From: Stentor roeselii
Lineage: Eukaryota; Ciliophora; Heterotrichea; Heterotrichida; Stentoridae
Direction: 5' to 3'
NCBI GenBank assembly: GCA_006503475.1
Contig: RSEH01000007.1
Coordinates: forward strand, 62,001 to 126,000
DNA length: 64,000 bases
Shown in pieces: positions 1 through 64,000 of the stretch (position 1 is its first letter; each line of letters starts with the position of its first letter). Under the pieces are notes generated by a model. That model was given only the letters and a program-made list of their open reading frames with translations. It had not been told where the DNA came from and ran no database searches. The translations under genes and the position numbers were made by a program.

Positions 1-324
1 TTACCAAGGAATTCAAGATTTTTCAAAAAATTGATTGATTTCTTCAGAATTTTCTGCCAGAATCAACAAGATTCTTGATTAAATTTTGCAACCTTGCAAG
101 TAATCCCTAAAAAGAAATTTCCTGATTACTAATAATTCATTCTTGAAGTTAATTTAAAAGTTATTTAGTTTAACTTACTATTTCAATAATGTTTTGATCA
201 TGATGAGCAGGATTTTTTCAAAATAAAACTTTTCCTATCAACTTCCAAAATTATCTCAAGCCATAACCTAAATTCTAAACCTAAAATCCATAAGCCCTAA
301 ACATTCACTAAATGTCTATAAATC
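1..324. other. Gene-free leading stretch
   Basis: AT-rich sequence upstream of the first gene with no long open frame on either strand and no recognisable RNA. It probably holds the 5' flank of the next gene and the 3' flank of a gene outside the window. Confidence 0.6.
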
Positions 325-1581
325 ATGTCAGTCCAAGATCTTCCAAGCGAGTTATCCAACTTAAGAAATGAAGGAATTGAATCCTGCATAAATATCCCTC
401 ATTTAAAACTAGGAAAATCAATCCTGTTAGCAATATTTTACCTGAAATCCTTCATCCCAAGTTATTCCTACATCTGCCAGATGCTAAAAACCAAGTAATT
501 CCAAATCAGGTTCATATTAACAAAGAAAAAAAACGATTCTTTCAATAATTTCTACAGTCAAGACCTCTCAGTCCTGGAAGATCCGTCATTTTTATCTTTT
601 TTGAGCGAATTTGGCGATGCCCTGATAAATGTATCAGATGTTTCACAAGAACCTATAAAGTTAGAAACTTTGAGTCGAGACCTGAACATAAAGCTTCGGA
701 TTTACAATGATGGAGTTTTGATCCTTGAAACCTCTTCATACGAGTTCAGTCCTCCAGTCCCAGTTTATTTGAACATGGTCATCACCAAAGACAGTCAACA
801 AGTAAATTATATTCTTTTGTCTAACGAAATCAACATCAATAAATTCAATGTAAGTCAAGTTGCTCAAAACCTCGAACCTCTTAAATCTTTCTCAAAAAGT
901 CTCTCAAGTCTCTTTAATACCAACCCCGCTAGTAAAGGGCTGAAAGACTGGGCAGAAAAGATTTTAAATGACTTCGGAGAAGAAGCGAACAAGTTTGACC
1001 TTATAAAAAGTATTCAAAATGCTAAAAAAGTAATAAAAATCACTGGACATCTTAAAACTTCTAATCGGTCTTTTCATGAACTACAAAATCTTGGATATGC
1101 TAAAATTGATGAGTCTAGATTTTTCAAGAAATTCGCACCGCTCCCGGTAGGCGACCCTCTGAAGGACCTGGAACCGACTGAAGAAGAGTCAGACACTGAC
1201 AGTGAAAGTGATGATGAAGAGAGTATTAAAAGAAAAACTGTTATTTGCACTGAACCTACCAATGAACCGATTCAGTTTGATAAGGATTCACCGCCTTGGG
1301 ACCCGAGAAATTTGGAGAATGTTAATTTTTCTGAAACTGGAGATATGCCGGCTTCTTCAGAGTCTCATGTGCCTCAGATGACTTCAGGAACTAGTTCTAA
1401 TGAACCGCATTGTGATAAATGCAGAAATAACCCGATTGATTTAGAAATTTTTCTTGAATGCAGATGCAAGCTTTCATATGAATGCTTTCAGGAAAGTCTG
1501 GTTACGAGAATTTGTCTTAAATGCAATAAGCAAGTTTCAGAACAAAAGTATTCGGAGCTCAAGCTTTATTTTGATATTTAA
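325..1581 (+). CDS. Uncharacterised protein with Cys-rich C-terminus
   Basis: Two exons joined across a 15-nt intron at 495-509 give about 413 aa. The ATG at 325 is chosen because the frame from it runs into the intron, and splicing removes the in-frame TAA and restores the long downstream frame. An ATG 13 bases upstream is out of frame and soon stops. The middle has an acidic Asp/Glu/Ser tract followed by a low-complexity Ser/Pro region. The last ~50 residues carry CxxC, CxC and CxxC pairs with a His (HCDKC, ECRCKL, CLKC), suggesting a small zinc-binding module, possibly RING-like, but spacing is too loose to assign a family. The gene ends 31 bp before the next ATG on the same strand. No function is recognised. 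Confidence 0.75.
495..509 (+). other. 15-nt spliceosomal intron
   Basis: GTAATTCCAAATCAG. It interrupts the codon after ...LKTK at phase 2, and its removal eliminates a TAA and keeps the frame open. A sits six bases from the 3' end, as in the other introns of this window. Confidence 0.85.
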
Positions 1582-1612
1582 ATTAGACTAGAATTATGAA
1601 TAATAATTAACT

Positions 1613-3127
1613 ATGGGAGTTTGTTTCTCGAACCCTACGCTTAAAACTATACCTGTGAGGCAGAACAATATTCCTGAGTCTTTTATATCCAAGTCTATGA
1701 AACTCATAAGTATTCACTAGGTAGATGTTCATGATGATTACAAGTTTATTAAGGTACTTGGACATGGACAGTTTGGTACTGTTCGAGAAGCTATTAAACT
1801 TAATGCTCAGAACTCGTGTTTAGAAAAAAACTATGCAATTAAATCAATCCCAAAAAAAAAGATGAACGTTACTCTTCTAAGGCGTGAACTAGAGATTATG
1901 AGTCAACTTGACCATCCAAACCTTGTGAAATTATACGAAACCTACGAAGACGAACAGTCTGTACATCTTGTGATGGAATTCTGTTCAGGAGGCGACGTAT
2001 CTGAAAGAATAATAGACCAAGGAACATTTTCTGAACAAGAAGCTGCGGGTATAATGAAGAAGTTGATATCAGCTTTGGAATACCTTCATTCACACAACAT
2101 CTGCCACAGAGACCTGAAACCTGAGAACTTTTTATACGAGAGTCGCGATGAAAATTCAGAGATTAAAATCGCTGATTTCGGAATGTCTGTTAAATTCGGG
2201 TCTAACATGAGGATGAAAAGCTTGGCAGGGACTCCTTATTATCTTGCTCCTGAAGTCATCAAGGGCTCTTATACCAAGGCTTGTGATGTCTGGTCTTTAG
2301 GCGTCTTTTTGTATTTTATTTTATCTGGCTTGCATCCTTTTCGAGGCTTTGACATGGATGAAATATTTGGAAAAATCTCGAAGGGAGCTTTTAAGTTTTT
2401 GGGTAAGGAATGGAATGGAATCTCTCAACAAGCTACTGATTTGATATCAAAAATGCTCACTATTGACCCGAAAAAAAGAGTTACTACTCAGAAGGCTTTA
2501 CAACATTCTTGGTTTGTAAGTCATAAAAATGCGCAAACACAGCCAGTGCCATTCCACATCTTCGACTCCCTTAAGCAATACAAAGCTCAATCCAAACTCT
2601 GGCAAGAAGCCTTAAAAGTAGTAGTTCGTTCACTATCAAGCCAAGAAATCTCAGAACTAAAAAAGTGGTTCCTTGCAATAGACAAAAACAATTCAGGTAC
2701 CATAACAGCTGCAGAGTTAGAAGAAGCAATGAAGCTAAGCGGTTACCTTATAGCCGAAGGCGAATTAAAAGAAATAATTGAAAACATCAGTTACCTTGAC
2801 AAAGGAACAATAAACTACTCCGAGTTTCTCGTCGCAACAATAGACAAGAAAAAAATAGTCGACGAAGAAATCATTTGGCAAGCTTTTAAATTCTTCGACA
2901 TCGACAACGACGGGGTGATTTCCCAAAACGACTTCAAATCAGCTTTGAATAAAAGTGGCCGGTCAATGGAAGACTTAGAAACTGACAAAGAAGGTTTTTT
3001 GAAGGAGTTTGAAGAAATCAACTTCGAAAAGTTCAAAGAAATTTTAATGAAATCTGAGGAAAACGACGAAACCGGACATCATTTTTCAAGGATAGTGAGA
3101 AGACTGAGTGTGGAGTATATGATGTAA
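1613..3127 (+). CDS. Calcium-dependent protein kinase (CDPK), N-acylated
   Basis: After removal of a 15-nt intron (1710-1724) the protein is 499 aa. It begins MGVCFSNP, an N-myristoylation signal with a neighbouring Cys suited to palmitoylation, so membrane attachment is likely. The kinase domain (about residues 36-300) has the glycine loop GHGQFGTV, the catalytic loop HRDLKPEN (Asp near 162) and DFG (Asp near 183). A junction helix and EF-hands follow: EF1 (DKNNSGTITAAE, ~352-363) and EF3 (DIDNDGVISQND, ~424-435) keep good calcium ligands, while EF2 and EF4 are degenerate. This order is the CDPK architecture of ciliates, apicomplexans and plants: calcium binding to the EF-hands releases the junction from the kinase. 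Only 6 bp separate its stop from that of the convergent kinesin. Confidence 0.93.
1710..1724 (+). other. 15-nt spliceosomal intron
   Basis: GTATTCACTAGGTAG, phase 1. Removing it joins the MGVCFS N-terminus to the glycine loop of the CDPK and deletes an in-frame TAG. Confidence 0.85.
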
Positions 3128-3133
3128 ATTAGA

Positions 3134-5281
3134 CTAAGCTTTTCCTGTTGCTACTTTTTTTGTCTTGTGCAAAGTCTGCACGTTTTTTCTTGCTTTTATA
3201 TAAGCCGCTGCGTCAGGGTCGATTTCTTCTTCCACGATTTCTTCATTGACAGGCAAGACCTCACGAATGGACTCGGTAGACATGAGAGGTTGAGCTCCGA
3301 ATTTTTTTTCATACCAGATTTCGAATTCACTGATGAGTTTTTCTCTTCCAAATTCAATACTTTGAGAAATCGCGTTGATTTCATCTTTTAAAGCTTTCAT
3401 CTGGTCGTAATTATTTCGGTAGTTCTTTTTAAGGTCTTTCATCTTCTTAATAAAGCCGAATTCTTCCTCGTCAATGACTTCTTCCTCATCACCTCTGGCC
3501 ATTCTGATCTTTTCCAGAACATCACGAGTTTCATCAATGTTCTTTTTATAAAAATTGACTTCATTAGAAACTATCCTGAGTCTATTTTTCTTTTCTTTCA
3601 ATTCATCCTTATTCTGATTCAAACTAGAGTCGATTTCCCTTCCATCTCCATTTTTAAACTCCATAAAAGCTTGATTTTTATCAATTTGAGGCAATTTAAA
3701 CTTCGACTTACTCGATGCCAAATTTTTATTCCGACTTTCTAAAGTGGCTCTTCTCTCATCAGCCTCTTCTTCCTGTATAAACTGATTTCTTGGTTCTAAA
3801 GCTGAAGAATCTGCAGGTTTTGAGTAGGGATTTGCTTTTCCTAAACCAAAACCTCCAACATTTTCTTCTTGTCCGACTCCTTCTTCCTTGTCTTCGGCTC
3901 CTTTGCTTTCATTTCCTTTTACAGTTCCTGGTTTTTGAGTTGCAGGGCGGGACCTGGTCTTCGCGTCGTCGACTCCCAAGCGAGTCATTGTTTTTCTGTA
4001 AATGTTTCTGACTTGGGCAAAGATTTCTCTGGCTTGACGCAAACTTTCGATTTCTAAGTCGTCGTTTTCAGTGTCGAGAAACTTTTCAGCTATTAATTGG
4101 ATCTGGTACTGCTGGTCGGGCGTGTAAGGCTCGTAAACTATACGACCTCGGTTGGCTAGGGTGTCGTGCATTGCTAGCTCTTGTCGTAAGTCTCTTATTT
4201 CTCGCTTGTATCGCTCGATTAGTTGGCTTGGGTCTAGTTCGATGTTTATTACGACTTCGTTTGATACACGCATCATCCGGGTTGAGAAGCGAAGAGTGGA
4301 GATAGTTTCTTCCATATGTTCAGGCTCAGGCCAGATATTGGCAACCATAAGAGTTTTCGAGTTACCTCCAATAGAATCTTTCAAATAATAAGTAAGTTTT
4401 GACTGACGATAAGGAACATGTTCCCTTTTTTTCTCAGAAAGTGCAATAACGACCTGTTCCATATAACTAAGCGACTTGTTGATAAAGTTAGCTTCAGTAA
4501 GAGTAAGTCCTTCAGACCCAGTTTTTTTCGTTCTTTCCGATCCAGCAAGGTCAACAAGGTTAAGTTTCGAATAAACAACTTTTTCACTAGATTCAACCCG
4601 ACTTCTACATTCGACATGCATTGTGTAAATACAATGAGATCGGGTAGAGTTTTTATTCAACTTATGCTCAGCGACAGTCCTGGTACTTTCGCCTTCAAAC
4701 ACTTGATTCAACGCTTCTTCTTCACTTTCACAATGAACTAAAGTAAGTCCTTTCACAGTGATTCCGTATTTAGGGTCGTCTTGGATGTTGATGTTTCCAA
4801 GTTGCTCACTGGGAGGTGTTGCAGAGAGCAGATCGTAGATTAGCTCGTTGTAGATTTCAGCGAAACTCACTTTTACCACGTATGAAAACTCGGGGCGACT
4901 CTGGATCTCGCTGAATATTTGAGATATCGAACGGGGGATTATACCTCGGAACTTGTAGTTCTGGGAACCACCGGACATTGTGTAGGTCTTACCTGCACCG
5001 GTTTGACCGTAGGCCATTATTGTACCGTTGTAGCCTTCGAGGACGCTGTGGACTATTTCTCGAGCACAGACTTCGTAGGCGTCTTCTTGGGATGAGTTAT
5101 GCAAAAACTCATCGAATTTGAACTTCCAGTTTTCTTGCTGGTTGTTTATCAGCCCCTGACTATTATCTTTCGGTATAAACGCTTCAATAGTCCTTTTTTC
5201 TATATCGATTTTAAGATTCCGTGATGCGAAGTTAGGAGTTGGACGTGTCCTCACAACGACTTTGACAGCACTTTTCACCAT
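3134..5281 (-). CDS. Kinesin-9 family motor (KIF9-like)
   Basis: A 715-aa N-terminal kinesin motor. The P-loop GQTGAGKT is at residues 92-99, followed by switch I NKNSTRSH and switch II LVDLAGSE. The motor is fused to a tail with features I associate with animal KIF9: a GFGLGKANPYSKP patch, a MEFKNGDG motif, then IDEEEFGFIKKMKDLKK and a SEFEIWYEKKFG segment. Kinesin-9 motors act in motile cilia, at the central pair or axoneme, and support beating, which fits a heavily ciliated cell. The start MVKSAVKVVVRTRP places the first motor strand at the normal distance. The length is close to animal KIF9 (~790 aa). It converges on the CDPK gene with 6 bp between stops, so the mRNA 3' ends must be very short or overlap. 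Confidence 0.93.
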   Translation of the reverse strand: MVKSAVKVVVRTRPTPNFASRNLKIDIEKRTIEAFIPKDNSQGLINNQQENWKFKFDEFLHNSSQEDAYEVCAREIVHSVLEGYNGTIMAYGQTGAGKTYTMSGGSQNYKFRGIIPRSISQIFSEIQSRPEFSYVVKVSFAEIYNELIYDLLSATPPSEQLGNINIQDDPKYGITVKGLTLVHCESEEEALNQVFEGESTRTVAEHKLNKNSTRSHCIYTMHVECRSRVESSEKVVYSKLNLVDLAGSERTKKTGSEGLTLTEANFINKSLSYMEQVVIALSEKKREHVPYRQSKLTYYLKDSIGGNSKTLMVANIWPEPEHMEETISTLRFSTRMMRVSNEVVINIELDPSQLIERYKREIRDLRQELAMHDTLANRGRIVYEPYTPDQQYQIQLIAEKFLDTENDDLEIESLRQAREIFAQVRNIYRKTMTRLGVDDAKTRSRPATQKPGTVKGNESKGAEDKEEGVGQEENVGGFGLGKANPYSKPADSSALEPRNQFIQEEEADERRATLESRNKNLASSKSKFKLPQIDKNQAFMEFKNGDGREIDSSLNQNKDELKEKKNRLRIVSNEVNFYKKNIDETRDVLEKIRMARGDEEEVIDEEEFGFIKKMKDLKKNYRNNYDQMKALKDEINAISQSIEFGREKLISEFEIWYEKKFGAQPLMSTESIREVLPVNEEIVEEEIDPDAAAYIKARKNVQTLHKTKKVATGKA

Positions 5282-5330
5282 GACAGTTATTGAAATAAAT
5301 AAGCGATTTCTATTGACTCGAACTAAAAGA

Positions 5331-6467
5331 CTAGATTACATTATTAAGCTGTTTCTTAAGAACCTCTTCTATTTTCGAGATGTACTCAGAGCCAAGTCGG
5401 TTTTCCCTACAAAACTTCTGAGCGACATAAAGCACATCGTCTCCATCATACAAGGCAAGTTCAGCGATTTTTCCATTAACTTCGAATTCCAATCTAAACA
5501 AGAACTTTTTATTGGCCTTATCTAAAACATCTCTGATTTCTTTCACAATCTCAGACATAAAGTCCTTACTTACCTGATTCTTTTCACATATCTTTTCAGC
5601 GAGTTTTAAAGGATTATCCGCTTCTTTCACCTGAAACTCAATTTCTTTTCCATCAAGTTTAACAGAAACTTTTCCAAGAACAGTTCTTTTCTGATCAGCT
5701 CTTTTTTCAGTCATCAAAAGTGGAGGTTTTATTTTTTCAAGTCTTTTTTTACTGAGACTTTCTTCAACTTTTTTCGAGTTTTTCTGAAATTTTAAGATTT
5801 CCGCAGAAACTTCGTTCATGTAACTTTGAATACTTTCCTCGATTTGAAAAGCAAGGGCTTTTAATTCTTTATATGAAGGACTAGCTGGAACTGCAGCAAA
5901 GACTTTTTTAGCGACATCTAAGGAATAGTCTCCATCAAAAATATTTTCATGAATTTCTTTTCCCAGTATGAAAACTTTTAAAGTGATCAGAGGTTTTTTG
6001 TAGGAAGGCTGTGATTTTATTTGAACGAGAGGAGAAATGTTGAAAGTTTTTACTTGTGAAAGTGAAGAATTGCTTGAGTTTCTTGTTTTTGGAATTGTCT
6101 GGACTTTTGACGGTTGATTGATTGGAGAAGAATTTTGAGGTCTTTTTGAGAGAGGCGATTTGATGATAGGACGAGGAGATTTTTCTTGAGGAACTTTTTT
6201 GTTTGACTTGAAATCTTCGAACTTTTGACGGAGACTTTGAACTTCTTTTGAGGAAAGGACTGGCGTTGAGTCTACAGGCTTTTCATAGGTTTTTAGTTCG
6301 ACGAAGTCAAAAATATCAGGGTCCAGGGGAAAGGCAGAGATTTGATGTGAAGGACGGTCTTCAAAACATTGCATTGTTTGGTTTTCACTGAGAATACCGC
6401 TTTCTTCGAAGCTCATCAGCTGATCACGATTGGAAGTAACTGAACTTCCACTGCGCGAGAAGGACAT
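5331..6467 (-). CDS. Protein with three PFU-like repeats
   Basis: A 378-aa protein. The first ~155 residues are Ser/Pro/Lys-rich and probably disordered. Three diverged repeats of about 60-80 residues then follow, each with a short beta-rich start and a helical end: VFILGKEIHENIFDGDYSLD..., VSVKLDGKEIEFQVKEADNP... and FEVNGKIAELALYDGDDVLY.... The shared pattern is a hydrophobic strand, [DN]GK, an acidic turn D.D.....A.K, then a helix with an [EK][KQ]N element. This resembles the PFU ubiquitin-binding fold of PLAA/Doa1 proteins; I infer similarity of fold only. No WD40 or PUL domain is present, so it is not PLAA itself. It shares its orientation with the kinesin, whose ATG lies 49 bp downstream of this stop. 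Confidence 0.7.
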   Translation of the reverse strand: MSFSRSGSSVTSNRDQLMSFEESGILSENQTMQCFEDRPSHQISAFPLDPDIFDFVELKTYEKPVDSTPVLSSKEVQSLRQKFEDFKSNKKVPQEKSPRPIIKSPLSKRPQNSSPINQPSKVQTIPKTRNSSNSSLSQVKTFNISPLVQIKSQPSYKKPLITLKVFILGKEIHENIFDGDYSLDVAKKVFAAVPASPSYKELKALAFQIEESIQSYMNEVSAEILKFQKNSKKVEESLSKKRLEKIKPPLLMTEKRADQKRTVLGKVSVKLDGKEIEFQVKEADNPLKLAEKICEKNQVSKDFMSEIVKEIRDVLDKANKKFLFRLEFEVNGKIAELALYDGDDVLYVAQKFCRENRLGSEYISKIEEVLKKQLNNVI

Positions 6468-7874
6468 TTATATTGCATTTTTATCTTGATAAATGATCGC
6501 TTGTTTATTATTGGCATAGTTGTAGATTCTATGAGCAAGTCCTGAAAGGATTCCTTTGAGATGCGTTGAAGACGCTTCAGATGAGTCATTTGGGAAATGT
6601 AGTCAATGCAGATATTTTTAATGTGCAGGTCATTGTTAATTTGGCTTTTTTGTTGATAATGGAAGTGATTTTGGTTTTATTCAGGTCACTTGGCTTGCTT
6701 TGGGTTATACGTAAATGGTTTGAAATGGCTTGGAGTATGAACTCAGCAGGTCGATACAGCTTAATTGTTTTATCCCCGAATAATGCTCGCTTAACTGTTT
6801 GGTTGTATTAGGATAGGTCTTTTGTGTCTGGCTCTGCATATACAGATACTTTATTGCTGATCTGCAGGCCACTGCTATTTTCATTTGTGTGAGGAATACT
6901 TATTTCAATTAGGACTTGACTATCAGGCTATGAGCAGGTTATCGAGGATTAGTGGTTTCATTCAACTAAAAATTCATTAAAATGAGAATTTTATTTATTT
7001 GAAGCAGGTTTATTTAGATATGGATATTCATTCTTTCTGACTATAAGCAAATTCTTCCACCTCCACTATCTGATACCAAAAAGTCCACATAAGCGGGATA
7101 TATTACTAACTACCAATTCTTTGAAGCACCAGGCTAATAATCAAACACTATATTATAGCAATTCTACAGACAGTAATTTAAACTAGTTCTCAAGCCCGTT
7201 ATAAGTATGGGTGTATCAGAAGAAAAGAAATACTCTTCACTGTTAAATTAAGAAATCTAAGTGAAGAACAATGATCGGTTTATGTCTGTGGAAATTCAAG
7301 TCATCAGGAGTGTTGAGGTGTAAAACTAGAGAGTTTGTGAAGAAACGATGATAATTTTAGACCAGTCCACATCTCACAAAACGACTTCGAAGTGGTTTCA
7401 CAACTGCTGTTCGAAGGCTATTTAGATAAAACCATTACTTTCCAGAGTATCACCAACATACCTTGTGATTCCCTTCAAAAGTATCAGTTATAACAGCAGT
7501 TTTTATCTAGTGATTCCATCTAAAAGATATCTGAAACTTTTCGGTTTCAGTGCTACTTAAACATACCGATAGTCGATTTCCAAAGTAAAGACTACAAACA
7601 TATATCACAGATGTTTATTCCAGATGTGCCCTTGATTTTCGATATGAAAAACTAAAAATTCATTTCAAGTCTTCAAACTAGCAGCCAACAATAAAAAACG
7701 AAAAAAAAATACCAGGGTGGCTAATAGCAGTAACAGTGATTATCACACTAGCTACTCCAACTCTTATTAAAATATTTATTTTATCTCCCTGAATCTTAAA
7801 TCTTCTTTTTACACCGGCTATAGAAAGCCCATTAAAAAAATGATAACCTGACCCTAGTTAATTATTAGAATATT
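6468..7874. other. 1.4-kb spacer with possible decayed gene on + strand
   Basis: There is no continuous long frame. From about 7207 to 7791 the + strand shows coding-like pieces in shifting frames: an ATG at ~7207 (MGVSEEKK), a piece reading DFEVVSQLLFEGYLDKTITF near 7390-7450, and near 7709-7791 a hydrophobic C-terminus-like piece IPGWLIAVTVIITLATPTL ending at TGA. GT..AG excisions of 13-16 nt do not join them cleanly, so a relic gene encoding a tail-anchored or type I membrane protein is more likely than an intact one. The first ~700 bp, with an 81-codon + frame at 6566-6811, shows nothing I trust as coding. Confidence 0.35.
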
Positions 7875-8957
7875 CTAATTCAATCCATATTTCTGTCTAA
7901 TCTTAGCCCCAGCAGCTTTAATAGAAAACCCAAAAGACTTATTAACCCTCACCACAAGTCCCGAGGCAGTATTATAAATTCCCAGCCACCCATTAAATAT
8001 TTCGCTGATTTCATTCACATCATTTTCAATCAACTTACTTTCCTCCTTCCTTCCTTTCATTTTCTTTACTTTCTTCACAAGAGACTTCATAAAAACACTA
8101 GATGTTCGAAGTGTCTGAAAAGTTTCTCCCATCATTTTGCAGAGCTTTATAAGTCTAACAGCTCGAAGTTGCTTTCCAAGGCAAGCTTTCGCCACAGTCG
8201 GATTTTCCAGGCTTTTTTCCGGTAAAGGGGCGAGTGAAAGTTCAGGTATCGAGTGTGGGTCAAAGGTCGAGTGCCAAGTCTTTGCTTTTTCAGCATCAAA
8301 CTTCAAGCCATTATTCTCAAGATGGTCCTGATGAGCTTTTTTGACGAGTTTTAAAAGTTCAGCCTTAAGAGAAGCTGCGCGATTATGAAGTAAGAACTGA
8401 CTGTAATTGCACTTCTCAGGCAAATCGATCACAAGGTTCTCTTCACCGTTTTCAACAGTCCAAGAAAGATGGTAAAAGTTAGGAATCAAGAAATTGATTC
8501 TTTGAAGGTGTTCTACTTCTAGACTCACAGAGTAAGTACTGTCTATTGCCTGCTTTAGGTTGTTGAAAAAGGTTCGATGATGACGGATTCTTGCGTTGTT
8601 TATCATGTTGTCCAGGTATTCTTGCATCGTCGAAAGACGCTTGAATTGATATGGAAGATGAAGGCTCTGCACTGGGTCTAGAAGGTCTTGGTACTTTTCA
8701 CGAGGGTTTATTGAGTTCAAAACTTCTTCTGCGGATTTTGAGGATTGAGCGTCTACACCCAAGGATGTCAGAAGAGTCAAAGTTTCATTTGATAAGATTT
8801 GAAATTCGGACTTTTGATTAGAAGTGGCTTCACTTGGGGATTCTAAGGTTTTCAAGGATTTTGAGGAAATTTCATAGTCTTTTGTCTTACGCTTTAGACG
8901 ACCTTCTTGGTCACTTTTGCTTTGCGGGAAATGGTCTGGTAGGTAAGTTTGTCTCAT
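7875..8957 (-). CDS. CDT1: CDT1-like DNA replication licensing factor
   Basis: A 360-aa protein. Residues ~95-190 match the geminin-binding winged-helix domain of CDT1: LPYQFKRLSTMQEYLDNMI, a central helix, then PNFYHLSW. This is followed by the typical linker TWHSTFDPHSIPELSLAPLP, the counterpart of the conserved W-x-x-F...vP-i-x-x-aPLP segment. The C-terminal ~90 residues are basic and helical, in the place of the MCM-binding winged helix. CDT1 loads MCM2-7 with ORC and CDC6 to license origins. The N-terminus MRQTYLPDHFPQSK fits a PIP-box (Q3, L6, H9, F10) with a basic residue at +4, where animal CDT1 carries its PCNA-coupled destruction signal. It is shorter than the animal protein (~550 aa). 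The call rests on motif recall, not alignment. Confidence 0.8.
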   Translation of the reverse strand: MRQTYLPDHFPQSKSDQEGRLKRKTKDYEISSKSLKTLESPSEATSNQKSEFQILSNETLTLLTSLGVDAQSSKSAEEVLNSINPREKYQDLLDPVQSLHLPYQFKRLSTMQEYLDNMINNARIRHHRTFFNNLKQAIDSTYSVSLEVEHLQRINFLIPNFYHLSWTVENGEENLVIDLPEKCNYSQFLLHNRAASLKAELLKLVKKAHQDHLENNGLKFDAEKAKTWHSTFDPHSIPELSLAPLPEKSLENPTVAKACLGKQLRAVRLIKLCKMMGETFQTLRTSSVFMKSLVKKVKKMKGRKEESKLIENDVNEISEIFNGWLGIYNTASGLVVRVNKSFGFSIKAAGAKIRQKYGLN

Positions 8958-9195
8958 AGCGGGAAATTATTATATTGGATTAGAACTGCGCCAAGTCCCC
9001 ATAATAAAAAAATATCATTTATAATGGGATTTTACTGAGGTTGGAAAAGGGAGGGTTTAATTCGTTGATTTTCGATATTTTAGGGAAAATTAGAAATTAT
9101 GAGCTGAGATTCACACTTTTGTGATTTTTAGAAGTCACATTAAGACTTTCTCATAGTCTTAAATCATTTCCACCCAATTCACTTAAATAATTAAG

Positions 9196-10065
9196 CTACT
9201 TCGATCTCACCCCAGCCATTATTACCGGTTTTACCTTGTTATCATCCTGATGGATAACTGAAGAATTTTCAAAATGTTGAACCAATTCATCAAACCCTTG
9301 AATTCTTCCATAAGCGATTTCACAGATTTTCTCCGAGTTAAACTTTTCCCATCTTTTTCCATTGAATTCAAAGAAAACCTGGAAAATGACTCGATAGTCA
9401 AGAAAGTTGACAAAAGCGTACCCGACATTGCATCGATTCTTCATAACCCTTACCTTAAAGTCAATGGGCAGATACAAAAAATCGTAAGTCCCAGCAAATT
9501 TTTTATCGATAGCAAGCAAAAGCATTTTCTGTGAATACTTATTCGGAATGTTCTTGATCATTACAGTAGTCCTCGTGTCTTTTCCCGCTTTAATCGCTTC
9601 AGGTCTGATCACATAAAATCCTTTTTCATTTTCATATAAAGGCCTTTTTTTTGGCTTTCCTCTTTCAGAAGTATCTTCTCGACTAGAACTTTCAGTACTG
9701 AGGTTCGTGCTTGAAAAGACTTGCCCGGTTGAATCACTTTTTCTGTTAAAACCTGGAAATTTACTTGTTTTTACGTCGAATTTCTGATGGATGCTCTGAA
9801 ATATCTGGCTTTTTAATAATCGATGAGCGACTTCAGGCTCGTATCGTGAACGGTCTTGGACTTCGGAGTAGTTTGAGATGTTTGAGGAAATACTTGAGTT
9901 TAGGGTTTGGGATAAGTCGGAAGAATGACGGTCTGAATTTGGGTGGTAAGGAGGGCATAGCTGAGCACTTGAAAATGATGAAACTGAAGATGTTTCTGAG
10001 GATGGAGGTGAAAAAGAAGAGTCTCTTGTAATTAAACGAAAGACTCTCAGACGCTGTTTCTCCAT
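9196..10065 (-). CDS. Mei2-like RNA-binding protein
   Basis: The genomic frame is 289 codons, and about 284 aa once an in-frame 15-nt intron (9439-9453) is removed. The N-terminal ~130 residues are Ser-rich and disordered. The C-terminal part from TRTTVMIKNIPNKYSQKMLL is the distinctive C-terminal RRM of Mei2 proteins, including FDFLYLPIDF-type (here YDFLYLPIDFK) and NRCNVGYAFVNF elements. Without splicing, five residues (VRVMK) would split the invariant FK-N-CNVGYAF block, which is strong evidence for the intron. Mei2 proteins bind RNA and promote meiosis in fission yeast and differentiation in plants. A role in conjugation or meiosis here is inference. Only the C-terminal RRM is present; the two N-terminal RRMs of canonical Mei2 are absent. 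Confidence 0.88.
   Translation of the reverse strand: MEKQRLRVFRLITRDSSFSPPSSETSSVSSFSSAQLCPPYHPNSDRHSSDLSQTLNSSISSNISNYSEVQDRSRYEPEVAHRLLKSQIFQSIHQKFDVKTSKFPGFNRKSDSTGQVFSSTNLSTESSSREDTSERGKPKKRPLYENEKGFYVIRPEAIKAGKDTRTTVMIKNIPNKYSQKMLLLAIDKKFAGTYDFLYLPIDFKVRVMKNRCNVGYAFVNFLDYRVIFQVFFEFNGKRWEKFNSEKICEIAYGRIQGFDELVQHFENSSVIHQDDNKVKPVIMAGVRSK
9439..9453 (-). other. In-frame 15-nt intron without a stop
   Basis: On the minus strand: GTAAGGGTTATGAAG, phase 0. It encodes VRVMK if retained and sits inside the most conserved part of the Mei2-type RRM. The A six bases from the 3' end is present. Confidence 0.8.
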
Positions 10066-10443
10066 TTAATTATATTCTAGGAGTTTTTTTAGTATAGATG
10101 GATTTAGAGGGTTGGATGGTGATGTTATTGTGAGTAGATGGTTTAGTTGGATATAGGATTGGTTTTGAAGGATTTTTGGAATTTGGAATTTAGTTTTAGG
10201 TTTTTTTTTGGAAAATATTGATTTATCCAACTGTTTATGTCTAAAATGAATCAAATTAATACTTATGTATCAATAAGTCCTTATAATATTCTAAATAAAC
10301 TATTTTAGGTTATTTACTTACATATATTCTAATCAAAATACTTAATCATTAAATTACTTTCAATCTCGCATCAACAATTCAGCTCTTAAATCCAAAAAGC
10401 CATTATAAAAACTTTCTTTAAATAAAATCAGATTATTTAATCT
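10066..10443. other. Intergenic, nothing recognised
   Basis: AT-rich spacer between the 3' end of the GH5 gene and the 5' end of the Mei2-like gene, both on the minus strand. There is no supported gene; short frames here have AT-driven composition. Confidence 0.6.
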
Positions 10444-11571
10444 CTAACAAATGCTAGGAGGATTTACATCAGTAATATAACTTTTCGGAAATACTCCAAG
10501 TTCTTTAAACCTATTCAAATTCTCTAATCTTACAGTGCACCAACTAGAATCACTATTATCCAAAAATCCTTGTTCATCATTTTGATTAAAACTCCAATAA
10601 AAAAAATTCCTAATCTTTGAAGTCCTCAAACTATCAAAAAATCTCGGAATAAATTTTTCATTATGATCAGAAAGAGTAGACTTATATCCAAACTCACCAA
10701 TATATACAGTAAAATCTCCCCTATTAAACTTTCCAAAGTACTCATAATAATCCAAAGAGCATCCAAAAAACACATTAACCCCATAAACAATTTTATTCAA
10801 AGGGACACCTCTAGGAACAACAGGATCAGAATCAACATTAGAAAGACTTCCAGCCCAGCAAGGCCAATCAGATCCTTCCGGTATTTTTTCATCAGTTCCT
10901 TTCACAAAATACAAGATATTTGGATTAACCGGGTAAATCTGAGAAAGTGCTTTTTCAGCATAAAGTTTCCAAGTTTTCCAAGAAATCGAATGAGGCTCAC
11001 TCAAGATTTCGACTCCGATGATATTAGGATATTTTTTAGTTAATTTCACGAGTTTTGTAAGGTCAGCTATCCAGTCATTGAGTGAGTACCCGGAACACAT
11101 AGTCGGGTCCCCTGGCTGAGAATTTCCAGTTAAGCTGTCGCTGCAGGTGGTGTAGTCTAATACGACAAAGAGACCTACGTTAAAGGCTTCATTCAACATT
11201 GAGGTCAGCACTGCTAAGCCACTTGTTAAGGAAGGGTCTGAGTTTTTAGCCCAAGATGCCGTCGGGTATGTTATGTCGTCTGATGATATACTTTGAGGGG
11301 ATAACGTAATTCTTAGAGAATTGAAACCAAGGTCTTTTATTTTCTGCATGAACCAGGAAATGCTGTGGAGGACGGTGTTTGAGTTATCGAGATGTGAGGA
11401 CCATAGACCACCTGGTGCTCGATCTGGTCCCTCATTGCCAAACCAAACTATACCTCGGATTATGAATTCTAAACCGTCTTTGTAGATTACTCCGTCTGAT
11501 TGATGCCAAAATGATCCTGAACTGAATACTAAAAGCAAGAAAATATTTAAAATTTTCAATGATTTAAGCAT
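10444..11571 (-). CDS. Secreted glycoside hydrolase family 5 (cellulase-like)
   Basis: A 375-aa protein with a clear signal peptide (MLKSLKILNIFLLLVFSSGS), so it enters the secretory or food-vacuole route. Residues ~25-360 form a GH5-type TIM barrel: GIVWFGNEG near the start, an SLRITLSP strand, VVLDYTTCSD, the acid/base segment VEILSEPH (Glu192) and the nucleophile segment VYIGEFG (Glu293). Retaining GH5 enzymes cleave beta-1,4 glucans or mannans, so digestion of plant or algal wall is the likely role. The Asn normally just before the acid/base Glu (NEP) is Ser191 here, which could lower or alter activity. A degraded tandem copy lies downstream in window coordinates (12150-12985). Intronless as far as can be seen. 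Confidence 0.87.
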   Translation of the reverse strand: MLKSLKILNIFLLLVFSSGSFWHQSDGVIYKDGLEFIIRGIVWFGNEGPDRAPGGLWSSHLDNSNTVLHSISWFMQKIKDLGFNSLRITLSPQSISSDDITYPTASWAKNSDPSLTSGLAVLTSMLNEAFNVGLFVVLDYTTCSDSLTGNSQPGDPTMCSGYSLNDWIADLTKLVKLTKKYPNIIGVEILSEPHSISWKTWKLYAEKALSQIYPVNPNILYFVKGTDEKIPEGSDWPCWAGSLSNVDSDPVVPRGVPLNKIVYGVNVFFGCSLDYYEYFGKFNRGDFTVYIGEFGYKSTLSDHNEKFIPRFFDSLRTSKIRNFFYWSFNQNDEQGFLDNSDSSWCTVRLENLNRFKELGVFPKSYITDVNPPSIC

Positions 11572-12149
11572 TTATAGATTATTTCATGTTGATTTTATCG
11601 AAAATGAATCTTTTTAAATTAACATTTTGTAGGTGTTATGATAAGGTTATGATTTTTATCTCATGTAATTAGTTGAGGGAAAGTAGAAGGTGAGGTTGAG
11701 AAAATAATCCTTGAATGTTAAATCTGCTCAGATTATCAGGTCTACAGAGAACCAATTAACATCTCTATTGATAAAACTCAATGCTCAAATTATCAGCATC
11801 TAAGGCTCAAAAATGACCTAAATTTTCTATTTTATGATTTTTTTTTGAAATTTGAGAGTATAAGTTTGTTAAAACCATAAAATCAGGATCAAGGAATTTC
11901 TTAAGGAGGTCACTAGATTAGTTCCAGTATTGTATAATTAGAGCTGCCTTGCTTTTATGAGAGTCAAATTAATAAAGAATATATTTAATCTAGGAGTTTA
12001 AAGAATTTTTTTTAGATTTCGGTTTTGAAATTTTAAAATCTCTCAACAATTCAAAGTTAATTTTCCTTGGTTAGAGTCAAGAGCTTTATCTAACTTAAAT
12101 TAACGATTACAATGTAAATCTTTACTTTAGATTATAAGCCTCTATATAA
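11572..12149. other. Intergenic between GH5 gene and its dead copy
   Basis: About 580 bp of AT-rich DNA with no open frame of note and no recognisable GH5 similarity. It contains the upstream flank of the intact minus-strand GH5 gene. Confidence 0.6.
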
Positions 12150-12985
12150 TAATATAAAGGAAAATAGTTATGCAGATAGAATGGTTCTTTAATTGAGCCA
12201 AATATAAAATTCTCTTAACTAATAGATTACTAGGAAGATTGACACTTGTAATAAAAGTTTTAAGAAATACCCCTAACTTTTTAAGCATATTTTTTTCCAG
12301 ATTAACAGTGCACCAATTAGGATCAGTACTCTTCATGTATCCAGTTTTCCAAGTATCAGCATAAAAGAATGAAGATATTCTTTTCCTTTTAAGATATTAA
12401 ATAAAGTTTGTAACCAGGTTTCAGCTGTTTGAGGATCATTTTCATAAAAACTAAAAGAATTAAAATCAAAGTATTATTTCCAGGTATTCCAGGGAATATG
12501 ATGCACTTTCTTGTAGATGTTGATACCGAAACTATTAGGGTATATCTTTGATAGTTTAACCATCTTGTTTAAATCAGAAATCCGCTTTTCTAATGTATAT
12601 CATGGATATATGTCTGGATTTCCTGGGCGATTAGTTGTTAATAAATCATCACAGGTAGCCATTTCACAAAAAAGAATCCCAATACGTTGCCCATGAATAA
12701 GAAGAATGATTAGCACTATCTGACGATAAACCCTGAGATGATAAAGTGATTCTAGCTGCATTGAAATCCAAATCTTTAAATTTCTGCATGAACCAAGGAT
12801 TGCTATGAACAAAACTTTGTCAATTACTGAAATGACTAGTCCATACACCAGTAAGAGCTCTATCCATTTCAATCCCCAATCATAAAATCCCTCCAATCGT
12901 CAAAGCTTCCCATCCTTGTAAATTTCCATCCAATGCATGTCAAAATGAGGCACACTAAATTTCTGACAAGTAAAAATAAGAAATA
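12150..12985 (-). pseudogene. GH5 glycosidase pseudogene (tandem copy)
   Basis: Segments of the neighbouring GH5 protein reappear in order on the minus strand but in several frames. An N-terminal piece reads HFDMHWMEIYKDGK beside HQSDGVIYKDG of the intact gene. Then come a WFMQKFKDLDFNAARITLSS piece, a TCDDLLTTNRPGNPDIYP piece (compare TCSDSLTGNSQPGDPTMCSG), a DLNKMVKLSKIYPNSFG piece (compare DLTKLVKLTKKYPNIIG) and a C-terminal NWCTVNLEKNMLKKLGVFLK piece. The reading frame is broken by stops and shifts, the acid/base ILSEPH region has become IYKKVHH-like, and the part between the acid/base region and the nucleophile strand is largely deleted. Its sequence differs enough from the live copy to suggest an old duplication. 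Confidence 0.85.
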
Positions 12986-13308
12986 ATTTGATTACTACAA
13001 TATACCAAAATTCTTTAAAACTAAAAAGATTAAAACCAGAACATCAGCTCGATTCCAATTTAAAGCAGGATCTGAATGATGATCATACAATTTATCATTT
13101 GTCTTGACAGTCAAACATCCAATTTAAACATTTTCTATACAAGTACTAAAAATTCTAATTATTCCTTTTTCATAAAACACTAAACATCTAAAGAACCTTC
13201 TCTAAAATAATATCATTAACCTTCCTTGTCAAAAGTAGATTTTTTTAAATACCACAAAAGACTACTCACAAGAAATTCATTATTAGATTAACCGAAAATT
13301 ACTTAAAG
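12986..13308. other. Intergenic, nothing recognised
   Basis: AT-rich spacer upstream of the GH5 pseudogene and beyond the 3' end of the small acylated-protein gene. No supported feature. Confidence 0.55.
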
Positions 13309-13545
13309 TTAGAGAGACCAGAAGATCTTACTCGAGGAGTTTGTTTGAGGCGACTTTTCATTCAGGGTCATGTTTTTTCGACTTATGAATTTTGTGTTTA
13401 GATGAAGATTTAGTTGAGGACAGTTTACGATCTTGTTTAGTATCACCTGATTACGTAATTCTCGTAACTTATCACGATTTGATACCGATTTGTAATGATC
13501 CGCGCAGTACTGAGATCTTGATTTTTTAGATATGCAACTTCCCAT
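13309..13545 (-). CDS. Small N-acylated basic protein (possible)
   Basis: A 78-codon frame beginning MGSCISKKSRSQYC, a strong N-myristoylation signal (Gly2, Ser, basic residues at 7-8) with Cys4 available for palmitoylation. The rest is basic and has no recognised domain. In the middle, codons for VILNK form GTGATACTAAACAAG, which fits the local 15-nt intron pattern including the A six bases from its 3' end, so the spliced protein may be 73 aa. An overlapping longer frame (13443-13700) in another phase has ordinary low-complexity composition and is judged a shadow. The gene could be real or a 3' exon of something undetected; the acylation start is the main support. Confidence 0.45.
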   Translation of the reverse strand: MGSCISKKSRSQYCADHYKSVSNRDKLRELRNQVILNKIVNCPQLNLHLNTKFISRKNMTLNEKSPQTNSSSKIFWSL

Positions 13546-13969
13546 TTTAAATTATGACAGGTTAGAGATTTGGTAGGAATTTCTTTAAATGGATTTTTAA
13601 TTCGATAGGATTCCCCGGTTACTTCATTTGAATGAGATTTGGAATGCTTAGAGATTTTAGAGGTTTTCTTATTGAATATTAAAGAATTTCTAGAATTCAA
13701 AGTTTTAAGTGGTCTGAAGGGTAGAAAAACATTCTGATGAGTTATTGAAAGAAAATTTTTCTTAGAACAAAGAAAAATTCTCAGAAAACAAGAAAATAAA
13801 TTTTAAGAATTTCCCTCAAAAAATTAAATGTTTAGGTCAAGGGTATTTCTTGAGATTCTCTATCAAAAGTTGAAAATTTTATATAATTCAAGTGTTTTTT
13901 ACTGATTTTATAGCTAAAATTTTTGACTTTTACATGCATATTTGCTTAGTTTATTTTAGTTCTTAATAA

Positions 13970-14167
13970 ATGTCGCAAGTTTTGGCAAGTTATTTGAAAG
14001 TTTTCCCACTTTCTGTCAAGTCTCAAGAAACTGAAATAAATAAGAAACTTATTCACCCTAAAGTCCTTAGAGCAACTAAATTCGAAATGCCTTCAAGTCC
14101 CACGCTCATCATTAAAGACGAGTTCCAACCTTCTAAAGGAGACCTGAGGTTGAAAATTTTTTCCTAA
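13970..14167 (+). CDS. Micro-protein, tandem paralogue A
   Basis: A 65-aa frame that would be ignored alone, but its C-terminal half matches the next small gene at 14504: KFEMPSSPTLIIKDEFQPSK against KPELPISPKLLVRDEHQPVT, both followed by GDL and a basic or hydrophobic end. Matches are concentrated at E.P.SP.L...DE.QP..GDL, which suggests selection on a short linear motif or interface. No signal peptide, membrane segment or cysteines. The function is unknown and I recognise no family. Confidence 0.6.
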   Translation: MSQVLASYLKVFPLSVKSQETEINKKLIHPKVLRATKFEMPSSPTLIIKDEFQPSKGDLRLKIFS

Positions 14168-14503
14168 TTTAAAATAAAGAAGAAAAATCACTAAACCCCT
14201 TTCAAAGCTTATCTAAAATCCTCTTATTTTCTTCAATTTATTTTTGTCTTAAAAATTCTAACTGAAATTCGATCTAAATTAGCAAAGGGCGAGAGCTAAA
14301 AAATGCAAAATTTTGATAAAAAAGCTGAATTTATTTATTTTCAATAATTTCAAGTCTTTTTATCAATTTAAATCACCTCATATTCCATCATAATTGTGAA
14401 AAATTCGAACTTCACTTACTTTTATTTTCTGATAAATTAGAATTAAATTAAATCCAGTTACTGATCAGACGAAGATTTTTATGATTATTAGTCGATTATA
14501 ATA
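14168..14503. other. Spacer between micro-protein genes
   Basis: About 335 bp of AT-rich DNA between the two tandem small genes. It presumably holds the terminator of the first and the promoter of the second; no other feature seen. Confidence 0.5.
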
Positions 14504-14710
14504 ATGTCTAAAGTAACTTCAAGAAAAACTCACCATCTCTCCCTGTTCGACTCCGAATTTCGCGAAGAGGGTTCGATAAAATTAACGAAATCTAAAACTC
14601 TACAGCTGAAAAAGCCAGAGCTTCCAATAAGTCCAAAGCTTTTAGTGCGAGACGAGCATCAGCCCGTGACGGGAGACTTGAAGTCAAGATTTTCATTTGT
14701 GAATATTTGA
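14504..14710 (+). CDS. Micro-protein, tandem paralogue B
   Basis: A 68-aa protein (MSKVTSRKTHHLSLFDSEF...) that shares the E.P.SP.L..[RK]DE.QP..GDL block with the gene at 13970 on the same strand. The N-terminal halves differ beyond the MS[KQ]V start, so the conserved C-terminal block is the likely functional part. It is basic overall with no cysteines. The tandem arrangement points to local duplication. Confidence 0.62.
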   Translation: MSKVTSRKTHHLSLFDSEFREEGSIKLTKSKTLQLKKPELPISPKLLVRDEHQPVTGDLKSRFSFVNI

Positions 14711-15003
14711 TAATATTAGTCTTGGCATCCTTAAGAACGATTTTTTTCTTTTGAATTTAGTTGAAGTTGATTTTAAATATGATGAGCTTTTCCTCAACAA
14801 TATGAAATAAAGAATTATTCATCGAAAAAATTATTCACTTAGACAGATCAGAATTTTCACTACAAAGAAAATTAAAAGAATTTAAAGAATTTTAACTCAT
14901 TTTTGCGATTTTTTGTTAATTTTTTGAGATTTGGGTCCTAACTGGGGCTTTTTAGAGAAGATTTCAAGAAATATTAAAATTTAGCGAAGATCGGTAACCT
15001 TAT

Positions 15004-17067
15004 TTACTCCATCAGACTTAATTTGTCACTTACTTTAAAGTCTGCCTGAGTCTTGGCTCTCAATGCATCGACACTGACTCCTTCAGCGATTTCGACAAGA
15101 ATCATTCCTTCTTTAGTGAACTCGAAAACAGCGAGATCAGTTATCAGTTTATCGACAACCATCTTACCAGTGAGAGGCAACTTGCATTTTTTTAGGATTT
15201 TCATATTGCCGAAGACCAAATGTTCCATGCAGACGATGCATTTTGCCTTGCTGCAGACTAAGTCCACTGCACCTCCCATTCCTTTTACTTTCATGTGTGG
15301 AACTATCCAGTTTGCAAGGTCTCCGAATTGACTCACTTGCAAGCCTCCTAAAAAGGTGATGTCGAGGTGGTTCCCCCTGATAATTCCAAAACTATCTGAG
15401 CTGCTGAAAGTGCTTCCTCCAGGATTAATAGTAATAGTTTCCCGGCCAGCATTAACAGTATCAGGGTCATGCATTCCTTCCTCAGGATACGGTCCAATCC
15501 CAAGCACTCCATTTTCTCCATGCAATACAATCTTAAACTCATCCGGTAAAAAATTCGGAATCAAAGTCGGAATTCCAATTCCCAAATTAACATACATTCC
15601 CTCCCTAATCTCCCTTGCAGCCCTTCTAGCAATAACTTCCCTTTTTCTAATCTGTTCTGGACTTCCAGGAATATGAATTCCTCCATCTTTCCTAAAAGAA
15701 AGCCTTTCAACAAACTTTTCCTTCGAGTCACTCAAAACGACTCTCTGCACAAAAATTCCAGGAACATGAATCTGGTCAGGGTCGATTTCGCCTTCTTCAA
15801 GCAACTCCTCGACTTCCACAATTGTGACAGGACAAGACCCGGCAATGTCAGGATTTGAGTTCCTGGCAGTTCTTCGAAAGACTAAATTTCCGGCTTTGTC
15901 TGCTCTCCAGGCTTTGATTATTGCGAAGTCCCCGGATTCTGCTTTTTCTAAGAAGAATTTTTTTCCGTTGTCTTGAATGAAAGATTTGGGAACTGTGAAC
16001 TTTTCGGGCTTTCCGTTTGAAGAGAATTTTATGGGAACCGCGCCTTTCTCGACGAAGGTACCCGAACCGGAAGGGGTGTAGAAGGAGTGGATTCCCATTG
16101 ATGATGCACGGAACTTCTCGACTAGAGTGCCTTGAGTTGTGAACTCTACTTCGAGATCTCCTGAGAGAAATTGCTCTTCTACTGCTGTGTTGCTTCCGAT
16201 GTGGGAGATGTGTAAACGCTTTACTCTTTTTGATTGGACTAAATCGCCTAAGGCACTGTCTCGAGTTCCGGCTAGACATGTGGCGATGTTTAGGTTTTTC
16301 ACGCCTTTCCGATGAATTCCCCGAAGAATCCCTTCAGGAGTCCCAACCACCCCAAATCCCCCAACTATAATCGAGCAAGAGTCTTGAATATCAAAAATCG
16401 CTTCATCAATAGATGAGAATATCTTGCAAGAAGAAGACTTTTTTGCAAATTCCTCTGAAACAAGCGATTTACTCATACTGGAATCAAAAATTCTAGTCTC
16501 TAATTCTTCAATCAACGGTTTCTGTACTCTGCTTATCCAAGAAATAAACTTATCACAAAACATCGAATTCATCCCATAAGAAGATTTTCTAGTTATCGTC
16601 GTTTTATTGCTTTTTTTAATGAAAAGCTTCAAAGAAACCTCCAAATCTTTCAACTTTTTAAAAATTTTTTCCCCTGAAGTAAAAGAAAACGAGTTATAAA
16701 GACTGAGAAACTCTTGAAGCGACTTATTTTCATTATGGTCTTCTTGGAACTTTTCTTGGTTTAGAGGGTCAAGCAGATGACGGCCCACTGAAAAAAATTT
16801 GACTGCTTCTATCATGGAAAATGAAGAGTTTTTCTGGTGGGCTTCTGCGGATTTGGAACGTTTCAAGGAAAAAGGTGATGGGTATTGTTTTAGATGTTTT
16901 TTTATTTCTTGGATGTTGTTTTGGATCAGGGTTATTGAGAATAAATAATCTGGGTCGAGATCTTCTGATTTTTCTATCAATGATGTTAGGGTTTGCACCT
17001 GCTCTAAAAGGAGGAAGGATGAGTTTTGAATTGAGTCGAGAAGATAGATTACATCAGAAGTCGACAT
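15004..17067 (-). CDS. Succinyl-CoA:3-ketoacid CoA-transferase with N-terminal extension
   Basis: A 687-aa protein. Residues ~205-687 are a fused alpha/beta class I CoA transferase. The alpha half has IIVGGFGVVGTPEGILRG and a GDFAIIKAWRADKAGN block. The beta half has MYVNLGIGIPTLIPNF, the active-site loop GENGVLGIGPYP whose Glu forms the CoA thioester, and VSQFGDLANWIVP and MGGAVDLV. SCOT moves CoA from succinyl-CoA to acetoacetate in ketone-body use, normally in mitochondria. Unusually, about 200 helical residues precede the catalytic part, and the first residues (MSTSDVIYLLDSIQ) are acidic, not a mitochondrial presequence. An internal start such as MNSMFCDKF or MSKSLVSEEF could serve a second product, or the gene is a true fusion. 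The frame across the junction is open and uninterrupted. Confidence 0.9.
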   Translation of the reverse strand: MSTSDVIYLLDSIQNSSFLLLEQVQTLTSLIEKSEDLDPDYLFSITLIQNNIQEIKKHLKQYPSPFSLKRSKSAEAHQKNSSFSMIEAVKFFSVGRHLLDPLNQEKFQEDHNENKSLQEFLSLYNSFSFTSGEKIFKKLKDLEVSLKLFIKKSNKTTITRKSSYGMNSMFCDKFISWISRVQKPLIEELETRIFDSSMSKSLVSEEFAKKSSSCKIFSSIDEAIFDIQDSCSIIVGGFGVVGTPEGILRGIHRKGVKNLNIATCLAGTRDSALGDLVQSKRVKRLHISHIGSNTAVEEQFLSGDLEVEFTTQGTLVEKFRASSMGIHSFYTPSGSGTFVEKGAVPIKFSSNGKPEKFTVPKSFIQDNGKKFFLEKAESGDFAIIKAWRADKAGNLVFRRTARNSNPDIAGSCPVTIVEVEELLEEGEIDPDQIHVPGIFVQRVVLSDSKEKFVERLSFRKDGGIHIPGSPEQIRKREVIARRAAREIREGMYVNLGIGIPTLIPNFLPDEFKIVLHGENGVLGIGPYPEEGMHDPDTVNAGRETITINPGGSTFSSSDSFGIIRGNHLDITFLGGLQVSQFGDLANWIVPHMKVKGMGGAVDLVCSKAKCIVCMEHLVFGNMKILKKCKLPLTGKMVVDKLITDLAVFEFTKEGMILVEIAEGVSVDALRAKTQADFKVSDKLSLME

Positions 17068-17191
17068 TTATGAAAAAGTGAATGAAAGTAATTTAAGTAT
17101 CTTAAATAAATAGCGATAATAATTCAAAATTAGAATAGAAAATGTGGGTTAGTATTCGTCAAGAATTTGAATTTAGAAGTCATTAAAATAG

Positions 17192-18541
17192 TTAAAAACG
17201 TGTATTTTTTAGAAATGAAAGGATAATTGGCTCATCATTATTTCTATGAAGTTGCTCAAAAATATCAGGATATTCTTGAAAAGTAATAACATTTCTGTAA
17301 AAACAAGTTTTTTGATATTCTATAATATCTCCATTTCTAGTAACAAAAGAATGCAAGCCATAATCACCTCTACTAGTTTTAAAAATCATCAACCTTGAAA
17401 ATAATTCAATAGAAAACAAGACCTTATACTCCAACTCAACTAAAATCGAATCTCCAATAAGCTGAGGATCGTATTCAACAGTCGATAACTTCTGACTACA
17501 ATTAAATGGACACAATTTTAACTTCTCAGGATGTCTGCATTCAATCCATTTATGTTTCTGATTTTTTACGATATTATCAAGAGTAACATGAAAGACTACC
17601 TGTTGGGTATTTTTTTTTTCAGACTGAGACTTTTTGCATAAACAAACAATTTTGAACTGCATTTTAAACCCGAATAATTTGTGAGCTAAACACATCGAAT
17701 CACAATTCGTCTTTTCCCCGAAGTTTAAATAGTGAAGATGCAGAATGTTGAGAAATAAAATCAAAGTATTTTGATAGTTTATAAATTCGACCTCTCCACT
17801 TTGATAATGCTGGGAAATCGAATTAATTATCATTGAAAGGATCTCACTTGATGATGTGTTTGGGTCAAGTTTCTGGAATTCAGATAGTAAACAAATTAAG
17901 CATTGTTCATCACATGAATGTCTTGATATGTTCATCTTGAAATGACTCATGTTAAAAAGAAACTTTAAAATTGTGTTTAGGTATTTTAAATCACCTTCTA
18001 GTTGAAATGATGGATTATTTACCAAAGTCTGGCTGGGGTGATTTTGATCCTTTCGAGCGACTTGATTTAAATTTTCTGATCGTCGAATGGCCTGATCTGA
18101 GGAATTTCTCTGATTTAAAGTATTATGAAATTGATTTACTTTTAAATGATTTTGCATCTCAGGGTGTTTAGAGTAATGATCATTTTGATAATCTTTACTT
18201 TCTTCTGTAGAAATAGTTTTTTTGCTAGGAAATCCTGGATTTCTAGAATTATAATCAACTTCAACCCGGTGTCTATCATTAAAATTTGATGAAGTTTGAT
18301 AATCACCACCCTTCTCAAAACTTTTTAATGTTTTCGAGGCTAAATTGTTTGTATTGTAAAGATTTGGAGATGAATGATTACCTTGAGACGGTGAAGGTAT
18401 ATTAGAAGTTTTATAAAAATTATTTTTTCCTTCGCTTTGTCTATTTTGTGAAGAAGCGCCAGGGATAAATGCTGTATTTTTCTTCTGAGCACAGTTGTGC
18501 CCAATTGGTACGTTTTGGTTGCAAAAGATACAAAGCTTCAT
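17192..18541 (-). CDS. Catalytically dead USP-like protein
   Basis: A 449-aa protein. It starts with a zinc-knuckle-like CIFCNQNVPIGHNC (residues 4-17), followed by ~160 disordered, Asn/Ser-rich residues. From ~181 to the end it follows the ubiquitin-specific protease fold in the form seen in the plant 'USP-related' proteins: LKYLNTILKFLFN in place of the NCFLN box, SCDEQCLICLL, NCDSMCLAHKLFGF and a CLC finger pair, then YGLHSFVTRNGDIIEYQ in place of the histidine box. The catalytic Cys position is Lys186, and the usual GxHY histidine is absent. It is therefore probably a ubiquitin-binding scaffold or regulator, not a protease. The assignment rests on remembered family patterns; a USP call with no activity is fairly likely. 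Confidence 0.68.
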   Translation of the reverse strand: MKLCIFCNQNVPIGHNCAQKKNTAFIPGASSQNRQSEGKNNFYKTSNIPSPSQGNHSSPNLYNTNNLASKTLKSFEKGGDYQTSSNFNDRHRVEVDYNSRNPGFPSKKTISTEESKDYQNDHYSKHPEMQNHLKVNQFHNTLNQRNSSDQAIRRSENLNQVARKDQNHPSQTLVNNPSFQLEGDLKYLNTILKFLFNMSHFKMNISRHSCDEQCLICLLSEFQKLDPNTSSSEILSMIINSISQHYQSGEVEFINYQNTLILFLNILHLHYLNFGEKTNCDSMCLAHKLFGFKMQFKIVCLCKKSQSEKKNTQQVVFHVTLDNIVKNQKHKWIECRHPEKLKLCPFNCSQKLSTVEYDPQLIGDSILVELEYKVLFSIELFSRLMIFKTSRGDYGLHSFVTRNGDIIEYQKTCFYRNVITFQEYPDIFEQLHRNNDEPIILSFLKNTRF

Positions 18542-18549
18542 ATTTAATA

Positions 18550-19194
18550 TTACTCAATCTCAAACATTCTTATCTCCTCACCTTTAGAAATATTTTCCCC
18601 ACCTAACTGATTAGAGATCTTAAAAGTACTGCTCTCAGTATTTTTTATCACTTCTTGGTCTTCAGCTTTAACATTTTCCACTTTGTTTTCAATGTTTTCA
18701 GTCTTTGGAAATAAAAACATAAAAAGTGTTGCAAAAAATGATCCAGAAGTAGCAGAAACTGCTAAAATCGTAGAAATTTTCCAATGTTCATTGAAAATCT
18801 CGTTAAAAATCATGATGATCAGCAAAGGTGAACTCTGAAAAACATTTACCATTATTGGAGATAGTCGAAGTAAGTCTTTGAAAATTTCTAATTTTTCTTG
18901 TTTTCCTTTCCAAAATGCTGAAAAAACTGGATAGAATAAAACGTTCAAAGCAATTGGGTCTAAAATAATGAAAGTCAGTGAAAATTTCAAATCTTTCCAA
19001 GAATATCTGTTCTTTATAACGAAAAATAACACAATTAGTGCGATTGTTGGAGTTATAAAACAAGCTATAAATGCATAAAAAGCTGCTGGTTCTTTGAATT
19101 CTTGAGTACTTAAATACCATATTTTGGTGGAAAGGTCGAAAAGTCTGATAAAAGTGACAAACAGACTCAAAAGAAATTGTCCTACAAGTCTCAT
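18550..19194 (-). CDS. Multi-pass membrane protein, possibly XK-related
   Basis: A 214-aa protein with about four to five hydrophobic segments (near residues 5-25, 38-62, 72-95, 112-132 and 140-162) and an acidic cytosolic-looking tail. The segment VNVFQSSPLLIIMIFNEIF resembles the F-E-S-x-PQ-l-x-l-Q-x-y helix of XK-related scramblase-like proteins, but the key Glu and Gln are not conserved, so the family call is tentative. It lies 8 bp from the USP-like gene on the same strand and 55 bp head-to-head from the next + strand gene, implying a short shared promoter. Confidence 0.6.
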   Translation of the reverse strand: MRLVGQFLLSLFVTFIRLFDLSTKIWYLSTQEFKEPAAFYAFIACFITPTIALIVLFFVIKNRYSWKDLKFSLTFIILDPIALNVLFYPVFSAFWKGKQEKLEIFKDLLRLSPIMVNVFQSSPLLIIMIFNEIFNEHWKISTILAVSATSGSFFATLFMFLFPKTENIENKVENVKAEDQEVIKNTESSTFKISNQLGGENISKGEEIRMFEIE

Positions 19195-19249
19195 TATAAC
19201 AGAATAAAGAATTTTAATTTAGATTATTAGATTCGAAATTTCATTAATC

Positions 19250-19810
19250 ATGCAAGGGCATTTAGCTAATATCTTCAGGTCTCAAAGATCATCTACACCT
19301 ACTATTAACTCTAAAAGACTTGCAAAACTCGAACCTAAAGGGTTTAAAATAGAAACCTGCTCAAGTAGCTCATATAAAAAGTTCAAGAAATTTAACATCC
19401 CAGATTCAAGTCTAACCTACATCCACAAACTAACCAAAACCTCCGAAAAGCAAATCTCCTTGAAATCCAGTCACCCAAAGCCCGAAGACCAACAAATAAA
19501 GTTCCTTCCATCAATAAAACTAGCAGAAATTCTAAAACAACAAGTCCCTCAATTATCTCGCCTTCAAAACACTAAAATTTTCGACTATTTCCCAAGCCAA
19601 GGTCCAAAGTTAGCAGAAAGACTAAAAAACTTTTCCCATAAATTCCCAGATCCAACTCTAAAAAGTCCAATAACCCAACCTAAAGTCCACCAATGCAAAG
19701 GTTGCAGTTCTTCTCGTCACTCATGCAAAAAGTTATCTCAAAACGTTGAAATCCAGTCAGAGCCATTTGAATTAAGTGGATGGGAGACAGACCTGAATGA
19801 TCTAGAATAA
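19250..19810 (+). CDS. Uncharacterised basic protein
   Basis: A 186-aa Lys/Ser/Pro-rich protein without predicted membrane segments. Near the C-terminus a CKGCSSSRHSC cluster could bind a metal, followed by an acidic end (SGWETDLNDLE). No family recognised. Its start is 55 bp from the divergent membrane-protein gene. Its stop codon is separated by a single base (19811) from the stop of the convergent RRM gene. Confidence 0.65.
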   Translation: MQGHLANIFRSQRSSTPTINSKRLAKLEPKGFKIETCSSSSYKKFKKFNIPDSSLTYIHKLTKTSEKQISLKSSHPKPEDQQIKFLPSIKLAEILKQQVPQLSRLQNTKIFDYFPSQGPKLAERLKNFSHKFPDPTLKSPITQPKVHQCKGCSSSRHSCKKLSQNVEIQSEPFELSGWETDLNDLE

Positions 19811-19811
19811 A

Positions 19812-20315
19812 TTAATTATCAATTTCACAAAAAGCCTCAACTTTCATACCATTAAAAAAAGCGCCGTTTAAAAGTTCAACTGCTTTGGCGGCCTGTGAGT
19901 TGTTGTCGAATAAAACTGTTCCTGTCGCTGTTCGATTTGTGGAGATTTTTACGTCTGCCCTGAGGACTTCTCCCATTTCTCTGCAAACGTCTTTGAGCTG
20001 TTGCCAAGTCACGGTCATCGGCATTCCTTTTATTGTCACTTGTGCTGGCTTTTGTTGAATGTAGAAAGTTTCGTCTTCTTTTACTGTTATTAGTCTTGAG
20101 TGAAGTTCGGAGTTGTTGAATATTGTTATTGCTTGAAGGGCCTCTGCACGGGAGGAGTAGACGATTATGCCGCATCCTCGGGATTTACCTGATTCGTCTG
20201 TGAATAAGTCTATCTTCTCGATTGTACCGGCTTTGGAAAATATTTCTTTTAGGTCTGGTAAAGGAATTGCGTAGTAAATATTACCGATGAAGACTCGGGT
20301 GTTTTCTTGATACAT
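19812..20315 (-). CDS. Two-RRM RNA-binding protein
   Basis: A 167-aa protein composed almost entirely of two RRMs. RRM1 (residues ~6-78) has RNP2 VFIGNI and an RNP1-like SRGCGIIVY. RRM2 (~91-165) has VTIKGM and TATGTVLFD. RNP1 in both is weakened at aromatic positions, so RNA binding may be unusual or shared with protein contacts. Small double-RRM proteins of this type act in splicing or mRNA packaging (hnRNP M / Gbp2-like spacing), but no finer assignment is possible. The 3' end abuts the convergent gene with one base between stop codons. Confidence 0.88.
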   Translation of the reverse strand: MYQENTRVFIGNIYYAIPLPDLKEIFSKAGTIEKIDLFTDESGKSRGCGIIVYSSRAEALQAITIFNNSELHSRLITVKEDETFYIQQKPAQVTIKGMPMTVTWQQLKDVCREMGEVLRADVKISTNRTATGTVLFDNNSQAAKAVELLNGAFFNGMKVEAFCEIDN

Positions 20316-20388
20316 GGGGACTATAAAATAATATTTTTCAAAATGAACCCTTCAAATCAATAATTCTTTAAAATGAATATAAAACTTT

Positions 20389-22215
20389 ATGGTTGAAGAG
20401 TTAAAAGTATCACAAGTAATAGGAAAAGGTGCATTCGGAGTAGTATACCGAGGTTCCTACAAACTCCACACAAACTGTGCAATAAAAAAGATAAAACTAA
20501 CAAAAAACTCTAAACTATCCTTAAACCAAATCGATCGAGAATTCAACATTTTACTCAACGTCAAGCACAAGTCAATAATTTCCGTATTCGAAGTGATCCG
20601 ATTACCAGATTCCTACAACATTGTAATGGAATACCTTCAAGGCAAAGACATCGAATCAATCCTCGAAAGTTCCAGTTACATCGAACTTAACCTATCAAAA
20701 AAATGGTTAAAACGTCTCATAAAAGCCATGAGGTATTTAAAAGGCTTGAATATCATTCACAGAGACATCAAGCCAAGCAATATTCTTCTCTCAAGTCCAG
20801 ACATAAACAGTTCTGAAGTTAAATTAATTGATTTTGGATTTGCCACTTATTTCAACGACGCGATGCTCAAGTCTCGAGTCGGGACTCCACTTTACATGGC
20901 TCCGGAGATCTTGAATGGAAAGCCTTATACCTTTAAAGTTGATGTCTGGAGTTTGGGTGTTGTCGCTTTTGAAATGTTTTATGGAAAAAACCCTTTTGAT
21001 AAGGCGAAGTCGTTGAAAGAGTTGAGTGACATGCAGAGCAAACCTTTGGACTTTTATGATCATCCAAATGTTAATGATGAAGTCAAGGAATTAATTAGGA
21101 ATATGGTCCAGGTTGACCCTGATAATCGACTTGATTATGATGAATTGCTTTCACTTCCTATTTTTAAAAAAAAGGGAAATTCCAGGAATTATCAGAATAT
21201 TCAAAAAGAACCTGGAAATTATTCTTTTATTGAAAATCAAACTTTGGAAGTAAAAAACAGCCAGGATTTTAAAAAAATCAAGGAAACTCAAAGGTTGAGT
21301 TATAGAAATTCTAAAAGTTTTCAGATTGATCAAGATTTTATTGATCGGGGTGAAATACCTGGCGAGGAAGTTAAAAATTTTGAACAGGCTGAAATTATTT
21401 ACTTTAGCCAAAGAAAAGATTCTAAGATTTTAAAACAGTCTATTGATCCCTGTGGTTCAATTAAATCAAAAAATTTTAATCCTAGTTGCGAAATTCTTGA
21501 ACCTGAATCAAAAGAAAAAGTAGAAACTTTAGAAAATAAATATTCAATTGAAGAAAGGAAAGATAGCCCTCAGCATGATTCTCATTTGAAAAGCTCGTTT
21601 AAAGTAAATCAATCCAGTGAAAAACTAAAAAATTCTAGAATTAATTCGAAAATTTTTGAACCTGAAGTAGAAAAAAATACTGAAAACAATGAAAAGAAGG
21701 TAATTGTTCGAGAAACAGTGGAACAATATGATTCTTATTCTGATATTATGGAGCAATTTTTCAAAGATTTAGATTCAGCTAAAAAAAACATAGAAATATT
21801 AGTCGAATCAATTCAATATATTGACAGAAAAAGATATTTATTAGGATGCTTTTATCATTATTTTACTAATTTTACTCTAAAAAGATTAAAAGATCGTTTT
21901 GAGATTTACAAATTTTATGATCAAGAAATCATAAATTTAGAAATTGAAGAATTAGATTGTAAAGTAAAAGAAATCTCTTTGATAATGATAGATTCATATA
22001 ATTTGTTCTACCTAGAATTTTCGACTCAGAGGGTTGAACTGGATCAAAATATAATGATAGAATTCAAGAAATATCTTAATGATCCTAAGGTTTTTAATAG
22101 ATCAAAAAATATCCATAAAATATTAATTGAAAGTTTAGAGTTCATTGATTCAAAGAATCAAAGTTTATCAAATCTCATTAAAAGATTCAATTTTTTTTAT
22201 CAAAAGAGACTTTAA
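20389..22215 (+). CDS. ULK/ATG1-like Ser/Thr kinase
   Basis: A 608-aa protein. The kinase domain spans residues ~1-265: glycine loop GKGAFGVV, AIKKI lysine, HRDIKPSNILL, DFGFA, GTPLYMAPEIL and a DVWSLGVVAFEM helix. The DFGFA plus GTPLYMAPE combination and the KxNPFDKA insert resemble the ULK/ATG1 and ULK4/Fused kinases. A Ser/Glu/Lys-rich disordered stretch (~270-450) follows, then a helical C-terminal region (~455-608) with aromatic residues, in the position where ULK proteins carry their partner-binding EAT domain. Autophagy control is the known role of the family, but ciliates have many ULK-like kinases, some acting in cilia, so the process is inference. Confidence 0.85.
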   Translation: MVEELKVSQVIGKGAFGVVYRGSYKLHTNCAIKKIKLTKNSKLSLNQIDREFNILLNVKHKSIISVFEVIRLPDSYNIVMEYLQGKDIESILESSSYIELNLSKKWLKRLIKAMRYLKGLNIIHRDIKPSNILLSSPDINSSEVKLIDFGFATYFNDAMLKSRVGTPLYMAPEILNGKPYTFKVDVWSLGVVAFEMFYGKNPFDKAKSLKELSDMQSKPLDFYDHPNVNDEVKELIRNMVQVDPDNRLDYDELLSLPIFKKKGNSRNYQNIQKEPGNYSFIENQTLEVKNSQDFKKIKETQRLSYRNSKSFQIDQDFIDRGEIPGEEVKNFEQAEIIYFSQRKDSKILKQSIDPCGSIKSKNFNPSCEILEPESKEKVETLENKYSIEERKDSPQHDSHLKSSFKVNQSSEKLKNSRINSKIFEPEVEKNTENNEKKVIVRETVEQYDSYSDIMEQFFKDLDSAKKNIEILVESIQYIDRKRYLLGCFYHYFTNFTLKRLKDRFEIYKFYDQEIINLEIEELDCKVKEISLIMIDSYNLFYLEFSTQRVELDQNIMIEFKKYLNDPKVFNRSKNIHKILIESLEFIDSKNQSLSNLIKRFNFFYQKRL

Positions 22216-22324
22216 ACATAATTAAAACCTAATAAGTTAAATTATTAATAGTGCCTGTATCTTACACACACCATTTTATTCTTTTTAATAACCCTTGATC
22301 CCATAAAACCCCTAAATTCCAAAA

Positions 22325-22843
22325 ATGGCATCACTATCCACAATATCAAGAGGAGGTTTAAAATTCATAGTTCTCGATTCGCCCTCTTCAGAAACCTCAG
22401 AGCTATACGCCTCAGAGTTATCATCTCAAGGTGTTCATCATTTAGTCCGAACATACGACTCGAACTACCCGACAGAGTCTTTTTCAAGACACAACATTCT
22501 AATCCACGTACCCCCTACTTAGAACATGGTCTTCACCGACGGTTCGGCGCCTCCAGAAGACATCTTATCCCAGTGGCTAGACCTCGTAAACTCTCACTTC
22601 TTCGAAGGAGGAAAAATCAAAAAAGACCTGACAGAGCCCATCGCAGTTCATTGCTTGTCAGGTCTCGGCAGAGCTCCTGTTTTAATCGCGATCGCCTTGA
22701 TCGAAGCAGGTCTCGACCCAAGCCACGCAATAGACCTGATAAGAAGAAACCGTCAAGGAGCTCTTAACCAGAACCAAATAAACTTCTTGATGAGATATAA
22801 AAGAAAAGGAGTTTTCAACAAATCCTGCTGTATAATAATCTAG
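22325..22843 (+). CDS. PRL-type protein phosphatase (PTP4A-like)
   Basis: Two exons joined across a 15-nt intron (22508-22522) give 167 aa. The signature VHCLSGLGRAP contains the catalytic Cys at residue 104 and Arg at 110, the same numbering as in animal PRL-1/2/3. The family's usual A after CV is S here. The general-acid loop is represented by FTDGSAPP. The protein ends ...KSCCIII, a CaaX box for prenylation next to a second Cys, as in PRLs. PRLs are membrane-bound dual-specificity phosphatases that also bind CNNM magnesium transporters. The start at 22325 gives the normal family length. Confidence 0.93.
22508..22522 (+). other. 15-nt spliceosomal intron
   Basis: GTACCCCCTACTTAG, phase 0, contains TAG in frame. 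Splicing joins NILIH to NMVFTDG of the PRL phosphatase. Confidence 0.88.
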
Positions 22844-22870
22844 ATGATTAAGGCGATGAATTACTAACTA

Positions 22871-24073
22871 TTAAGAGCTTTTGTGATATAAGAAAGAGAA
22901 GCTGAAGATCACAAAACCTGAAATACTGGCAAAGACACTTGAATAGTAAGGAGTAGCGCACATTAAGAACCTTTCAAATTGGTTGTGCTTGTAAGGTCGC
23001 ACTGTGGCTTTTGAAGCTGTTTCGATCCATGTGTAGCCAGGCTCGTGTAGAAAGGTTTTGAATTGGTAGACCCCGTGCACGTCAGGAGCTCTGAATTTTG
23101 CTGAGAGGCTTCCGGAGGAGAACTGAAGGTACTTCCTGATCTTCGGCTCTAACATTACGAACTCGACGTAAGCTTTAGTTGTTTTGAACTGTGCCCAGTT
23201 TCCACCTTTTAGTTCTTCTAAGTCGATTGAATAGACCAAGTCATCGTTTATCGTGTATTCACCTTCAAGGTTTCCTTTTGGTTTCGGGTCGTTTTCCTTG
23301 AAATGAGTGATTTTCGAATGTCTTAAAATTCCTTTTTCATTTAACACCCACTTGGAGACCTCCACACAAAACTTCAAATTCGCGATTTTCTCATCTTTCG
23401 TGAATTCATCAGCACAAATATCAATACTTCCACTGAAAACAGCCCTAGCATTATTCCTTCCTTGAAATCCCACAACAGAATGACTAGCTCCACTTTTTTC
23501 ACTAGTTTTAAACTCATTTCTCACAATATCCTTCACTCCAGTCGCTAAAATCGGTATTAAAAATCGAGAGTCTCTATTAAAATTCATTCCAATTCCAGAA
23601 AAGCTAACCTTTTCCTTTCCTCCATTAAAAACAACTGAAGGACCAGTGAAGTTATTTGACTTAACAACTCGAGTCTCCCCAAAAAGACGAGTTCCTTGTT
23701 CATGGAAATCGATTCCAAATTCATTGGCGAGTTTTCGATATTGACTTGCAGCGTCTGTGTCAGCGAAGACTAGAAGACTTCCTCCATTGTCTGAAAATTT
23801 TAGAAGTTCTGGGACTGAGATCTTGTTTGATAGGTCTTTTTAAAGGTTACCGTCAGTGCTTGGACAGATTAAAATGATTGCAGAATAAAGATACTCGTCG
23901 TATTTCTCGAGACGAAGACCTTGCGAGTCAACTTTCTTGATTGTCAACTTGTGGCCTCGCGAAGAGATCGAGTCGAAGAACTTTGAGTGGGATTCTTTGT
24001 AAGTGTTTGAATCTAACAGGACTAAAACCTCACCGGCCATGGTAAGAGCAAAGGCTAAGAATATCCACCTCAT
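22871..24073 (-). CDS. DDOST: Oligosaccharyltransferase 48-kDa subunit (DDOST/WBP1)
   Basis: Two exons (24073-23851 and 23835-22871) around a 15-nt intron give 395 aa. A signal peptide (MRWIFLAFALTMAG) is followed by VLVLLDSNTYKESHSKFF, the conserved start of OST48. Further on come GRNNARAVFSGSIDI, the WVLNEKGILR helix, DLVYSIDLEE and the family's final PY..H.QFERF segment (VRPYKHNQFERFLMCATPYY), then one C-terminal membrane helix and a very short cytosolic tail. DDOST is a non-catalytic subunit of the ER complex that transfers glycan to Asn of nascent proteins. It is slightly shorter than animal DDOST (~430-456 aa). Only 20 bp lie between its ATG and that of the divergent + strand gene. Confidence 0.93.
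23836..23850 (-). other. 15-nt spliceosomal intron
   Basis: On the minus strand: GTAACCTTTAAAAAG, phase 1. Its removal avoids an in-frame TAA and joins ICPSTD to DLSNKISVPELLKF of DDOST. Confidence 0.87.
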
Positions 24074-24093
24074 TTATTACAGTGGGTTATAAT

Positions 24094-24537
24094 ATGGGAT
24101 GTGCTGCTTATGCGGGAGCTGGAGATAGAAAGGAGTTTGATTTGAAACTTGTTAGGAAAATTGATTCTTTTAGGCCGAAGAGTAATGATGGGTCTGTGGA
24201 GTACTCAGTCGAGGTTTTGGAGAAAGGAAAAAATCTAGATGTGAGCCAGTTGGATAAAATCACAGATAAGCAGATCGAAAATAATTCTATTCTTGATAGG
24301 CACCTCAACGAGTCAACCGAAATGATAAGTCCATGCAAAAACCAAGAAAGTCCTCAAAATATAAGCAATTCAATTCCCCAAAATTCATCAATTCCCGAAA
24401 ATCAATCATCTAAAAAGCTTAACTTTGAGATTCACCCACATTTATTCGATTTCTCTTTCCTTGAAGAAAACACAGAACAAGAAGAACTTGCAGAGCAAGT
24501 ATTAAAAGAAGTTTCAAATCTGAAAATATACGAATAA
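24094..24537 (+). CDS. Small N-acylated acidic protein
   Basis: The start is placed at the ATG at 24094, giving MGCAAYAGAGDRKEF: Gly2 for myristoylation and Cys3 for palmitoylation. A longer frame from a GTG upstream is not needed. The 147-aa product has no transmembrane segment. It is Asn/Ser/Glu-rich, with a C-terminal block HPHLFDFSFLEENTEQEELA that looks amphipathic. It is probably a peripheral membrane adaptor, for example at the cortex or a ciliary membrane; no family recognised. It begins 20 bp from the ATG of DDOST and ends 13 bp before the coiled-coil gene. Confidence 0.7.
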   Translation: MGCAAYAGAGDRKEFDLKLVRKIDSFRPKSNDGSVEYSVEVLEKGKNLDVSQLDKITDKQIENNSILDRHLNESTEMISPCKNQESPQNISNSIPQNSSIPENQSSKKLNFEIHPHLFDFSFLEENTEQEELAEQVLKEVSNLKIYE

Positions 24538-24550
24538 TTAATAATTCATA

Positions 24551-27181
24551 ATGTTTTTTTCAGAAGATAAACCGGTAGACCGGTCCTTCGACTCATCTCA
24601 GGCTAGAACGCAGCATGTGAAAGAATTTTACGAAGAGCGACTTTCAAGCCTTGCAAAGCAGCTCCAAGCTTATTTCGCAGAGCTGGACTCCGACGAAATA
24701 TTCAAAGCAATGCAAGAAAACTCATTAAGCCGAGAATTCGCAATTCAAAGAGCCTCTGAAGTTTTTTCTGAAGTAATGAGGTCCGAACAAGAACAAACAA
24801 TTCACAGACAGCAAAACGAAATAATCGAGTTCAAGACCTTAAACATGAAACTTGAATATGAAAAACAAAGACTTTCAAACATGCTAAGTTCATTCGAGGA
24901 AAAATGCAGAAACGCTGAAAATGATCGTGAAAGAGCTTTTCACGACCTTCAAATCGCCAAGAATCGACTTGAAGACCTGGGGTATCAACTCGAAGAAAGT
25001 GGAAAAAGAAAAGACTTTGAATGGATGCAGAAACTCGACATGAGCATCAGAAAGATGGAAGACAAGCTTCAAGACTCAGAGTCAAAATACTTAGTCACTA
25101 AAAAAGAACTTGACTCCTCTGGACAGATCAGGATTTCAAATGAATACCTTTCAAATGAGTTGGAAAGTTTAAAAAAACACTTAAAAAACAAGGAAATCGC
25201 TCATTTTCGAGAAATTGAAGAAATCAGAAATGAATGTCAGGTAAAAGTCTCAGAACTAGAAAAAAGCTGTGATAGTCTCAGTAGTCAATACAAAGGATTC
25301 AAAAAACAAAGTGAAGACCTTGCCGCTAATCAACAGTCGGTTATTAAAAATCTTGTTGATAAGTCGAAGCAGCTTAAACAAAAAATCATTTCGCAGAAAA
25401 ATAAACTTCAGGACTTTTCGAGGATTTCTAAAGAAAGCTCTAGTAACCTTGATGCTGCCAGGTCGAATTATGAAAAAATTATCTTGGAACTTGAGGAAAA
25501 AATCAGAGGGACTTTGAAAGAGGCTCTTGTTAAGGAAAGTGAACTGGTGGCTAAACATCAGGCACAGGTTAGTCAGCTGCAGGTGCATTATCAGCAGATG
25601 ATGAACTTGAAACTCACGGAAATGCAACAGGAGGTGGATGAACAGGTTAGGAAAAGTAAGGAACATGATCGAGAAGTTAAAAACCTAATGGACCTAAAAA
25701 TGAAAGAAATTGAAAGAGACTACCTCCCAAGATCCTTTCACGAAAAAGTCCTTCTCGAAAAAGACTCGCTGATCAATCGTCTTTCTTCAAAACTAGAAGA
25801 CTTACACAAAGAAAACGAAAAAAGCGGCAGCGACTTCCAAAGACTCCTCATCGAGCACTCAAAACAAAACGAAGATCTAATCGAAAAAACCCGATGCCTG
25901 CAAGACGAGCTTCTTCACGAAAAAGAAAGAATGGGAAACGACTTAAACCTAAAAATCCTGAAATTAAAAGACTCAGAAAACTCAAAAATTCAACTGGCCA
26001 AAGAACTCGAAAAGTCAAAAAAAGAACTGAAAGACTTGCAAGCGAATTACGAAGAAGAAGTCCAAAATCGAATAAAAGCTGAAAACGAGTTAATCAATGT
26101 AAAAAACGATTTAGTTGAAGTCACTTCAGATTTAAACCAAACTCGTCAAACCTTTAAAACAGCGAAAACTTATCATGAACAAGTCCTTTCTGATAAAGTT
26201 GACAAAGTCGACCTTCTTCATGCAAGTGAAAAAATCGAGGTTTATCGAAAAGACCTGGAAAAAAAAAACAATTTTATTAACAACTTGCAGGATGAAGTGA
26301 AAAATTTAGAGATTACTGTTAGGGACCTGAAAATGCAGAAAAATAATGAATCGAAGCAGCTGGAACAGGAAGTCACCAGACATCTGGAAGCTAAGAGTCA
26401 GTTAAAAGAACTTCAAGGGTACTCTGAGAACCTTTTAATGGAGATTGACTATCGAGATAAGAAAAATTTAGAACTGAGGAATCAACTTGATAGTCTTAGA
26501 ACTGAAACTAACTTGCTTGGAAAAGAATTGGAAGGCAAGGAAAAAGACCTTTTTTCATTCAAACAGATGACAATCACCAGAGATACTGAATCAAAAGCTC
26601 GATTCCGCAACTCTAATGAAAAAATCAAGAAATACGTGAAAAACTCTTCTTTTTTCTTAAAAAAACAACTTGGAAGTTTATCTGAAATCGTCCAACATGA
26701 GTACAGCTCTTTCAACAAGTTCATTTCTACTGTGGTTCAAGAAATTTCTATTAAAATCATTGAACTTGAACTAAAGTATCGCAAAATCATGGACTTGAAT
26801 GCAGATCAATTCGGAGAAGACATCAGGAAACATTACAAGGAAAAAATCAGTCAAGTCGAAGAATGCATGGCTCAGGAGAATTTTCATTGGAATGACTCGG
26901 AAACTGAAGGAATTAGAAGAGCTTTCAAGGCACTTATTGAAAAAAAACATGTGAGCGCAATTGAAATAAAAAGTCTTAAAGAGTCTTTAGCTAAACTCAC
27001 TGACCAGAATGAAAATTTGTATCGGGAAAACCAAAAGTTACAAATCAGGTTACATGCCAATAATGAGGCTTTTGATCAACTTCAAAGGGAAGTAACTGAA
27101 GAAGCGAATAAAATAAAAATTAGACTTGAGACTGGAAAGGATAGGGACATGAATCGAAGCCCTTTTTATAGAAATTATTGA
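24551..27181 (+). CDS. Long coiled-coil protein
   Basis: 876 aa, almost wholly heptad-patterned from ~residue 85 to 850, very rich in Lys, Glu, Gln and Leu, with Ser-rich breaks. The first ~70 residues (ARTQHVKEFYEERLSSLAKQ) form a separate helical head with conserved-looking aromatic residues. A non-coiled interruption near 690-740 contains FFLKKQLGSLSEIVQHEYSS. No motor, kinase or membrane motif is visible. Proteins of this build occur at basal bodies, striated rootlets and the cell cortex, but no named family is recognised. The stop is TGA, one of the cases showing that TGA is a stop here. Confidence 0.8.
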   Translation: MFFSEDKPVDRSFDSSQARTQHVKEFYEERLSSLAKQLQAYFAELDSDEIFKAMQENSLSREFAIQRASEVFSEVMRSEQEQTIHRQQNEIIEFKTLNMKLEYEKQRLSNMLSSFEEKCRNAENDRERAFHDLQIAKNRLEDLGYQLEESGKRKDFEWMQKLDMSIRKMEDKLQDSESKYLVTKKELDSSGQIRISNEYLSNELESLKKHLKNKEIAHFREIEEIRNECQVKVSELEKSCDSLSSQYKGFKKQSEDLAANQQSVIKNLVDKSKQLKQKIISQKNKLQDFSRISKESSSNLDAARSNYEKIILELEEKIRGTLKEALVKESELVAKHQAQVSQLQVHYQQMMNLKLTEMQQEVDEQVRKSKEHDREVKNLMDLKMKEIERDYLPRSFHEKVLLEKDSLINRLSSKLEDLHKENEKSGSDFQRLLIEHSKQNEDLIEKTRCLQDELLHEKERMGNDLNLKILKLKDSENSKIQLAKELEKSKKELKDLQANYEEEVQNRIKAENELINVKNDLVEVTSDLNQTRQTFKTAKTYHEQVLSDKVDKVDLLHASEKIEVYRKDLEKKNNFINNLQDEVKNLEITVRDLKMQKNNESKQLEQEVTRHLEAKSQLKELQGYSENLLMEIDYRDKKNLELRNQLDSLRTETNLLGKELEGKEKDLFSFKQMTITRDTESKARFRNSNEKIKKYVKNSSFFLKKQLGSLSEIVQHEYSSFNKFISTVVQEISIKIIELELKYRKIMDLNADQFGEDIRKHYKEKISQVEECMAQENFHWNDSETEGIRRAFKALIEKKHVSAIEIKSLKESLAKLTDQNENLYRENQKLQIRLHANNEAFDQLQREVTEEANKIKIRLETGKDRDMNRSPFYRNY

Positions 27182-27339
27182 CATAGTTAAGATAATCATC
27201 ATCAAGAATTATTTCTAAAGTAATATCAACAACCAATAAAAATCACTCAAAATAAATGTCAACTCATACGAGTTCTTAAAACTTTTTGACTTCCATCAAA
27301 TTATCAAAACTAAATACAAGATAATCTAAATACAGTATT

Positions 27340-28434
27340 CTACTCAAAAACTGATATCAAGCCGTTCTTTTTCCCAACAAAGAATGTCTGAGAACTGTTA
27401 GAAAACCCTAAGACCTGGACCTTGTCTCTTCTGTCTAACGTGACTTCATTGACAGTTCCAGAAGGATCTAAAACAAGAACAGCGGCTTTTTCTTTCGAAT
27501 AAACAAGCAATTTTCCTGCATTGTTTACGAAAATTCTTCCAATGTTTCCGCATTGAAGCTTCAATTGGGGGTTACTAATGAATATCCCTGACCCATCATT
27601 GAATAAAACGAAGCCTTCATCAAAGTCTTGAAATTCATAAAATCTTCGAATGGTTCCGATTCTAGTAATTTGAAAAGAGGTCAAGTTGATCATGATCATT
27701 TCTTTTTTGACCATTCCAAGTACAAGTGACCCTTGAATGACTTCACAATGATAAGGAACCGAGCCATTCGGAACACTAAGACTTGCCACATGATGAACCC
27801 TCAAGAAATGAATGAAAATATTTAACACCTCTTGGCTCTGATTGCAAACAACAACAACTCCACATGAGTACTTGAAGTACAAGGCCTGTTCAATATCAAT
27901 GCAATGAATCATTCTTCCTGTCTCGATATTCCAGACCTGCAAATTCCTCTGCTTTATAATGAGCCACTTGTTTGCTGCATCGATTTCCTCGACTTCTCCT
28001 GATCTCACTCGGAGGTCTTTTAAAACTTGCTTACTTTCAGGCGCAAAAGAAACCAAATTGTCGATCGGAATGATGAAAAAAGAAAGAAACTCAGAATGAT
28101 TGATTCTTGCAATATAAAACAAGAATGAATCTGTCAGGGCCAAGTTCTGGATTTTTTCCCCTGGTTTGTTTAAAGGAATCGGGTCGTTAATTGGAAAAAT
28201 GCTGTGAAGCATCACGTTTCCGCACGCTTCAAGGGTAATTAAAAAGTTGTACAGCCCACGAATCCAGATAAATCGAGAACTTTGATTAGAAACGACTCCT
28301 GGGCTTGAATTATTTATCGTTGTCTAATTAGAAATTACTGAAAGACTCCATAAGTCGTTCGGTATTATCTTATCGAAGGCGCAAGGGGCTAAAACCTCAC
28401 CTTGCTCTCTCAAATGAATAGGGTGGGTATTCAT
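27340..28434 (-). CDS. Beta-propeller-like (WD40-related) protein
   Basis: Two exons, 28434-28339 and 28323-27340, give 359 aa. The upstream exon was found by extending past the first ATG of the long frame: the frame stays open back to a 15-nt GT..AG intron and then to MNTHPIHLREQ. Repeated four-strand units such as LQVWNIETGRMIHCIDI and NGLISVFE recur through the protein, as in WD40 or Kelch propellers, though WD dipeptides are lost. Five or six blades can be guessed. The N-terminal ~50 residues are not a clear F-box. Function unknown; likely a protein-interaction scaffold. Confidence 0.72.
28324..28338 (-). other. 15-nt spliceosomal intron
   Basis: On the minus strand: GTAATTTCTAATTAG, phase 0. 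Splicing joins PNDLWSLS to TTINNSSPG, removes TAG, and opens the frame to an upstream ATG at 28434. Confidence 0.78.
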
Positions 28435-29246
28435 TTGTTGATTTATTAGCCACTATTACCCTTTTGGGATTTGGACTAAGTTGTGCACTTTACTAATCAC
28501 TAAATTTGTGAGTGGCAAGGCCTACACATGGGAAAAAGTTTGAAACCTGTTTAGGAAGGCTTGGATGTGTTTTTAATGGTTTTTGGATTCTGGTTGGCTG
28601 GTTTGCATCGATAAGGTTTTAAGTTTTTCAGAATTTTTATTGGATTTTCCTTAGTATGGGATTAATTCACGGTTAGATTATGATTACGGATTTTTTTGGG
28701 TATGAGAAAAACTCTAGGATGGGTCTGATTTCATTTAATTTTTTCCAGTGTCCATCAAGTTCAACATCTCATGATTATTATTTTTAATCCATCAGAAATT
28801 CAAATTATCCATAATCTTTACTCGATACACGAATTCAAGGCTGGATTTTTGACTGATAGCGATAATTAAACTTAAGATTATCGTACAAATTATAATACTT
28901 TAAATTTCATGGTATTTTCCTGAATTTTTTCCCTACTTTGTAATCATTTCAAAAATTTACATTTAATAATGTCAAAATTTTGTTCAAAGAAAGACTTAGT
29001 GTTTAAGAATTTTAAAAAATCAAGTCATCCTTGATATAAATATTGCAATCATTTATTCTCTTAATGATTTTCTTTAAAAAACCAATTCCAAATTATTATT
29101 AATTCTTATACCCCAAAATTACGATTTTATCTAAAAACCTTCAGAACCCCAAATCACTAAAAATCTAAAAAATTAAAATTGAATACATTTTCAAATAATA
29201 AAACTAAAAACACCAAAAATCCTAGAAAATCTCTAAAATTCAATAA
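28435..29246. other. 0.8-kb spacer, nothing recognised
   Basis: AT-rich with runs of T and A; the part near 28440-28560 is less AT-rich than the rest. No open frame above 60 codons, no tRNA and no obvious repeat. It contains the upstream flank of the propeller gene and the 3' flank of the DIEGAKP-repeat gene. Confidence 0.55.
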
Positions 29247-30668
29247 TTATAAACTTTCAACAGGCAAGCCAATATCCTTCCTAGTCAGTTTGAACTGATA
29301 ACTATTACACGAGCTAGGCCTACTAGGCCTTCCATCAGAATTTCCAAAGAAAACTTTAGCATCATTAAAAAACTCTTGAGGCTTGACAACAATTTCTTTT
29401 TTTTTCATTCTGTGAATAGAATTCGGGTTCTGAGCAGCAAGAAATTTATCTTCAATTCTTTTATTTGAGTTATCATAAAACTTTTCACAGTTAACTTTAA
29501 AACTTTCTTTATTCTGCGAAGAGTCAGTCGAGACTTCAAAGAACTTGTTGACGTTTCTCATAAACCCAGCAGAGTTTGTAGAGCGAATCGTGAAAGGTTT
29601 CGAAGTTGCAGGCCTTGGATGATTAACACCTTGATTAACTTGTGTTCCCCAAAAGGCCTGATTATTAAAATCACTGAATTTCGCTTTTTCATCAACACCC
29701 TGAGTTTTTTCTTGATTTTTTTCTTTTTCTTCTGCTTCTTCAGTGACCCAGGAGTACTGCGGGTTTAAAGGATTTGTTATTCTTTTTGTGACGATCCCTT
29801 TTTTATGGGTTCCGGGTTTACTACCTTCGATGTCAGAATTTTCAACGAGTGGTTTCACGTAGTTTCTCTCACGGGTAGCGAAAACTCGCATTCCGACTGT
29901 GCCAGGTCGTGAGCCTTCTATGTCGTGATTTTCTAGATGACGCTTGTGAGGGTTTCGTGAGTTGTCGATTATTGGTTTGGACCTGGCGCCTGGGATTTCT
30001 CCGATGTTTCCCAAGTTTCCATCCTGATCACGATGAGGATAACTAGGATTAAGAGGGTCAGGGTTTCTTTTACTCTTAAAAGTTTCTCCATTGATATCTT
30101 TAGGGTCCATCAAATTAGGTTTAACCAGTATTTTTTCAGGTTCCGGTCTAGCTCCTTCAATATCCCTGACATTGATATTATCCCTAGAGGCGTATTTGAA
30201 GTACTTTTCTGGCTTTGCCCCTGAAATGTCACTGACTTGGATTGAGTCTCTCACGAACTTCGGAGGAGTTATCGGACGGACTTCAAATGAAGGCAACTTG
30301 TAAATCGGGTTCAAAGGGTTCGTCATTCGCGTTGACTTGAAGTGCCCTGAACTTGACTGAGCCTTTTCAATGTCGCTTGTTTTTAAGTTGAATTCTGGCT
30401 TGTTTAATGATGAGTGAAGAGCTTTGCTTGAGGCTTTCTCGATGTTTGTTGTCGAGTTGGAATATTCGGGCTTGTTTAGGTATTGGTAACCTTTTAGAAA
30501 AGGCTTTGCTCCTTCGATGTCTTCGGTCATTAGAGATGAGACTGGACGTTGTTTTAAGGCTTTGTGCTTAGGTGGAGCGTCTTCTGCTTGGATTGTTGAA
30601 AGGGACATCAGGGAATCTAGATAAGTTTTACTTCGGTTTGGAAAACTATGTGAGTTGGCCCACAGCAT
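29247..30668 (-). CDS. DIEGAKP-repeat protein
   Basis: A 473-aa basic, low-hydrophobicity protein. A short motif recurs about nine times: DIEGAKP, NIEKASS, DIEKAQS, DISGAKP, DIEGARP, DINGETF, EIPGARS, DIEGSRP and DIEGSKP, spaced roughly 25-45 residues apart. A second motif, [KR]..[ND]PLNP.Y, recurs three times (TNPLNPIY, PDPLNPSY, TNPLNPQY). Evenly spaced short motifs separated by Lys/Pro-rich linkers suggest a filamentous binder that contacts a repeating lattice such as a microtubule or the cortex. That is inference; the family name is not known to me. The C-terminal ~120 residues lack the repeats. Confidence 0.75.
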   Translation of the reverse strand: MLWANSHSFPNRSKTYLDSLMSLSTIQAEDAPPKHKALKQRPVSSLMTEDIEGAKPFLKGYQYLNKPEYSNSTTNIEKASSKALHSSLNKPEFNLKTSDIEKAQSSSGHFKSTRMTNPLNPIYKLPSFEVRPITPPKFVRDSIQVSDISGAKPEKYFKYASRDNINVRDIEGARPEPEKILVKPNLMDPKDINGETFKSKRNPDPLNPSYPHRDQDGNLGNIGEIPGARSKPIIDNSRNPHKRHLENHDIEGSRPGTVGMRVFATRERNYVKPLVENSDIEGSKPGTHKKGIVTKRITNPLNPQYSWVTEEAEEKEKNQEKTQGVDEKAKFSDFNNQAFWGTQVNQGVNHPRPATSKPFTIRSTNSAGFMRNVNKFFEVSTDSSQNKESFKVNCEKFYDNSNKRIEDKFLAAQNPNSIHRMKKKEIVVKPQEFFNDAKVFFGNSDGRPSRPSSCNSYQFKLTRKDIGLPVESL

Positions 30669-31034
30669 TTAAATATATGGAGTTGATTTGAGTTGTAACT
30701 GTTTGGGGTAAGGAGTTGGAATACTTTAGACATTGTGAGTTTTATATTCGAAAAACTTATTATGTATGGCTTTATAGAATTTTAGAAGTAGAAGCTTAGT
30801 GCTTTAGGCTTGAAAATGTCACCTCGAAATCTTCTGTTGTAGAATTTCAACTACTTGATATTTAAGTAAGAAATTAGTATGATTAGATTGTTATTCAATT
30901 TCTTCGTAAGATTTTAAATATAACAAAATTACACATTACACATTTACTTTAACAACTATTTACCAGTTTTAACCAGTTAATCAAAATTTAACAAGACAAA
31001 ACTATTCTACCTACAATTTTATAAACATTTAAGT
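30669..31034. other. Intergenic, nothing recognised
   Basis: Spacer of about 365 bp between the 3' end of the first Myb gene and the 5' end of the repeat-protein gene; AT-rich, no supported gene. Confidence 0.55.
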
Positions 31035-32039
31035 TTAACAAATGTTTAGACTTCTCAGTTCAATATCTGTATACAATGAATCGTTCTTTATCATTCCTTC
31101 TAGTGATTCTTTTTCTTCTTGATGAGAATTCAAAGAATTAAATTTTTGATTTTCGGCTTCTAGACACCAGTTCAGACAGAATGAGTCAGCAAAAAGTTCA
31201 GAGTGAAGCCCATCATATTGGCCTAACCCTTTAAAATTCTGATTATCTGAATAAAGATAATCCAAATCAAGTTTTGAATTATTCAGATTTTGTGCCAAAT
31301 CAAATCCTGATTTGAAATTCAGATCTAGATCTGAAATGAGTGAAAGCATCTTCATCTCATCTAAATCTCTTCTGAAATTCGTGTCTGAAAATTCATAATC
31401 CTGCCTAATAGGCTCATAAGAATTGATTTCTAAATTTTCTATATCTTCAAGTGAATAAGGTGAACCTTCAAATGGCATAATATTCGGAGAAAGCAGGGAA
31501 TTTCTATCAGGAGTTTCAATACTTAGCGTCTTTCCAATGTTCTTTTGATCATTTCTTTTTTTACGTAAAGAATTTGCCTCAATTTTTTTTAAACTTTTCC
31601 AACGATTTTTCACTTGATTTTCTGTTCTTCCAATCAATGCTTTACTGATTTCACTCCACTTGTTTCCAAGAGATTGTTGTAAGATTTTAATTGTTTGATC
31701 TTCTTCATCAGTCCACTGATGTTTTTGTAGTTCAGGATTAAGATGATTAATCCATCGTTCCCTGCATTGTTTTCCGCTTCTAATTGGATAAGATTTATGA
31801 ATCTCAATATTTAGTTCTTTCGCAATACTGCTCCAATTTCTAGACCCTCGAGATTGAATGAGTTGCTGAAGGGCCTTATCCTCATCCTGATTCCAAACAT
31901 TCCGTAATTTTTGTGATTCTAGGGTGCGATTTGATGGGAATGGTTGAGAGATTGGGATAAATTCACATTTCTCTGACTGAATTCGACAAGGAACCATCCA
32001 CACACCAGCGGTGATTTGAAAAACTTTCGCAATTTCCAT
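31035..32039 (-). CDS. R2R3-type Myb DNA-binding protein, paralogue 1
   Basis: A 334-aa protein. Residues ~45-152 contain two Myb repeats: W-Q-DEDKALQQL...NWSSIAKEL...GKQCRERWINHLNP, then WTDEEDQTIKIL...NKWSEISKAL.GRTENQVKNRWKSL, with the three spaced aromatics of each repeat. This is the standard sequence-specific DNA-binding unit of animal, plant and protist Myb regulators. A conserved block precedes it (FQITAGVWMVPCRI, shared with the second Myb in this window). The acidic, Asn/Asp/Leu-rich C-terminus, which includes an NSKLDLDYL motif also shared, could be an activation region. The short insertion between helices 2 and 3 of R2 (EIHKSYPIRSGKQC) is also present in the paralogue. Confidence 0.92.
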   Translation of the reverse strand: MEIAKVFQITAGVWMVPCRIQSEKCEFIPISQPFPSNRTLESQKLRNVWNQDEDKALQQLIQSRGSRNWSSIAKELNIEIHKSYPIRSGKQCRERWINHLNPELQKHQWTDEEDQTIKILQQSLGNKWSEISKALIGRTENQVKNRWKSLKKIEANSLRKKRNDQKNIGKTLSIETPDRNSLLSPNIMPFEGSPYSLEDIENLEINSYEPIRQDYEFSDTNFRRDLDEMKMLSLISDLDLNFKSGFDLAQNLNNSKLDLDYLYSDNQNFKGLGQYDGLHSELFADSFCLNWCLEAENQKFNSLNSHQEEKESLEGMIKNDSLYTDIELRSLNIC

Positions 32040-33747
32040 TTATTAAACAATCAATATGGCATTTTCAATCTGCGTTAAATAATAATTAATAGCTTTCGGA
32101 ACTTATATTGAAGAAATACTTGATTATTTTATATTCATATCAATGAATCTCTGAACTTTAAGATATTCAAAAAATTTTTATGGTGAAAATCAAGATTATT
32201 GATTTTAGTTCTGAATATTATAGTAATTTTCTCAGAAAGCCTGAAGAAATAAACTCTCAATTTTTTTATGACCCTTAACAATCAATGATAATATAAAAGT
32301 TTTTATGATAAAAATTCATCATCTGAACCAATACTGAAGTTTTGATTCAATACAAATGATTTATTTTTTAAGTTCTCTCTAGTTTACCTTATGATACTGA
32401 ATTTAAATGACAAATGAGCAGTTTTAATTCAAAAATTCTTCAATCTATACTTAATTTTTAAGAAATTCAATGATTTTTAGATTATGTTGTTAATAAAAGT
32501 TTCCTTCTTCTATCATCTAAAAGAATATATAATAAAATTTTTGATTTTTTGAATTTTGGGTGAAAGATTGAGTTATTAGCTGAACGAAGAAAGCGAATTT
32601 GTAAATATTTGAACTAGATCAGGCTTTAGAGACATTCTATATGAATTGAAATAATCTAGAATTGATTTGTTCAGGATTTCAGCCCATATACCTTATTAAA
32701 GGTTATGTGATACCTTTGTTAGCATTCTCTATTCATTTACTTGCTCTAAATTACTTAATAAACTAAGACTCGATTGTTTTAAGCAATACTTAAATTATAT
32801 AATTATATGATGAAAAGATTCGATCTGAAGGGAAATTGATTCGATATCATCATTCTTGACTATTTAAGGATCAAAATAGTTAATTTTCAGGGATTTATTA
32901 TATAAAAATTCCAAATCCTGAAATTTTAAGAAAAGCACTGAAGCTTAAACATTTTTCATATTCGAAAATTTTGTTTTTTTATTTCAGTTCTTTATTTTAA
33001 TTATCTTAGATAGTTGATATAGAGGAGCTGTTTAGTTTGAATATTAAGATTTTAAACAATCTATCGATAATGCTAGAAATTATAAAGAGAAATTTAAAAA
33101 CTTGCTCATTTACCTAATCGTAAGAAATACTTAAAAAATTCAAGACTATTGAGGATTTATTTATGATGTTAATCATAGTATTTCTACCAAGTCTACTATA
33201 ATCGATATTCCATTCACTTATTTTCAGTCCTTTTGAAAAAGTAACTAATCAATTTTCAATATGCATACAAATATAGGATTATAAAGTATGAAAAATATCT
33301 ATAAACTCAATGTCTGTATTTATACAAAGGGTACAAAAGAAGGATAAAATATTTTTTCGGAAGTTTTTTCAATAATTTTTTAATTTTTGAGCTTGAGATG
33401 GCATAGCTAACTTAAAATTTTAAAGATTTACAAGACGATGTCTGATTTCAAACATTTTTAAAATTTAATTTCCTTCGAGTTTTTTCCAGGTACCAAAAAA
33501 ATTTTTTTATTTTGACTTGAAAACATCCAAAAAATTTATAAAGAGTGAGGATCAATCTATTCTACTCCTTCAACTTTACAATCCTTTAAATTCTCTACTA
33601 AACGCTAAATTTAATACAGAATATAATTTTTGTATTTCCCAATTACTTTTGCAGATCTGAACTAAGGCATATGAAATATAAAATCAAAAGAAATACTTTG
33701 AAATATTATTTTAATTAGTATTTTAACCGTCGAGACATGAATTTACA
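32040..33747. other. 1.7-kb gene-free spacer between Myb paralogues
   Basis: The longest non-coding stretch in the window. It is extremely AT-rich, with no frame above 60 codons on either strand and no recognisable Myb remnant. As both Myb genes are on the minus strand, this is the upstream region of the 31035-32039 gene and may hold extended regulatory sequence, which would be unusual in such a compact genome. Confidence 0.55.
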
Positions 33748-34683
33748 TTAAATGATTTTTTTGACTGTTTTCACAGAGACTTCTTTTTCGTCTTCCGGGT
33801 TGAAATTTAAGCTTAAAGATTCACCTTCAAAACCTCCACACAAACTCAAATTGAAAGTATCTGAAAACATTCCAAAGTAACTCCCTTCAGTCTGTATTTT
33901 TTCCCCAGGATCAACTTTATCTAAACAAAGAAAATTCAGATCAAGTTTCGAATGATTAGAACTCTGCACCCAATAGCCCAAAGATCCATCAATATCCGAA
34001 GTAAACGAAAACATAACCAAAGGAGGTACCTCCTGATTATCCATCTCAATCATCCCAAAGTCAATTCTTTTAACCTCATTCCCCAAATTTCCAGATAGTT
34101 CAAAATCTTCCAACAAATAAGGCAATCCTTCTAAATTTTTTTCAAAATTATCCAAATATTGACTCTCATCTTTCACAACACAAATTTTAAGACTTGATCC
34201 TCTTTCCAAATTTCTCAAATCAATATTTTTCTTGATACTTTTCCAACGATTTTTTACCTGATTTTCAGTCCTGCCGTTTAAAGCTCTGCTGATTGTGCTC
34301 CACTTGTTTCCGAGTGATTTCTGCAGAACTCGAATGGTCTCATCTTCTTCTTCTGTCCATTGATGCTTTTGAAGCTTGGGGTTTAAATGGTTTATCCAGC
34401 GCTCTCGGCATTGTTTTCCTTTTCGGAAAGGAAAAGATTTGTGAACTTTGCTGTTTAGTTCCTTTGCGATGCTGCTCCAGTTGTTTTGACCTCGAGTTTT
34501 AACGAGAAGCTGAAGTTCTTGGTCTTCTTCTGGATTCCAAGGATTTCGGGATTTTTCGTCTTTTTGTTGGGATTGAGATGAAAAGGGATGGATGATTGGG
34601 ATGAAGTTATGATGGTTTGAGTTTATCTGGCAGGGAACCATCCAGACATCTGTTGTTAGTTGAAAGGCTTTGGGATTTTCCAT
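33748..34683 (-). CDS. R2R3-type Myb DNA-binding protein, paralogue 2
   Basis: A 311-aa tandem duplicate of the gene at 31035, in the same orientation. The two Myb repeats are highly similar (ELQLLVKTRGQNNWSSIAKEL; TEEEDETIRVLQKSLGNKWS). The leading block AFQLTTDVWMVPCQI matches the paralogue, as does a C-terminal NHSKLDLNFL motif inside an otherwise diverged acidic tail. Conservation of both flanking blocks indicates functional modules beyond the DNA-binding domain. It ends with a Lys-rich VKTVKKII. Confidence 0.92.
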   Translation of the reverse strand: MENPKAFQLTTDVWMVPCQINSNHHNFIPIIHPFSSQSQQKDEKSRNPWNPEEDQELQLLVKTRGQNNWSSIAKELNSKVHKSFPFRKGKQCRERWINHLNPKLQKHQWTEEEDETIRVLQKSLGNKWSTISRALNGRTENQVKNRWKSIKKNIDLRNLERGSSLKICVVKDESQYLDNFEKNLEGLPYLLEDFELSGNLGNEVKRIDFGMIEMDNQEVPPLVMFSFTSDIDGSLGYWVQSSNHSKLDLNFLCLDKVDPGEKIQTEGSYFGMFSDTFNLSLCGGFEGESLSLNFNPEDEKEVSVKTVKKII

Positions 34684-35441
34684 TTATGGTCATTTTTGAT
34701 TGATAGGACTAGACATTTGCATTTTAATTAGGGACTTAGGTGATTTTTGCGAAATTTATCAATTTTTTAGATGATTCTGAATTTTTTAATATGATTTTAA
34801 AGGTAAGGGATTTAGGGGTTGTTTTGGGTAGATTAATTTTTTTGATAGGATTTAGAGATTACTTGAATATGTTTTATTTGGATAAAAGTTCAAACTGTTT
34901 CATTAAGGTTTCTTGAATTTTTATATTAAAATTTAAGAGTGGGTTGATTAATTATAGCGTAGGTTTTTTGACTAAGTGAATATTATTGAAATTATATTAG
35001 ATATAAATATGAAATACAAAACATATTTAACAACTTTCTCAAAAATTACTTTACACTCATGATACACATTCTTGATAAGCCTATAAATGATTTACTAATT
35101 TTTTCTATCTAACTCATTTCTTATACTTTCTTTTAATAACTTAATCCAACCTCTTACAATTGTTTTTATCAATTTTCTCAAATAATCTTATACCATCAAC
35201 TATTTCAAAATATACCTGAATAGCTATTAAAATTTCTAATCAAGACACCGAATCACTTATATCAATCCATGACTAAAAACATAAGGAAACTAATAACACT
35301 CAAATCTAAAATAGTCAAATCATCCAAGCATAAATTGTTCTCAAATGACTCATTTCAAAGTCCATTCTATATTCTTCAAAACTCCCAAACACCCCATCTA
35401 ATCCAACGAATCATGATCTTTCTCTATCCTCATAGCTATAA
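34684..35441. other. 0.76-kb spacer, nothing recognised
   Basis: AT-rich, divergent between the second Myb gene (minus) and the PHD gene (plus), so it contains both promoters. An ATG frame at 35269-35499 overlaps the start of the PHD gene in another phase and is not supported. Confidence 0.55.
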
Positions 35442-36189
35442 ATGTCGATCGACCGAAACGATGATGCATGCAAAATATGTCAAAAGCGCGGTGATCTGAT
35501 TTGCTGCGATTTGTGTCCATCATCTTATCATTTTAGTGTCAGCTAACCAGTGTTTAGGTATTCATCGCGATTTTTCCCAAGACGAGCAGTGGTACTGTCC
35601 TCCATGCGAAAAAGAAGAAAAACTGAAAGAAAAGGCCCGTCTCGAAAACTGGTCAGTTCAAAAGCTTCAAGACTCTTTAGCTCATTTAAAGAAACAACGA
35701 GACACTTTTGCCCTTCCTAAGCGAGAATACGAAGACCCAGTTCCACAACTGCGACAAATCACTGACTTCAACACTTCAAGTAGCGAAGACGAAGAACAAG
35801 AGATAGAAGAAGGGACCATCACTCGAATAGGGGACCAGTTTCAAAGTCAACTCACTGACTTCGGAAAGGTAAGTAGTAGAAGCAATGAATGCAGAAAGAT
35901 CTGGGACAGTAAAAGACTTGCGAAAAATGTAGTTGATGACTATTTAGAGCAGGCCAAAAGACTGTGGGAATCTAGTTATTTGAATGGTCTTGTGCCTTTT
36001 AATGAACAGGAAGCTTGCAAAATCTTGCATGTCAAGAGATATCATGTACAAAATGCCTTGCATGCTATTTTACATGAAAGACTTCCGTATGTTGTTTGTA
36101 AGAAATATTTAGTGACTGAGCATGACAAGATAAGGCAAGAGCAGGATATAATGGAACTTAGGAATGGATATTCACTTAGTATGGGTTAA
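35442..36189 (+). CDS. PHD-finger protein
   Basis: The ATG at 35442 starts [20 protein letters not shown], and the PHD finger continues [12 protein letters not shown], then after the splice [10 protein letters not shown] and WYCPPCE. This gives the full Cys4-His-Cys3 order of a PHD finger, which reads histone H3 tails. The two halves lie in different frames: a GT..AG excision of 13 nt (35538-35550) restores exactly the H-x-x-C-L spacing, whereas 15 nt would not. The product is about 244 aa. After the finger come an acidic linker and a helical region ([19 protein letters not shown]..) of unknown type. It is probably a chromatin protein. A frameshift or sequence error is the alternative explanation for the 13-nt step. 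Confidence 0.8.
35538..35550 (+). other. Probable 13-nt intron
   Basis: GTCAGCTAACCAG. It has GT..AG ends, an A six bases from the 3' end like every 15-nt intron here, and a CTAAC branch-like core. It is required to keep the PHD finger in frame, but is shorter than the usual heterotrich size, so a sequencing error remains possible. Confidence 0.6.
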
Positions 36190-36279
36190 GTATGGATTAA
36201 GTAGTTTGTTGATTGAATTTCAAAATAATTTGACTGCTTTAAGTAAAGGAAGAATTAGTAATTGTTTAAGAAAAAATAT

Positions 36280-36284
36280 AAAAA
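36280..36284 (-). terminator. RNA polymerase III terminator of tRNA-Val
   Basis: A run of five T on the minus strand, two bases past the discriminator base of the tRNA gene. Confidence 0.75.
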
Positions 36285-36286
36285 TG

Positions 36287-36359
36287 TACAAGCGGCGGGG
36301 ATTGAACCCACGACCTTCTGCGTGTAAGGCAGATGTGATAACCACTACACTACGCTTGC
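36287..36359 (-). tRNA. tRNA-Val (anticodon UAC)
   Basis: 73 nt on the minus strand. The acceptor stem GCAAGCG pairs with CGCUUGU (one G-U pair at the end). The anticodon stem UCUGC/GCAGA encloses the loop CUUACAC, giving anticodon UAC, which reads GUA valine codons. The A box TAGTGTAGTGG and the B box GGTTCAATCCC (one change from consensus) are internal polymerase III promoters. There is no intron and no encoded CCA. It lies between two protein genes with less than 100 bp on either side. Confidence 0.95.
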
Positions 36360-36381
36360 TTATTCAAGTTTAAGGTTATAA

Positions 36382-36891
36382 CTAGATATACTTACACATC
36401 TCTTCAAATACCAGCTGATTTTCAGAAGTTTTATCAAATTTCTTATTTGATGAATTTTTCTTTAAATCACTAAAATACTTTTCATCTTCTGAAATAAAAA
36501 CGATCTCATTTGAGATTTCCTTTAAAAATAACTCAGGCTCGGGATTGACAGTGTAAATCGGGAAATCTGTTGGAAGTTTTTCAATCATCAAAGCATTTCG
36601 ATTATGAGCACTGGATAATTCTCCAACAAGTTTCACTAATTTGTTGATATCTTTATTCGACAATTTTACACCTTTATGATGAAAGTAGTTAATTATATCA
36701 TCTTTGAGTTTAGATATGCTTGGATACTCAGTTGAATCTCCTGGATCGGAAAGAGTTAAGATGGATTTCATGAGTTCTCTTGAGTAAAACTTGATGCGTT
36801 TTAATGTATAGTTATCTAGATGTTTTAATTTTGTGTTGAAAACGTCTAGCATTATAGCAAGGAGTTGGGTATATTCATTCATCATTTCCAT
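36382..36891 (-). CDS. Uncharacterised helical protein
   Basis: 169 aa, mainly alpha-helical by composition, with no cysteine cluster, signal peptide or membrane segment. The central part (SKLKDDIINYFHHKGVKLSN) resembles a small helical bundle, and the C-terminus is acidic and Lys-rich. No family recognised. It is near the tRNA gene but on its own transcription unit. Confidence 0.6.
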   Translation of the reverse strand: MEMMNEYTQLLAIMLDVFNTKLKHLDNYTLKRIKFYSRELMKSILTLSDPGDSTEYPSISKLKDDIINYFHHKGVKLSNKDINKLVKLVGELSSAHNRNALMIEKLPTDFPIYTVNPEPELFLKEISNEIVFISEDEKYFSDLKKNSSNKKFDKTSENQLVFEEMCKYI

Positions 36892-37187
36892 TTATTTTGG
36901 TTTTTTTTTCATTATTTTTCTAATGGAAAGGTTTAAACTTCTTGATAAACGACTTAATATTTATTTTTTTATTTATGAAACGATTAAAAACTTCCTTTAG
37001 TTCTTTAATCTAACTAAAATATTAAAAGGCCCTTCAAAATCTCAAATAAATATAAATATATTATAATCACTCCAACCTGATCAATAACCCAATTAAAGCT
37101 CGAACGATAACCAAAAAACCCAAAATATCAATCAAACCAAAAAATACCAATCAACTCATCCAACCTCTCAATCACCTAATTAATCTT
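36892..37187. other. Intergenic, nothing recognised
   Basis: About 300 bp of AT-rich DNA between two minus-strand genes, without recognisable signals. Confidence 0.5.
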
Positions 37188-38912
37188 CTAAACTCTACTT
37201 AAAGAAGCTATAGTTTCTATATCAATTTCCAACAGAGAAACCGGGAAGTTAATTCCAAAGTTATGAAGTACTTCAGGATGAATAATTCCAAAAATGCCAA
37301 CAACAACTCCTTGCAACACAACCTGAGCCTGTCTTTTGGGAAAGAAACTAGCATCATCAGAAGGTCTAAGCAAATAATCACTTCCATACTGAAAAGCCAT
37401 TTTTTTCATAACAACATCGAGAAGTCCATGAATATTTTCAAGTCCAGAGGTATTTCCACAGTACCCAGCAGCCAAAAATCGTTTATTCCTTGCTTTGACC
37501 TCTTCTTTTTCATCATGAAAAACGACATCTGACAGTTCAAAGACCTTTAAAGGCAGTTGTTGTTTAGTATTAGTGGCAATAGTTCTAAGAATTCCAGGTA
37601 TCAAAGTAGTTCTCGGCATCTGAAACTCAAGAGCTTTTGGGTTTGAAATCTCGACAGCCTTATCATCAACAGGTTTTCTAAGCATCTTGTAGTTAAAATC
37701 AAAAGAATGCAAGACAAATGTAAGGATTTCTGTGTATCCAGCAAGTCCAACCTCGACTCTCAACAAGTCACTGACAAGGTTTAAAGGCTGTTCTTTGCCG
37801 ACTGTGAGAGTTTTAGGTAAAATTCTAGTGATTTTGTTATAACCATAGGCGATTCCAATGTCTTCTGCCACGTCGCAAGGATGGATGATGTCAGTGCGAG
37901 TGATCGGCACATGAACAAGAAGAGATCCTTCTGAGTACTCGGACTTTACACCCATCTTTAAAAGAAGGCCTTGCATCTCTTGTGGACTTATTGAAATTCC
38001 GATTAAAGTATTCACGTAACTCGGGTCTACCCTCATCGAATGGTTCAGGAACTTGGGAGTCTCTTCTTCGTGGTCCTCGTATTCGACCTTTACCGGTTCT
38101 ACTGAGTAGGGACTGCTGGAGTATTGAGAAAAAGCTGCGAGAATCGTGTTTAATACAATGTCGGCCTTGTGCTTGTCTGTACCTGTGCATTCTATGAATA
38201 CGTTTTGAGTCTTTAGAGTTATTTTGCTGTGATCGCCGTTGATTATTGGAGGCATTGATAATACCACGTTTTTACTGTCTGTGATCAGAGGGTATACTGG
38301 AGAGTTCTGGATTATTGGAACGTATTGTTTCATTCGTACGTCGGATGAGTAGATCTTTAGAAGGTCTTCAGCTGTTTTTGATTCGGATTGGTTTAATGCT
38401 TGGAACTGGATCAGCTCTGGGGAAAGAGCTTTGTAAGAAAATGGCCCTGAAAGGGTGTCCAGATCATGAGTCCCAATCGCCACCAAAGTCCTTTTTCTAC
38501 ATATATTTTGATGCAGTTTTTCCTGTAGTTCAATAAAACTATTATAAGATGACTTAGTGAATGTCACTCCCCTCAACACCGCACAGACCACAAAAGGACG
38601 AATCTGCTTAGTAGAGTGATCCACCCGAATACAATGCACAGCAGGACCTGACAACTTATATTCAGGTTGTGCTTGTTTTCCAAGAAAAACTCTTAAAGCT
38701 TGTGACAATCCTTCAAAGCAAAGCAAGTCATATCGATTGGCAGCGACTTCAACCTTATAAAAAACTTGATCTTCCCCCAGTTCATTTTTTTCGACAGTGA
38801 CATCATCAAGTTCCAATCCAAACTCAAAGCAAAGATCGCGAAACTCATCATCAGTCATCTGAATTTCAAGTTCCCTAAAAAAATCATCACGAGCGACAGT
38901 GACTTTCGGCAT
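37188..38912 (-). CDS. FARSB: Phenylalanyl-tRNA synthetase beta subunit
   Basis: A 574-aa protein, close to the ~590 aa of eukaryotic cytosolic PheRS beta. The N-terminus MPKVTVARDDFFRELE is typical of the family. It is followed by the B1 region (KVEVAANRYDLLCFEGL), the B3/B4 editing region with RPFVVCAVLRGV and a segment TFVLHSFDFNYKMLR in the core, then ISNPKALEFQMPRTTLIPGILRT and a C-terminal FGIIHPEVLHNFGI. The beta subunit partners with the catalytic alpha subunit in a heterotetramer that charges tRNA-Phe and edits Tyr-tRNA-Phe. It appears intact and lies 24 bp from the Dicer-like gene. Confidence 0.95.
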   Translation of the reverse strand: MPKVTVARDDFFRELEIQMTDDEFRDLCFEFGLELDDVTVEKNELGEDQVFYKVEVAANRYDLLCFEGLSQALRVFLGKQAQPEYKLSGPAVHCIRVDHSTKQIRPFVVCAVLRGVTFTKSSYNSFIELQEKLHQNICRKRTLVAIGTHDLDTLSGPFSYKALSPELIQFQALNQSESKTAEDLLKIYSSDVRMKQYVPIIQNSPVYPLITDSKNVVLSMPPIINGDHSKITLKTQNVFIECTGTDKHKADIVLNTILAAFSQYSSSPYSVEPVKVEYEDHEEETPKFLNHSMRVDPSYVNTLIGISISPQEMQGLLLKMGVKSEYSEGSLLVHVPITRTDIIHPCDVAEDIGIAYGYNKITRILPKTLTVGKEQPLNLVSDLLRVEVGLAGYTEILTFVLHSFDFNYKMLRKPVDDKAVEISNPKALEFQMPRTTLIPGILRTIATNTKQQLPLKVFELSDVVFHDEKEEVKARNKRFLAAGYCGNTSGLENIHGLLDVVMKKMAFQYGSDYLLRPSDDASFFPKRQAQVVLQGVVVGIFGIIHPEVLHNFGINFPVSLLEIDIETIASLSRV

Positions 38913-38936
38913 TATAATCTTAAATAAATGGTTAAT

Positions 38937-41135
38937 CTATTGAGAAAAAAGTCTCTTGAAAACTTCAAGACAAGCTTTATCCTTTGCATTCTTCGCAGAA
39001 CTTCCGTAGTCCTCATACATGAAAAGGTTATCAACAAAGACCTTCACACAAAAAACTCCATCTTTTTTACTAGCTTTGAAGTCGATTTTTTTTCCAAGTC
39101 TTGAAACTTTTTCACAGAGTCTTGCGATGATTCGTTTGCGATATCGAAACTTGTTTTTAACCATGTATAAAATAATGTTCCCCAAGACAAACCCGATGAC
39201 TGTGCAGGTCATTAACAAGGAGTTAGAATCAATTAAAATTCCTGCGACGATACTTTCAAAGATATCTCCTAAACACTTCGGCATTTCAAGGACTACATCT
39301 TTTTCACTGTAAAGGTCTTCATCCCAGATGAAGTGGCTCCAGTTCTTCTCGATCACGTCCATGATGGTCTTATCGACGATGATTTCTTTGTGAAGATTTG
39401 TGGAAATTGAAATTTTCGCCAGGGTGTTGTTGCAGACCAGCTCGTGTTTGAAGTAAGTCAGGTAGTCAGGGTCGAACTTGTGAACTGTCCAAATGTTGGT
39501 TAAAATAATCAGGTCAATTATAGCGTCTCCTAAGAATTCAAGTCTTTCATAGTTGAACCCAGGGTTTAAGGTCTTGTGAGTCAGGGCTTGTTTAAAAATA
39601 CTCACATTTTCAAACTCGTATCCAAAAACACTTATTTTTGTTGGCCTTGGACATGACTCGAGTAGTTTTGAAATCGGAAAAGAACCTTCGGGAAAACTGT
39701 CAAGGTCTTCTTTTTTTAAAATTTCTAAGGATTGGTTCGTCAAGTAACTGGAGGTCAAGTCCCAACCGTCCTTTTGGATTATGCCGAGTCGTAAGAGGAA
39801 CTCACCTGCAGCGAGGATACCAGTTCCTACGTAAAATGCTCCGATTAAGGCTTCGAGAAAGTCAGCTAGCATACTTTCTGAGATCTTCTGCTCGACTTTG
39901 TAGGATTCATTTGGAGTGTCTTTTGATATGTAATAGGCAGGGCGAAAGTTGTTGGTTTTTATTGATTTGGTTTTTAGGTAACGGCTCAAGTCATGTTTAG
40001 CAGCAATCTGCGAAAGACATTTATTGCTAACCTTCCATCCCCTCTGTCGAGTAAGTCCGAACTCATTGAGTTCTAAATTATTTAGATATATATGCAGTGT
40101 ATAGACACATTTCAAAACAGTATCTCCAAGAGTTTCCAAACTTTCATAATTACAGTTCGGGCTCAAGCTAGGGGCTTGGCATGCTTCTTTAAGTATGTTC
40201 AATTCCCCTTGATAATTAAACTTGTTAGACAACTCGACCACAAAGGAAAGTGCTTCAATTTCTATCAAGTTATTCAAAAGGATCCGCCCTTGGTCCCAAT
40301 GATGAGCTTTCAGGTAAAAGACGTAACTGATCTCTGAAATCAACAGCGGGGTTCCGTTTTGATGGTAATTTTCTTTTGGCTTCGGAAATGGTGATGGTTG
40401 ATGCTTTATTGATTTTGTCTGCTTCGCGAATAATAATAATGAAGACTCGTCAAATGAACGGCAGATCGATGATGTCAGAAGGTCTCGGAAACCTTGAATT
40501 GACTGGATTTTAAAACTTTCGTCGAAGAGGATATCTAGAGGATCATATCCTTTGTACTTTTTTTGAAGGTTTTTTAGGTCTGGGTGCTTTGGACCTAGAA
40601 GAGAGGATAAAAAGGACTCTGATGAACTGTCTTTTTTTAGTTCGCATACGAACTTCCAGGTTGCGTTGCTTTTGTAACCTGTTTTTAGAATGGTTTTACA
40701 CTTTTCGCTTTCGGGAAGTTCTGAAAATTTTAGAAGTTGGGATTTTCGTGTCGCTTTTTTTATTGATGCCCAGTCGATTTTTCCTAAATTTAAAAGAACA
40801 ACAAGATAATTAGCTGTACTTTGCGTTCCCAAGTCTTTTTTTGTCGACTTAAACAAATCAGTCCAAAGTTCTTGTTGAAAACTTTTTAATTCTTCTAAAT
40901 TATCTGAACTGAGATCAAATGTTGAGTCAAATGAAGTGATCGAATTTTTAGGGAACTTTACTGGAAGAAGAATCCCAAAATTTTCACAGTTTTGGAACTT
41001 ATGAAGATGAACAATGAAGGATCTTTTATGGGTCTGAAAAGGCTGAGCTAGTATTGAAGAGTGAGTTGAAATGTTGAATGAGTAAAGATTTTCATCTAGT
41101 TTGGGTTTTTTCTTTGGATTCCCATTGATTGACAT
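38937..41135 (-). CDS. Dicer-like protein: two RNase III domains, no helicase
   Basis: A 732-aa protein. RNase III domain a carries NYESLETLGDTVLKC and SMLADFLEALIGAFYVG. Domain b carries NYERLEFLGDAIIDLI and KCLGDIFESIVAGIL. Both keep the acidic metal-binding positions. A C-terminal ~65-residue double-stranded-RNA-binding-like region ends the protein. The N-terminal ~330 residues have no helicase motifs and no clear PAZ; they may form a diverged platform or PAZ. This matches the compact Dicer-like (Dcl) class of ciliates, which makes small RNAs that guide genome rearrangement during conjugation in Paramecium and Tetrahymena. Whether this copy serves that role or ordinary RNAi cannot be told. 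Its start is 171 bp from the divergent kinase gene. Confidence 0.9.
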   Translation of the reverse strand: MSINGNPKKKPKLDENLYSFNISTHSSILAQPFQTHKRSFIVHLHKFQNCENFGILLPVKFPKNSITSFDSTFDLSSDNLEELKSFQQELWTDLFKSTKKDLGTQSTANYLVVLLNLGKIDWASIKKATRKSQLLKFSELPESEKCKTILKTGYKSNATWKFVCELKKDSSSESFLSSLLGPKHPDLKNLQKKYKGYDPLDILFDESFKIQSIQGFRDLLTSSICRSFDESSLLLFAKQTKSIKHQPSPFPKPKENYHQNGTPLLISEISYVFYLKAHHWDQGRILLNNLIEIEALSFVVELSNKFNYQGELNILKEACQAPSLSPNCNYESLETLGDTVLKCVYTLHIYLNNLELNEFGLTRQRGWKVSNKCLSQIAAKHDLSRYLKTKSIKTNNFRPAYYISKDTPNESYKVEQKISESMLADFLEALIGAFYVGTGILAAGEFLLRLGIIQKDGWDLTSSYLTNQSLEILKKEDLDSFPEGSFPISKLLESCPRPTKISVFGYEFENVSIFKQALTHKTLNPGFNYERLEFLGDAIIDLIILTNIWTVHKFDPDYLTYFKHELVCNNTLAKISISTNLHKEIIVDKTIMDVIEKNWSHFIWDEDLYSEKDVVLEMPKCLGDIFESIVAGILIDSNSLLMTCTVIGFVLGNIILYMVKNKFRYRKRIIARLCEKVSRLGKKIDFKASKKDGVFCVKVFVDNLFMYEDYGSSAKNAKDKACLEVFKRLFSQ

Positions 41136-41306
41136 ATTTTATGGGGGCCTCTAAGAAATTATTTGAACTATAAGACACTCTAGTCTTAATCCAAATAATC
41201 TAAACTAATCCTGCAACTTCAAATCTCCAACTTCCTAAATCTAAACCCCCTAAACCTCCATTTCCTTAAAACCTACCCAATCCCATTCTTCCTTCAACAA
41301 ATAAAA

Positions 41307-43778
41307 ATGAATTCTTTGGTAGGCGACTCAATCCCATTTCAGAAGTTCCAAGTCTCAATCGAAGAACTTCTCCACGAAACTCCATCAATCCGTTACTACA
41401 AAGCTCGTCATTCCGAAAAATTCTTCACAGTCAAGCAATTCAAGAATCCAGAAGGAAAAGACCAGTACTTAAACGAGCTCCAAGCCTACCGTCATTCAGG
41501 TCTTCACGGAAAATTGCAGAACCTTCAAGATTCCAAAGAATTTTCAGAATATTCTTTGATATTAACTGACTTCAGCGCACGTCATACCCTGTCATCAGTT
41601 CTATCATCCGAGAATTTGACCGACCCTCAAATAGTGACACTTCTTCGAGACTTGGTGGTAGTTTTATTCCACTTGCACCAGCGAAAGCTGGTGCATTTAA
41701 GAGTTCATCCAGATTCCATATTCGTCACAAATGACTACAAGTTTAAACTCGGTGAACTTTGGAGCTTATGTCAAGAAGGCGACTTGAGACAGAACCTGGG
41801 GAAGATCCCGGCGGACTACCGTCCGCCCGAGGTGATAGAGCAAGGCGAAGGCATTTTAACCTGCGCTGTCGACCTCTGGGCCCTTGGGTGTCTTTTGCAT
41901 CAGGTTCTCTTTCACGAGCCGGCCTTTTCTAACAACCTTGACCTGCAGATGAGGGGGAAGACGGTGAAAACGAATCTTTACGTCGCTGAGTACTGGAAAC
42001 TTCTGCTTAGTCGACTTTTAGACCCCAACCCTTCGACCCGAGCACGACTTGGAGAAATTGCAGTTCTTTTGAATGAAGGGTATATGCCTAAAAGTCCCTT
42101 TCCTGAAAACACTGACTATATCAAAGCAAATAACAGCTTCGGGACTAGTACCAAGTCCTGGGTCGCAAGCGTCACTGATAAAACTGAACAAGTGCCAGAC
42201 CTCGCTTGTATCAGCAAACTCGTCGGAAAAGCCTGGAATAAACCATTTAAAATCCCGAAGGTCTTCCAAGAGTTACAAAAACGTCCTATTTCTAAACCTC
42301 CTATTGTTTTAAAAGCACTTTTTCTCATACATCGATATTTGACCCTCGGCCCGAAATCTACTTCAGATGTTGAAATGGGATGTCAGTTATTTTTAGCGGA
42401 AGTTGAAAAACATTGGAAATTTACCACGAAACCGAAAAGTGGTCAAATGGATGACTTGAAAAGTTTAGTTGTGAATTTTAATGATTTGTTGAAACTTAAA
42501 GCAAATTTTCATCTGCAAAGCAAGTCTTTTGGGGACTGGTCCGATCTTTCTTCTGTGGACCCTGAGGTCTTTGATGGGCTTTTTGAGTACTGGAGCTTTT
42601 CTCTTAGAACTGCGAATTGTTTCATGACAACTACTGAGAACTTGAATGCGATTAAAGGGCTGATCGTAGCTGCTTTGATAGAAGAGCAGCAGAGAATAAT
42701 GTTAGAACTTGCAGACCTTACTAAAATAACAGGTCTTTCACTCAACCAACGTTTTGACGAGCTTCGAACCGAGACCATCAGAATCATAAGCCGTAACAAA
42801 ATAATCTTTCCAGGAACTCACTCAGCGAAGCTTTTTTCTCACAATTCAAGCCTATCCTCCAGTAGTCCAGTATCAACAAGTAAATCCTCAGAAAGTATGA
42901 AAAACTCTTCAAAATCTGAAGAAAACTCTTCTCAAAAGCGCGGCTCAATCCTCGAACAAGCCGCAGCTTTTTGGGTAGTCAATCCAGAAGAGATAAAAAA
43001 AGAAAAAGAAATCGGCCAAGGCAGCAGCTGTGTCGTGTACCGAGCGACTTACCGTCATACAGCAGTAGCTTTAAAAGTCCTGAAGACCAACTCGAAGTCC
43101 TCAACAAAAGAGTTCGAAAGAGAAGTAAAGGCGATGTTGCAACTGAAGCATCCAAACCTTGTCTTATTCATGGGCGCGACATTAGGAAACGAGATGAGCA
43201 TAATGACAGAATTTTGCTTCGGTGATACTGTTTTCAGTCTTTTACATGAAAAAACTCGTGTCGGCATTTCACAGGCTCAGCAGTTGACAATGGCTCTTGA
43301 CACTGCGAAAGGCATGGCTTATCTCCATGCTTCTGGACTTTTGCATCGTGATTTAAAGTCTTTGAACCTGCTGCTGACCGAGCCGGTGAATGGACCGAAT
43401 GATAGAGTTCAAGTCAAAATCACTGACTTTGGGATTTCAGTTAGTTATGACCAGGACAGACTTATGACCGGACAAATGGGAACTTGTCATTGGATGGCTC
43501 CAGAAGTGCTGAATAATGAAGGGTATGACTACTCCGCTGATGTTTATTCTTTCGCTGTCGTCCTTTGGGAGATTTTTGCGAGGGAGACTCCTTATAAAGG
43601 CATCAATCCTGCTATGATTCCTTATCGAGTACTTAATTTAGGGGATAGACCTGATATTCAAAAGGTTAAAAACCCGATGATTCAGGCGATTATTATTCAA
43701 TGCTGGACTCGAATCAAGGAAAATCGACCTGATTTTCCGGAAATCATTAAAATGTTGGAAGAGGTTAGGTTTGAATAA
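41307..43778 (+). CDS. NAK-like pseudokinase - ANTH - TKL kinase fusion
   Basis: An 823-aa protein with three modules. Residues ~15-260 resemble AAK1/GAK kinases but are dead: the lysine (FTVKQF) and helix-C Glu remain, while the catalytic loop reads HLRVHPDS instead of HRDLKPEN and the DFG position reads GEL. Residues ~290-490 look like an ANTH phosphoinositide/clathrin-adaptor domain (VLKALFLIHRYLTLGP, then YWSFSLRTANCF). After a Ser-rich linker, residues ~550-823 form a complete tyrosine-kinase-like kinase: GQGSSCVVYRA, ALKVL, HRDLKSLNLLL, DFGIS, GTCHWMAPEVL and DVYSFAVVLWEIF. The plan suggests a kinase recruited to endocytic membranes by its own adaptor and regulated by the pseudokinase. 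Domain calls rest on motif reading; the ANTH part is the least certain. Confidence 0.8.
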   Translation: MNSLVGDSIPFQKFQVSIEELLHETPSIRYYKARHSEKFFTVKQFKNPEGKDQYLNELQAYRHSGLHGKLQNLQDSKEFSEYSLILTDFSARHTLSSVLSSENLTDPQIVTLLRDLVVVLFHLHQRKLVHLRVHPDSIFVTNDYKFKLGELWSLCQEGDLRQNLGKIPADYRPPEVIEQGEGILTCAVDLWALGCLLHQVLFHEPAFSNNLDLQMRGKTVKTNLYVAEYWKLLLSRLLDPNPSTRARLGEIAVLLNEGYMPKSPFPENTDYIKANNSFGTSTKSWVASVTDKTEQVPDLACISKLVGKAWNKPFKIPKVFQELQKRPISKPPIVLKALFLIHRYLTLGPKSTSDVEMGCQLFLAEVEKHWKFTTKPKSGQMDDLKSLVVNFNDLLKLKANFHLQSKSFGDWSDLSSVDPEVFDGLFEYWSFSLRTANCFMTTTENLNAIKGLIVAALIEEQQRIMLELADLTKITGLSLNQRFDELRTETIRIISRNKIIFPGTHSAKLFSHNSSLSSSSPVSTSKSSESMKNSSKSEENSSQKRGSILEQAAAFWVVNPEEIKKEKEIGQGSSCVVYRATYRHTAVALKVLKTNSKSSTKEFEREVKAMLQLKHPNLVLFMGATLGNEMSIMTEFCFGDTVFSLLHEKTRVGISQAQQLTMALDTAKGMAYLHASGLLHRDLKSLNLLLTEPVNGPNDRVQVKITDFGISVSYDQDRLMTGQMGTCHWMAPEVLNNEGYDYSADVYSFAVVLWEIFARETPYKGINPAMIPYRVLNLGDRPDIQKVKNPMIQAIIIQCWTRIKENRPDFPEIIKMLEEVRFE

Positions 43779-43791
43779 GATGTTTATAAGG

Positions 43792-45213
43792 TTAAACTTG
43801 AGGGTCTTTTTTAAAACGCTGGAGAAAACGACTTTTGTTTTGAATTGGTTTTTTTTCTGGTTTGGAGGGAAGGGCGAGGTTTATGCTCTCGAAATCGGTT
43901 TTTTCTTTCTTGGGTAAGGCTTTTGAGGATTTTACTTCTTCTGTGGGTTTTGGGGATCTTGGCAATGGGCTTAGAGCTTGGGATGAGGTGTTTGTGGGAA
44001 GTTTGTTAGACTGCAGAGGCTTTATCACTTTTTGGCTACGACTTCCTGATTTTCCTTTGAGGACTTTTGGAGCGGGTGGCTCAGCTTCGTTCTGAAATTC
44101 TCCCCAATATACAACTACTCCATTATCATTAGTCACTTTGCACTCATGGACCAGATTACTAACGATTAGTTCTTTTTCATTTCCTTCGAAGTTGACTCTA
44201 GCAACAAGTCCAACAACATCCAAAACAATCCCATTCCCAAATCCTTTATGTTTAACAGTCCACCCAGGCCTAATCAGCTCATCAGCAAACATTTGCACCC
44301 ATTCAAACTTAAGCACATCTAAAATATCAGGTCTCTTAACAGGATCATCCTGCAGCAATGCTGAAATAATCACTTTAGCATTTTCCGAAACATGCCCAGA
44401 AAAATTATAACATTTTTCCGAAACAAGTCTAGCCATATCCTTCGGATTTTTTCCCCTAAAAGGAGGTGCTGCATGCAACATTTCATATAAAAGTATTCCA
44501 ACAGCCCAAATATCAACTTTATAAGTCTGAGGCTGTTTATTCAGCATTTCTGGAGACATATAATCAAGAGTTCCACAGAAAGTTACACGATTATCAGTCC
44601 CATGAGCACTCCATCCAAAATCACATATTTTGACAGAATCGTCTTTGCTTATAAGAATATTTTCTGGCTTTAAGTCACGGTGAAGGACGTTTTTGCTGTG
44701 AAGGTACTCGAGACCTACACAGGTTTGTGTAAAGATTTTCCAGGCTTCTCTTTCGGAGAGTCTTCCTTTTTTGCGAAGTAAGTCGAAAAGACTTCCTTTT
44801 TCGACGTATTCCATGATGAGGTAGAGCTTTATGTGATCTTCCATGTGGTCGTAGAGTCTTACTATGTTTGGGTGGATTAAAGTCATGTGTAGAGATATTT
44901 CTCGGAAGAGAACCTTGAGGGGAATCAAGGATGTTAACATTGATTTTTTGTATATTTTTTGAGCGTAAAATTCTCTTGTGCCTTTGCGTTGGACTAGTTG
45001 AACCTCTCCGTAACTACCTGTTCCGAGGACTTTTTGGGAGTCTTTGACAGTAATGAAATCTCGAAGGGAGTAGATATGAGGCATGCAGGCCAAACTATGC
45101 CGACTTGAATCAAGATTGAGACACTCTTCCGAACAATACTTAGGAATCGAGCATTTTTCACAGGTGACATTTTGACTAGCAGGGTTTCTACAAGATAGAT
45201 AAAAACACTCCAT
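43792..45213 (-). CDS. Aurora-type kinase with N-terminal MYND zinc finger
   Basis: A 473-aa protein. Residues 3-43 are a MYND finger, pattern C-x4-C-x8-C-x2-C-x5-YC-x3-C-x7-H-x3-C. The kinase domain (~57-310) is Aurora-like: LGTGSYGEVQL, AQKIYKKS, HRDLKPENIL, DFGWSAH, a T-loop with FCGTLDYMSPEML and the aPF helix DIWAVGILLYEM. DFGWS with CGTLDY..PEM is characteristic of Aurora kinases, which run mitosis, cytokinesis and cilium disassembly. MYND fingers bind proline-rich peptides. After the kinase lies a small beta-rich module (VKHKGFGNGIVLDVVGLVAR) and a Lys/Pro/Ser tail. This MYND plus kinase plan is not the usual Aurora layout. It converges with the preceding + gene with 13 bp between stops. 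Confidence 0.87.
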   Translation of the reverse strand: MECFYLSCRNPASQNVTCEKCSIPKYCSEECLNLDSSRHSLACMPHIYSLRDFITVKDSQKVLGTGSYGEVQLVQRKGTREFYAQKIYKKSMLTSLIPLKVLFREISLHMTLIHPNIVRLYDHMEDHIKLYLIMEYVEKGSLFDLLRKKGRLSEREAWKIFTQTCVGLEYLHSKNVLHRDLKPENILISKDDSVKICDFGWSAHGTDNRVTFCGTLDYMSPEMLNKQPQTYKVDIWAVGILLYEMLHAAPPFRGKNPKDMARLVSEKCYNFSGHVSENAKVIISALLQDDPVKRPDILDVLKFEWVQMFADELIRPGWTVKHKGFGNGIVLDVVGLVARVNFEGNEKELIVSNLVHECKVTNDNGVVVYWGEFQNEAEPPAPKVLKGKSGSRSQKVIKPLQSNKLPTNTSSQALSPLPRSPKPTEEVKSSKALPKKEKTDFESINLALPSKPEKKPIQNKSRFLQRFKKDPQV

Positions 45214-45361
45214 TAGAATTATTTAAAAATTTAAACTTTTCCTTAACCCTAGTAATTGAAAATATAAATTTCAAATCTTCTCTAATACTTTTTCCCTAAA
45301 TCTCCAATGATTAAAGTTTAATAAACTTAAAAATTTCTAGGTCTGCTAATGACGAATAAAT

Positions 45362-47386
45362 ATGTTTAAGAACATCTTCAAAAGGCCTAATTCAGTCCAG
45401 AATGTCAACAAGCTGTGGAATACTTTTCTAGATTTTCATTCCAAGTTCTGCATGGATGATCGACCTGGTGTTGAAAAACCTGCTCCTTCTTATCCTGAAA
45501 TCATGGGTTTAAATAATATCTTAGAATACCTGATCAAAGAAGATAAGGAGGAAAATGAGTCTAGAATGATGAAGCCTTGCATGGAGTTTATCATTTCTTC
45601 TAAGATATTTGAAATACTTACGTCGGTCGCGCAAATGGATAAACCGAGAGGATTACTTAAGATACTGATTAAATTCTATAAAGGAATTTTGAAAAAAGTG
45701 GTTAATCAAGACTATATGATTCAGATGTCATTTCATTCATCGCTTTCATCTATTCTTCATATACTCAATGCACTTTTTTCATCGTTTTCACATGATCAAA
45801 GAGTTGAAGTGCTTGGTTTGGTAAATGCCCTACTTCAAAACATCTATTCACAAGAAGCACTAATCGAGTTATTCATCTACAAAACCGAGAAAAAAAGCGA
45901 GTTCCTTCCCCTTTCAATCCTAATGCTTTACTTCAACGATGAGTACTTCTTCCAATACAAGCACAAATCCTTCATCACCTTATCTAAAATCAACTTCCCT
46001 TCAATCCAACCCTTGCTAAAAGAAAGCGAGTTCATTTTGACCCTAACATCAAAGCTGGCTTTTTACTTCCAACAGAAAAACGTGGAAGCCATAAAGCAAA
46101 CCTCGAGTCTCTTCCAAAGTTTTTACTCAAACTGCGCCAACAAGCAAACAAGAGAAGACCTAGTTGATTGTTTTTATGAAAACTTCTGCGTGCCCATCCT
46201 GACCCCTCGTCTTCAAAGCAAAGAATACAGCACTCGACTCAATGCAAGTATTCTTTTGTCGATAGTGATTCAAGAAATGACTTCTGAAAATATAGTTATT
46301 ACAATTGTTTACTTTTTTCAAGGGAAGGAAAAGGATGGAAGCAAAAGACTGAAACCTTTGGTTTCGACACCAACAGGCAGCTCTAAGAAAACTTTTGACT
46401 TTAAAGGCGATTTGAATAAAGGTTGTCAGCAGATATCGGATATCTCGAAAATGTGGGAAACTCTTATTGATAACTTGAATAGCAAATATGAGAAGCTGTC
46501 GATTTACTCGTTGAAAATTGTTTATTTTCTCCTAAGTCAAGGGGGGAAAAAGGTGGTCAAACTACTGATCACTGACTACTTTTCAGGTTCTCCTCCAACA
46601 GACGACATGCAAACCACCGCAGAGATCTTCTTATCATACATCCCTCCAAGCGTGATGCCATCAGGTCTATCTCGGAACTTTTCAGAATACCTATCATCAG
46701 GTTACCTAAAATGTTCTTCAGCCCTATCCACATCAACACTTCATTTAAACGAGTACTCAGAGCACACAGGTGACATTTCTTCAAAGCCTCAAACAGGAGA
46801 AACAGGTGGAACTGAAGGTTGTCTCCAAGAGCGAGTTGAAAAAAAAGACGAAAAATTCTTCGAAGGCGACATTTTACATGCAGTTCTCATGAAATTCAAG
46901 AACTTTCTAAACAACCAACTCGATGAAAACTTATACTTAACAGGAATAATCAGCACCTTGTCCGCTTTTCCAAAAGAAATCGGTTCTTTCGGCTCTCTTC
47001 ATAATTTTTTACTTGAGCCTCAAACCAGTTCTAAGAAAGGAAATTTTTTGACTTATTTGAAGCAACTTGCTTTAGAAATCGATACTTTGATGAGTAGTGA
47101 TGAGTCTTTTCCTTTCAAGGTCGAGTCGACTTCACGAGAACTGGGAATTTCTCCGAAGTTATCAGCGAATGATTCTTTTATGTACTTGATTTCTGATTCG
47201 ATTAGAGGGAAAAAGTCCAGAAGTCTTGTTATTGAAGACAGTCGAGTGAATTTAGAAGCGATTGTCGTGTTTCAAGAGTTTGTGAAAGAACAGGCGTCGA
47301 TTATCATGTTTAAAGAACTACTGGATGACATGAGTACCAGGGCGAAAAAAGAAGAAGAAGAATATTCGGTTTATTTTAATTATTAG
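45362..47386 (+). CDS. FHIP family protein (FAM160/RAI16-like)
   Basis: A 674-aa all-helical protein. The start MFKNIFKRPNSVQNVNKLWNTFLDFHSKF, the segment IMGLNNILEYLIKEDKEENESRMMKPCMEFII and LFIYKTEKKSEFLPLSILMLYFNDE match the FHIP/RAI16 family organisation. FHIP proteins join Hook and FTS in the FHF complex, which links early endosomes to dynein. The C-terminal ~180 residues are less conserved and include a disordered Glu/Lys insert. Its stop is one base (47387) from the stop of the convergent gene. Confidence 0.78.
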   Translation: MFKNIFKRPNSVQNVNKLWNTFLDFHSKFCMDDRPGVEKPAPSYPEIMGLNNILEYLIKEDKEENESRMMKPCMEFIISSKIFEILTSVAQMDKPRGLLKILIKFYKGILKKVVNQDYMIQMSFHSSLSSILHILNALFSSFSHDQRVEVLGLVNALLQNIYSQEALIELFIYKTEKKSEFLPLSILMLYFNDEYFFQYKHKSFITLSKINFPSIQPLLKESEFILTLTSKLAFYFQQKNVEAIKQTSSLFQSFYSNCANKQTREDLVDCFYENFCVPILTPRLQSKEYSTRLNASILLSIVIQEMTSENIVITIVYFFQGKEKDGSKRLKPLVSTPTGSSKKTFDFKGDLNKGCQQISDISKMWETLIDNLNSKYEKLSIYSLKIVYFLLSQGGKKVVKLLITDYFSGSPPTDDMQTTAEIFLSYIPPSVMPSGLSRNFSEYLSSGYLKCSSALSTSTLHLNEYSEHTGDISSKPQTGETGGTEGCLQERVEKKDEKFFEGDILHAVLMKFKNFLNNQLDENLYLTGIISTLSAFPKEIGSFGSLHNFLLEPQTSSKKGNFLTYLKQLALEIDTLMSSDESFPFKVESTSRELGISPKLSANDSFMYLISDSIRGKKSRSLVIEDSRVNLEAIVVFQEFVKEQASIIMFKELLDDMSTRAKKEEEEYSVYFNY

Positions 47387-47387
47387 G

Positions 47388-48076
47388 TCAACGTTTTAAC
47401 TCGTTTAACATTGATTTGATCTCGATTTGGTATTTCTTTATTGCCGCCTTTTGTTGACTGAACTTCAGCTCTTCTTTTATTTCTTCTGGAGTCCCGTGAA
47501 TACGTAAACTGTTCCAAGTTCCTAAAGGACGTTGGACTGGGTTTCGTAGAGCTTTTCTTTCGATTACTTCTTCTAAACGACTGTCTGGAAGTTTTCGACG
47601 TTTTTCAGTTGATGACTTTAATTTTCGGTCATCTTTTGGCTGAGGGTTGCTTGGAAAGAAATCTGGACTTGGAAGTTTCAGGCTTAAGGTTGATGGACTT
47701 GATGAATTTGTCAGCTGGTTTGGCTTTTTTGAATAACTTTTTTTTAACCATGTGGATTTCAGGTTGTAAGAACCTACTGAGGGGTAGATTGGGTTGATCT
47801 ATTTAGATTTACCTTTTGACGAAGACGGAGCTTTGGAGTGCTTGAGGAGTAGAGACTGTCGATAGTTTTATACTCAGTCCTCTGTTTAACTTCATTATCA
47901 GAGTTAATTATTTTATTCATCCCATCACGTTCCTGAACAAAAGGAATAAATTGAGAATTTTTCCTAGAAATCAAAATTTCACTAGAAAGCGATTTTTTGA
48001 TATTCTGTATCGAAGTCTTGACAATATTCGAGTTAGGAATAGAATTCAGGTAATCCTGCAAGAAATTATTTTCCAT
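47388..48076 (-). CDS. Uncharacterised basic protein spliced by a 14-nt intron
   Basis: Exon 1 (48076-47813) begins MENNFLQDYLNSIPN and ends at LRQK. After a 14-nt GT..AG intron (47799-47812) the frame continues open for 136 codons to TGA at 47388, so the product is 224 aa. The unspliced frame would stop 12 codons after the intron. The conserved-looking C-terminal part reads RPLGTWNSLRIHGTPEEIKE and then ends in a basic helix. The middle is Ser/Lys/Pro-rich. No family recognised. The exact open frame, which begins at the splice and ends one base from the convergent gene's stop, supports this model over the shorter frame. Confidence 0.7.
47799..47812 (-). other. 14-nt intron
   Basis: On the minus strand: GTAAATCTAAATAG, phase 0. 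Removing it opens a 411-nt continuation; retention gives an early TAG. The A six bases from the 3' end is conserved. Confidence 0.68.
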
Positions 48077-48114
48077 TTATAAACATTTCCTAATTTGCAG
48101 ACTGTTGATTATAA

Positions 48115-50223
48115 ATGGCAAATCAGCTCTACCCCAAGCTTGAAACATGGTGGCTAAAATCTCAAGAGTCAGTAAGTCTAGAAGATGTAGCTTCAATCCC
48201 AATCTTTCATAAATTATTTCAAATTACAGGAAAATACGACTACTCTTTTCGAGACTTCCAAGAATCATTCAATGAAGTAAATGGAGTCCGAGAACTGAGA
48301 ATTGAGATGAAAGACGGAAAAAATAAAGAAATCGCCAGGTTTAAACCAGAGGACGAGTCTCGTTCTTATTATAAACTTTATCAGTACCCTGATCATGAGT
48401 ACGAGCTTGAAGTCGAATGGAATCATAGACTGGAATTTGGAACTGAGGTAAAAAGAGAAGCTAAAAGGACTTATGTTAAGAAATGGGAAAAGATCTTGGA
48501 TGTTCATTCTAATCAAGAATATTTCCCTGAAAATGAATGCAAATTATATATTTTTAAATTGACTGAAGAAGTTACTGAAGAATTATTTCATAAGATCAAA
48601 ACTACTTCAACTTCTTATCATTGTTATGAAAAAAGGGTCGAGAAGGAAAAAAATAACCAGAAAATCATAAAAATTGAAAAAATTAACAAAAGAGGGAAAA
48701 GTTCAACTGTAACTACGATAAAAAATGACGAAACTAGCATTTGTTTCAAGAAAGAAAATCATGAAATTAAACAAGAAATCATGAGAATTACAACTAAAAA
48801 CAAGGAATCCAAGCAAAAAACAACTGAATTTTTGCATAATAATTCTAAAATGATCACCTCAAAAGAAATCACTAAAAATAGTATCACAGGACATAAAAAG
48901 TACTCATTCAACGAGCTAGCTGATTTTTACGATATAAATTGGGTAATAGAGAATTCAATGTTTTTCAGTGAAATAGACGTTGTGGTCAACAGTAAAGTTT
49001 GCTACAAAAAAAGGATTCTTTTCGATGATAACGAGTTTCTTGAAATGGAAGACATAAACTCAGATATAAACAACTGGGGATGCATTAATCGTCATTTCGA
49101 TAATTCAACTTTTCACTTAAAATGGACAGGGGTAGACAACCAGATCTACACTTTCCACATCCAAAGATTCAACTCAATAATCAGTAAAGAAGCCAAAGGT
49201 CCTCCTGATTTAAGTCTATACCGTCTTGTTCAACTAGCAACGGTAGACACAGAATACATCTACGAAAGTCTTAAAACCGTTGAAAATTTTTGCTTTCACT
49301 ATTTTTCCGGTTTAAGCAAAGTGATTTTCCAAGACCATTCATTAATTTCTTATCTTTTCCCAGAGTCTCTTCTGGAAAAGTTCCAAGAACGTGAAGACCT
49401 TCGAAGGTCTTTCGTGGAATATACAGATAATAAAGAGTTTCAAAATTTTGTCTTGAATTATTCTGATATGAATAACAAGACTTTAGTAGTTCAAGAGTAT
49501 TACCGACTTGAGAAGTTCATGTCATTTGTTTTGAAATCAGCTAATTTAAAGAGCAAAGTTTCTTATTCAAGAAATTTCTGTCTTGCAGTTTATATCCGTT
49601 TGCAAGCTTTAATATTTGACTTGGACTACGCGCTTGAGTTAATAAAAATTATTAATGAAAGCTCTGATGCCAGTTCGATTCAATTGGAAAGGAAAGGTTT
49701 TATTGACCAGTCGTCTTTTTCAGTTATTTGCACTGTTTGTAACTCGGTCTGTCATGAGGACTGCAGGATAGACAGTCATGAAATTGAATTGGGAAATAAA
49801 AAGATTAAGGAATGTAGTCGTTTTCGGTCTTTAAATAACAGATGTAGTCATTGTTTTATGAATTGTCCTTCGTTTTACCATGTTTCTACTTTGAAATCTA
49901 TTCAAGTTGATCGGGTTTCACTTAGCTCCAGTGAATTTAATCGTTCCTATGAACAGGCTGAAGGGTTTATTAATAGATTCTCACAGATTATATGTGAGGA
50001 TGGGCTTAATGAACTGGTTATTATGAAATTAAATCATTTTGTACTTGTTCGGCAAAAGTTCTTAAAAAAAAGTGGCTTTCTTAGATCTGGTAGCTTGGAA
50101 AGCCCTTCTGATGCATCTTTTGAGAAATCGAATGAAAAGGAAAAATACTTAGCTAACCAAGAAGTAATTTTAAAGGAAATTGAACTGGCGTATCAACAAA
50201 TTTCAAAAATTGCTGAAGTCTAA
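48115..50223 (+). CDS. Large protein with C-terminal Cys/His cluster
   Basis: A 702-aa protein. The N-terminal ~330 residues are rich in charged beta-strand-like repeats (for example YELEVEWNHRLEFG and KKWEKILDVHSNQEYF). Residues ~360-520 are helical. Residues ~540-590 carry a dense cluster, CTVCNSVCHEDC...C...RCSHCFMNCPSFYH, which probably binds two zinc ions. Similar Cys clusters follow GTPase domains in some animal GIMAP-like and other TRAFAC proteins, but no GTPase motifs are present here, so homology is not claimed. Function unknown. Starts 38 bp from the divergent basic protein. Confidence 0.7.
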   Translation: MANQLYPKLETWWLKSQESVSLEDVASIPIFHKLFQITGKYDYSFRDFQESFNEVNGVRELRIEMKDGKNKEIARFKPEDESRSYYKLYQYPDHEYELEVEWNHRLEFGTEVKREAKRTYVKKWEKILDVHSNQEYFPENECKLYIFKLTEEVTEELFHKIKTTSTSYHCYEKRVEKEKNNQKIIKIEKINKRGKSSTVTTIKNDETSICFKKENHEIKQEIMRITTKNKESKQKTTEFLHNNSKMITSKEITKNSITGHKKYSFNELADFYDINWVIENSMFFSEIDVVVNSKVCYKKRILFDDNEFLEMEDINSDINNWGCINRHFDNSTFHLKWTGVDNQIYTFHIQRFNSIISKEAKGPPDLSLYRLVQLATVDTEYIYESLKTVENFCFHYFSGLSKVIFQDHSLISYLFPESLLEKFQEREDLRRSFVEYTDNKEFQNFVLNYSDMNNKTLVVQEYYRLEKFMSFVLKSANLKSKVSYSRNFCLAVYIRLQALIFDLDYALELIKIINESSDASSIQLERKGFIDQSSFSVICTVCNSVCHEDCRIDSHEIELGNKKIKECSRFRSLNNRCSHCFMNCPSFYHVSTLKSIQVDRVSLSSSEFNRSYEQAEGFINRFSQIICEDGLNELVIMKLNHFVLVRQKFLKKSGFLRSGSLESPSDASFEKSNEKEKYLANQEVILKEIELAYQQISKIAEV

Positions 50224-50494
50224 GATAATTAAAAAATTTATTAGAAGTAGTAGAGGGAAGTTTTAAATTTCTGTATATTTAAATGATGAAAGATGTATTT
50301 TCGACAAACATCAAATTTTTATAATTAAAATCCAAGAAAACGATATAAAAACCATTATTTCCCAAGTATCCAAACCCCTCACCAAATCATCCTAAATCAA
50401 ACCTTCTAAAATTCACTAATCCATCAACCCAAATCATCCTCCAAAATTCCTAAAACTTCAAAAATCCTAACCTTCAAAATTAAAAAACCTTAAA

Positions 50495-51406
50495 ATGGAT
50501 CATCGAATAGCCAACAAATACAAAATAACTCGTAAAATCGGTGAAGCCTCATTCGGAAGTATCTACTTAGGCCTTTCACAATCAAACGAAGAACTAGCAA
50601 TCCTTCTAGAGCCCTGTAAAAAAGACTCAAAACTTCAATACGAAAGCCGAATTTACCGGAGTCTTCAAGAAGGTATCGGAATTCCAAAGCTTCACTGGAG
50701 CGGAAGTGAAAGTGATTTAAACATTTTGGTCTTAGAGCTACTTGGTCCATCTCTTGCCACTCTTCTTCGATACTGCCGAGGTTCTTTTTCTTTGAAAACA
50801 GTTTTAATGCTAGCAGAGCAGATGATTTCACGTGTGGAGTTCATGCATGCCCATTATTTTATTCATCGTGATGTGAAACCGGATAACTTCTTGATTGGAA
50901 TTGGAAAAAAGGCATCAACTCTCTACCTGGTCGACTTCGGACTGACGAAGAAATTCGTTGAGAAGTACAATCAACATATTCAAAGGAAAGAAGGGAAAAA
51001 AGTTGTGGGAACTGCGAGATATGTTTCTTATAATACGTTGAATGGAATTGAACAGTCACGAAGAGATGATATTGAAGCTCTTGGGTATGTTTTGGTCTAT
51101 CTTTTGAAAGGGCAACTCCCTTGGCAGGGCCTTCCAGGGGCGACCAAGGAAGAAAAGTACAGAAATATCATGAAAAAAAAACTCACTACTCCTTTAAACG
51201 AACTTTGTCTCGGCCTGCCTAGCGAGTTTCAGATTTTCATAAACTACTCTAAAACCCTTCAATTCGAGGAAAAACCTGACTACAGCTACTTAAAAAGACT
51301 CTTTAAAGAACTTCTCCAAAGGGAAGGAATGACAAACGACTCACTTTTCGACTGGGTCCTTCCTCGAAATGGCTTTAAATCTAGAGTTTCTATTAAAAAC
51401 AAGTAA
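50495..51406 (+). CDS. Casein kinase 1 lacking the ATP-binding lysine
   Basis: A 303-aa protein that is nearly all kinase domain and clearly CK1: GEASFGSIYLG, ELLGPSLATLL, HRDVKPDNFL, VDFGLTKK, GTARYVSYNT, the SRRDDIEALGYVLVYLLKGQLPWQG helix and a C-terminal FDWVL. The VAIK-type lysine is replaced: the segment reads EELAILLEP, so Leu37 stands where CK1 has the catalytic Lys. The catalytic Asp and DFG are intact. It could be inactive, or another lysine nearby (KKDSK) could substitute, as in WNK. The C-terminal tail of other CK1s is missing. It is followed after 2 bp by the importin-beta ATG. Confidence 0.95.
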   Translation: MDHRIANKYKITRKIGEASFGSIYLGLSQSNEELAILLEPCKKDSKLQYESRIYRSLQEGIGIPKLHWSGSESDLNILVLELLGPSLATLLRYCRGSFSLKTVLMLAEQMISRVEFMHAHYFIHRDVKPDNFLIGIGKKASTLYLVDFGLTKKFVEKYNQHIQRKEGKKVVGTARYVSYNTLNGIEQSRRDDIEALGYVLVYLLKGQLPWQGLPGATKEEKYRNIMKKKLTTPLNELCLGLPSEFQIFINYSKTLQFEEKPDYSYLKRLFKELLQREGMTNDSLFDWVLPRNGFKSRVSIKNK

Positions 51407-51408
51407 TA

Positions 51409-53637
51409 ATGGATTTTCTCCTGGCTCTTGAACAGGCCCAGCAGGGAAACTACGACTCTTATGAACTTTTAATCAATTCTTTTGAGAAAGACCCTGCACA
51501 GGTCATCGCGTTTTTTGATTACTTTGCAAGTCTTTCGAACCCGAAAGCTTCTCGTGATTTGGTCGGCTTGTTCTTGAAAAATTGGCTGAGTAAGGAACAA
51601 GGAAAGACCTGGTGGAAAGCTTGGGACTTTAAAGTGGATTTGGTGAGGAAGGTGTTGATGATTGAAGATAATTTCTCAGTGACTTCTTTGATTTTGTTGA
51701 GCTTTCTTAATGTTGATGAATTTCATGATCCTCAAGTTGTTCAGCTCTTTTTGATGTCGACGAGTAAGTCAGCAGTGTTGGCTCTTAGTTATTATTTGGA
51801 AAGCTCCAGGAGTGTACTTCAGGTTATTGTTAATCATGTCTCTGGGATTTTGTTGCAGTTGTTGGAAAATGATACTGTGCTTGCTTTGCAAGTCTTTCAG
51901 AGAAGTGCTAAACATTTGGGTTCTGGACCTTTAATTGAAAATATTGCGAGAAGGGTATTTTTTATGGTTTCTTCTATGAGTGATGTTGGGGTCATTATTG
52001 AGATTTATAAGACTATTGTTGATTTGATATCACATTTCTATGAAAATATTCAGCCTTATGTTCAGATATTGGTTCAGGTTATCACTGAAGGAGTCTTTTT
52101 TAATGACTTTCAGGTCAATTCTTTAGCTTACGAATGTGTCAATGTTTTAGTTGATGTTGAGCAGCACAGAAAACATGAAGGCCATCATTTATTAAACATT
52201 ATTGAAACTTATTCAGAGCAGATCCTTCTTGCCTTAATAAAAAAAATCGAGGACACAGAAGATGAAGAAGAAGTTTTAACAGTTTCTAGTTCAATTCAAG
52301 GAATTTGTGAAATTATTCATAAAAAAGTCGAACTTTTACTCCCCACAATCGGATCCAAACTAAAAAGTCAAGAAGAAAAGTCTCGTATCGCCGGAGTTTA
52401 TCTTATTGGTTCAGTTTTGCCAAGTTTATCACCAGATAAAACTCAATCCATAAAATCAGAAATCATGGAAACCATTCAAATCGCTCTAAATCACCAAAAC
52501 TCAAAAATGAAAAATGCTTCAATTTGGCTAATATTAAAAATCTCCGAAAATATCCCAGAAATCATTCAAACCAATCCCGAGATCTTTGAAGTTCTTTTCC
52601 AGTCCTTGAATAATCCTTCTAAAATAGTGATTGACTGTTTATTAGAAATCGCTGATGGTGAGTTAAAAGTACCTTTTCCTGAAAAATTCATAGAAAAATT
52701 GATGAATCTCGGGTTAACCACCAAACATTCCAACACTTTCAATGTAGTCCGAGCAATAGTTCAAAGTCTTCCAAATGACTTCCCTTGTCTGGTGCCTTTG
52801 ATAAACCTGATCATTCCTCTAATCTCTTCAAATCACAAAAGTTTATCATCTTTATCAATAATTCTAAGAGCGTGCATTGAGAAACTCTCAGAGGGTCAAG
52901 TGGTTCCCTTTTACCAGCCTTTGATGTCTTTGCTTGTTTCTCTTCCTTTGAATGACGAGTACCTGGTGGCCTGTTCTTGTCTTTCCCGTCATTCAATTTT
53001 TCAGAATTACATTTCGAGCTTTACTGCTGCTCTTTCTAATGCCATGTCAGTCAAGGAAAGCTACACTTCTGCTATTATTTGTGTATCGGAACTTGTTAGA
53101 AATCTTGAGTTTTCGGATTGGCTTCCTCCTTTAATGCCGAATTTTGTCAAACTCATGAAATTTGATGCTAATCCAAATACACAGCTTTTGGAAGCTGTTA
53201 CTGATTTGGTTAGTCTTCATACTTCAACTTGCTTTCCATTTTTAGCGGAGATTTTGCAGTATGTGGAATATTGTATGAGGTTTAGCTTGAGTGATTATGA
53301 AGATACTGAGTTCTTGGATGAAGTTAAAGAACTTATTGTCAACTTTTTTGAAGGAGTCATTCAAGGACTAGAGAACGTTGGAAAAGTAAGCCTGATTTCA
53401 GGTAAAGTAAGCGACATCATAAAATACTGCCTAATAGTAACCCAAGACATTCAATCAACAAACCCAAACATCATAGCAGGAGCCTTAGGAATATTCGCAG
53501 ACATCGCATTAGCCTTTAACTCCCTTCCCGAAAAAGAAAGTATTTTAAATTTCGTCAAGCAGTTCCTATCAAACGAGTCAGAAATGGTGAGAATGAATGC
53601 AGAATGCGCAATTAAAACAATTTCTGATTTAGATTAA
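51409..53637 (+). CDS. Importin beta (karyopherin beta-1 type)
   Basis: A 742-aa all-helical HEAT-repeat protein. The N-terminus (LEQAQQGNYDSYELLINSF) and the run of ~40-residue helical pairs fit importin beta. An acidic stretch DTEDEEEV (~280-285) sits where KPNB1 has its acidic loop in HEAT 8. Near the C-terminus LGIFADIALAF is also typical. Importin beta carries cargo, often via importin alpha, through nuclear pores with RanGTP. It is shorter than animal KPNB1 (~876 aa), and the N-terminal Ran-binding part looks reduced. Its ATG begins two bases after the CK1 stop, and the next ATG two bases after its own stop. Confidence 0.82.
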   Translation: MDFLLALEQAQQGNYDSYELLINSFEKDPAQVIAFFDYFASLSNPKASRDLVGLFLKNWLSKEQGKTWWKAWDFKVDLVRKVLMIEDNFSVTSLILLSFLNVDEFHDPQVVQLFLMSTSKSAVLALSYYLESSRSVLQVIVNHVSGILLQLLENDTVLALQVFQRSAKHLGSGPLIENIARRVFFMVSSMSDVGVIIEIYKTIVDLISHFYENIQPYVQILVQVITEGVFFNDFQVNSLAYECVNVLVDVEQHRKHEGHHLLNIIETYSEQILLALIKKIEDTEDEEEVLTVSSSIQGICEIIHKKVELLLPTIGSKLKSQEEKSRIAGVYLIGSVLPSLSPDKTQSIKSEIMETIQIALNHQNSKMKNASIWLILKISENIPEIIQTNPEIFEVLFQSLNNPSKIVIDCLLEIADGELKVPFPEKFIEKLMNLGLTTKHSNTFNVVRAIVQSLPNDFPCLVPLINLIIPLISSNHKSLSSLSIILRACIEKLSEGQVVPFYQPLMSLLVSLPLNDEYLVACSCLSRHSIFQNYISSFTAALSNAMSVKESYTSAIICVSELVRNLEFSDWLPPLMPNFVKLMKFDANPNTQLLEAVTDLVSLHTSTCFPFLAEILQYVEYCMRFSLSDYEDTEFLDEVKELIVNFFEGVIQGLENVGKVSLISGKVSDIIKYCLIVTQDIQSTNPNIIAGALGIFADIALAFNSLPEKESILNFVKQFLSNESEMVRMNAECAIKTISDLD

Positions 53638-53639
53638 TA

Positions 53640-54974
53640 ATGGAAAAACTTATCTTTTCCTGGGATAAACTCGCAGACTTCGGAATTTTCAGTTGTTTCG
53701 CGATTAGTGAAGACCTAGTTGTAGTCAGTGAAGAAGGAGGAAAAGTGAAAGTCTTTAAAAGACCGAATTTCGAATATTTGTATGAAGTTTTAATTGAAAA
53801 TCAACCAGTTGAAAAGATTTTTCATTTAAAAGAAAGACTCTTCGGCATTGTTCAAAACTTTTTTTATGTTGTTCAGGCCTTAGACGAGTTTTGGAATGTA
53901 AAAAAAATCGTAAAGGACAGGGTTTTAGGTTCTTTTGATGATGTGCTCTGGACAAAATTCACTGTAATCGACATGGACGCAAGAGTTTTGTATAAAATCC
54001 CTGAAAATGAAGGAGAAATCGTCCAAGTTTGTAAAGTTGACCAAACTTTAATCATTTCAAGTCTCGTTAAAACTGTTTTGGTTAAGGAAAAAGTTACCCA
54101 GATAGGAAAAAAAGAAAGAAATGGCCCTTTTGGAGCTTGTGAATACATGAATAGCATCTATGCAGCTAGGCCTTTAGGTAACATGTGGCAAGCTAATTTT
54201 CAAGGAGTCGTGATGATTACAACGAACTACAAAATTAACTCAGAAAAAGTGAACTTCGGATCTTTGTTCAAAATGGACAAATTTTTACTTTCTATCAACA
54301 AAACCTCTAAAAATTTCATTGTTATTAACCCAAGTCAACTCTCTGTTATTCATTTTGAAAATTTTTCAGAAGACTCTGAAGTTTTTTTTAACTCTGCTGA
54401 AAATTCTTTATATAAAAAAAAAGATTTTCAAATTTTTAAAGCACAAGTTTTAACTGTTCATCAGTTTTATTATCGACTTTTAAATGAAGATGCAGACCAA
54501 GCAGTAAAATTTGTCTTAGAAAATCAATCACTTCATGATCTTGAATTACTTCAACCTCTTTGTTATCAAGTTTTTCATGAAAAAAGAGAAATCGAGCCTT
54601 TTGAACAGTTTGTCACTCTCATTCAAAAATTAGAAGAAAATATGCAATTGCCTGTCATCCCTGTTCAAATGGAGGTCGTTGAAAATGATGAAATGTTTGA
54701 CGAGTTTTTAAGGTTGAACTATCTGGAAAACCTTGAAAAAAAAAAAAAAAATCGAGGAAAAGTTGATAAAAGGATTAGAAAATTTTACAGATATAATTTT
54801 ACCAAGGTTATAATTTGCAATTATTTGATGTTTGTTATATTGAAGAAAAATTATCAACTTGAAAAAATCAGAGGTTGGGTGAAAGTAGCAGAAAAATCTT
54901 TGGACTATGTGAATTTTAGAGCTTTAGTAAACGAGGAAAAGAAAATTGTAGATGAAATTTCAGGTATACTTTAA
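53640..54974 (+). CDS. HPS5/TECPR2-like protein, short
   Basis: A 444-aa protein. The first ~250 residues form a WD40-like propeller. The segment IGKKERNGPFGACEYMN followed by AARPLGNMWQANFQGVV corresponds to the hallmark IGNKERDGEFGAC...CARPGSRMWEVNF block of animal HPS5, which TECPR2 resembles. A helical region (~275-444) follows. HPS5 is part of BLOC-2, which directs cargo to lysosome-related organelles. At less than half the length of human HPS5 (~1130 aa), it may be a minimal form. A poly-Lys run near residue 365 reflects an A-rich tract in the DNA. It follows the importin-beta stop after 2 bp. Confidence 0.72.
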   Translation: MEKLIFSWDKLADFGIFSCFAISEDLVVVSEEGGKVKVFKRPNFEYLYEVLIENQPVEKIFHLKERLFGIVQNFFYVVQALDEFWNVKKIVKDRVLGSFDDVLWTKFTVIDMDARVLYKIPENEGEIVQVCKVDQTLIISSLVKTVLVKEKVTQIGKKERNGPFGACEYMNSIYAARPLGNMWQANFQGVVMITTNYKINSEKVNFGSLFKMDKFLLSINKTSKNFIVINPSQLSVIHFENFSEDSEVFFNSAENSLYKKKDFQIFKAQVLTVHQFYYRLLNEDADQAVKFVLENQSLHDLELLQPLCYQVFHEKREIEPFEQFVTLIQKLEENMQLPVIPVQMEVVENDEMFDEFLRLNYLENLEKKKKNRGKVDKRIRKFYRYNFTKVIICNYLMFVILKKNYQLEKIRGWVKVAEKSLDYVNFRALVNEEKKIVDEISGIL

Positions 54975-55136
54975 AAATACCTTAAAATAATAAAAGCCAC
55001 TTGAAAATAAAGAGATTATCATAAACATCAAAAGATTTCTAATCTAAAAAATTTCTATTCCATTGATCCTAAAAAACCCCTAAAAATCTCCAATCATAAA
55101 TCAAGATTCCATTTAAAATTAAACCTAATTCCATAA

Positions 55137-56678
55137 ATGTCAGAAGAGACTAAAAGTGGTTGGATGTCAGGACCATCAGTTCCAGGAGCCCAACACGAAG
55201 ATCTTCTTCTAAAAGAAGTCTGTGACTACGCATCATCAGGTGACCTTCGTCCATTTGTCCACGAGATTCTCTCAGGAAAGCTAAAAGTAACTCAGCAGGA
55301 CCCAAGCGGTTTCGCGGCGATTCACTTGGCGGTTTGGCAAGGAAACTCCGAGTTGGTCTGCAAGTTGTTAGACAAAGCAGCGTGTCCTGTCGACCTGAAA
55401 ACTTCAAGCGGGCAGACTGGACTTATGCTTGCTGCGGCTCAAGGACATGTTCACATTATCAGAGTCCTTATTGAAAGAGGAGCGGATATTGAGGAAAAGG
55501 ATGAAAATGGAATTAGAGCACTTTTAGCTGCTGCTCAAAAAGGACAAGTCGCTGCTTTTTATACTTTGGTCAATCATGGAGCACTTTTAGATGCTTGTGA
55601 TGATCTAGGGGCTAATGCTGTTCATTGGGCAGCTTATAAAAATCAGACTTTGATGATTAGGATTTTGGTTAAACTTGGAGTTGATTTTAAGAAGAAGGAT
55701 TCGATGGGAATGACGGCTTTGCATCGGGCTGCTGTTACTAATGCTTATTCTGCTGCAAAGGTTTTATTGTTTCATGACCTGGATCCTTATGATTGTGACT
55801 TGAAAGGGAAATCTGTTTTCCAAATAGCATCAGACCACCACTCAATCGGGGTAGAAAGATTACTTGTAGATTTATCCAACGACCACAACCCAATCTATAC
55901 ATTTTTCACATATCTCTTCCTTCTATTCTGGGGATGCATATATTTCTGTTACTATTCCTACGTTATAGAATGGACATCATTCAAGTTAATCCTCTCTCTT
56001 TCCTTCAACTTCTGCATAATGTGGTTGTTGCCGTTATTTCTGTAATCTCCAATCAGCCTAAGCAAGTACCTGAGCTGTTCTTTCATCACAACAAATTCAG
56101 AATCTGCAACTAGATCGACTTTATCTTCAAAAGACTTCGAAAATTTAGAGTTTTTCGATGAAATCTGTTTCACTTGTGGAATTAAAAGACCGGCAAGGTC
56201 GAAGCATTGCAGATTTTTGGATAAATGTGTGATTCACTATGACCATTATTGTTTTTTCCTACAGAAAACGATAGGAAAAGAGAATAGAAAAGTTTTTTTC
56301 TTTGCTTTGCTGACTAATTTCTTGGCTGTTTCGTTGTTTTTAGTGCTCTGCTGGTCGATGCTTGATGATAGGGTAGCTCCGAGTGGCTACCTGTGCACCT
56401 ACACAGTTCGTCTATTTCTACAGTTCTGGCAACTAAACATCTACCTAAAGCTCAGCATTTTCATATCTCTATCAGTAGCCTGGTACAACTTCTGCTATTT
56501 ATTCATAGTCTGTCTAAGCATTTCCCAAGGTCTAACATTAAACGAGCTTCTAAACCGTAACCGTTACCGCTACCTCTACACTCCCTACGTAGCCCTAGAC
56601 GACACCGTAAAAATGGAGTATAAAAACCCTTACAACAAAGGAACTCTAAACAACATTCTAGACTTTTTACTAAACTAA
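55137..56678 (+). CDS. Ankyrin-repeat DHYC palmitoyltransferase (ZDHHC13/17-Akr1-like)
   Basis: Two exons around a 15-nt intron (56042-56056) give 508 aa. About six ankyrin repeats (residues ~50-250) include GQTGLMLAAAQGHVHIIRVL and GMTALHRAAVTNAYSAAKVL. Two membrane helices follow, then a cytosolic Cys-rich domain (CFTCGIKRPARSKHC) with DHYC at 364-367, then two more membrane helices. Animal HIP14 enzymes have DHHC, but yeast Akr1, which shares this plan, uses DHYC and is active. One Cys of the zinc ligands looks replaced (HCRFLDKCV). Ankyrin repeats bind substrates; the enzyme attaches palmitate to Cys at Golgi or endosomal membranes. It may act on the N-acylated proteins encoded nearby, which is speculation. 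Confidence 0.9.
56042..56056 (+). other. 15-nt spliceosomal intron
   Basis: GTAATCTCCAATCAG, phase 2. Removal of its in-frame TAA joins the second membrane helix to the Cys-rich catalytic region of the acyltransferase. Confidence 0.9.
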
Positions 56679-56692
56679 CCCTTGGAAAATCT

Positions 56693-57727
56693 TCAAGATA
56701 TATAAATTTTATTAATTTTTCTCTTTATATGATTTCCACTCGACGACCTAGGCCTCATCAAAGTCAAAGAAGGACTTTCCGCCCTAAGACTAGACCTAGG
56801 TCTAGAACTGGGACTATACTGAAAAGACGAGTTTTTCGTCTTAGGCTCTTGAACAGTAGACGACCCAGAAGAGCTTCTTTTCGAGAAATTTCTGACATTT
56901 CTTTTAAGCAGGGACTTTTTCGACGGTGAAAGTTGAATCGAAGGGACATTAGGACTCATCATCGGCAAGAAAACAGAGATGAAAAAAATTTCATCGAATT
57001 CTTTACTCAAGTCACAGTCAACTATAGCATAAGGGTTTTTTTCTAACTTTTTAATGCTCATCAGCACGGAATTAATCAAACTTCGCGACATGACCTCTTC
57101 GCCTAATTCAGCCAAAGCCACTTCTGATAAACTCTTGGCTTCTTTGTAGTTTCCTTCAAGTGCCACGCGGTTCAAGGCAAGGGCAAAGGAAAGTAAACCG
57201 TAGAAGTTGTCCATGCTGACCTTTGGGAACTTTGTCGATATTTTTCCTTTCATGATGCTGGAAACGTTGATTTTCACGATTTCCAAATATTTGTTGGACT
57301 CTTGTTGACGGTTTATCTTCCAGAGAGACATGAATGTTAAGAAGTTTGTTAGAAGATAAAGCTCGAGGCTGAAGGGACCAAGGGATTCTTTGCTTGTTTG
57401 AAGAAGAAGCTGGCTCTCGTAAAGCGATTTTAAAGATTCTGTGTATTTTTCGAGTTTGTATAAAATGTAACTTTGAACACTGTAGCTTAGGATACGACCG
57501 GGCCATAGTTTTATTGACTGGCTTTTTTGAGAGATTAGACGAGAGGATGAAATTCCTCGGGAGACTATTTCGAGAGCTTTTGGGAATGAATCAAGTTGGA
57601 TCAGTTTTATGGAGACAGAGTTGCAGAAACTCGTTAATTTTTTGATTTTTAACATTGAGTCTAGACTTCGTTCGGAAGCGTCGATGTAGTTTAGGATGTC
57701 TTGGAAGTTGTAGCCCATCACTTTCAT
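56693..57727 (-). CDS. TPR-like helical protein
   Basis: 344 aa. Residues ~30-215 form helical hairpins of ~34-40 residues (for example AKSLSEVALAELGEEVM and YSVQSYILYKLEKYTESLKS) with TPR-like Ala/Tyr/Gly positions. The last ~110 residues are Ser/Arg/Lys-rich and probably disordered or phosphorylated. No named family. Its stop lies 14 bp from the stop of the convergent acyltransferase gene. Confidence 0.68.
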   Translation of the reverse strand: MKVMGYNFQDILNYIDASERSLDSMLKIKKLTSFCNSVSIKLIQLDSFPKALEIVSRGISSSRLISQKSQSIKLWPGRILSYSVQSYILYKLEKYTESLKSLYESQLLLQTSKESLGPFSLELYLLTNFLTFMSLWKINRQQESNKYLEIVKINVSSIMKGKISTKFPKVSMDNFYGLLSFALALNRVALEGNYKEAKSLSEVALAELGEEVMSRSLINSVLMSIKKLEKNPYAIVDCDLSKEFDEIFFISVFLPMMSPNVPSIQLSPSKKSLLKRNVRNFSKRSSSGSSTVQEPKTKNSSFQYSPSSRPRSSLRAESPSLTLMRPRSSSGNHIKRKINKIYIS

Positions 57728-57749
57728 TTAAATTATTAAGAAATTTTAA

Positions 57750-60700
57750 CTAGTTCCCTTTATCTGCCAATATAACAGCCAGCTCTTCATCATGTTTTTC
57801 AATCTGCTGAATAATCCTCGGGAACTTTTCCTGCACATCAGCAATATTCTGGTCAATTTTCGCGTTGCTATCAGCCAATATCTTTAAAGCATCTTGAATT
57901 TCCTGATCCCTTTGACTTTTGACCCTGACAAACTCAATCTGCTGATTATTAAGTTCACTTTGCCTGATGTGAATTTCATCAATATCGTCTTGCTTTTTAA
58001 TGAGTTCCTGTTTCAATAGTTCGAGTTGGTCAACAAGTAGGCTGATGGCTTTTTGCGAGTCAACACTTTGCAAAATCTCGATTTTTTCAGCAAGTCTTTC
58101 TATTCTTTCTCTTTTGTCTTCATTGTTCAACGCTTCACGTTTTTCAACTTCCTTGAGTTCTTCTTGAAGACTTTCTTTGCTGTCATTTATGAAAATTTCT
58201 AGTTTTTTCATGTTGTTGAAAAGAATTTCTATGTTTTTTTGGGATTCTTTTATGCCTTGATTTGTGTCGTCATTTTCAATTAGCCCGATCATCTGGTCGA
58301 TAAGGTTTTTAACTTCGAACTTTTTCATAAGATTTTTTTCACTTTTCAGTATTTTTTTCTGAAGAGCGACTTCAGTTTTTTCAAGGTTTTCCTCATTTTT
58401 TTTCAACTTTTCTTCATTTTTTTCAAGGTTTTCCTCATTTTTTTTCAACTTTTCTTCATTTTTTTCAAGATTTTCCCTAATTTTTTCAATTTTTTCATAG
58501 TTTTCTTCCAATTCTTTCTCAAAATTTTGTACCCATTTTTTCAGCGCATTTTCAATATTTTCCTTATTTTTCTTAATTTTTTCACTATTTGCCTTCTGAA
58601 CAACTGAGTCTAAAACTGAGTTCAAAGTAAAAGCGACATCTTGCTGATCTTTCTGATCCTTGATATTTTTTTTCATCTTTTTATTAATTTGTCCCTGTGC
58701 AAGTTCATTATTTTGTCTAGCGGATCGTTCTTTTTCCACGATTTCCAAGAATTCAGCCCTGAGTTCTTCGGCAGTTTTCGCAGTGTAGAACTTAAGCAGG
58801 TCTTCAAGTGCAGCGATTCGAGCCTGAAGACTTTTCATGATGCTTTCAAGGCCCTGGTTCCTTTCCGCTGCCTCCTTCAAGACCAATGCGCGACTGACAG
58901 CTTTGACAGCTTCCGAGCTCTGATTGATAGCTTCCTGCATGGAAGACGTAAGAAGTCCAACTCGTTCTTCCCAACCTTTCAGATCTTGAACTCTATTTTC
59001 CTTTAAAATTTTCAACTCATTATAAAAATTCCGATTTTCATTGTTTACATCTCCAAAGCCATCTTCAAGATTTTTCTTCAAATTTTCAACAATTTTTGAA
59101 ATTTCCACTTTATTCTTATCGATTTCTTTAAGTAGTAGTTCTCTATCAACTTCAACTAAAGTGTTCATCTCTCTTTTAGCGTTTTCAACAAGAGAACCTG
59201 CGAAACCTTCAGTCCATTTCTGCAGGTTTTCCTTAGCGGCGTCAATTGCAGAGAAGAGACTTTCTAAAGAGCTGGCTGTTTGATCTCTAACAGTAAAAAT
59301 CTGTTTTTTTAAGAGCTGGTCTTCGCTGGCAAGGCCAGCGAGTCTTTCATTGATTCCAGCGATTTCACGGTTGAGGTCTGCAGTTGTTTTGAAGTAAGCC
59401 TTGTCGTCAGCGGTCTTCATTAAACTTTCCAAGGCTTCAAGGCGGCTTTGGCGGGTTTTTGCCTCGTCAGCGACGGCGGCTTTGATCTGCTCTTGGCTTA
59501 ATCTTATTGTCTGCTCGACTCTCAAGGCAAGACTTGCGAAGAGCTCAGCGTTGGTGCTTGCCAGGTCTTTTTCTACTTTGTTCTTGACTTGCATCAGCTC
59601 CTGGTCGAGTTTATCGTTGATCAAGTTCACAGCTTTCGTCACTTTCTGCTCAATCAGGCCATCTTCAAAGCTGATCAAATTTTTCACTTGTTCTAAACTT
59701 GACTCTAGGTCAATTCTTGTTTTATTTAAATAATTTGCGTTTTTTTCTATGTTTTCTTCAGCGTCTTTAAAAAGAGTTTCCCATTTTTTTTCAGCTTTTA
59801 AGAGTTTTTCTAGAATTTCTTCTGTTTTTAATTCGAAAGTTTCTGTGAAAGTTGTTTGCCAGTCTTTTAGGTTCTTGTCGCGTTGTTCGTTTTCTTGACG
59901 GATTTCAAAGGTTTCTGATTTTAACCGGTTTTCAGTTGACATGATTTGATTTTCTAAGAAAAGTCCTTGTCGGTCGATGGATTCATTAACTTTTTGAATG
60001 TGAAGATGGGCTGAATTGATTCCTTCTGAGCGGATTTTTACTTCTTCTTGAAGTGAAAATTCGAGGTTTTCAATGCGGGAGTAAAGACTATCTTTGATAC
60101 TTGACAAGGCCTGGGCAAGGTCTTTAAGGTTTTCATTGGTCATGGCTTGGACTTTGGAGAGACTTGCAGTATTCGCTTCTTTTGCCCTGCTGATGATTTC
60201 ATGTAAGGCAGAGAGTCCTTCTTGCATCATAGCCAAGATTTTACCTTCCCGTTCTGCGAGAGACTTTTCCTCATTTTTCATCATTTTTTGAATGGCGTTT
60301 AACCGACTGTCAGTCCAGAGTTTATGTTCCTTTTCCAGAGTCGTTCTTTGAGAAACCTCGTCTTCAAGGCGCCTTTGAAGGTTCTGGCAAACAGACTTGA
60401 GATACTCGGACTCCGATTTAATTCTATCTTCTTTTGTAGACTCAATTCCATAAATTTGATTTCTTACCTCGACGTTCGCGTCGAGGACCTGATCACGATA
60501 CTCTTGCAGTCTTTTTCCATTTTCTGAATAAGAAGTCCTTACCAACAAATGTAACTCTTGAATCTTTTCATTGTACTCCGATTGCATCATCTCTCGTTTT
60601 CGCTTCTCTTCAGCGAGTGCCTCGCGAAAACTGGCAACAAGAGGAGAAAAATCGACTCCCGGTTGACTTTCAACTACCCTGGGCACCCTGGCGATTTGTT

Positions 60701-61235
60701 CAACATCTCTAAGAGTATTTGAATGTTTAACACTAACTTCTTCAACTTTTCTCTTCAAAGCCACTATTTCGGTATTTAAGTTTTCAACAGTGTTCCTGAA
60801 AAATTCCTGCAAATTTTTAAGTCCATCTGAGATTTGGACTTGTTTCTGAGTATTTTCCTTCCACATGAAACTGTCTCTTTCCTGAATAATTCTTAGTTCT
60901 TTATGAAGTCTATTCGGAAACTCTTCAGCGACAGAAGAAAGTCGCCTTTCAATGCCAGCTCTTAAGTCAAGCATTTGAATTTCTAGTTCTCGAAGCCGTC
61001 CTCGAACCTCGACATTTGGCATGTCTTCGAACTTTGGAATCAACTTCGGAGTGTCTTCAGTTTGGAGACTTTCCCTGGAGGGCTTTTGAATGGAAGGCAA
61101 AAAAGCTGGTTTTGAAGGGTTCAAAACAGGAATAGCTGAGATACTTGAAAGGTTTTGAAGTTGGGAAGGGGGAGGGGTTCCTGTATGACGGAAAATGTCC
61201 CACATTTCACTGTTTTTCTGGTTTCTTTTCGACAT
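57750..61235 (-). CDS. Giant coiled-coil protein
   Basis: 1161 aa. About 110 Pro/Ser-rich residues come first, then near-continuous heptads to the end, rich in Glu, Lys, Gln and Leu. The segment of ~150 residues after the N-terminus (RELEIQMLDLRAGIERRLSS and EEVSVKHSNTLRDVE) recalls SF-assemblin or giardin coils with regular charge spacing. A tandem repeat KNEEKLKKNEENLE lies near residues 920-960, the result of a 42-bp DNA repeat. The build suggests a cortical fibre or basal-body rootlet component. The neighbouring minus-strand SF-assemblin gene (61984) fits that setting. Function is inference from composition. Confidence 0.78.
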   Translation of the reverse strand: MSKRNQKNSEMWDIFRHTGTPPPSQLQNLSSISAIPVLNPSKPAFLPSIQKPSRESLQTEDTPKLIPKFEDMPNVEVRGRLRELEIQMLDLRAGIERRLSSVAEEFPNRLHKELRIIQERDSFMWKENTQKQVQISDGLKNLQEFFRNTVENLNTEIVALKRKVEEVSVKHSNTLRDVEQIARVPRVVESQPGVDFSPLVASFREALAEEKRKREMMQSEYNEKIQELHLLVRTSYSENGKRLQEYRDQVLDANVEVRNQIYGIESTKEDRIKSESEYLKSVCQNLQRRLEDEVSQRTTLEKEHKLWTDSRLNAIQKMMKNEEKSLAEREGKILAMMQEGLSALHEIISRAKEANTASLSKVQAMTNENLKDLAQALSSIKDSLYSRIENLEFSLQEEVKIRSEGINSAHLHIQKVNESIDRQGLFLENQIMSTENRLKSETFEIRQENEQRDKNLKDWQTTFTETFELKTEEILEKLLKAEKKWETLFKDAEENIEKNANYLNKTRIDLESSLEQVKNLISFEDGLIEQKVTKAVNLINDKLDQELMQVKNKVEKDLASTNAELFASLALRVEQTIRLSQEQIKAAVADEAKTRQSRLEALESLMKTADDKAYFKTTADLNREIAGINERLAGLASEDQLLKKQIFTVRDQTASSLESLFSAIDAAKENLQKWTEGFAGSLVENAKREMNTLVEVDRELLLKEIDKNKVEISKIVENLKKNLEDGFGDVNNENRNFYNELKILKENRVQDLKGWEERVGLLTSSMQEAINQSSEAVKAVSRALVLKEAAERNQGLESIMKSLQARIAALEDLLKFYTAKTAEELRAEFLEIVEKERSARQNNELAQGQINKKMKKNIKDQKDQQDVAFTLNSVLDSVVQKANSEKIKKNKENIENALKKWVQNFEKELEENYEKIEKIRENLEKNEEKLKKNEENLEKNEEKLKKNEENLEKTEVALQKKILKSEKNLMKKFEVKNLIDQMIGLIENDDTNQGIKESQKNIEILFNNMKKLEIFINDSKESLQEELKEVEKREALNNEDKRERIERLAEKIEILQSVDSQKAISLLVDQLELLKQELIKKQDDIDEIHIRQSELNNQQIEFVRVKSQRDQEIQDALKILADSNAKIDQNIADVQEKFPRIIQQIEKHDEELAVILADKGN
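58381..58490 (-). repeat. 42-bp in-frame tandem repeat
   Basis: Two and a half copies of a 42-bp unit begin at 58381, 58423 and 58465; the third is diverged. Each encodes 14 residues (two heptads), so copy-number change preserves the coiled-coil register. Confidence 0.85.
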
Positions 61236-61241
61236 TTATTA

Positions 61242-61892
61242 CTAGCTAAAGTTGATTTTCATGAAAGAGATCACTTCTAAATAGATAATACCTGTACGGC
61301 ACATTGGACACTTCCGGTTTACTTGAGTTCGCATCAGATTTGCGCAGTCATCGCAGATGCTGATGTGGCAACAGGGTTCCATTATCGTGTTTCTTGGACT
61401 GCTCATGCAGATCACGCAGTTTTTATCTCTTTCTTCCATTTCTTCAAGAGGAGGGTTGATGATTTCTCGTATTTCAAACATCTTATTGTTTGTTATAATT
61501 CTTTGTTGAAGGACTTTTGGAACTGAATTTTTTACTTCTAGGACTGAAATCTCGGTGAAGTCAGGGCAGTGAACTTGTAAAACTATTGGAAGTGACGAGG
61601 AAAACTCGTATCCGTAGTCAGGGTTGAGGGAAAATGAACCTTCTAATGTTTTGCCCTTGTGAAGAGGAATTTCTTGAGGGGAAAGACTGTATTTTTTGTC
61701 TTGGATGAAGGAAAGGCCGTGCTCGAACATGAAGAATGAACAGGTTATGTGCCCTGTTGATTGACTGGAGTACTGGAAATTCAAGTGGTTTGATGATAAA
61801 CGAAATGAACCAGGATTGATATGAACTGGACTTTGGATACATGGAAGTTTTGAGGATAGTGGAAGTGTCAGGCTGGGGTTTTGTTCGTCCAT
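61242..61892 (-). CDS. MGRN1/RNF157-like RING E3 ligase
   Basis: A 216-aa protein. The C-terminal RING has CVICMSSPRNTIMEPCCH, ICDDCANLMR and CPMCR, in the arrangement of mahogunin-type ligases (C-x-I-C...H-x-x-C-x-x-C...C-P-x-C). The preceding ~130 residues contain beta-rich segments such as HLNFQYSSQSTGHITCSFFM, resembling the MGRN1 N-terminal domain. These ligases ubiquitinate membrane and endosomal proteins (plant LUL/LOG2 included). Its stop is 6 bp from the ATG of the coiled-coil gene on the same strand. Confidence 0.87.
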   Translation of the reverse strand: MDEQNPSLTLPLSSKLPCIQSPVHINPGSFRLSSNHLNFQYSSQSTGHITCSFFMFEHGLSFIQDKKYSLSPQEIPLHKGKTLEGSFSLNPDYGYEFSSSLPIVLQVHCPDFTEISVLEVKNSVPKVLQQRIITNNKMFEIREIINPPLEEMEERDKNCVICMSSPRNTIMEPCCHISICDDCANLMRTQVNRKCPMCRTGIIYLEVISFMKINFS

Positions 61893-61983
61893 TGTTGTAT
61901 AAATTTAGAAACTTTATTAATTACAAGAATTCAAGATATTAATTTTATCAGAATTCGATGATCATGATATAGTATTAGTTATA

Positions 61984-62796
61984 CTAATAAAAACCATTAG
62001 TATTCAACCCGACTTCAACTCTATTGCAAGTCTCTTCCAACATCTTAATAATCACTTCTTCCATCTGCTCTCTTTCTTTCTTCTCTTTCGCGATTTCTGC
62101 ACTGACATTGATCCTCAAGTCCTCAATGATTTTTTCGAAATTTTTATTCATTTCTTCTCTCTGCTTTTTTTCAGTCTCTAAATTATCAAAGCTCTTTTGC
62201 ATGTCATCTCCAATTTTCTGAATCACCTTCTCATAAGTTTCTTCTCTAGTCCTCATTTCATACTCCAAGTTTTCCTGTAGTCTTGAAATATTTTCAGCGA
62301 ATAAGTTGATTTGATGGTCTTCAGTTTCTTCTCTTATCTTTTTTTCTTTACTCACTTCAAGTCGAAGGGTGAAAAGTTTTTCATCAACGATTTTAGCGAG
62401 TTTGTTTTCGACTTCTTTTCTTGATTGTTTTTCTTGGTTCACATCGATGTTTAGAGCATTTTCTGTGAATTTTATTTCTTTTGATTTTTTTTCGCTGAGG
62501 AGGTCCTTGCCTTGTTGTTCTGAAAGTAAAATTTCTTCTAGGCCGAGAAGAGAGTCTTTTAGGTGCTGATTGGGAGTTACTGTTAGTTTGGACTCACTGG
62601 AAATTTTTAGTTTTAAGGTTTTTTCTTCTAGTGTTCGTAGTTTCAATGAAAAGGAATCAAGGCGAGACTTTTGGTCGGAGATTTCGAATTGATTTGAGGA
62701 GAATTTTGAATTTTGGTTTCGTGAATTTTGGTTTGATGGCGAAAGGTCTTCTAGTGAGTCGGGGGTATCTGAGTTGTTTTGGTGCTTTTTAAACAT
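61984..62796 (-). CDS. SF-assemblin / striated-fibre protein
   Basis: A 270-aa protein. About 50 Ser/Asn-rich residues come first, then a single segmented coiled coil with repeating REE-x-x-x-x-L and KEKK-x-REE patterns (EVSKEKKIREETEDH, EKKEREQMEEVIIKMLEETC). The end MLEETCNRVEVGL is close to the conserved C-terminus of SF-assemblin and beta-giardin. These proteins assemble into non-actin, non-tubulin fibres attached to basal bodies. It is typical in length (~260-280 aa). Confidence 0.9.
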   Translation of the reverse strand: MFKKHQNNSDTPDSLEDLSPSNQNSRNQNSKFSSNQFEISDQKSRLDSFSLKLRTLEEKTLKLKISSESKLTVTPNQHLKDSLLGLEEILLSEQQGKDLLSEKKSKEIKFTENALNIDVNQEKQSRKEVENKLAKIVDEKLFTLRLEVSKEKKIREETEDHQINLFAENISRLQENLEYEMRTREETYEKVIQKIGDDMQKSFDNLETEKKQREEMNKNFEKIIEDLRINVSAEIAKEKKEREQMEEVIIKMLEETCNRVEVGLNTNGFY

Positions 62797-63282
62797 TTTT
62801 ATGGAGTGATGGAGTTTTATGAAGGATTTGGAGGTATGATTTTAATTTAGGTGAAAAGTGGATTTAGGATTTTGATTTAGGTTAAATGAGGTGATAATTA
62901 TTGAATTGATAAGTTGCAGGATAATATTGAAGTAGTTTATATTTCTAGAGTTTATTAATATCTCATAACTGAATCCATCTCATATCAATAATTTTTAATA
63001 CTAAAACAAGGTTGCAGTTCTCTGTACTTAAAGAGCCTTACCATAAAACAAAGATTTAATTTAATCTGCAATCTAAAATCTCTAAAATATTGACATCCAA
63101 ACTGCAGTATGATGAAATCAAAATCCCTCTTCTCAACCATTCTAAACCTATTGAAAAATCCAAAATATTCAATATAACTCTAAATCTCAATGGCAATAAC
63201 CAAGAACTGCTTGTCTTTCCATTCCTTTAACCTCATTCAAATCTAATCTCTTCCTTTATAATCCGAATCCAAATCGATAAAA
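62797..63282. other. Intergenic, divergent promoter region
   Basis: Nearly 490 bp between divergently read genes; AT-rich with C/T-rich pieces near 63150-63260. No supported gene. Confidence 0.55.
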
Positions 63283-64000
63283 ATGGATTCTCAAATCAAG
63301 CAACTCAAGCAATCCCTTCAAAGAAAAATCGAAGAAATCCTAAACCATAATCACTACTTCATGTTAAAAGAACGTTGCCTAAATGCAGTTTCCTGTTTAG
63401 TAATCTTTAAAACCTCAATCCAAAACGCAACACACCGAAAAGAGCTTTTAAAGCTTTACGACCAGTTCCTAACAAGTCTCGATTCTAGAAACATTCAAGT
63501 AATCGAGTCAAAACTAGAAGAACTAACAAGAGCGGCGGCCCATTCAATAACTCTGCCTTTATCTCCAGTTCTGGACTACCTTACAAGGTGTTTGGATATG
63601 TGCAGGAACTACAAAGTGAATAATTTATCTGAAATCATCGGTTACGTCATCGGCTGTTCAATTTACGAGGCTATTAAAGAAATCCATGATTTTCAAACAT
63701 GCTGGGAAATGTGCCTTGAGAACACTTTCGTTACTTTTAACATGACCCACAAAGGAAACAAATTTCTGAAAGACATTATAGCGTTTAACTTGTGTGGAGA
63801 GATAAAAAATGAATACAGAATGGCAATAGACCACTCAAAATTACCTGATATCGGAAAACTTTTATTCGGCGATGTGAAAAACTATAAGTTTTTCAAAAAG
63901 GCCTGTTATATTTACCAAGAGTTTCAAGGAACTGCAGTACAAAGTATTCAAAATCCTCAAAACCTTCAGAATATTTCAATAATCTGCTCAAAACTGGCAA
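63283..64000 (+). CDS. Partial gene, uncharacterised helical protein
   Basis: An open frame of at least 239 codons begins MDSQIKQLKQSLQRKIEEIL and runs past the window end. The visible part is alpha-helical with scattered Cys, and segments such as AVSCLVIFKTSIQNATHRKE. No family recognised from this fragment. The frame was read directly from the sequence, with no intron seen. The ATG context (aaaaATGG) resembles other starts in the window. Confidence 0.75.
   Translation, partial: MDSQIKQLKQSLQRKIEEILNHNHYFMLKERCLNAVSCLVIFKTSIQNATHRKELLKLYDQFLTSLDSRNIQVIESKLEELTRAAAHSITLPLSPVLDYLTRCLDMCRNYKVNNLSEIIGYVIGCSIYEAIKEIHDFQTCWEMCLENTFVTFNMTHKGNKFLKDIIAFNLCGEIKNEYRMAIDHSKLPDIGKLLFGDVKNYKFFKKACYIYQEFQGTAVQSIQNPQNLQNISIICSKLA

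Follow-up and report, generated by a model that had tools for sequence, protein, structure and literature searches.

About twenty proteins encoded in the genome of Stentor roeselii form a family with a dead kinase, an ANTH fold and, usually, an intact signalling kinase on a single polypeptide. The member studied here is encoded in the window, which is the whole stretch of 64,000 nucleotides that was analysed. Reading of the window gives one open frame at 41307-43778 on the forward strand (823 codons from ATG to TAA in the standard code, intron-free and with no internal stops). We give about even weight to the proposal that the pseudokinase-ANTH module positions and regulates a RAF/CTR1-like TKL kinase and that these proteins form a lineage-specific signalling family; regulation and TKL activity are here presumed from what is known of the protein families. 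The features of the gene are as follows.

41307..43778, forward strand: whole open reading frame, pseudokinase, ANTH-like domain and TKL kinase (823 amino acids)
41349..42086, forward strand: degenerate protein-kinase domain (residues 15-260; Pfam Pkinase 70 bits; modelled with strands and helices like those of a kinase)
41694..41717, forward strand: HLRVHPDS replacing HRDLKPEN at the catalytic loop (residues 130-137)
41754..41762, forward strand: ELW at the DFG position, by alignment column (residues 150-152)
42135..42821, forward strand: ANTH-like helical domain (residues 277-505; Pfam 27 bits, Sla2 profile match, AlphaFold2 and Foldseek)
42822..42968, forward strand: serine-rich, low-confidence linker from the ANTH-like domain to the TKL kinase (pLDDT below 50 at residues 499-548; 0 of 5 adaptor motif patterns)
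42993..43757, forward strand: intact TKL kinase domain (residues 563-817; Pfam PK_Tyr_Ser-Thr 189 bits on this part alone)
43344-43367, forward strand: HRDLKSLN of the TKL kinase (residues 680-687)
43425-43433, forward strand: DFG of the TKL kinase (residues 707-709)

The original prediction placed three domains in one protein, and this was borne out by the single open frame and by its repetition elsewhere in the genome. A search of the source genome with the full-length protein gave 64 matches. Twenty stretches were taken, mainly by their long open frames, and 18 of them were found to encode the pseudokinase-ANTH-TKL order in one closed open frame of 768-1006 codons. The two others are a two-part relative (L023) and L016 (C203:29500-32800), in which RCC1-like repeats and a TKL kinase share one 720-aa frame. 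With the window gene, the family has at least 19 one-frame members, and one interrupted copy and two kinase-ANTH relatives without a TKL kinase stand beside them. These counts are lower bounds, and the family size is known from this one genome alone. The members share 20-32% identity overall with the window protein. Among 48 pattern matches in viral contigs, no relative was confirmed.

The N-terminal domain had been described as a degenerate kinase. Taken alone, residues about 15-262 gave a weak kinase match (Pfam Pkinase, 70 bits). The sequences HLRVHPDS at residues 130-137 and GEL at residues 149-151 were confirmed, and the loss extends across the family: in the alignment of the 19 members, the Asp of DFG is absent from all and the Asp of HRD is kept only in L008. 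On these residues, the first kinase is predicted to be catalytically dead in every three-part member. The beta-3 Lys and the alpha-C Glu are kept in 15/19 and 18/19 members, respectively, as in a folded pseudokinase. We also calculated dN/dS for the pair L017/L022, the other closest pairs being saturated or nearly so. The values were 0.19 for the first kinase, 0.34 for the ANTH part and 0.28 for the TKL kinase. Thus, in this one pair, the dead domain does not appear to be drifting. The first kinase can be classed as a pseudokinase, with a kinase fold in the model, catalytic residues lost in the alignment and selection indicated by the one pair.

Two relatives consist of a kinase and an ANTH domain without the third part. 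In L082 (544 aa), the family ANTH domain (profile E 3.6e-26) is attached to a kinase whose Asp residues are intact (HLDLRPEN, CDFG). The kinase of L023 (527 aa) is dead (HRNLLPEH, no DFG) and is accompanied by the ANTH domain (profile E 6.8e-23). A TKL kinase was found neither in the stretch of L082 itself nor in the next 1000 bases downstream, and none was found near L023, downstream included.

The first kinase had also been called NAK-type, and this part of the prediction is favoured only. NAK kinases (AAK1, BIKE, GAK) act on clathrin-coat adaptors. As a query, we used the kinase domain of human AAK1, which was checked against 4wsq; it found a separate NAK-like kinase, L075, in the genome. 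A tree of 38 kinase domains was then made from 11 of the 19 first kinases, L023, L082, five of the 19 TKL domains, 19 other kinases of the genome and AAK1. Thirteen first kinases, L082 included, lie on one side of a branch at 95/91 (starred). In the best tree, the first kinases share a branch side with L082, L075 and human AAK1 (15 rows, 92/97, not starred). AAK1 is the tree row closest in identity to the kinase of L082 (27%), and CDFGSA is present in both. However, AU tests do not reject four other placements of the first kinases: with the TKL kinases (p 0.10), the group of polo-like L062 (p 0.16), the L053/L079 group (p 0.19) and the L077 group (p 0.09). When the first kinase of the window was compared with the PDB, PLK2 led, and the best 60 of 1088 matches were all PLK2, PLK3 or Aurora, with no NAK kinase among these 60. 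For the kinase of L082, Aurora B came first and GAK second, with BIKE and AAK1 lower. The profile of the N-terminal kinases rated polo-like L057 (1.4e-33) about equal to L082 (1.7e-34) and above the NAK kinase L075 (8.7e-30). As for the NAK-family property of being a catalytic kinase, the family members do not show it (DFG Asp 0/19, HRD Asp 1/19), whereas their relative L082 keeps both residues.

Because of the PDB matches led by PLK2 and Aurora, the profile scores and the AU tests, we do not accept NAK as a firm assignment. The competing explanation is that the first kinase was copied from another group, for example from the TKL kinase by internal duplication or from a polo or Aurora kinase, and that no history in endocytosis lies behind its association with ANTH. 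None of the four placements was rejected and the polo-like matches agree with this explanation, whereas the best tree and the likeness of L082 to AAK1 speak against it; we regard it as the less probable origin, yet one to be taken seriously. NAK ancestry is the best-supported reading of the sequence comparisons and is favoured, not proven. It should be mentioned that kinases of about 550-600 aa, such as L057, L048, L062 and L069, form a tight group; POLO boxes were examined in L057 and are present there. This group looks like a large expansion of polo-like kinases.

The middle region had been predicted to be ANTH-like. PF07651 matched the window protein at 27.0 bits when the middle part was taken alone and at 24.3 bits in the whole protein (cut-off 21.5). 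At E 0.01, the Pfam ANTH model matched 3/19 members and gave no match in the other 16. When the whole genome was searched for ANTH, five matches were obtained: three family members and the canonical AP180-like genes L026 and L027. We then compared the ANTH profile of the family with the PDB. Sla2 ANTH chains were found at E values of 2.9e-5 to 1.1e-4 and HIP1R at 0.7; the top row was a designed repeat protein, with 56 positions matched. The middle domain alone was modelled by AlphaFold2 with a pLDDT of 88 and a pTM of 0.90. In a Foldseek search of the PDB with this model, the best ten matches were all chains of CALM, AP180 and Sla2 (E 1e-3 to 4e-2, TM 0.44-0.75), and ENTH and other helical chains ranked below the ANTH chains. 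Only one match reached E 0.001 or less, and TM was up to 0.75, to Sla2. The 5oo7 chains among these matches are named SLA2 in the profile search.

Several sequence comparisons of the middle domain gave no significant match. A single-sequence search did not find ANTH (the best match was NSL1 at E 0.18). The alignment of the family middle domain with L026/L027 by hhalign was not significant (E 0.06; one alignment used had L009 shortened), and the family ANTH profile missed L026/L027 at E 10 among 118 open reading frames. Another helical fold was considered for the middle domain and set aside, since the profile search and the fold search both give ANTH. The ANTH fold is thus established as a confident prediction of the model, and homology of the middle domain to ANTH is likely on the sequence profiles.

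The further claim that the middle region is a membrane-binding adaptor domain was not borne out. ANTH domains bind PI(4,5)P2 through the motif K-x9-K-x-K-H. The two canonical proteins, L026 and L027, both carry K-x10-K-x-K-H, NPF, DPF/DPW and DLL-type motifs. In contrast, none of K-x-K-H, K-x-R-H and R-x-K-H was found in the first 70 ANTH residues of the 19 members. Adaptor motifs in the linkers are sparse: among the 19 members, NPF was found in none, DPF/DPW in one, a DLL-type motif in one, a clathrin-box-like motif in three and FxxF in six, and the linker of the window protein has none of these five patterns. The net charge of the first 70 ANTH residues is +8 in the window protein, against +3 in L027 and +2 in L026, and ranges from -3 to +13 among the 19 members. 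With this charge, the window protein may bind lipid via another surface. The family ANTH domain is like those of AP180/CALM and Sla2/HIP1R in its fold and in the profile match; it differs from them in lying between two kinases instead of at the N-terminus and in lacking K-x-K-H and most of the linker adaptor motifs.

These observations bear on an endocytic adaptor-kinase function. In this case, the ANTH domain would act as a clathrin/PIP2 adaptor in the manner of AP180/CALM/Sla2, the first kinase would be an AAK1/GAK that has lost catalysis, and phosphorylation of coat proteins would now fall to the TKL kinase. The predicted fold, the charge of the window ANTH domain and the favoured NAK side of the kinase tree are consistent with it. 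Furthermore, the available parts of two reports describe trypanosome proteins, TbNRP1 and TbAAK1L1, in which a NAK-related domain without HRD and DFG works in endocytosis (PMC9633767, PMC10952953). We nevertheless consider this function unlikely, because the lipid motif is missing from all members and the adaptor motifs from most, while the canonical pair in the same genome carries K-x-K-H, NPF, DPF/DPW and DLL-type motifs, and because a separate NAK kinase (L075) and two AP180-like genes are kept in the genome. In the available parts of the same reports, a fusion of the trypanosome domains to ANTH or TKL is not mentioned; the word ANTH is absent from PMC10952953 and is used once in PMC9633767.

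The C-terminal domain of the window protein is, by its sequence, an intact kinase of the TKL group, and its activity is predicted from the family. In the alignment, Lys 590, the Asp of HRD, the Asn and the Asp of DFG are all present. This agrees with the original prediction of an intact TKL kinase, as do the Pfam score and the relatives in the PDB, where CTR1, TNNI3K, RAF and TAK1 lead, with an EGFR entry (9p9u) at rank 2. In the tree, the TKL domain of the window protein clusters with that of L016 and with the other family TKL domains included, at 100/100. All four catalytic residues are kept in 15/19 members, the window protein included, and at least one is lost in L015, L021, L024 and L025. 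Therefore, catalysis is not a function common to every member. L021, L024 and L025 are double pseudokinases, the catalytic residues of their C-terminal TKL domain having been lost too.

The three regions of the window protein were thus each recognized by profile (Pkinase 70, ANTH 27.0 and PK_Tyr_Ser-Thr 189 bits), and all three fold in an AlphaFold2 model of the full chain, which was made with the alignment of the 19 family members. The mean pLDDT of this model was 80 and the pTM 0.41, which means that the domains are predicted but the mutual arrangement of pseudokinase, ANTH and TKL is not. A fold search with the full chain was uninformative, as all of the best 50 rows were kinases. JAK and TYK2 are among these matches, at TM about 0.3 and rmsd about 20 Å. 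Like the family, JAK/TYK2 carry a pseudokinase ahead of an active kinase within the same polypeptide; they differ in belonging to other kinase groups and in having another middle domain. RAF, CTR1 and TNNI3K are the nearest solved relatives of the C-terminal domain, one EGFR entry aside. Their regulatory regions are of other kinds, whereas here the regulatory part would be a pseudokinase and an ANTH domain.

Pairwise distances of the parts correlate across members, with rho 0.34 for first kinase and TKL, 0.43 for ANTH and TKL and 0.50 for first kinase and ANTH; among 5000 permutations, 21, 0 and 0, respectively, were as high. Such co-variation is expected if the three parts descended together from one copied fused gene. 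Ten of the 19 members lie on three contigs (C2, C429 and C92), some of them adjoining. The interrupted copy (L021/L085, C2:134700-140350) has half an ANTH domain and a TKL kinase in one 389-codon frame with a first-kinase match upstream, so that the break lies between the first kinase and the ANTH part. Although the frames are known from genomic DNA alone and this one copy is broken, it is very improbable that two or three adjacent genes were taken for one or that the contig is chimeric, because the order recurs in one uninterrupted frame at 18 other loci on separate stretches and the distances of the parts co-vary; chimera and gene merger were ruled out by the order common to 19 loci.

In the window, the gene is flanked by two genes on the reverse strand. 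Directly upstream and divergent is a gene for a 732-aa protein with two stretches of RNase III domain (38937-41135). On the other side, 43792-45213 encodes a kinase whose N-terminus carries a MYND zinc finger (zf-MYND 23.5 bits, cut-off 22.7); this kinase groups in the tree with the L053 and L079 kinases. CDPK-like and KIF9 kinesin genes are also present in the window. The 28 open reading frames of 250 or more codons in the window end in TAA (15), TAG (11) and TGA (2); the two that end in TGA (24551-27181 on the forward strand and 56693-57727 on the reverse strand) have no Pfam match above cut-off. Mitochondrial uL4 of the genome has its best match in PDB 6z1p, the Tetrahymena mitoribosome (E 7e-28, next match 1e-23), whereas cytosolic uL4 was uninformative. 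The genes named, the stop codons and mitochondrial uL4 suggest a ciliate with the standard code. A telomeric repeat was not evident in the 110-base tips of 12 contig ends.

In the original prediction, no described protein with this order of domains was known. Among the matches listed in the open-access literature, we found neither a pseudokinase-ANTH-TKL protein nor a kinase-ANTH protein; annotation-only or unpublished cases are possible. The pseudokinase-ANTH-TKL order thus appears to be undescribed. AAK1 is not known to carry an ANTH domain or a second kinase. In the text of a study of the ANTH/ENTH/VHS superfamily, which includes Tetrahymena, the word kinase occurs once, for lipid kinases (PMC3473312). 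Regulation by a pseudokinase has precedents: the accessible text of PMC9633767 names JAK JH2/JH1 for a linked pseudokinase that regulates a kinase and RAF-KSR for a partner pseudokinase.

In the proposed mechanism, the non-catalytic kinase and the ANTH-fold domain would form an N-terminal module for both regulation and targeting, and the C-terminal TKL kinase, which is kin to RAF, CTR1 and TNNI3K, would be the enzyme. The ANTH domain may bind the membrane or an endocytic partner, that is, lipid via a non-classical surface, or protein. The pseudokinase would hold or present the TKL kinase through domain contact. Recruitment or clustering would then release the TKL kinase, and a target would be phosphorylated. 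In other words, in the simplest mechanism the pseudokinase and the ANTH domain would place the TKL kinase and would restrain or activate it.

The history of the family may have had three steps. A NAK-like kinase would have joined ANTH, which is the state of L082 today; the joined kinase would have died, which is the state of L023; and the TKL kinase would have been added, after which the three-part gene multiplied. This order of steps is unrooted by other species. The joining of a NAK-like kinase to ANTH makes biological sense, because dead NAK kin act in trypanosome endocytosis and because BIKE, a NAK kinase, phosphorylates the adaptor CLINT1 according to the accessible part of PMC9133654. 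We also suggest, with more doubt than confidence, that a NAK-kinase-ANTH fusion arose in this lineage, lost catalysis and became a soluble receptor-like sensor for the TKL kinase, and that the approximately twenty members read different membrane or endocytic states, some of them being pure scaffolds in which the second kinase is inactive as well.

To our knowledge, the upstream inputs of the expanded TKL families in protists are mostly unknown. If the proposal is true, an endocytic kinase and its adaptor became one protein, lost catalysis and were given a new use as the regulatory half of a signalling kinase of unrelated origin. One genome would then hold the apparent intermediates, namely the intact kinase with ANTH in L082, the dead kinase with ANTH in L023 and the three-part genes, and these would be a natural series for how pseudokinases acquire a regulatory role. 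The family would also be a candidate link from membrane traffic to TKL signalling in a protist.
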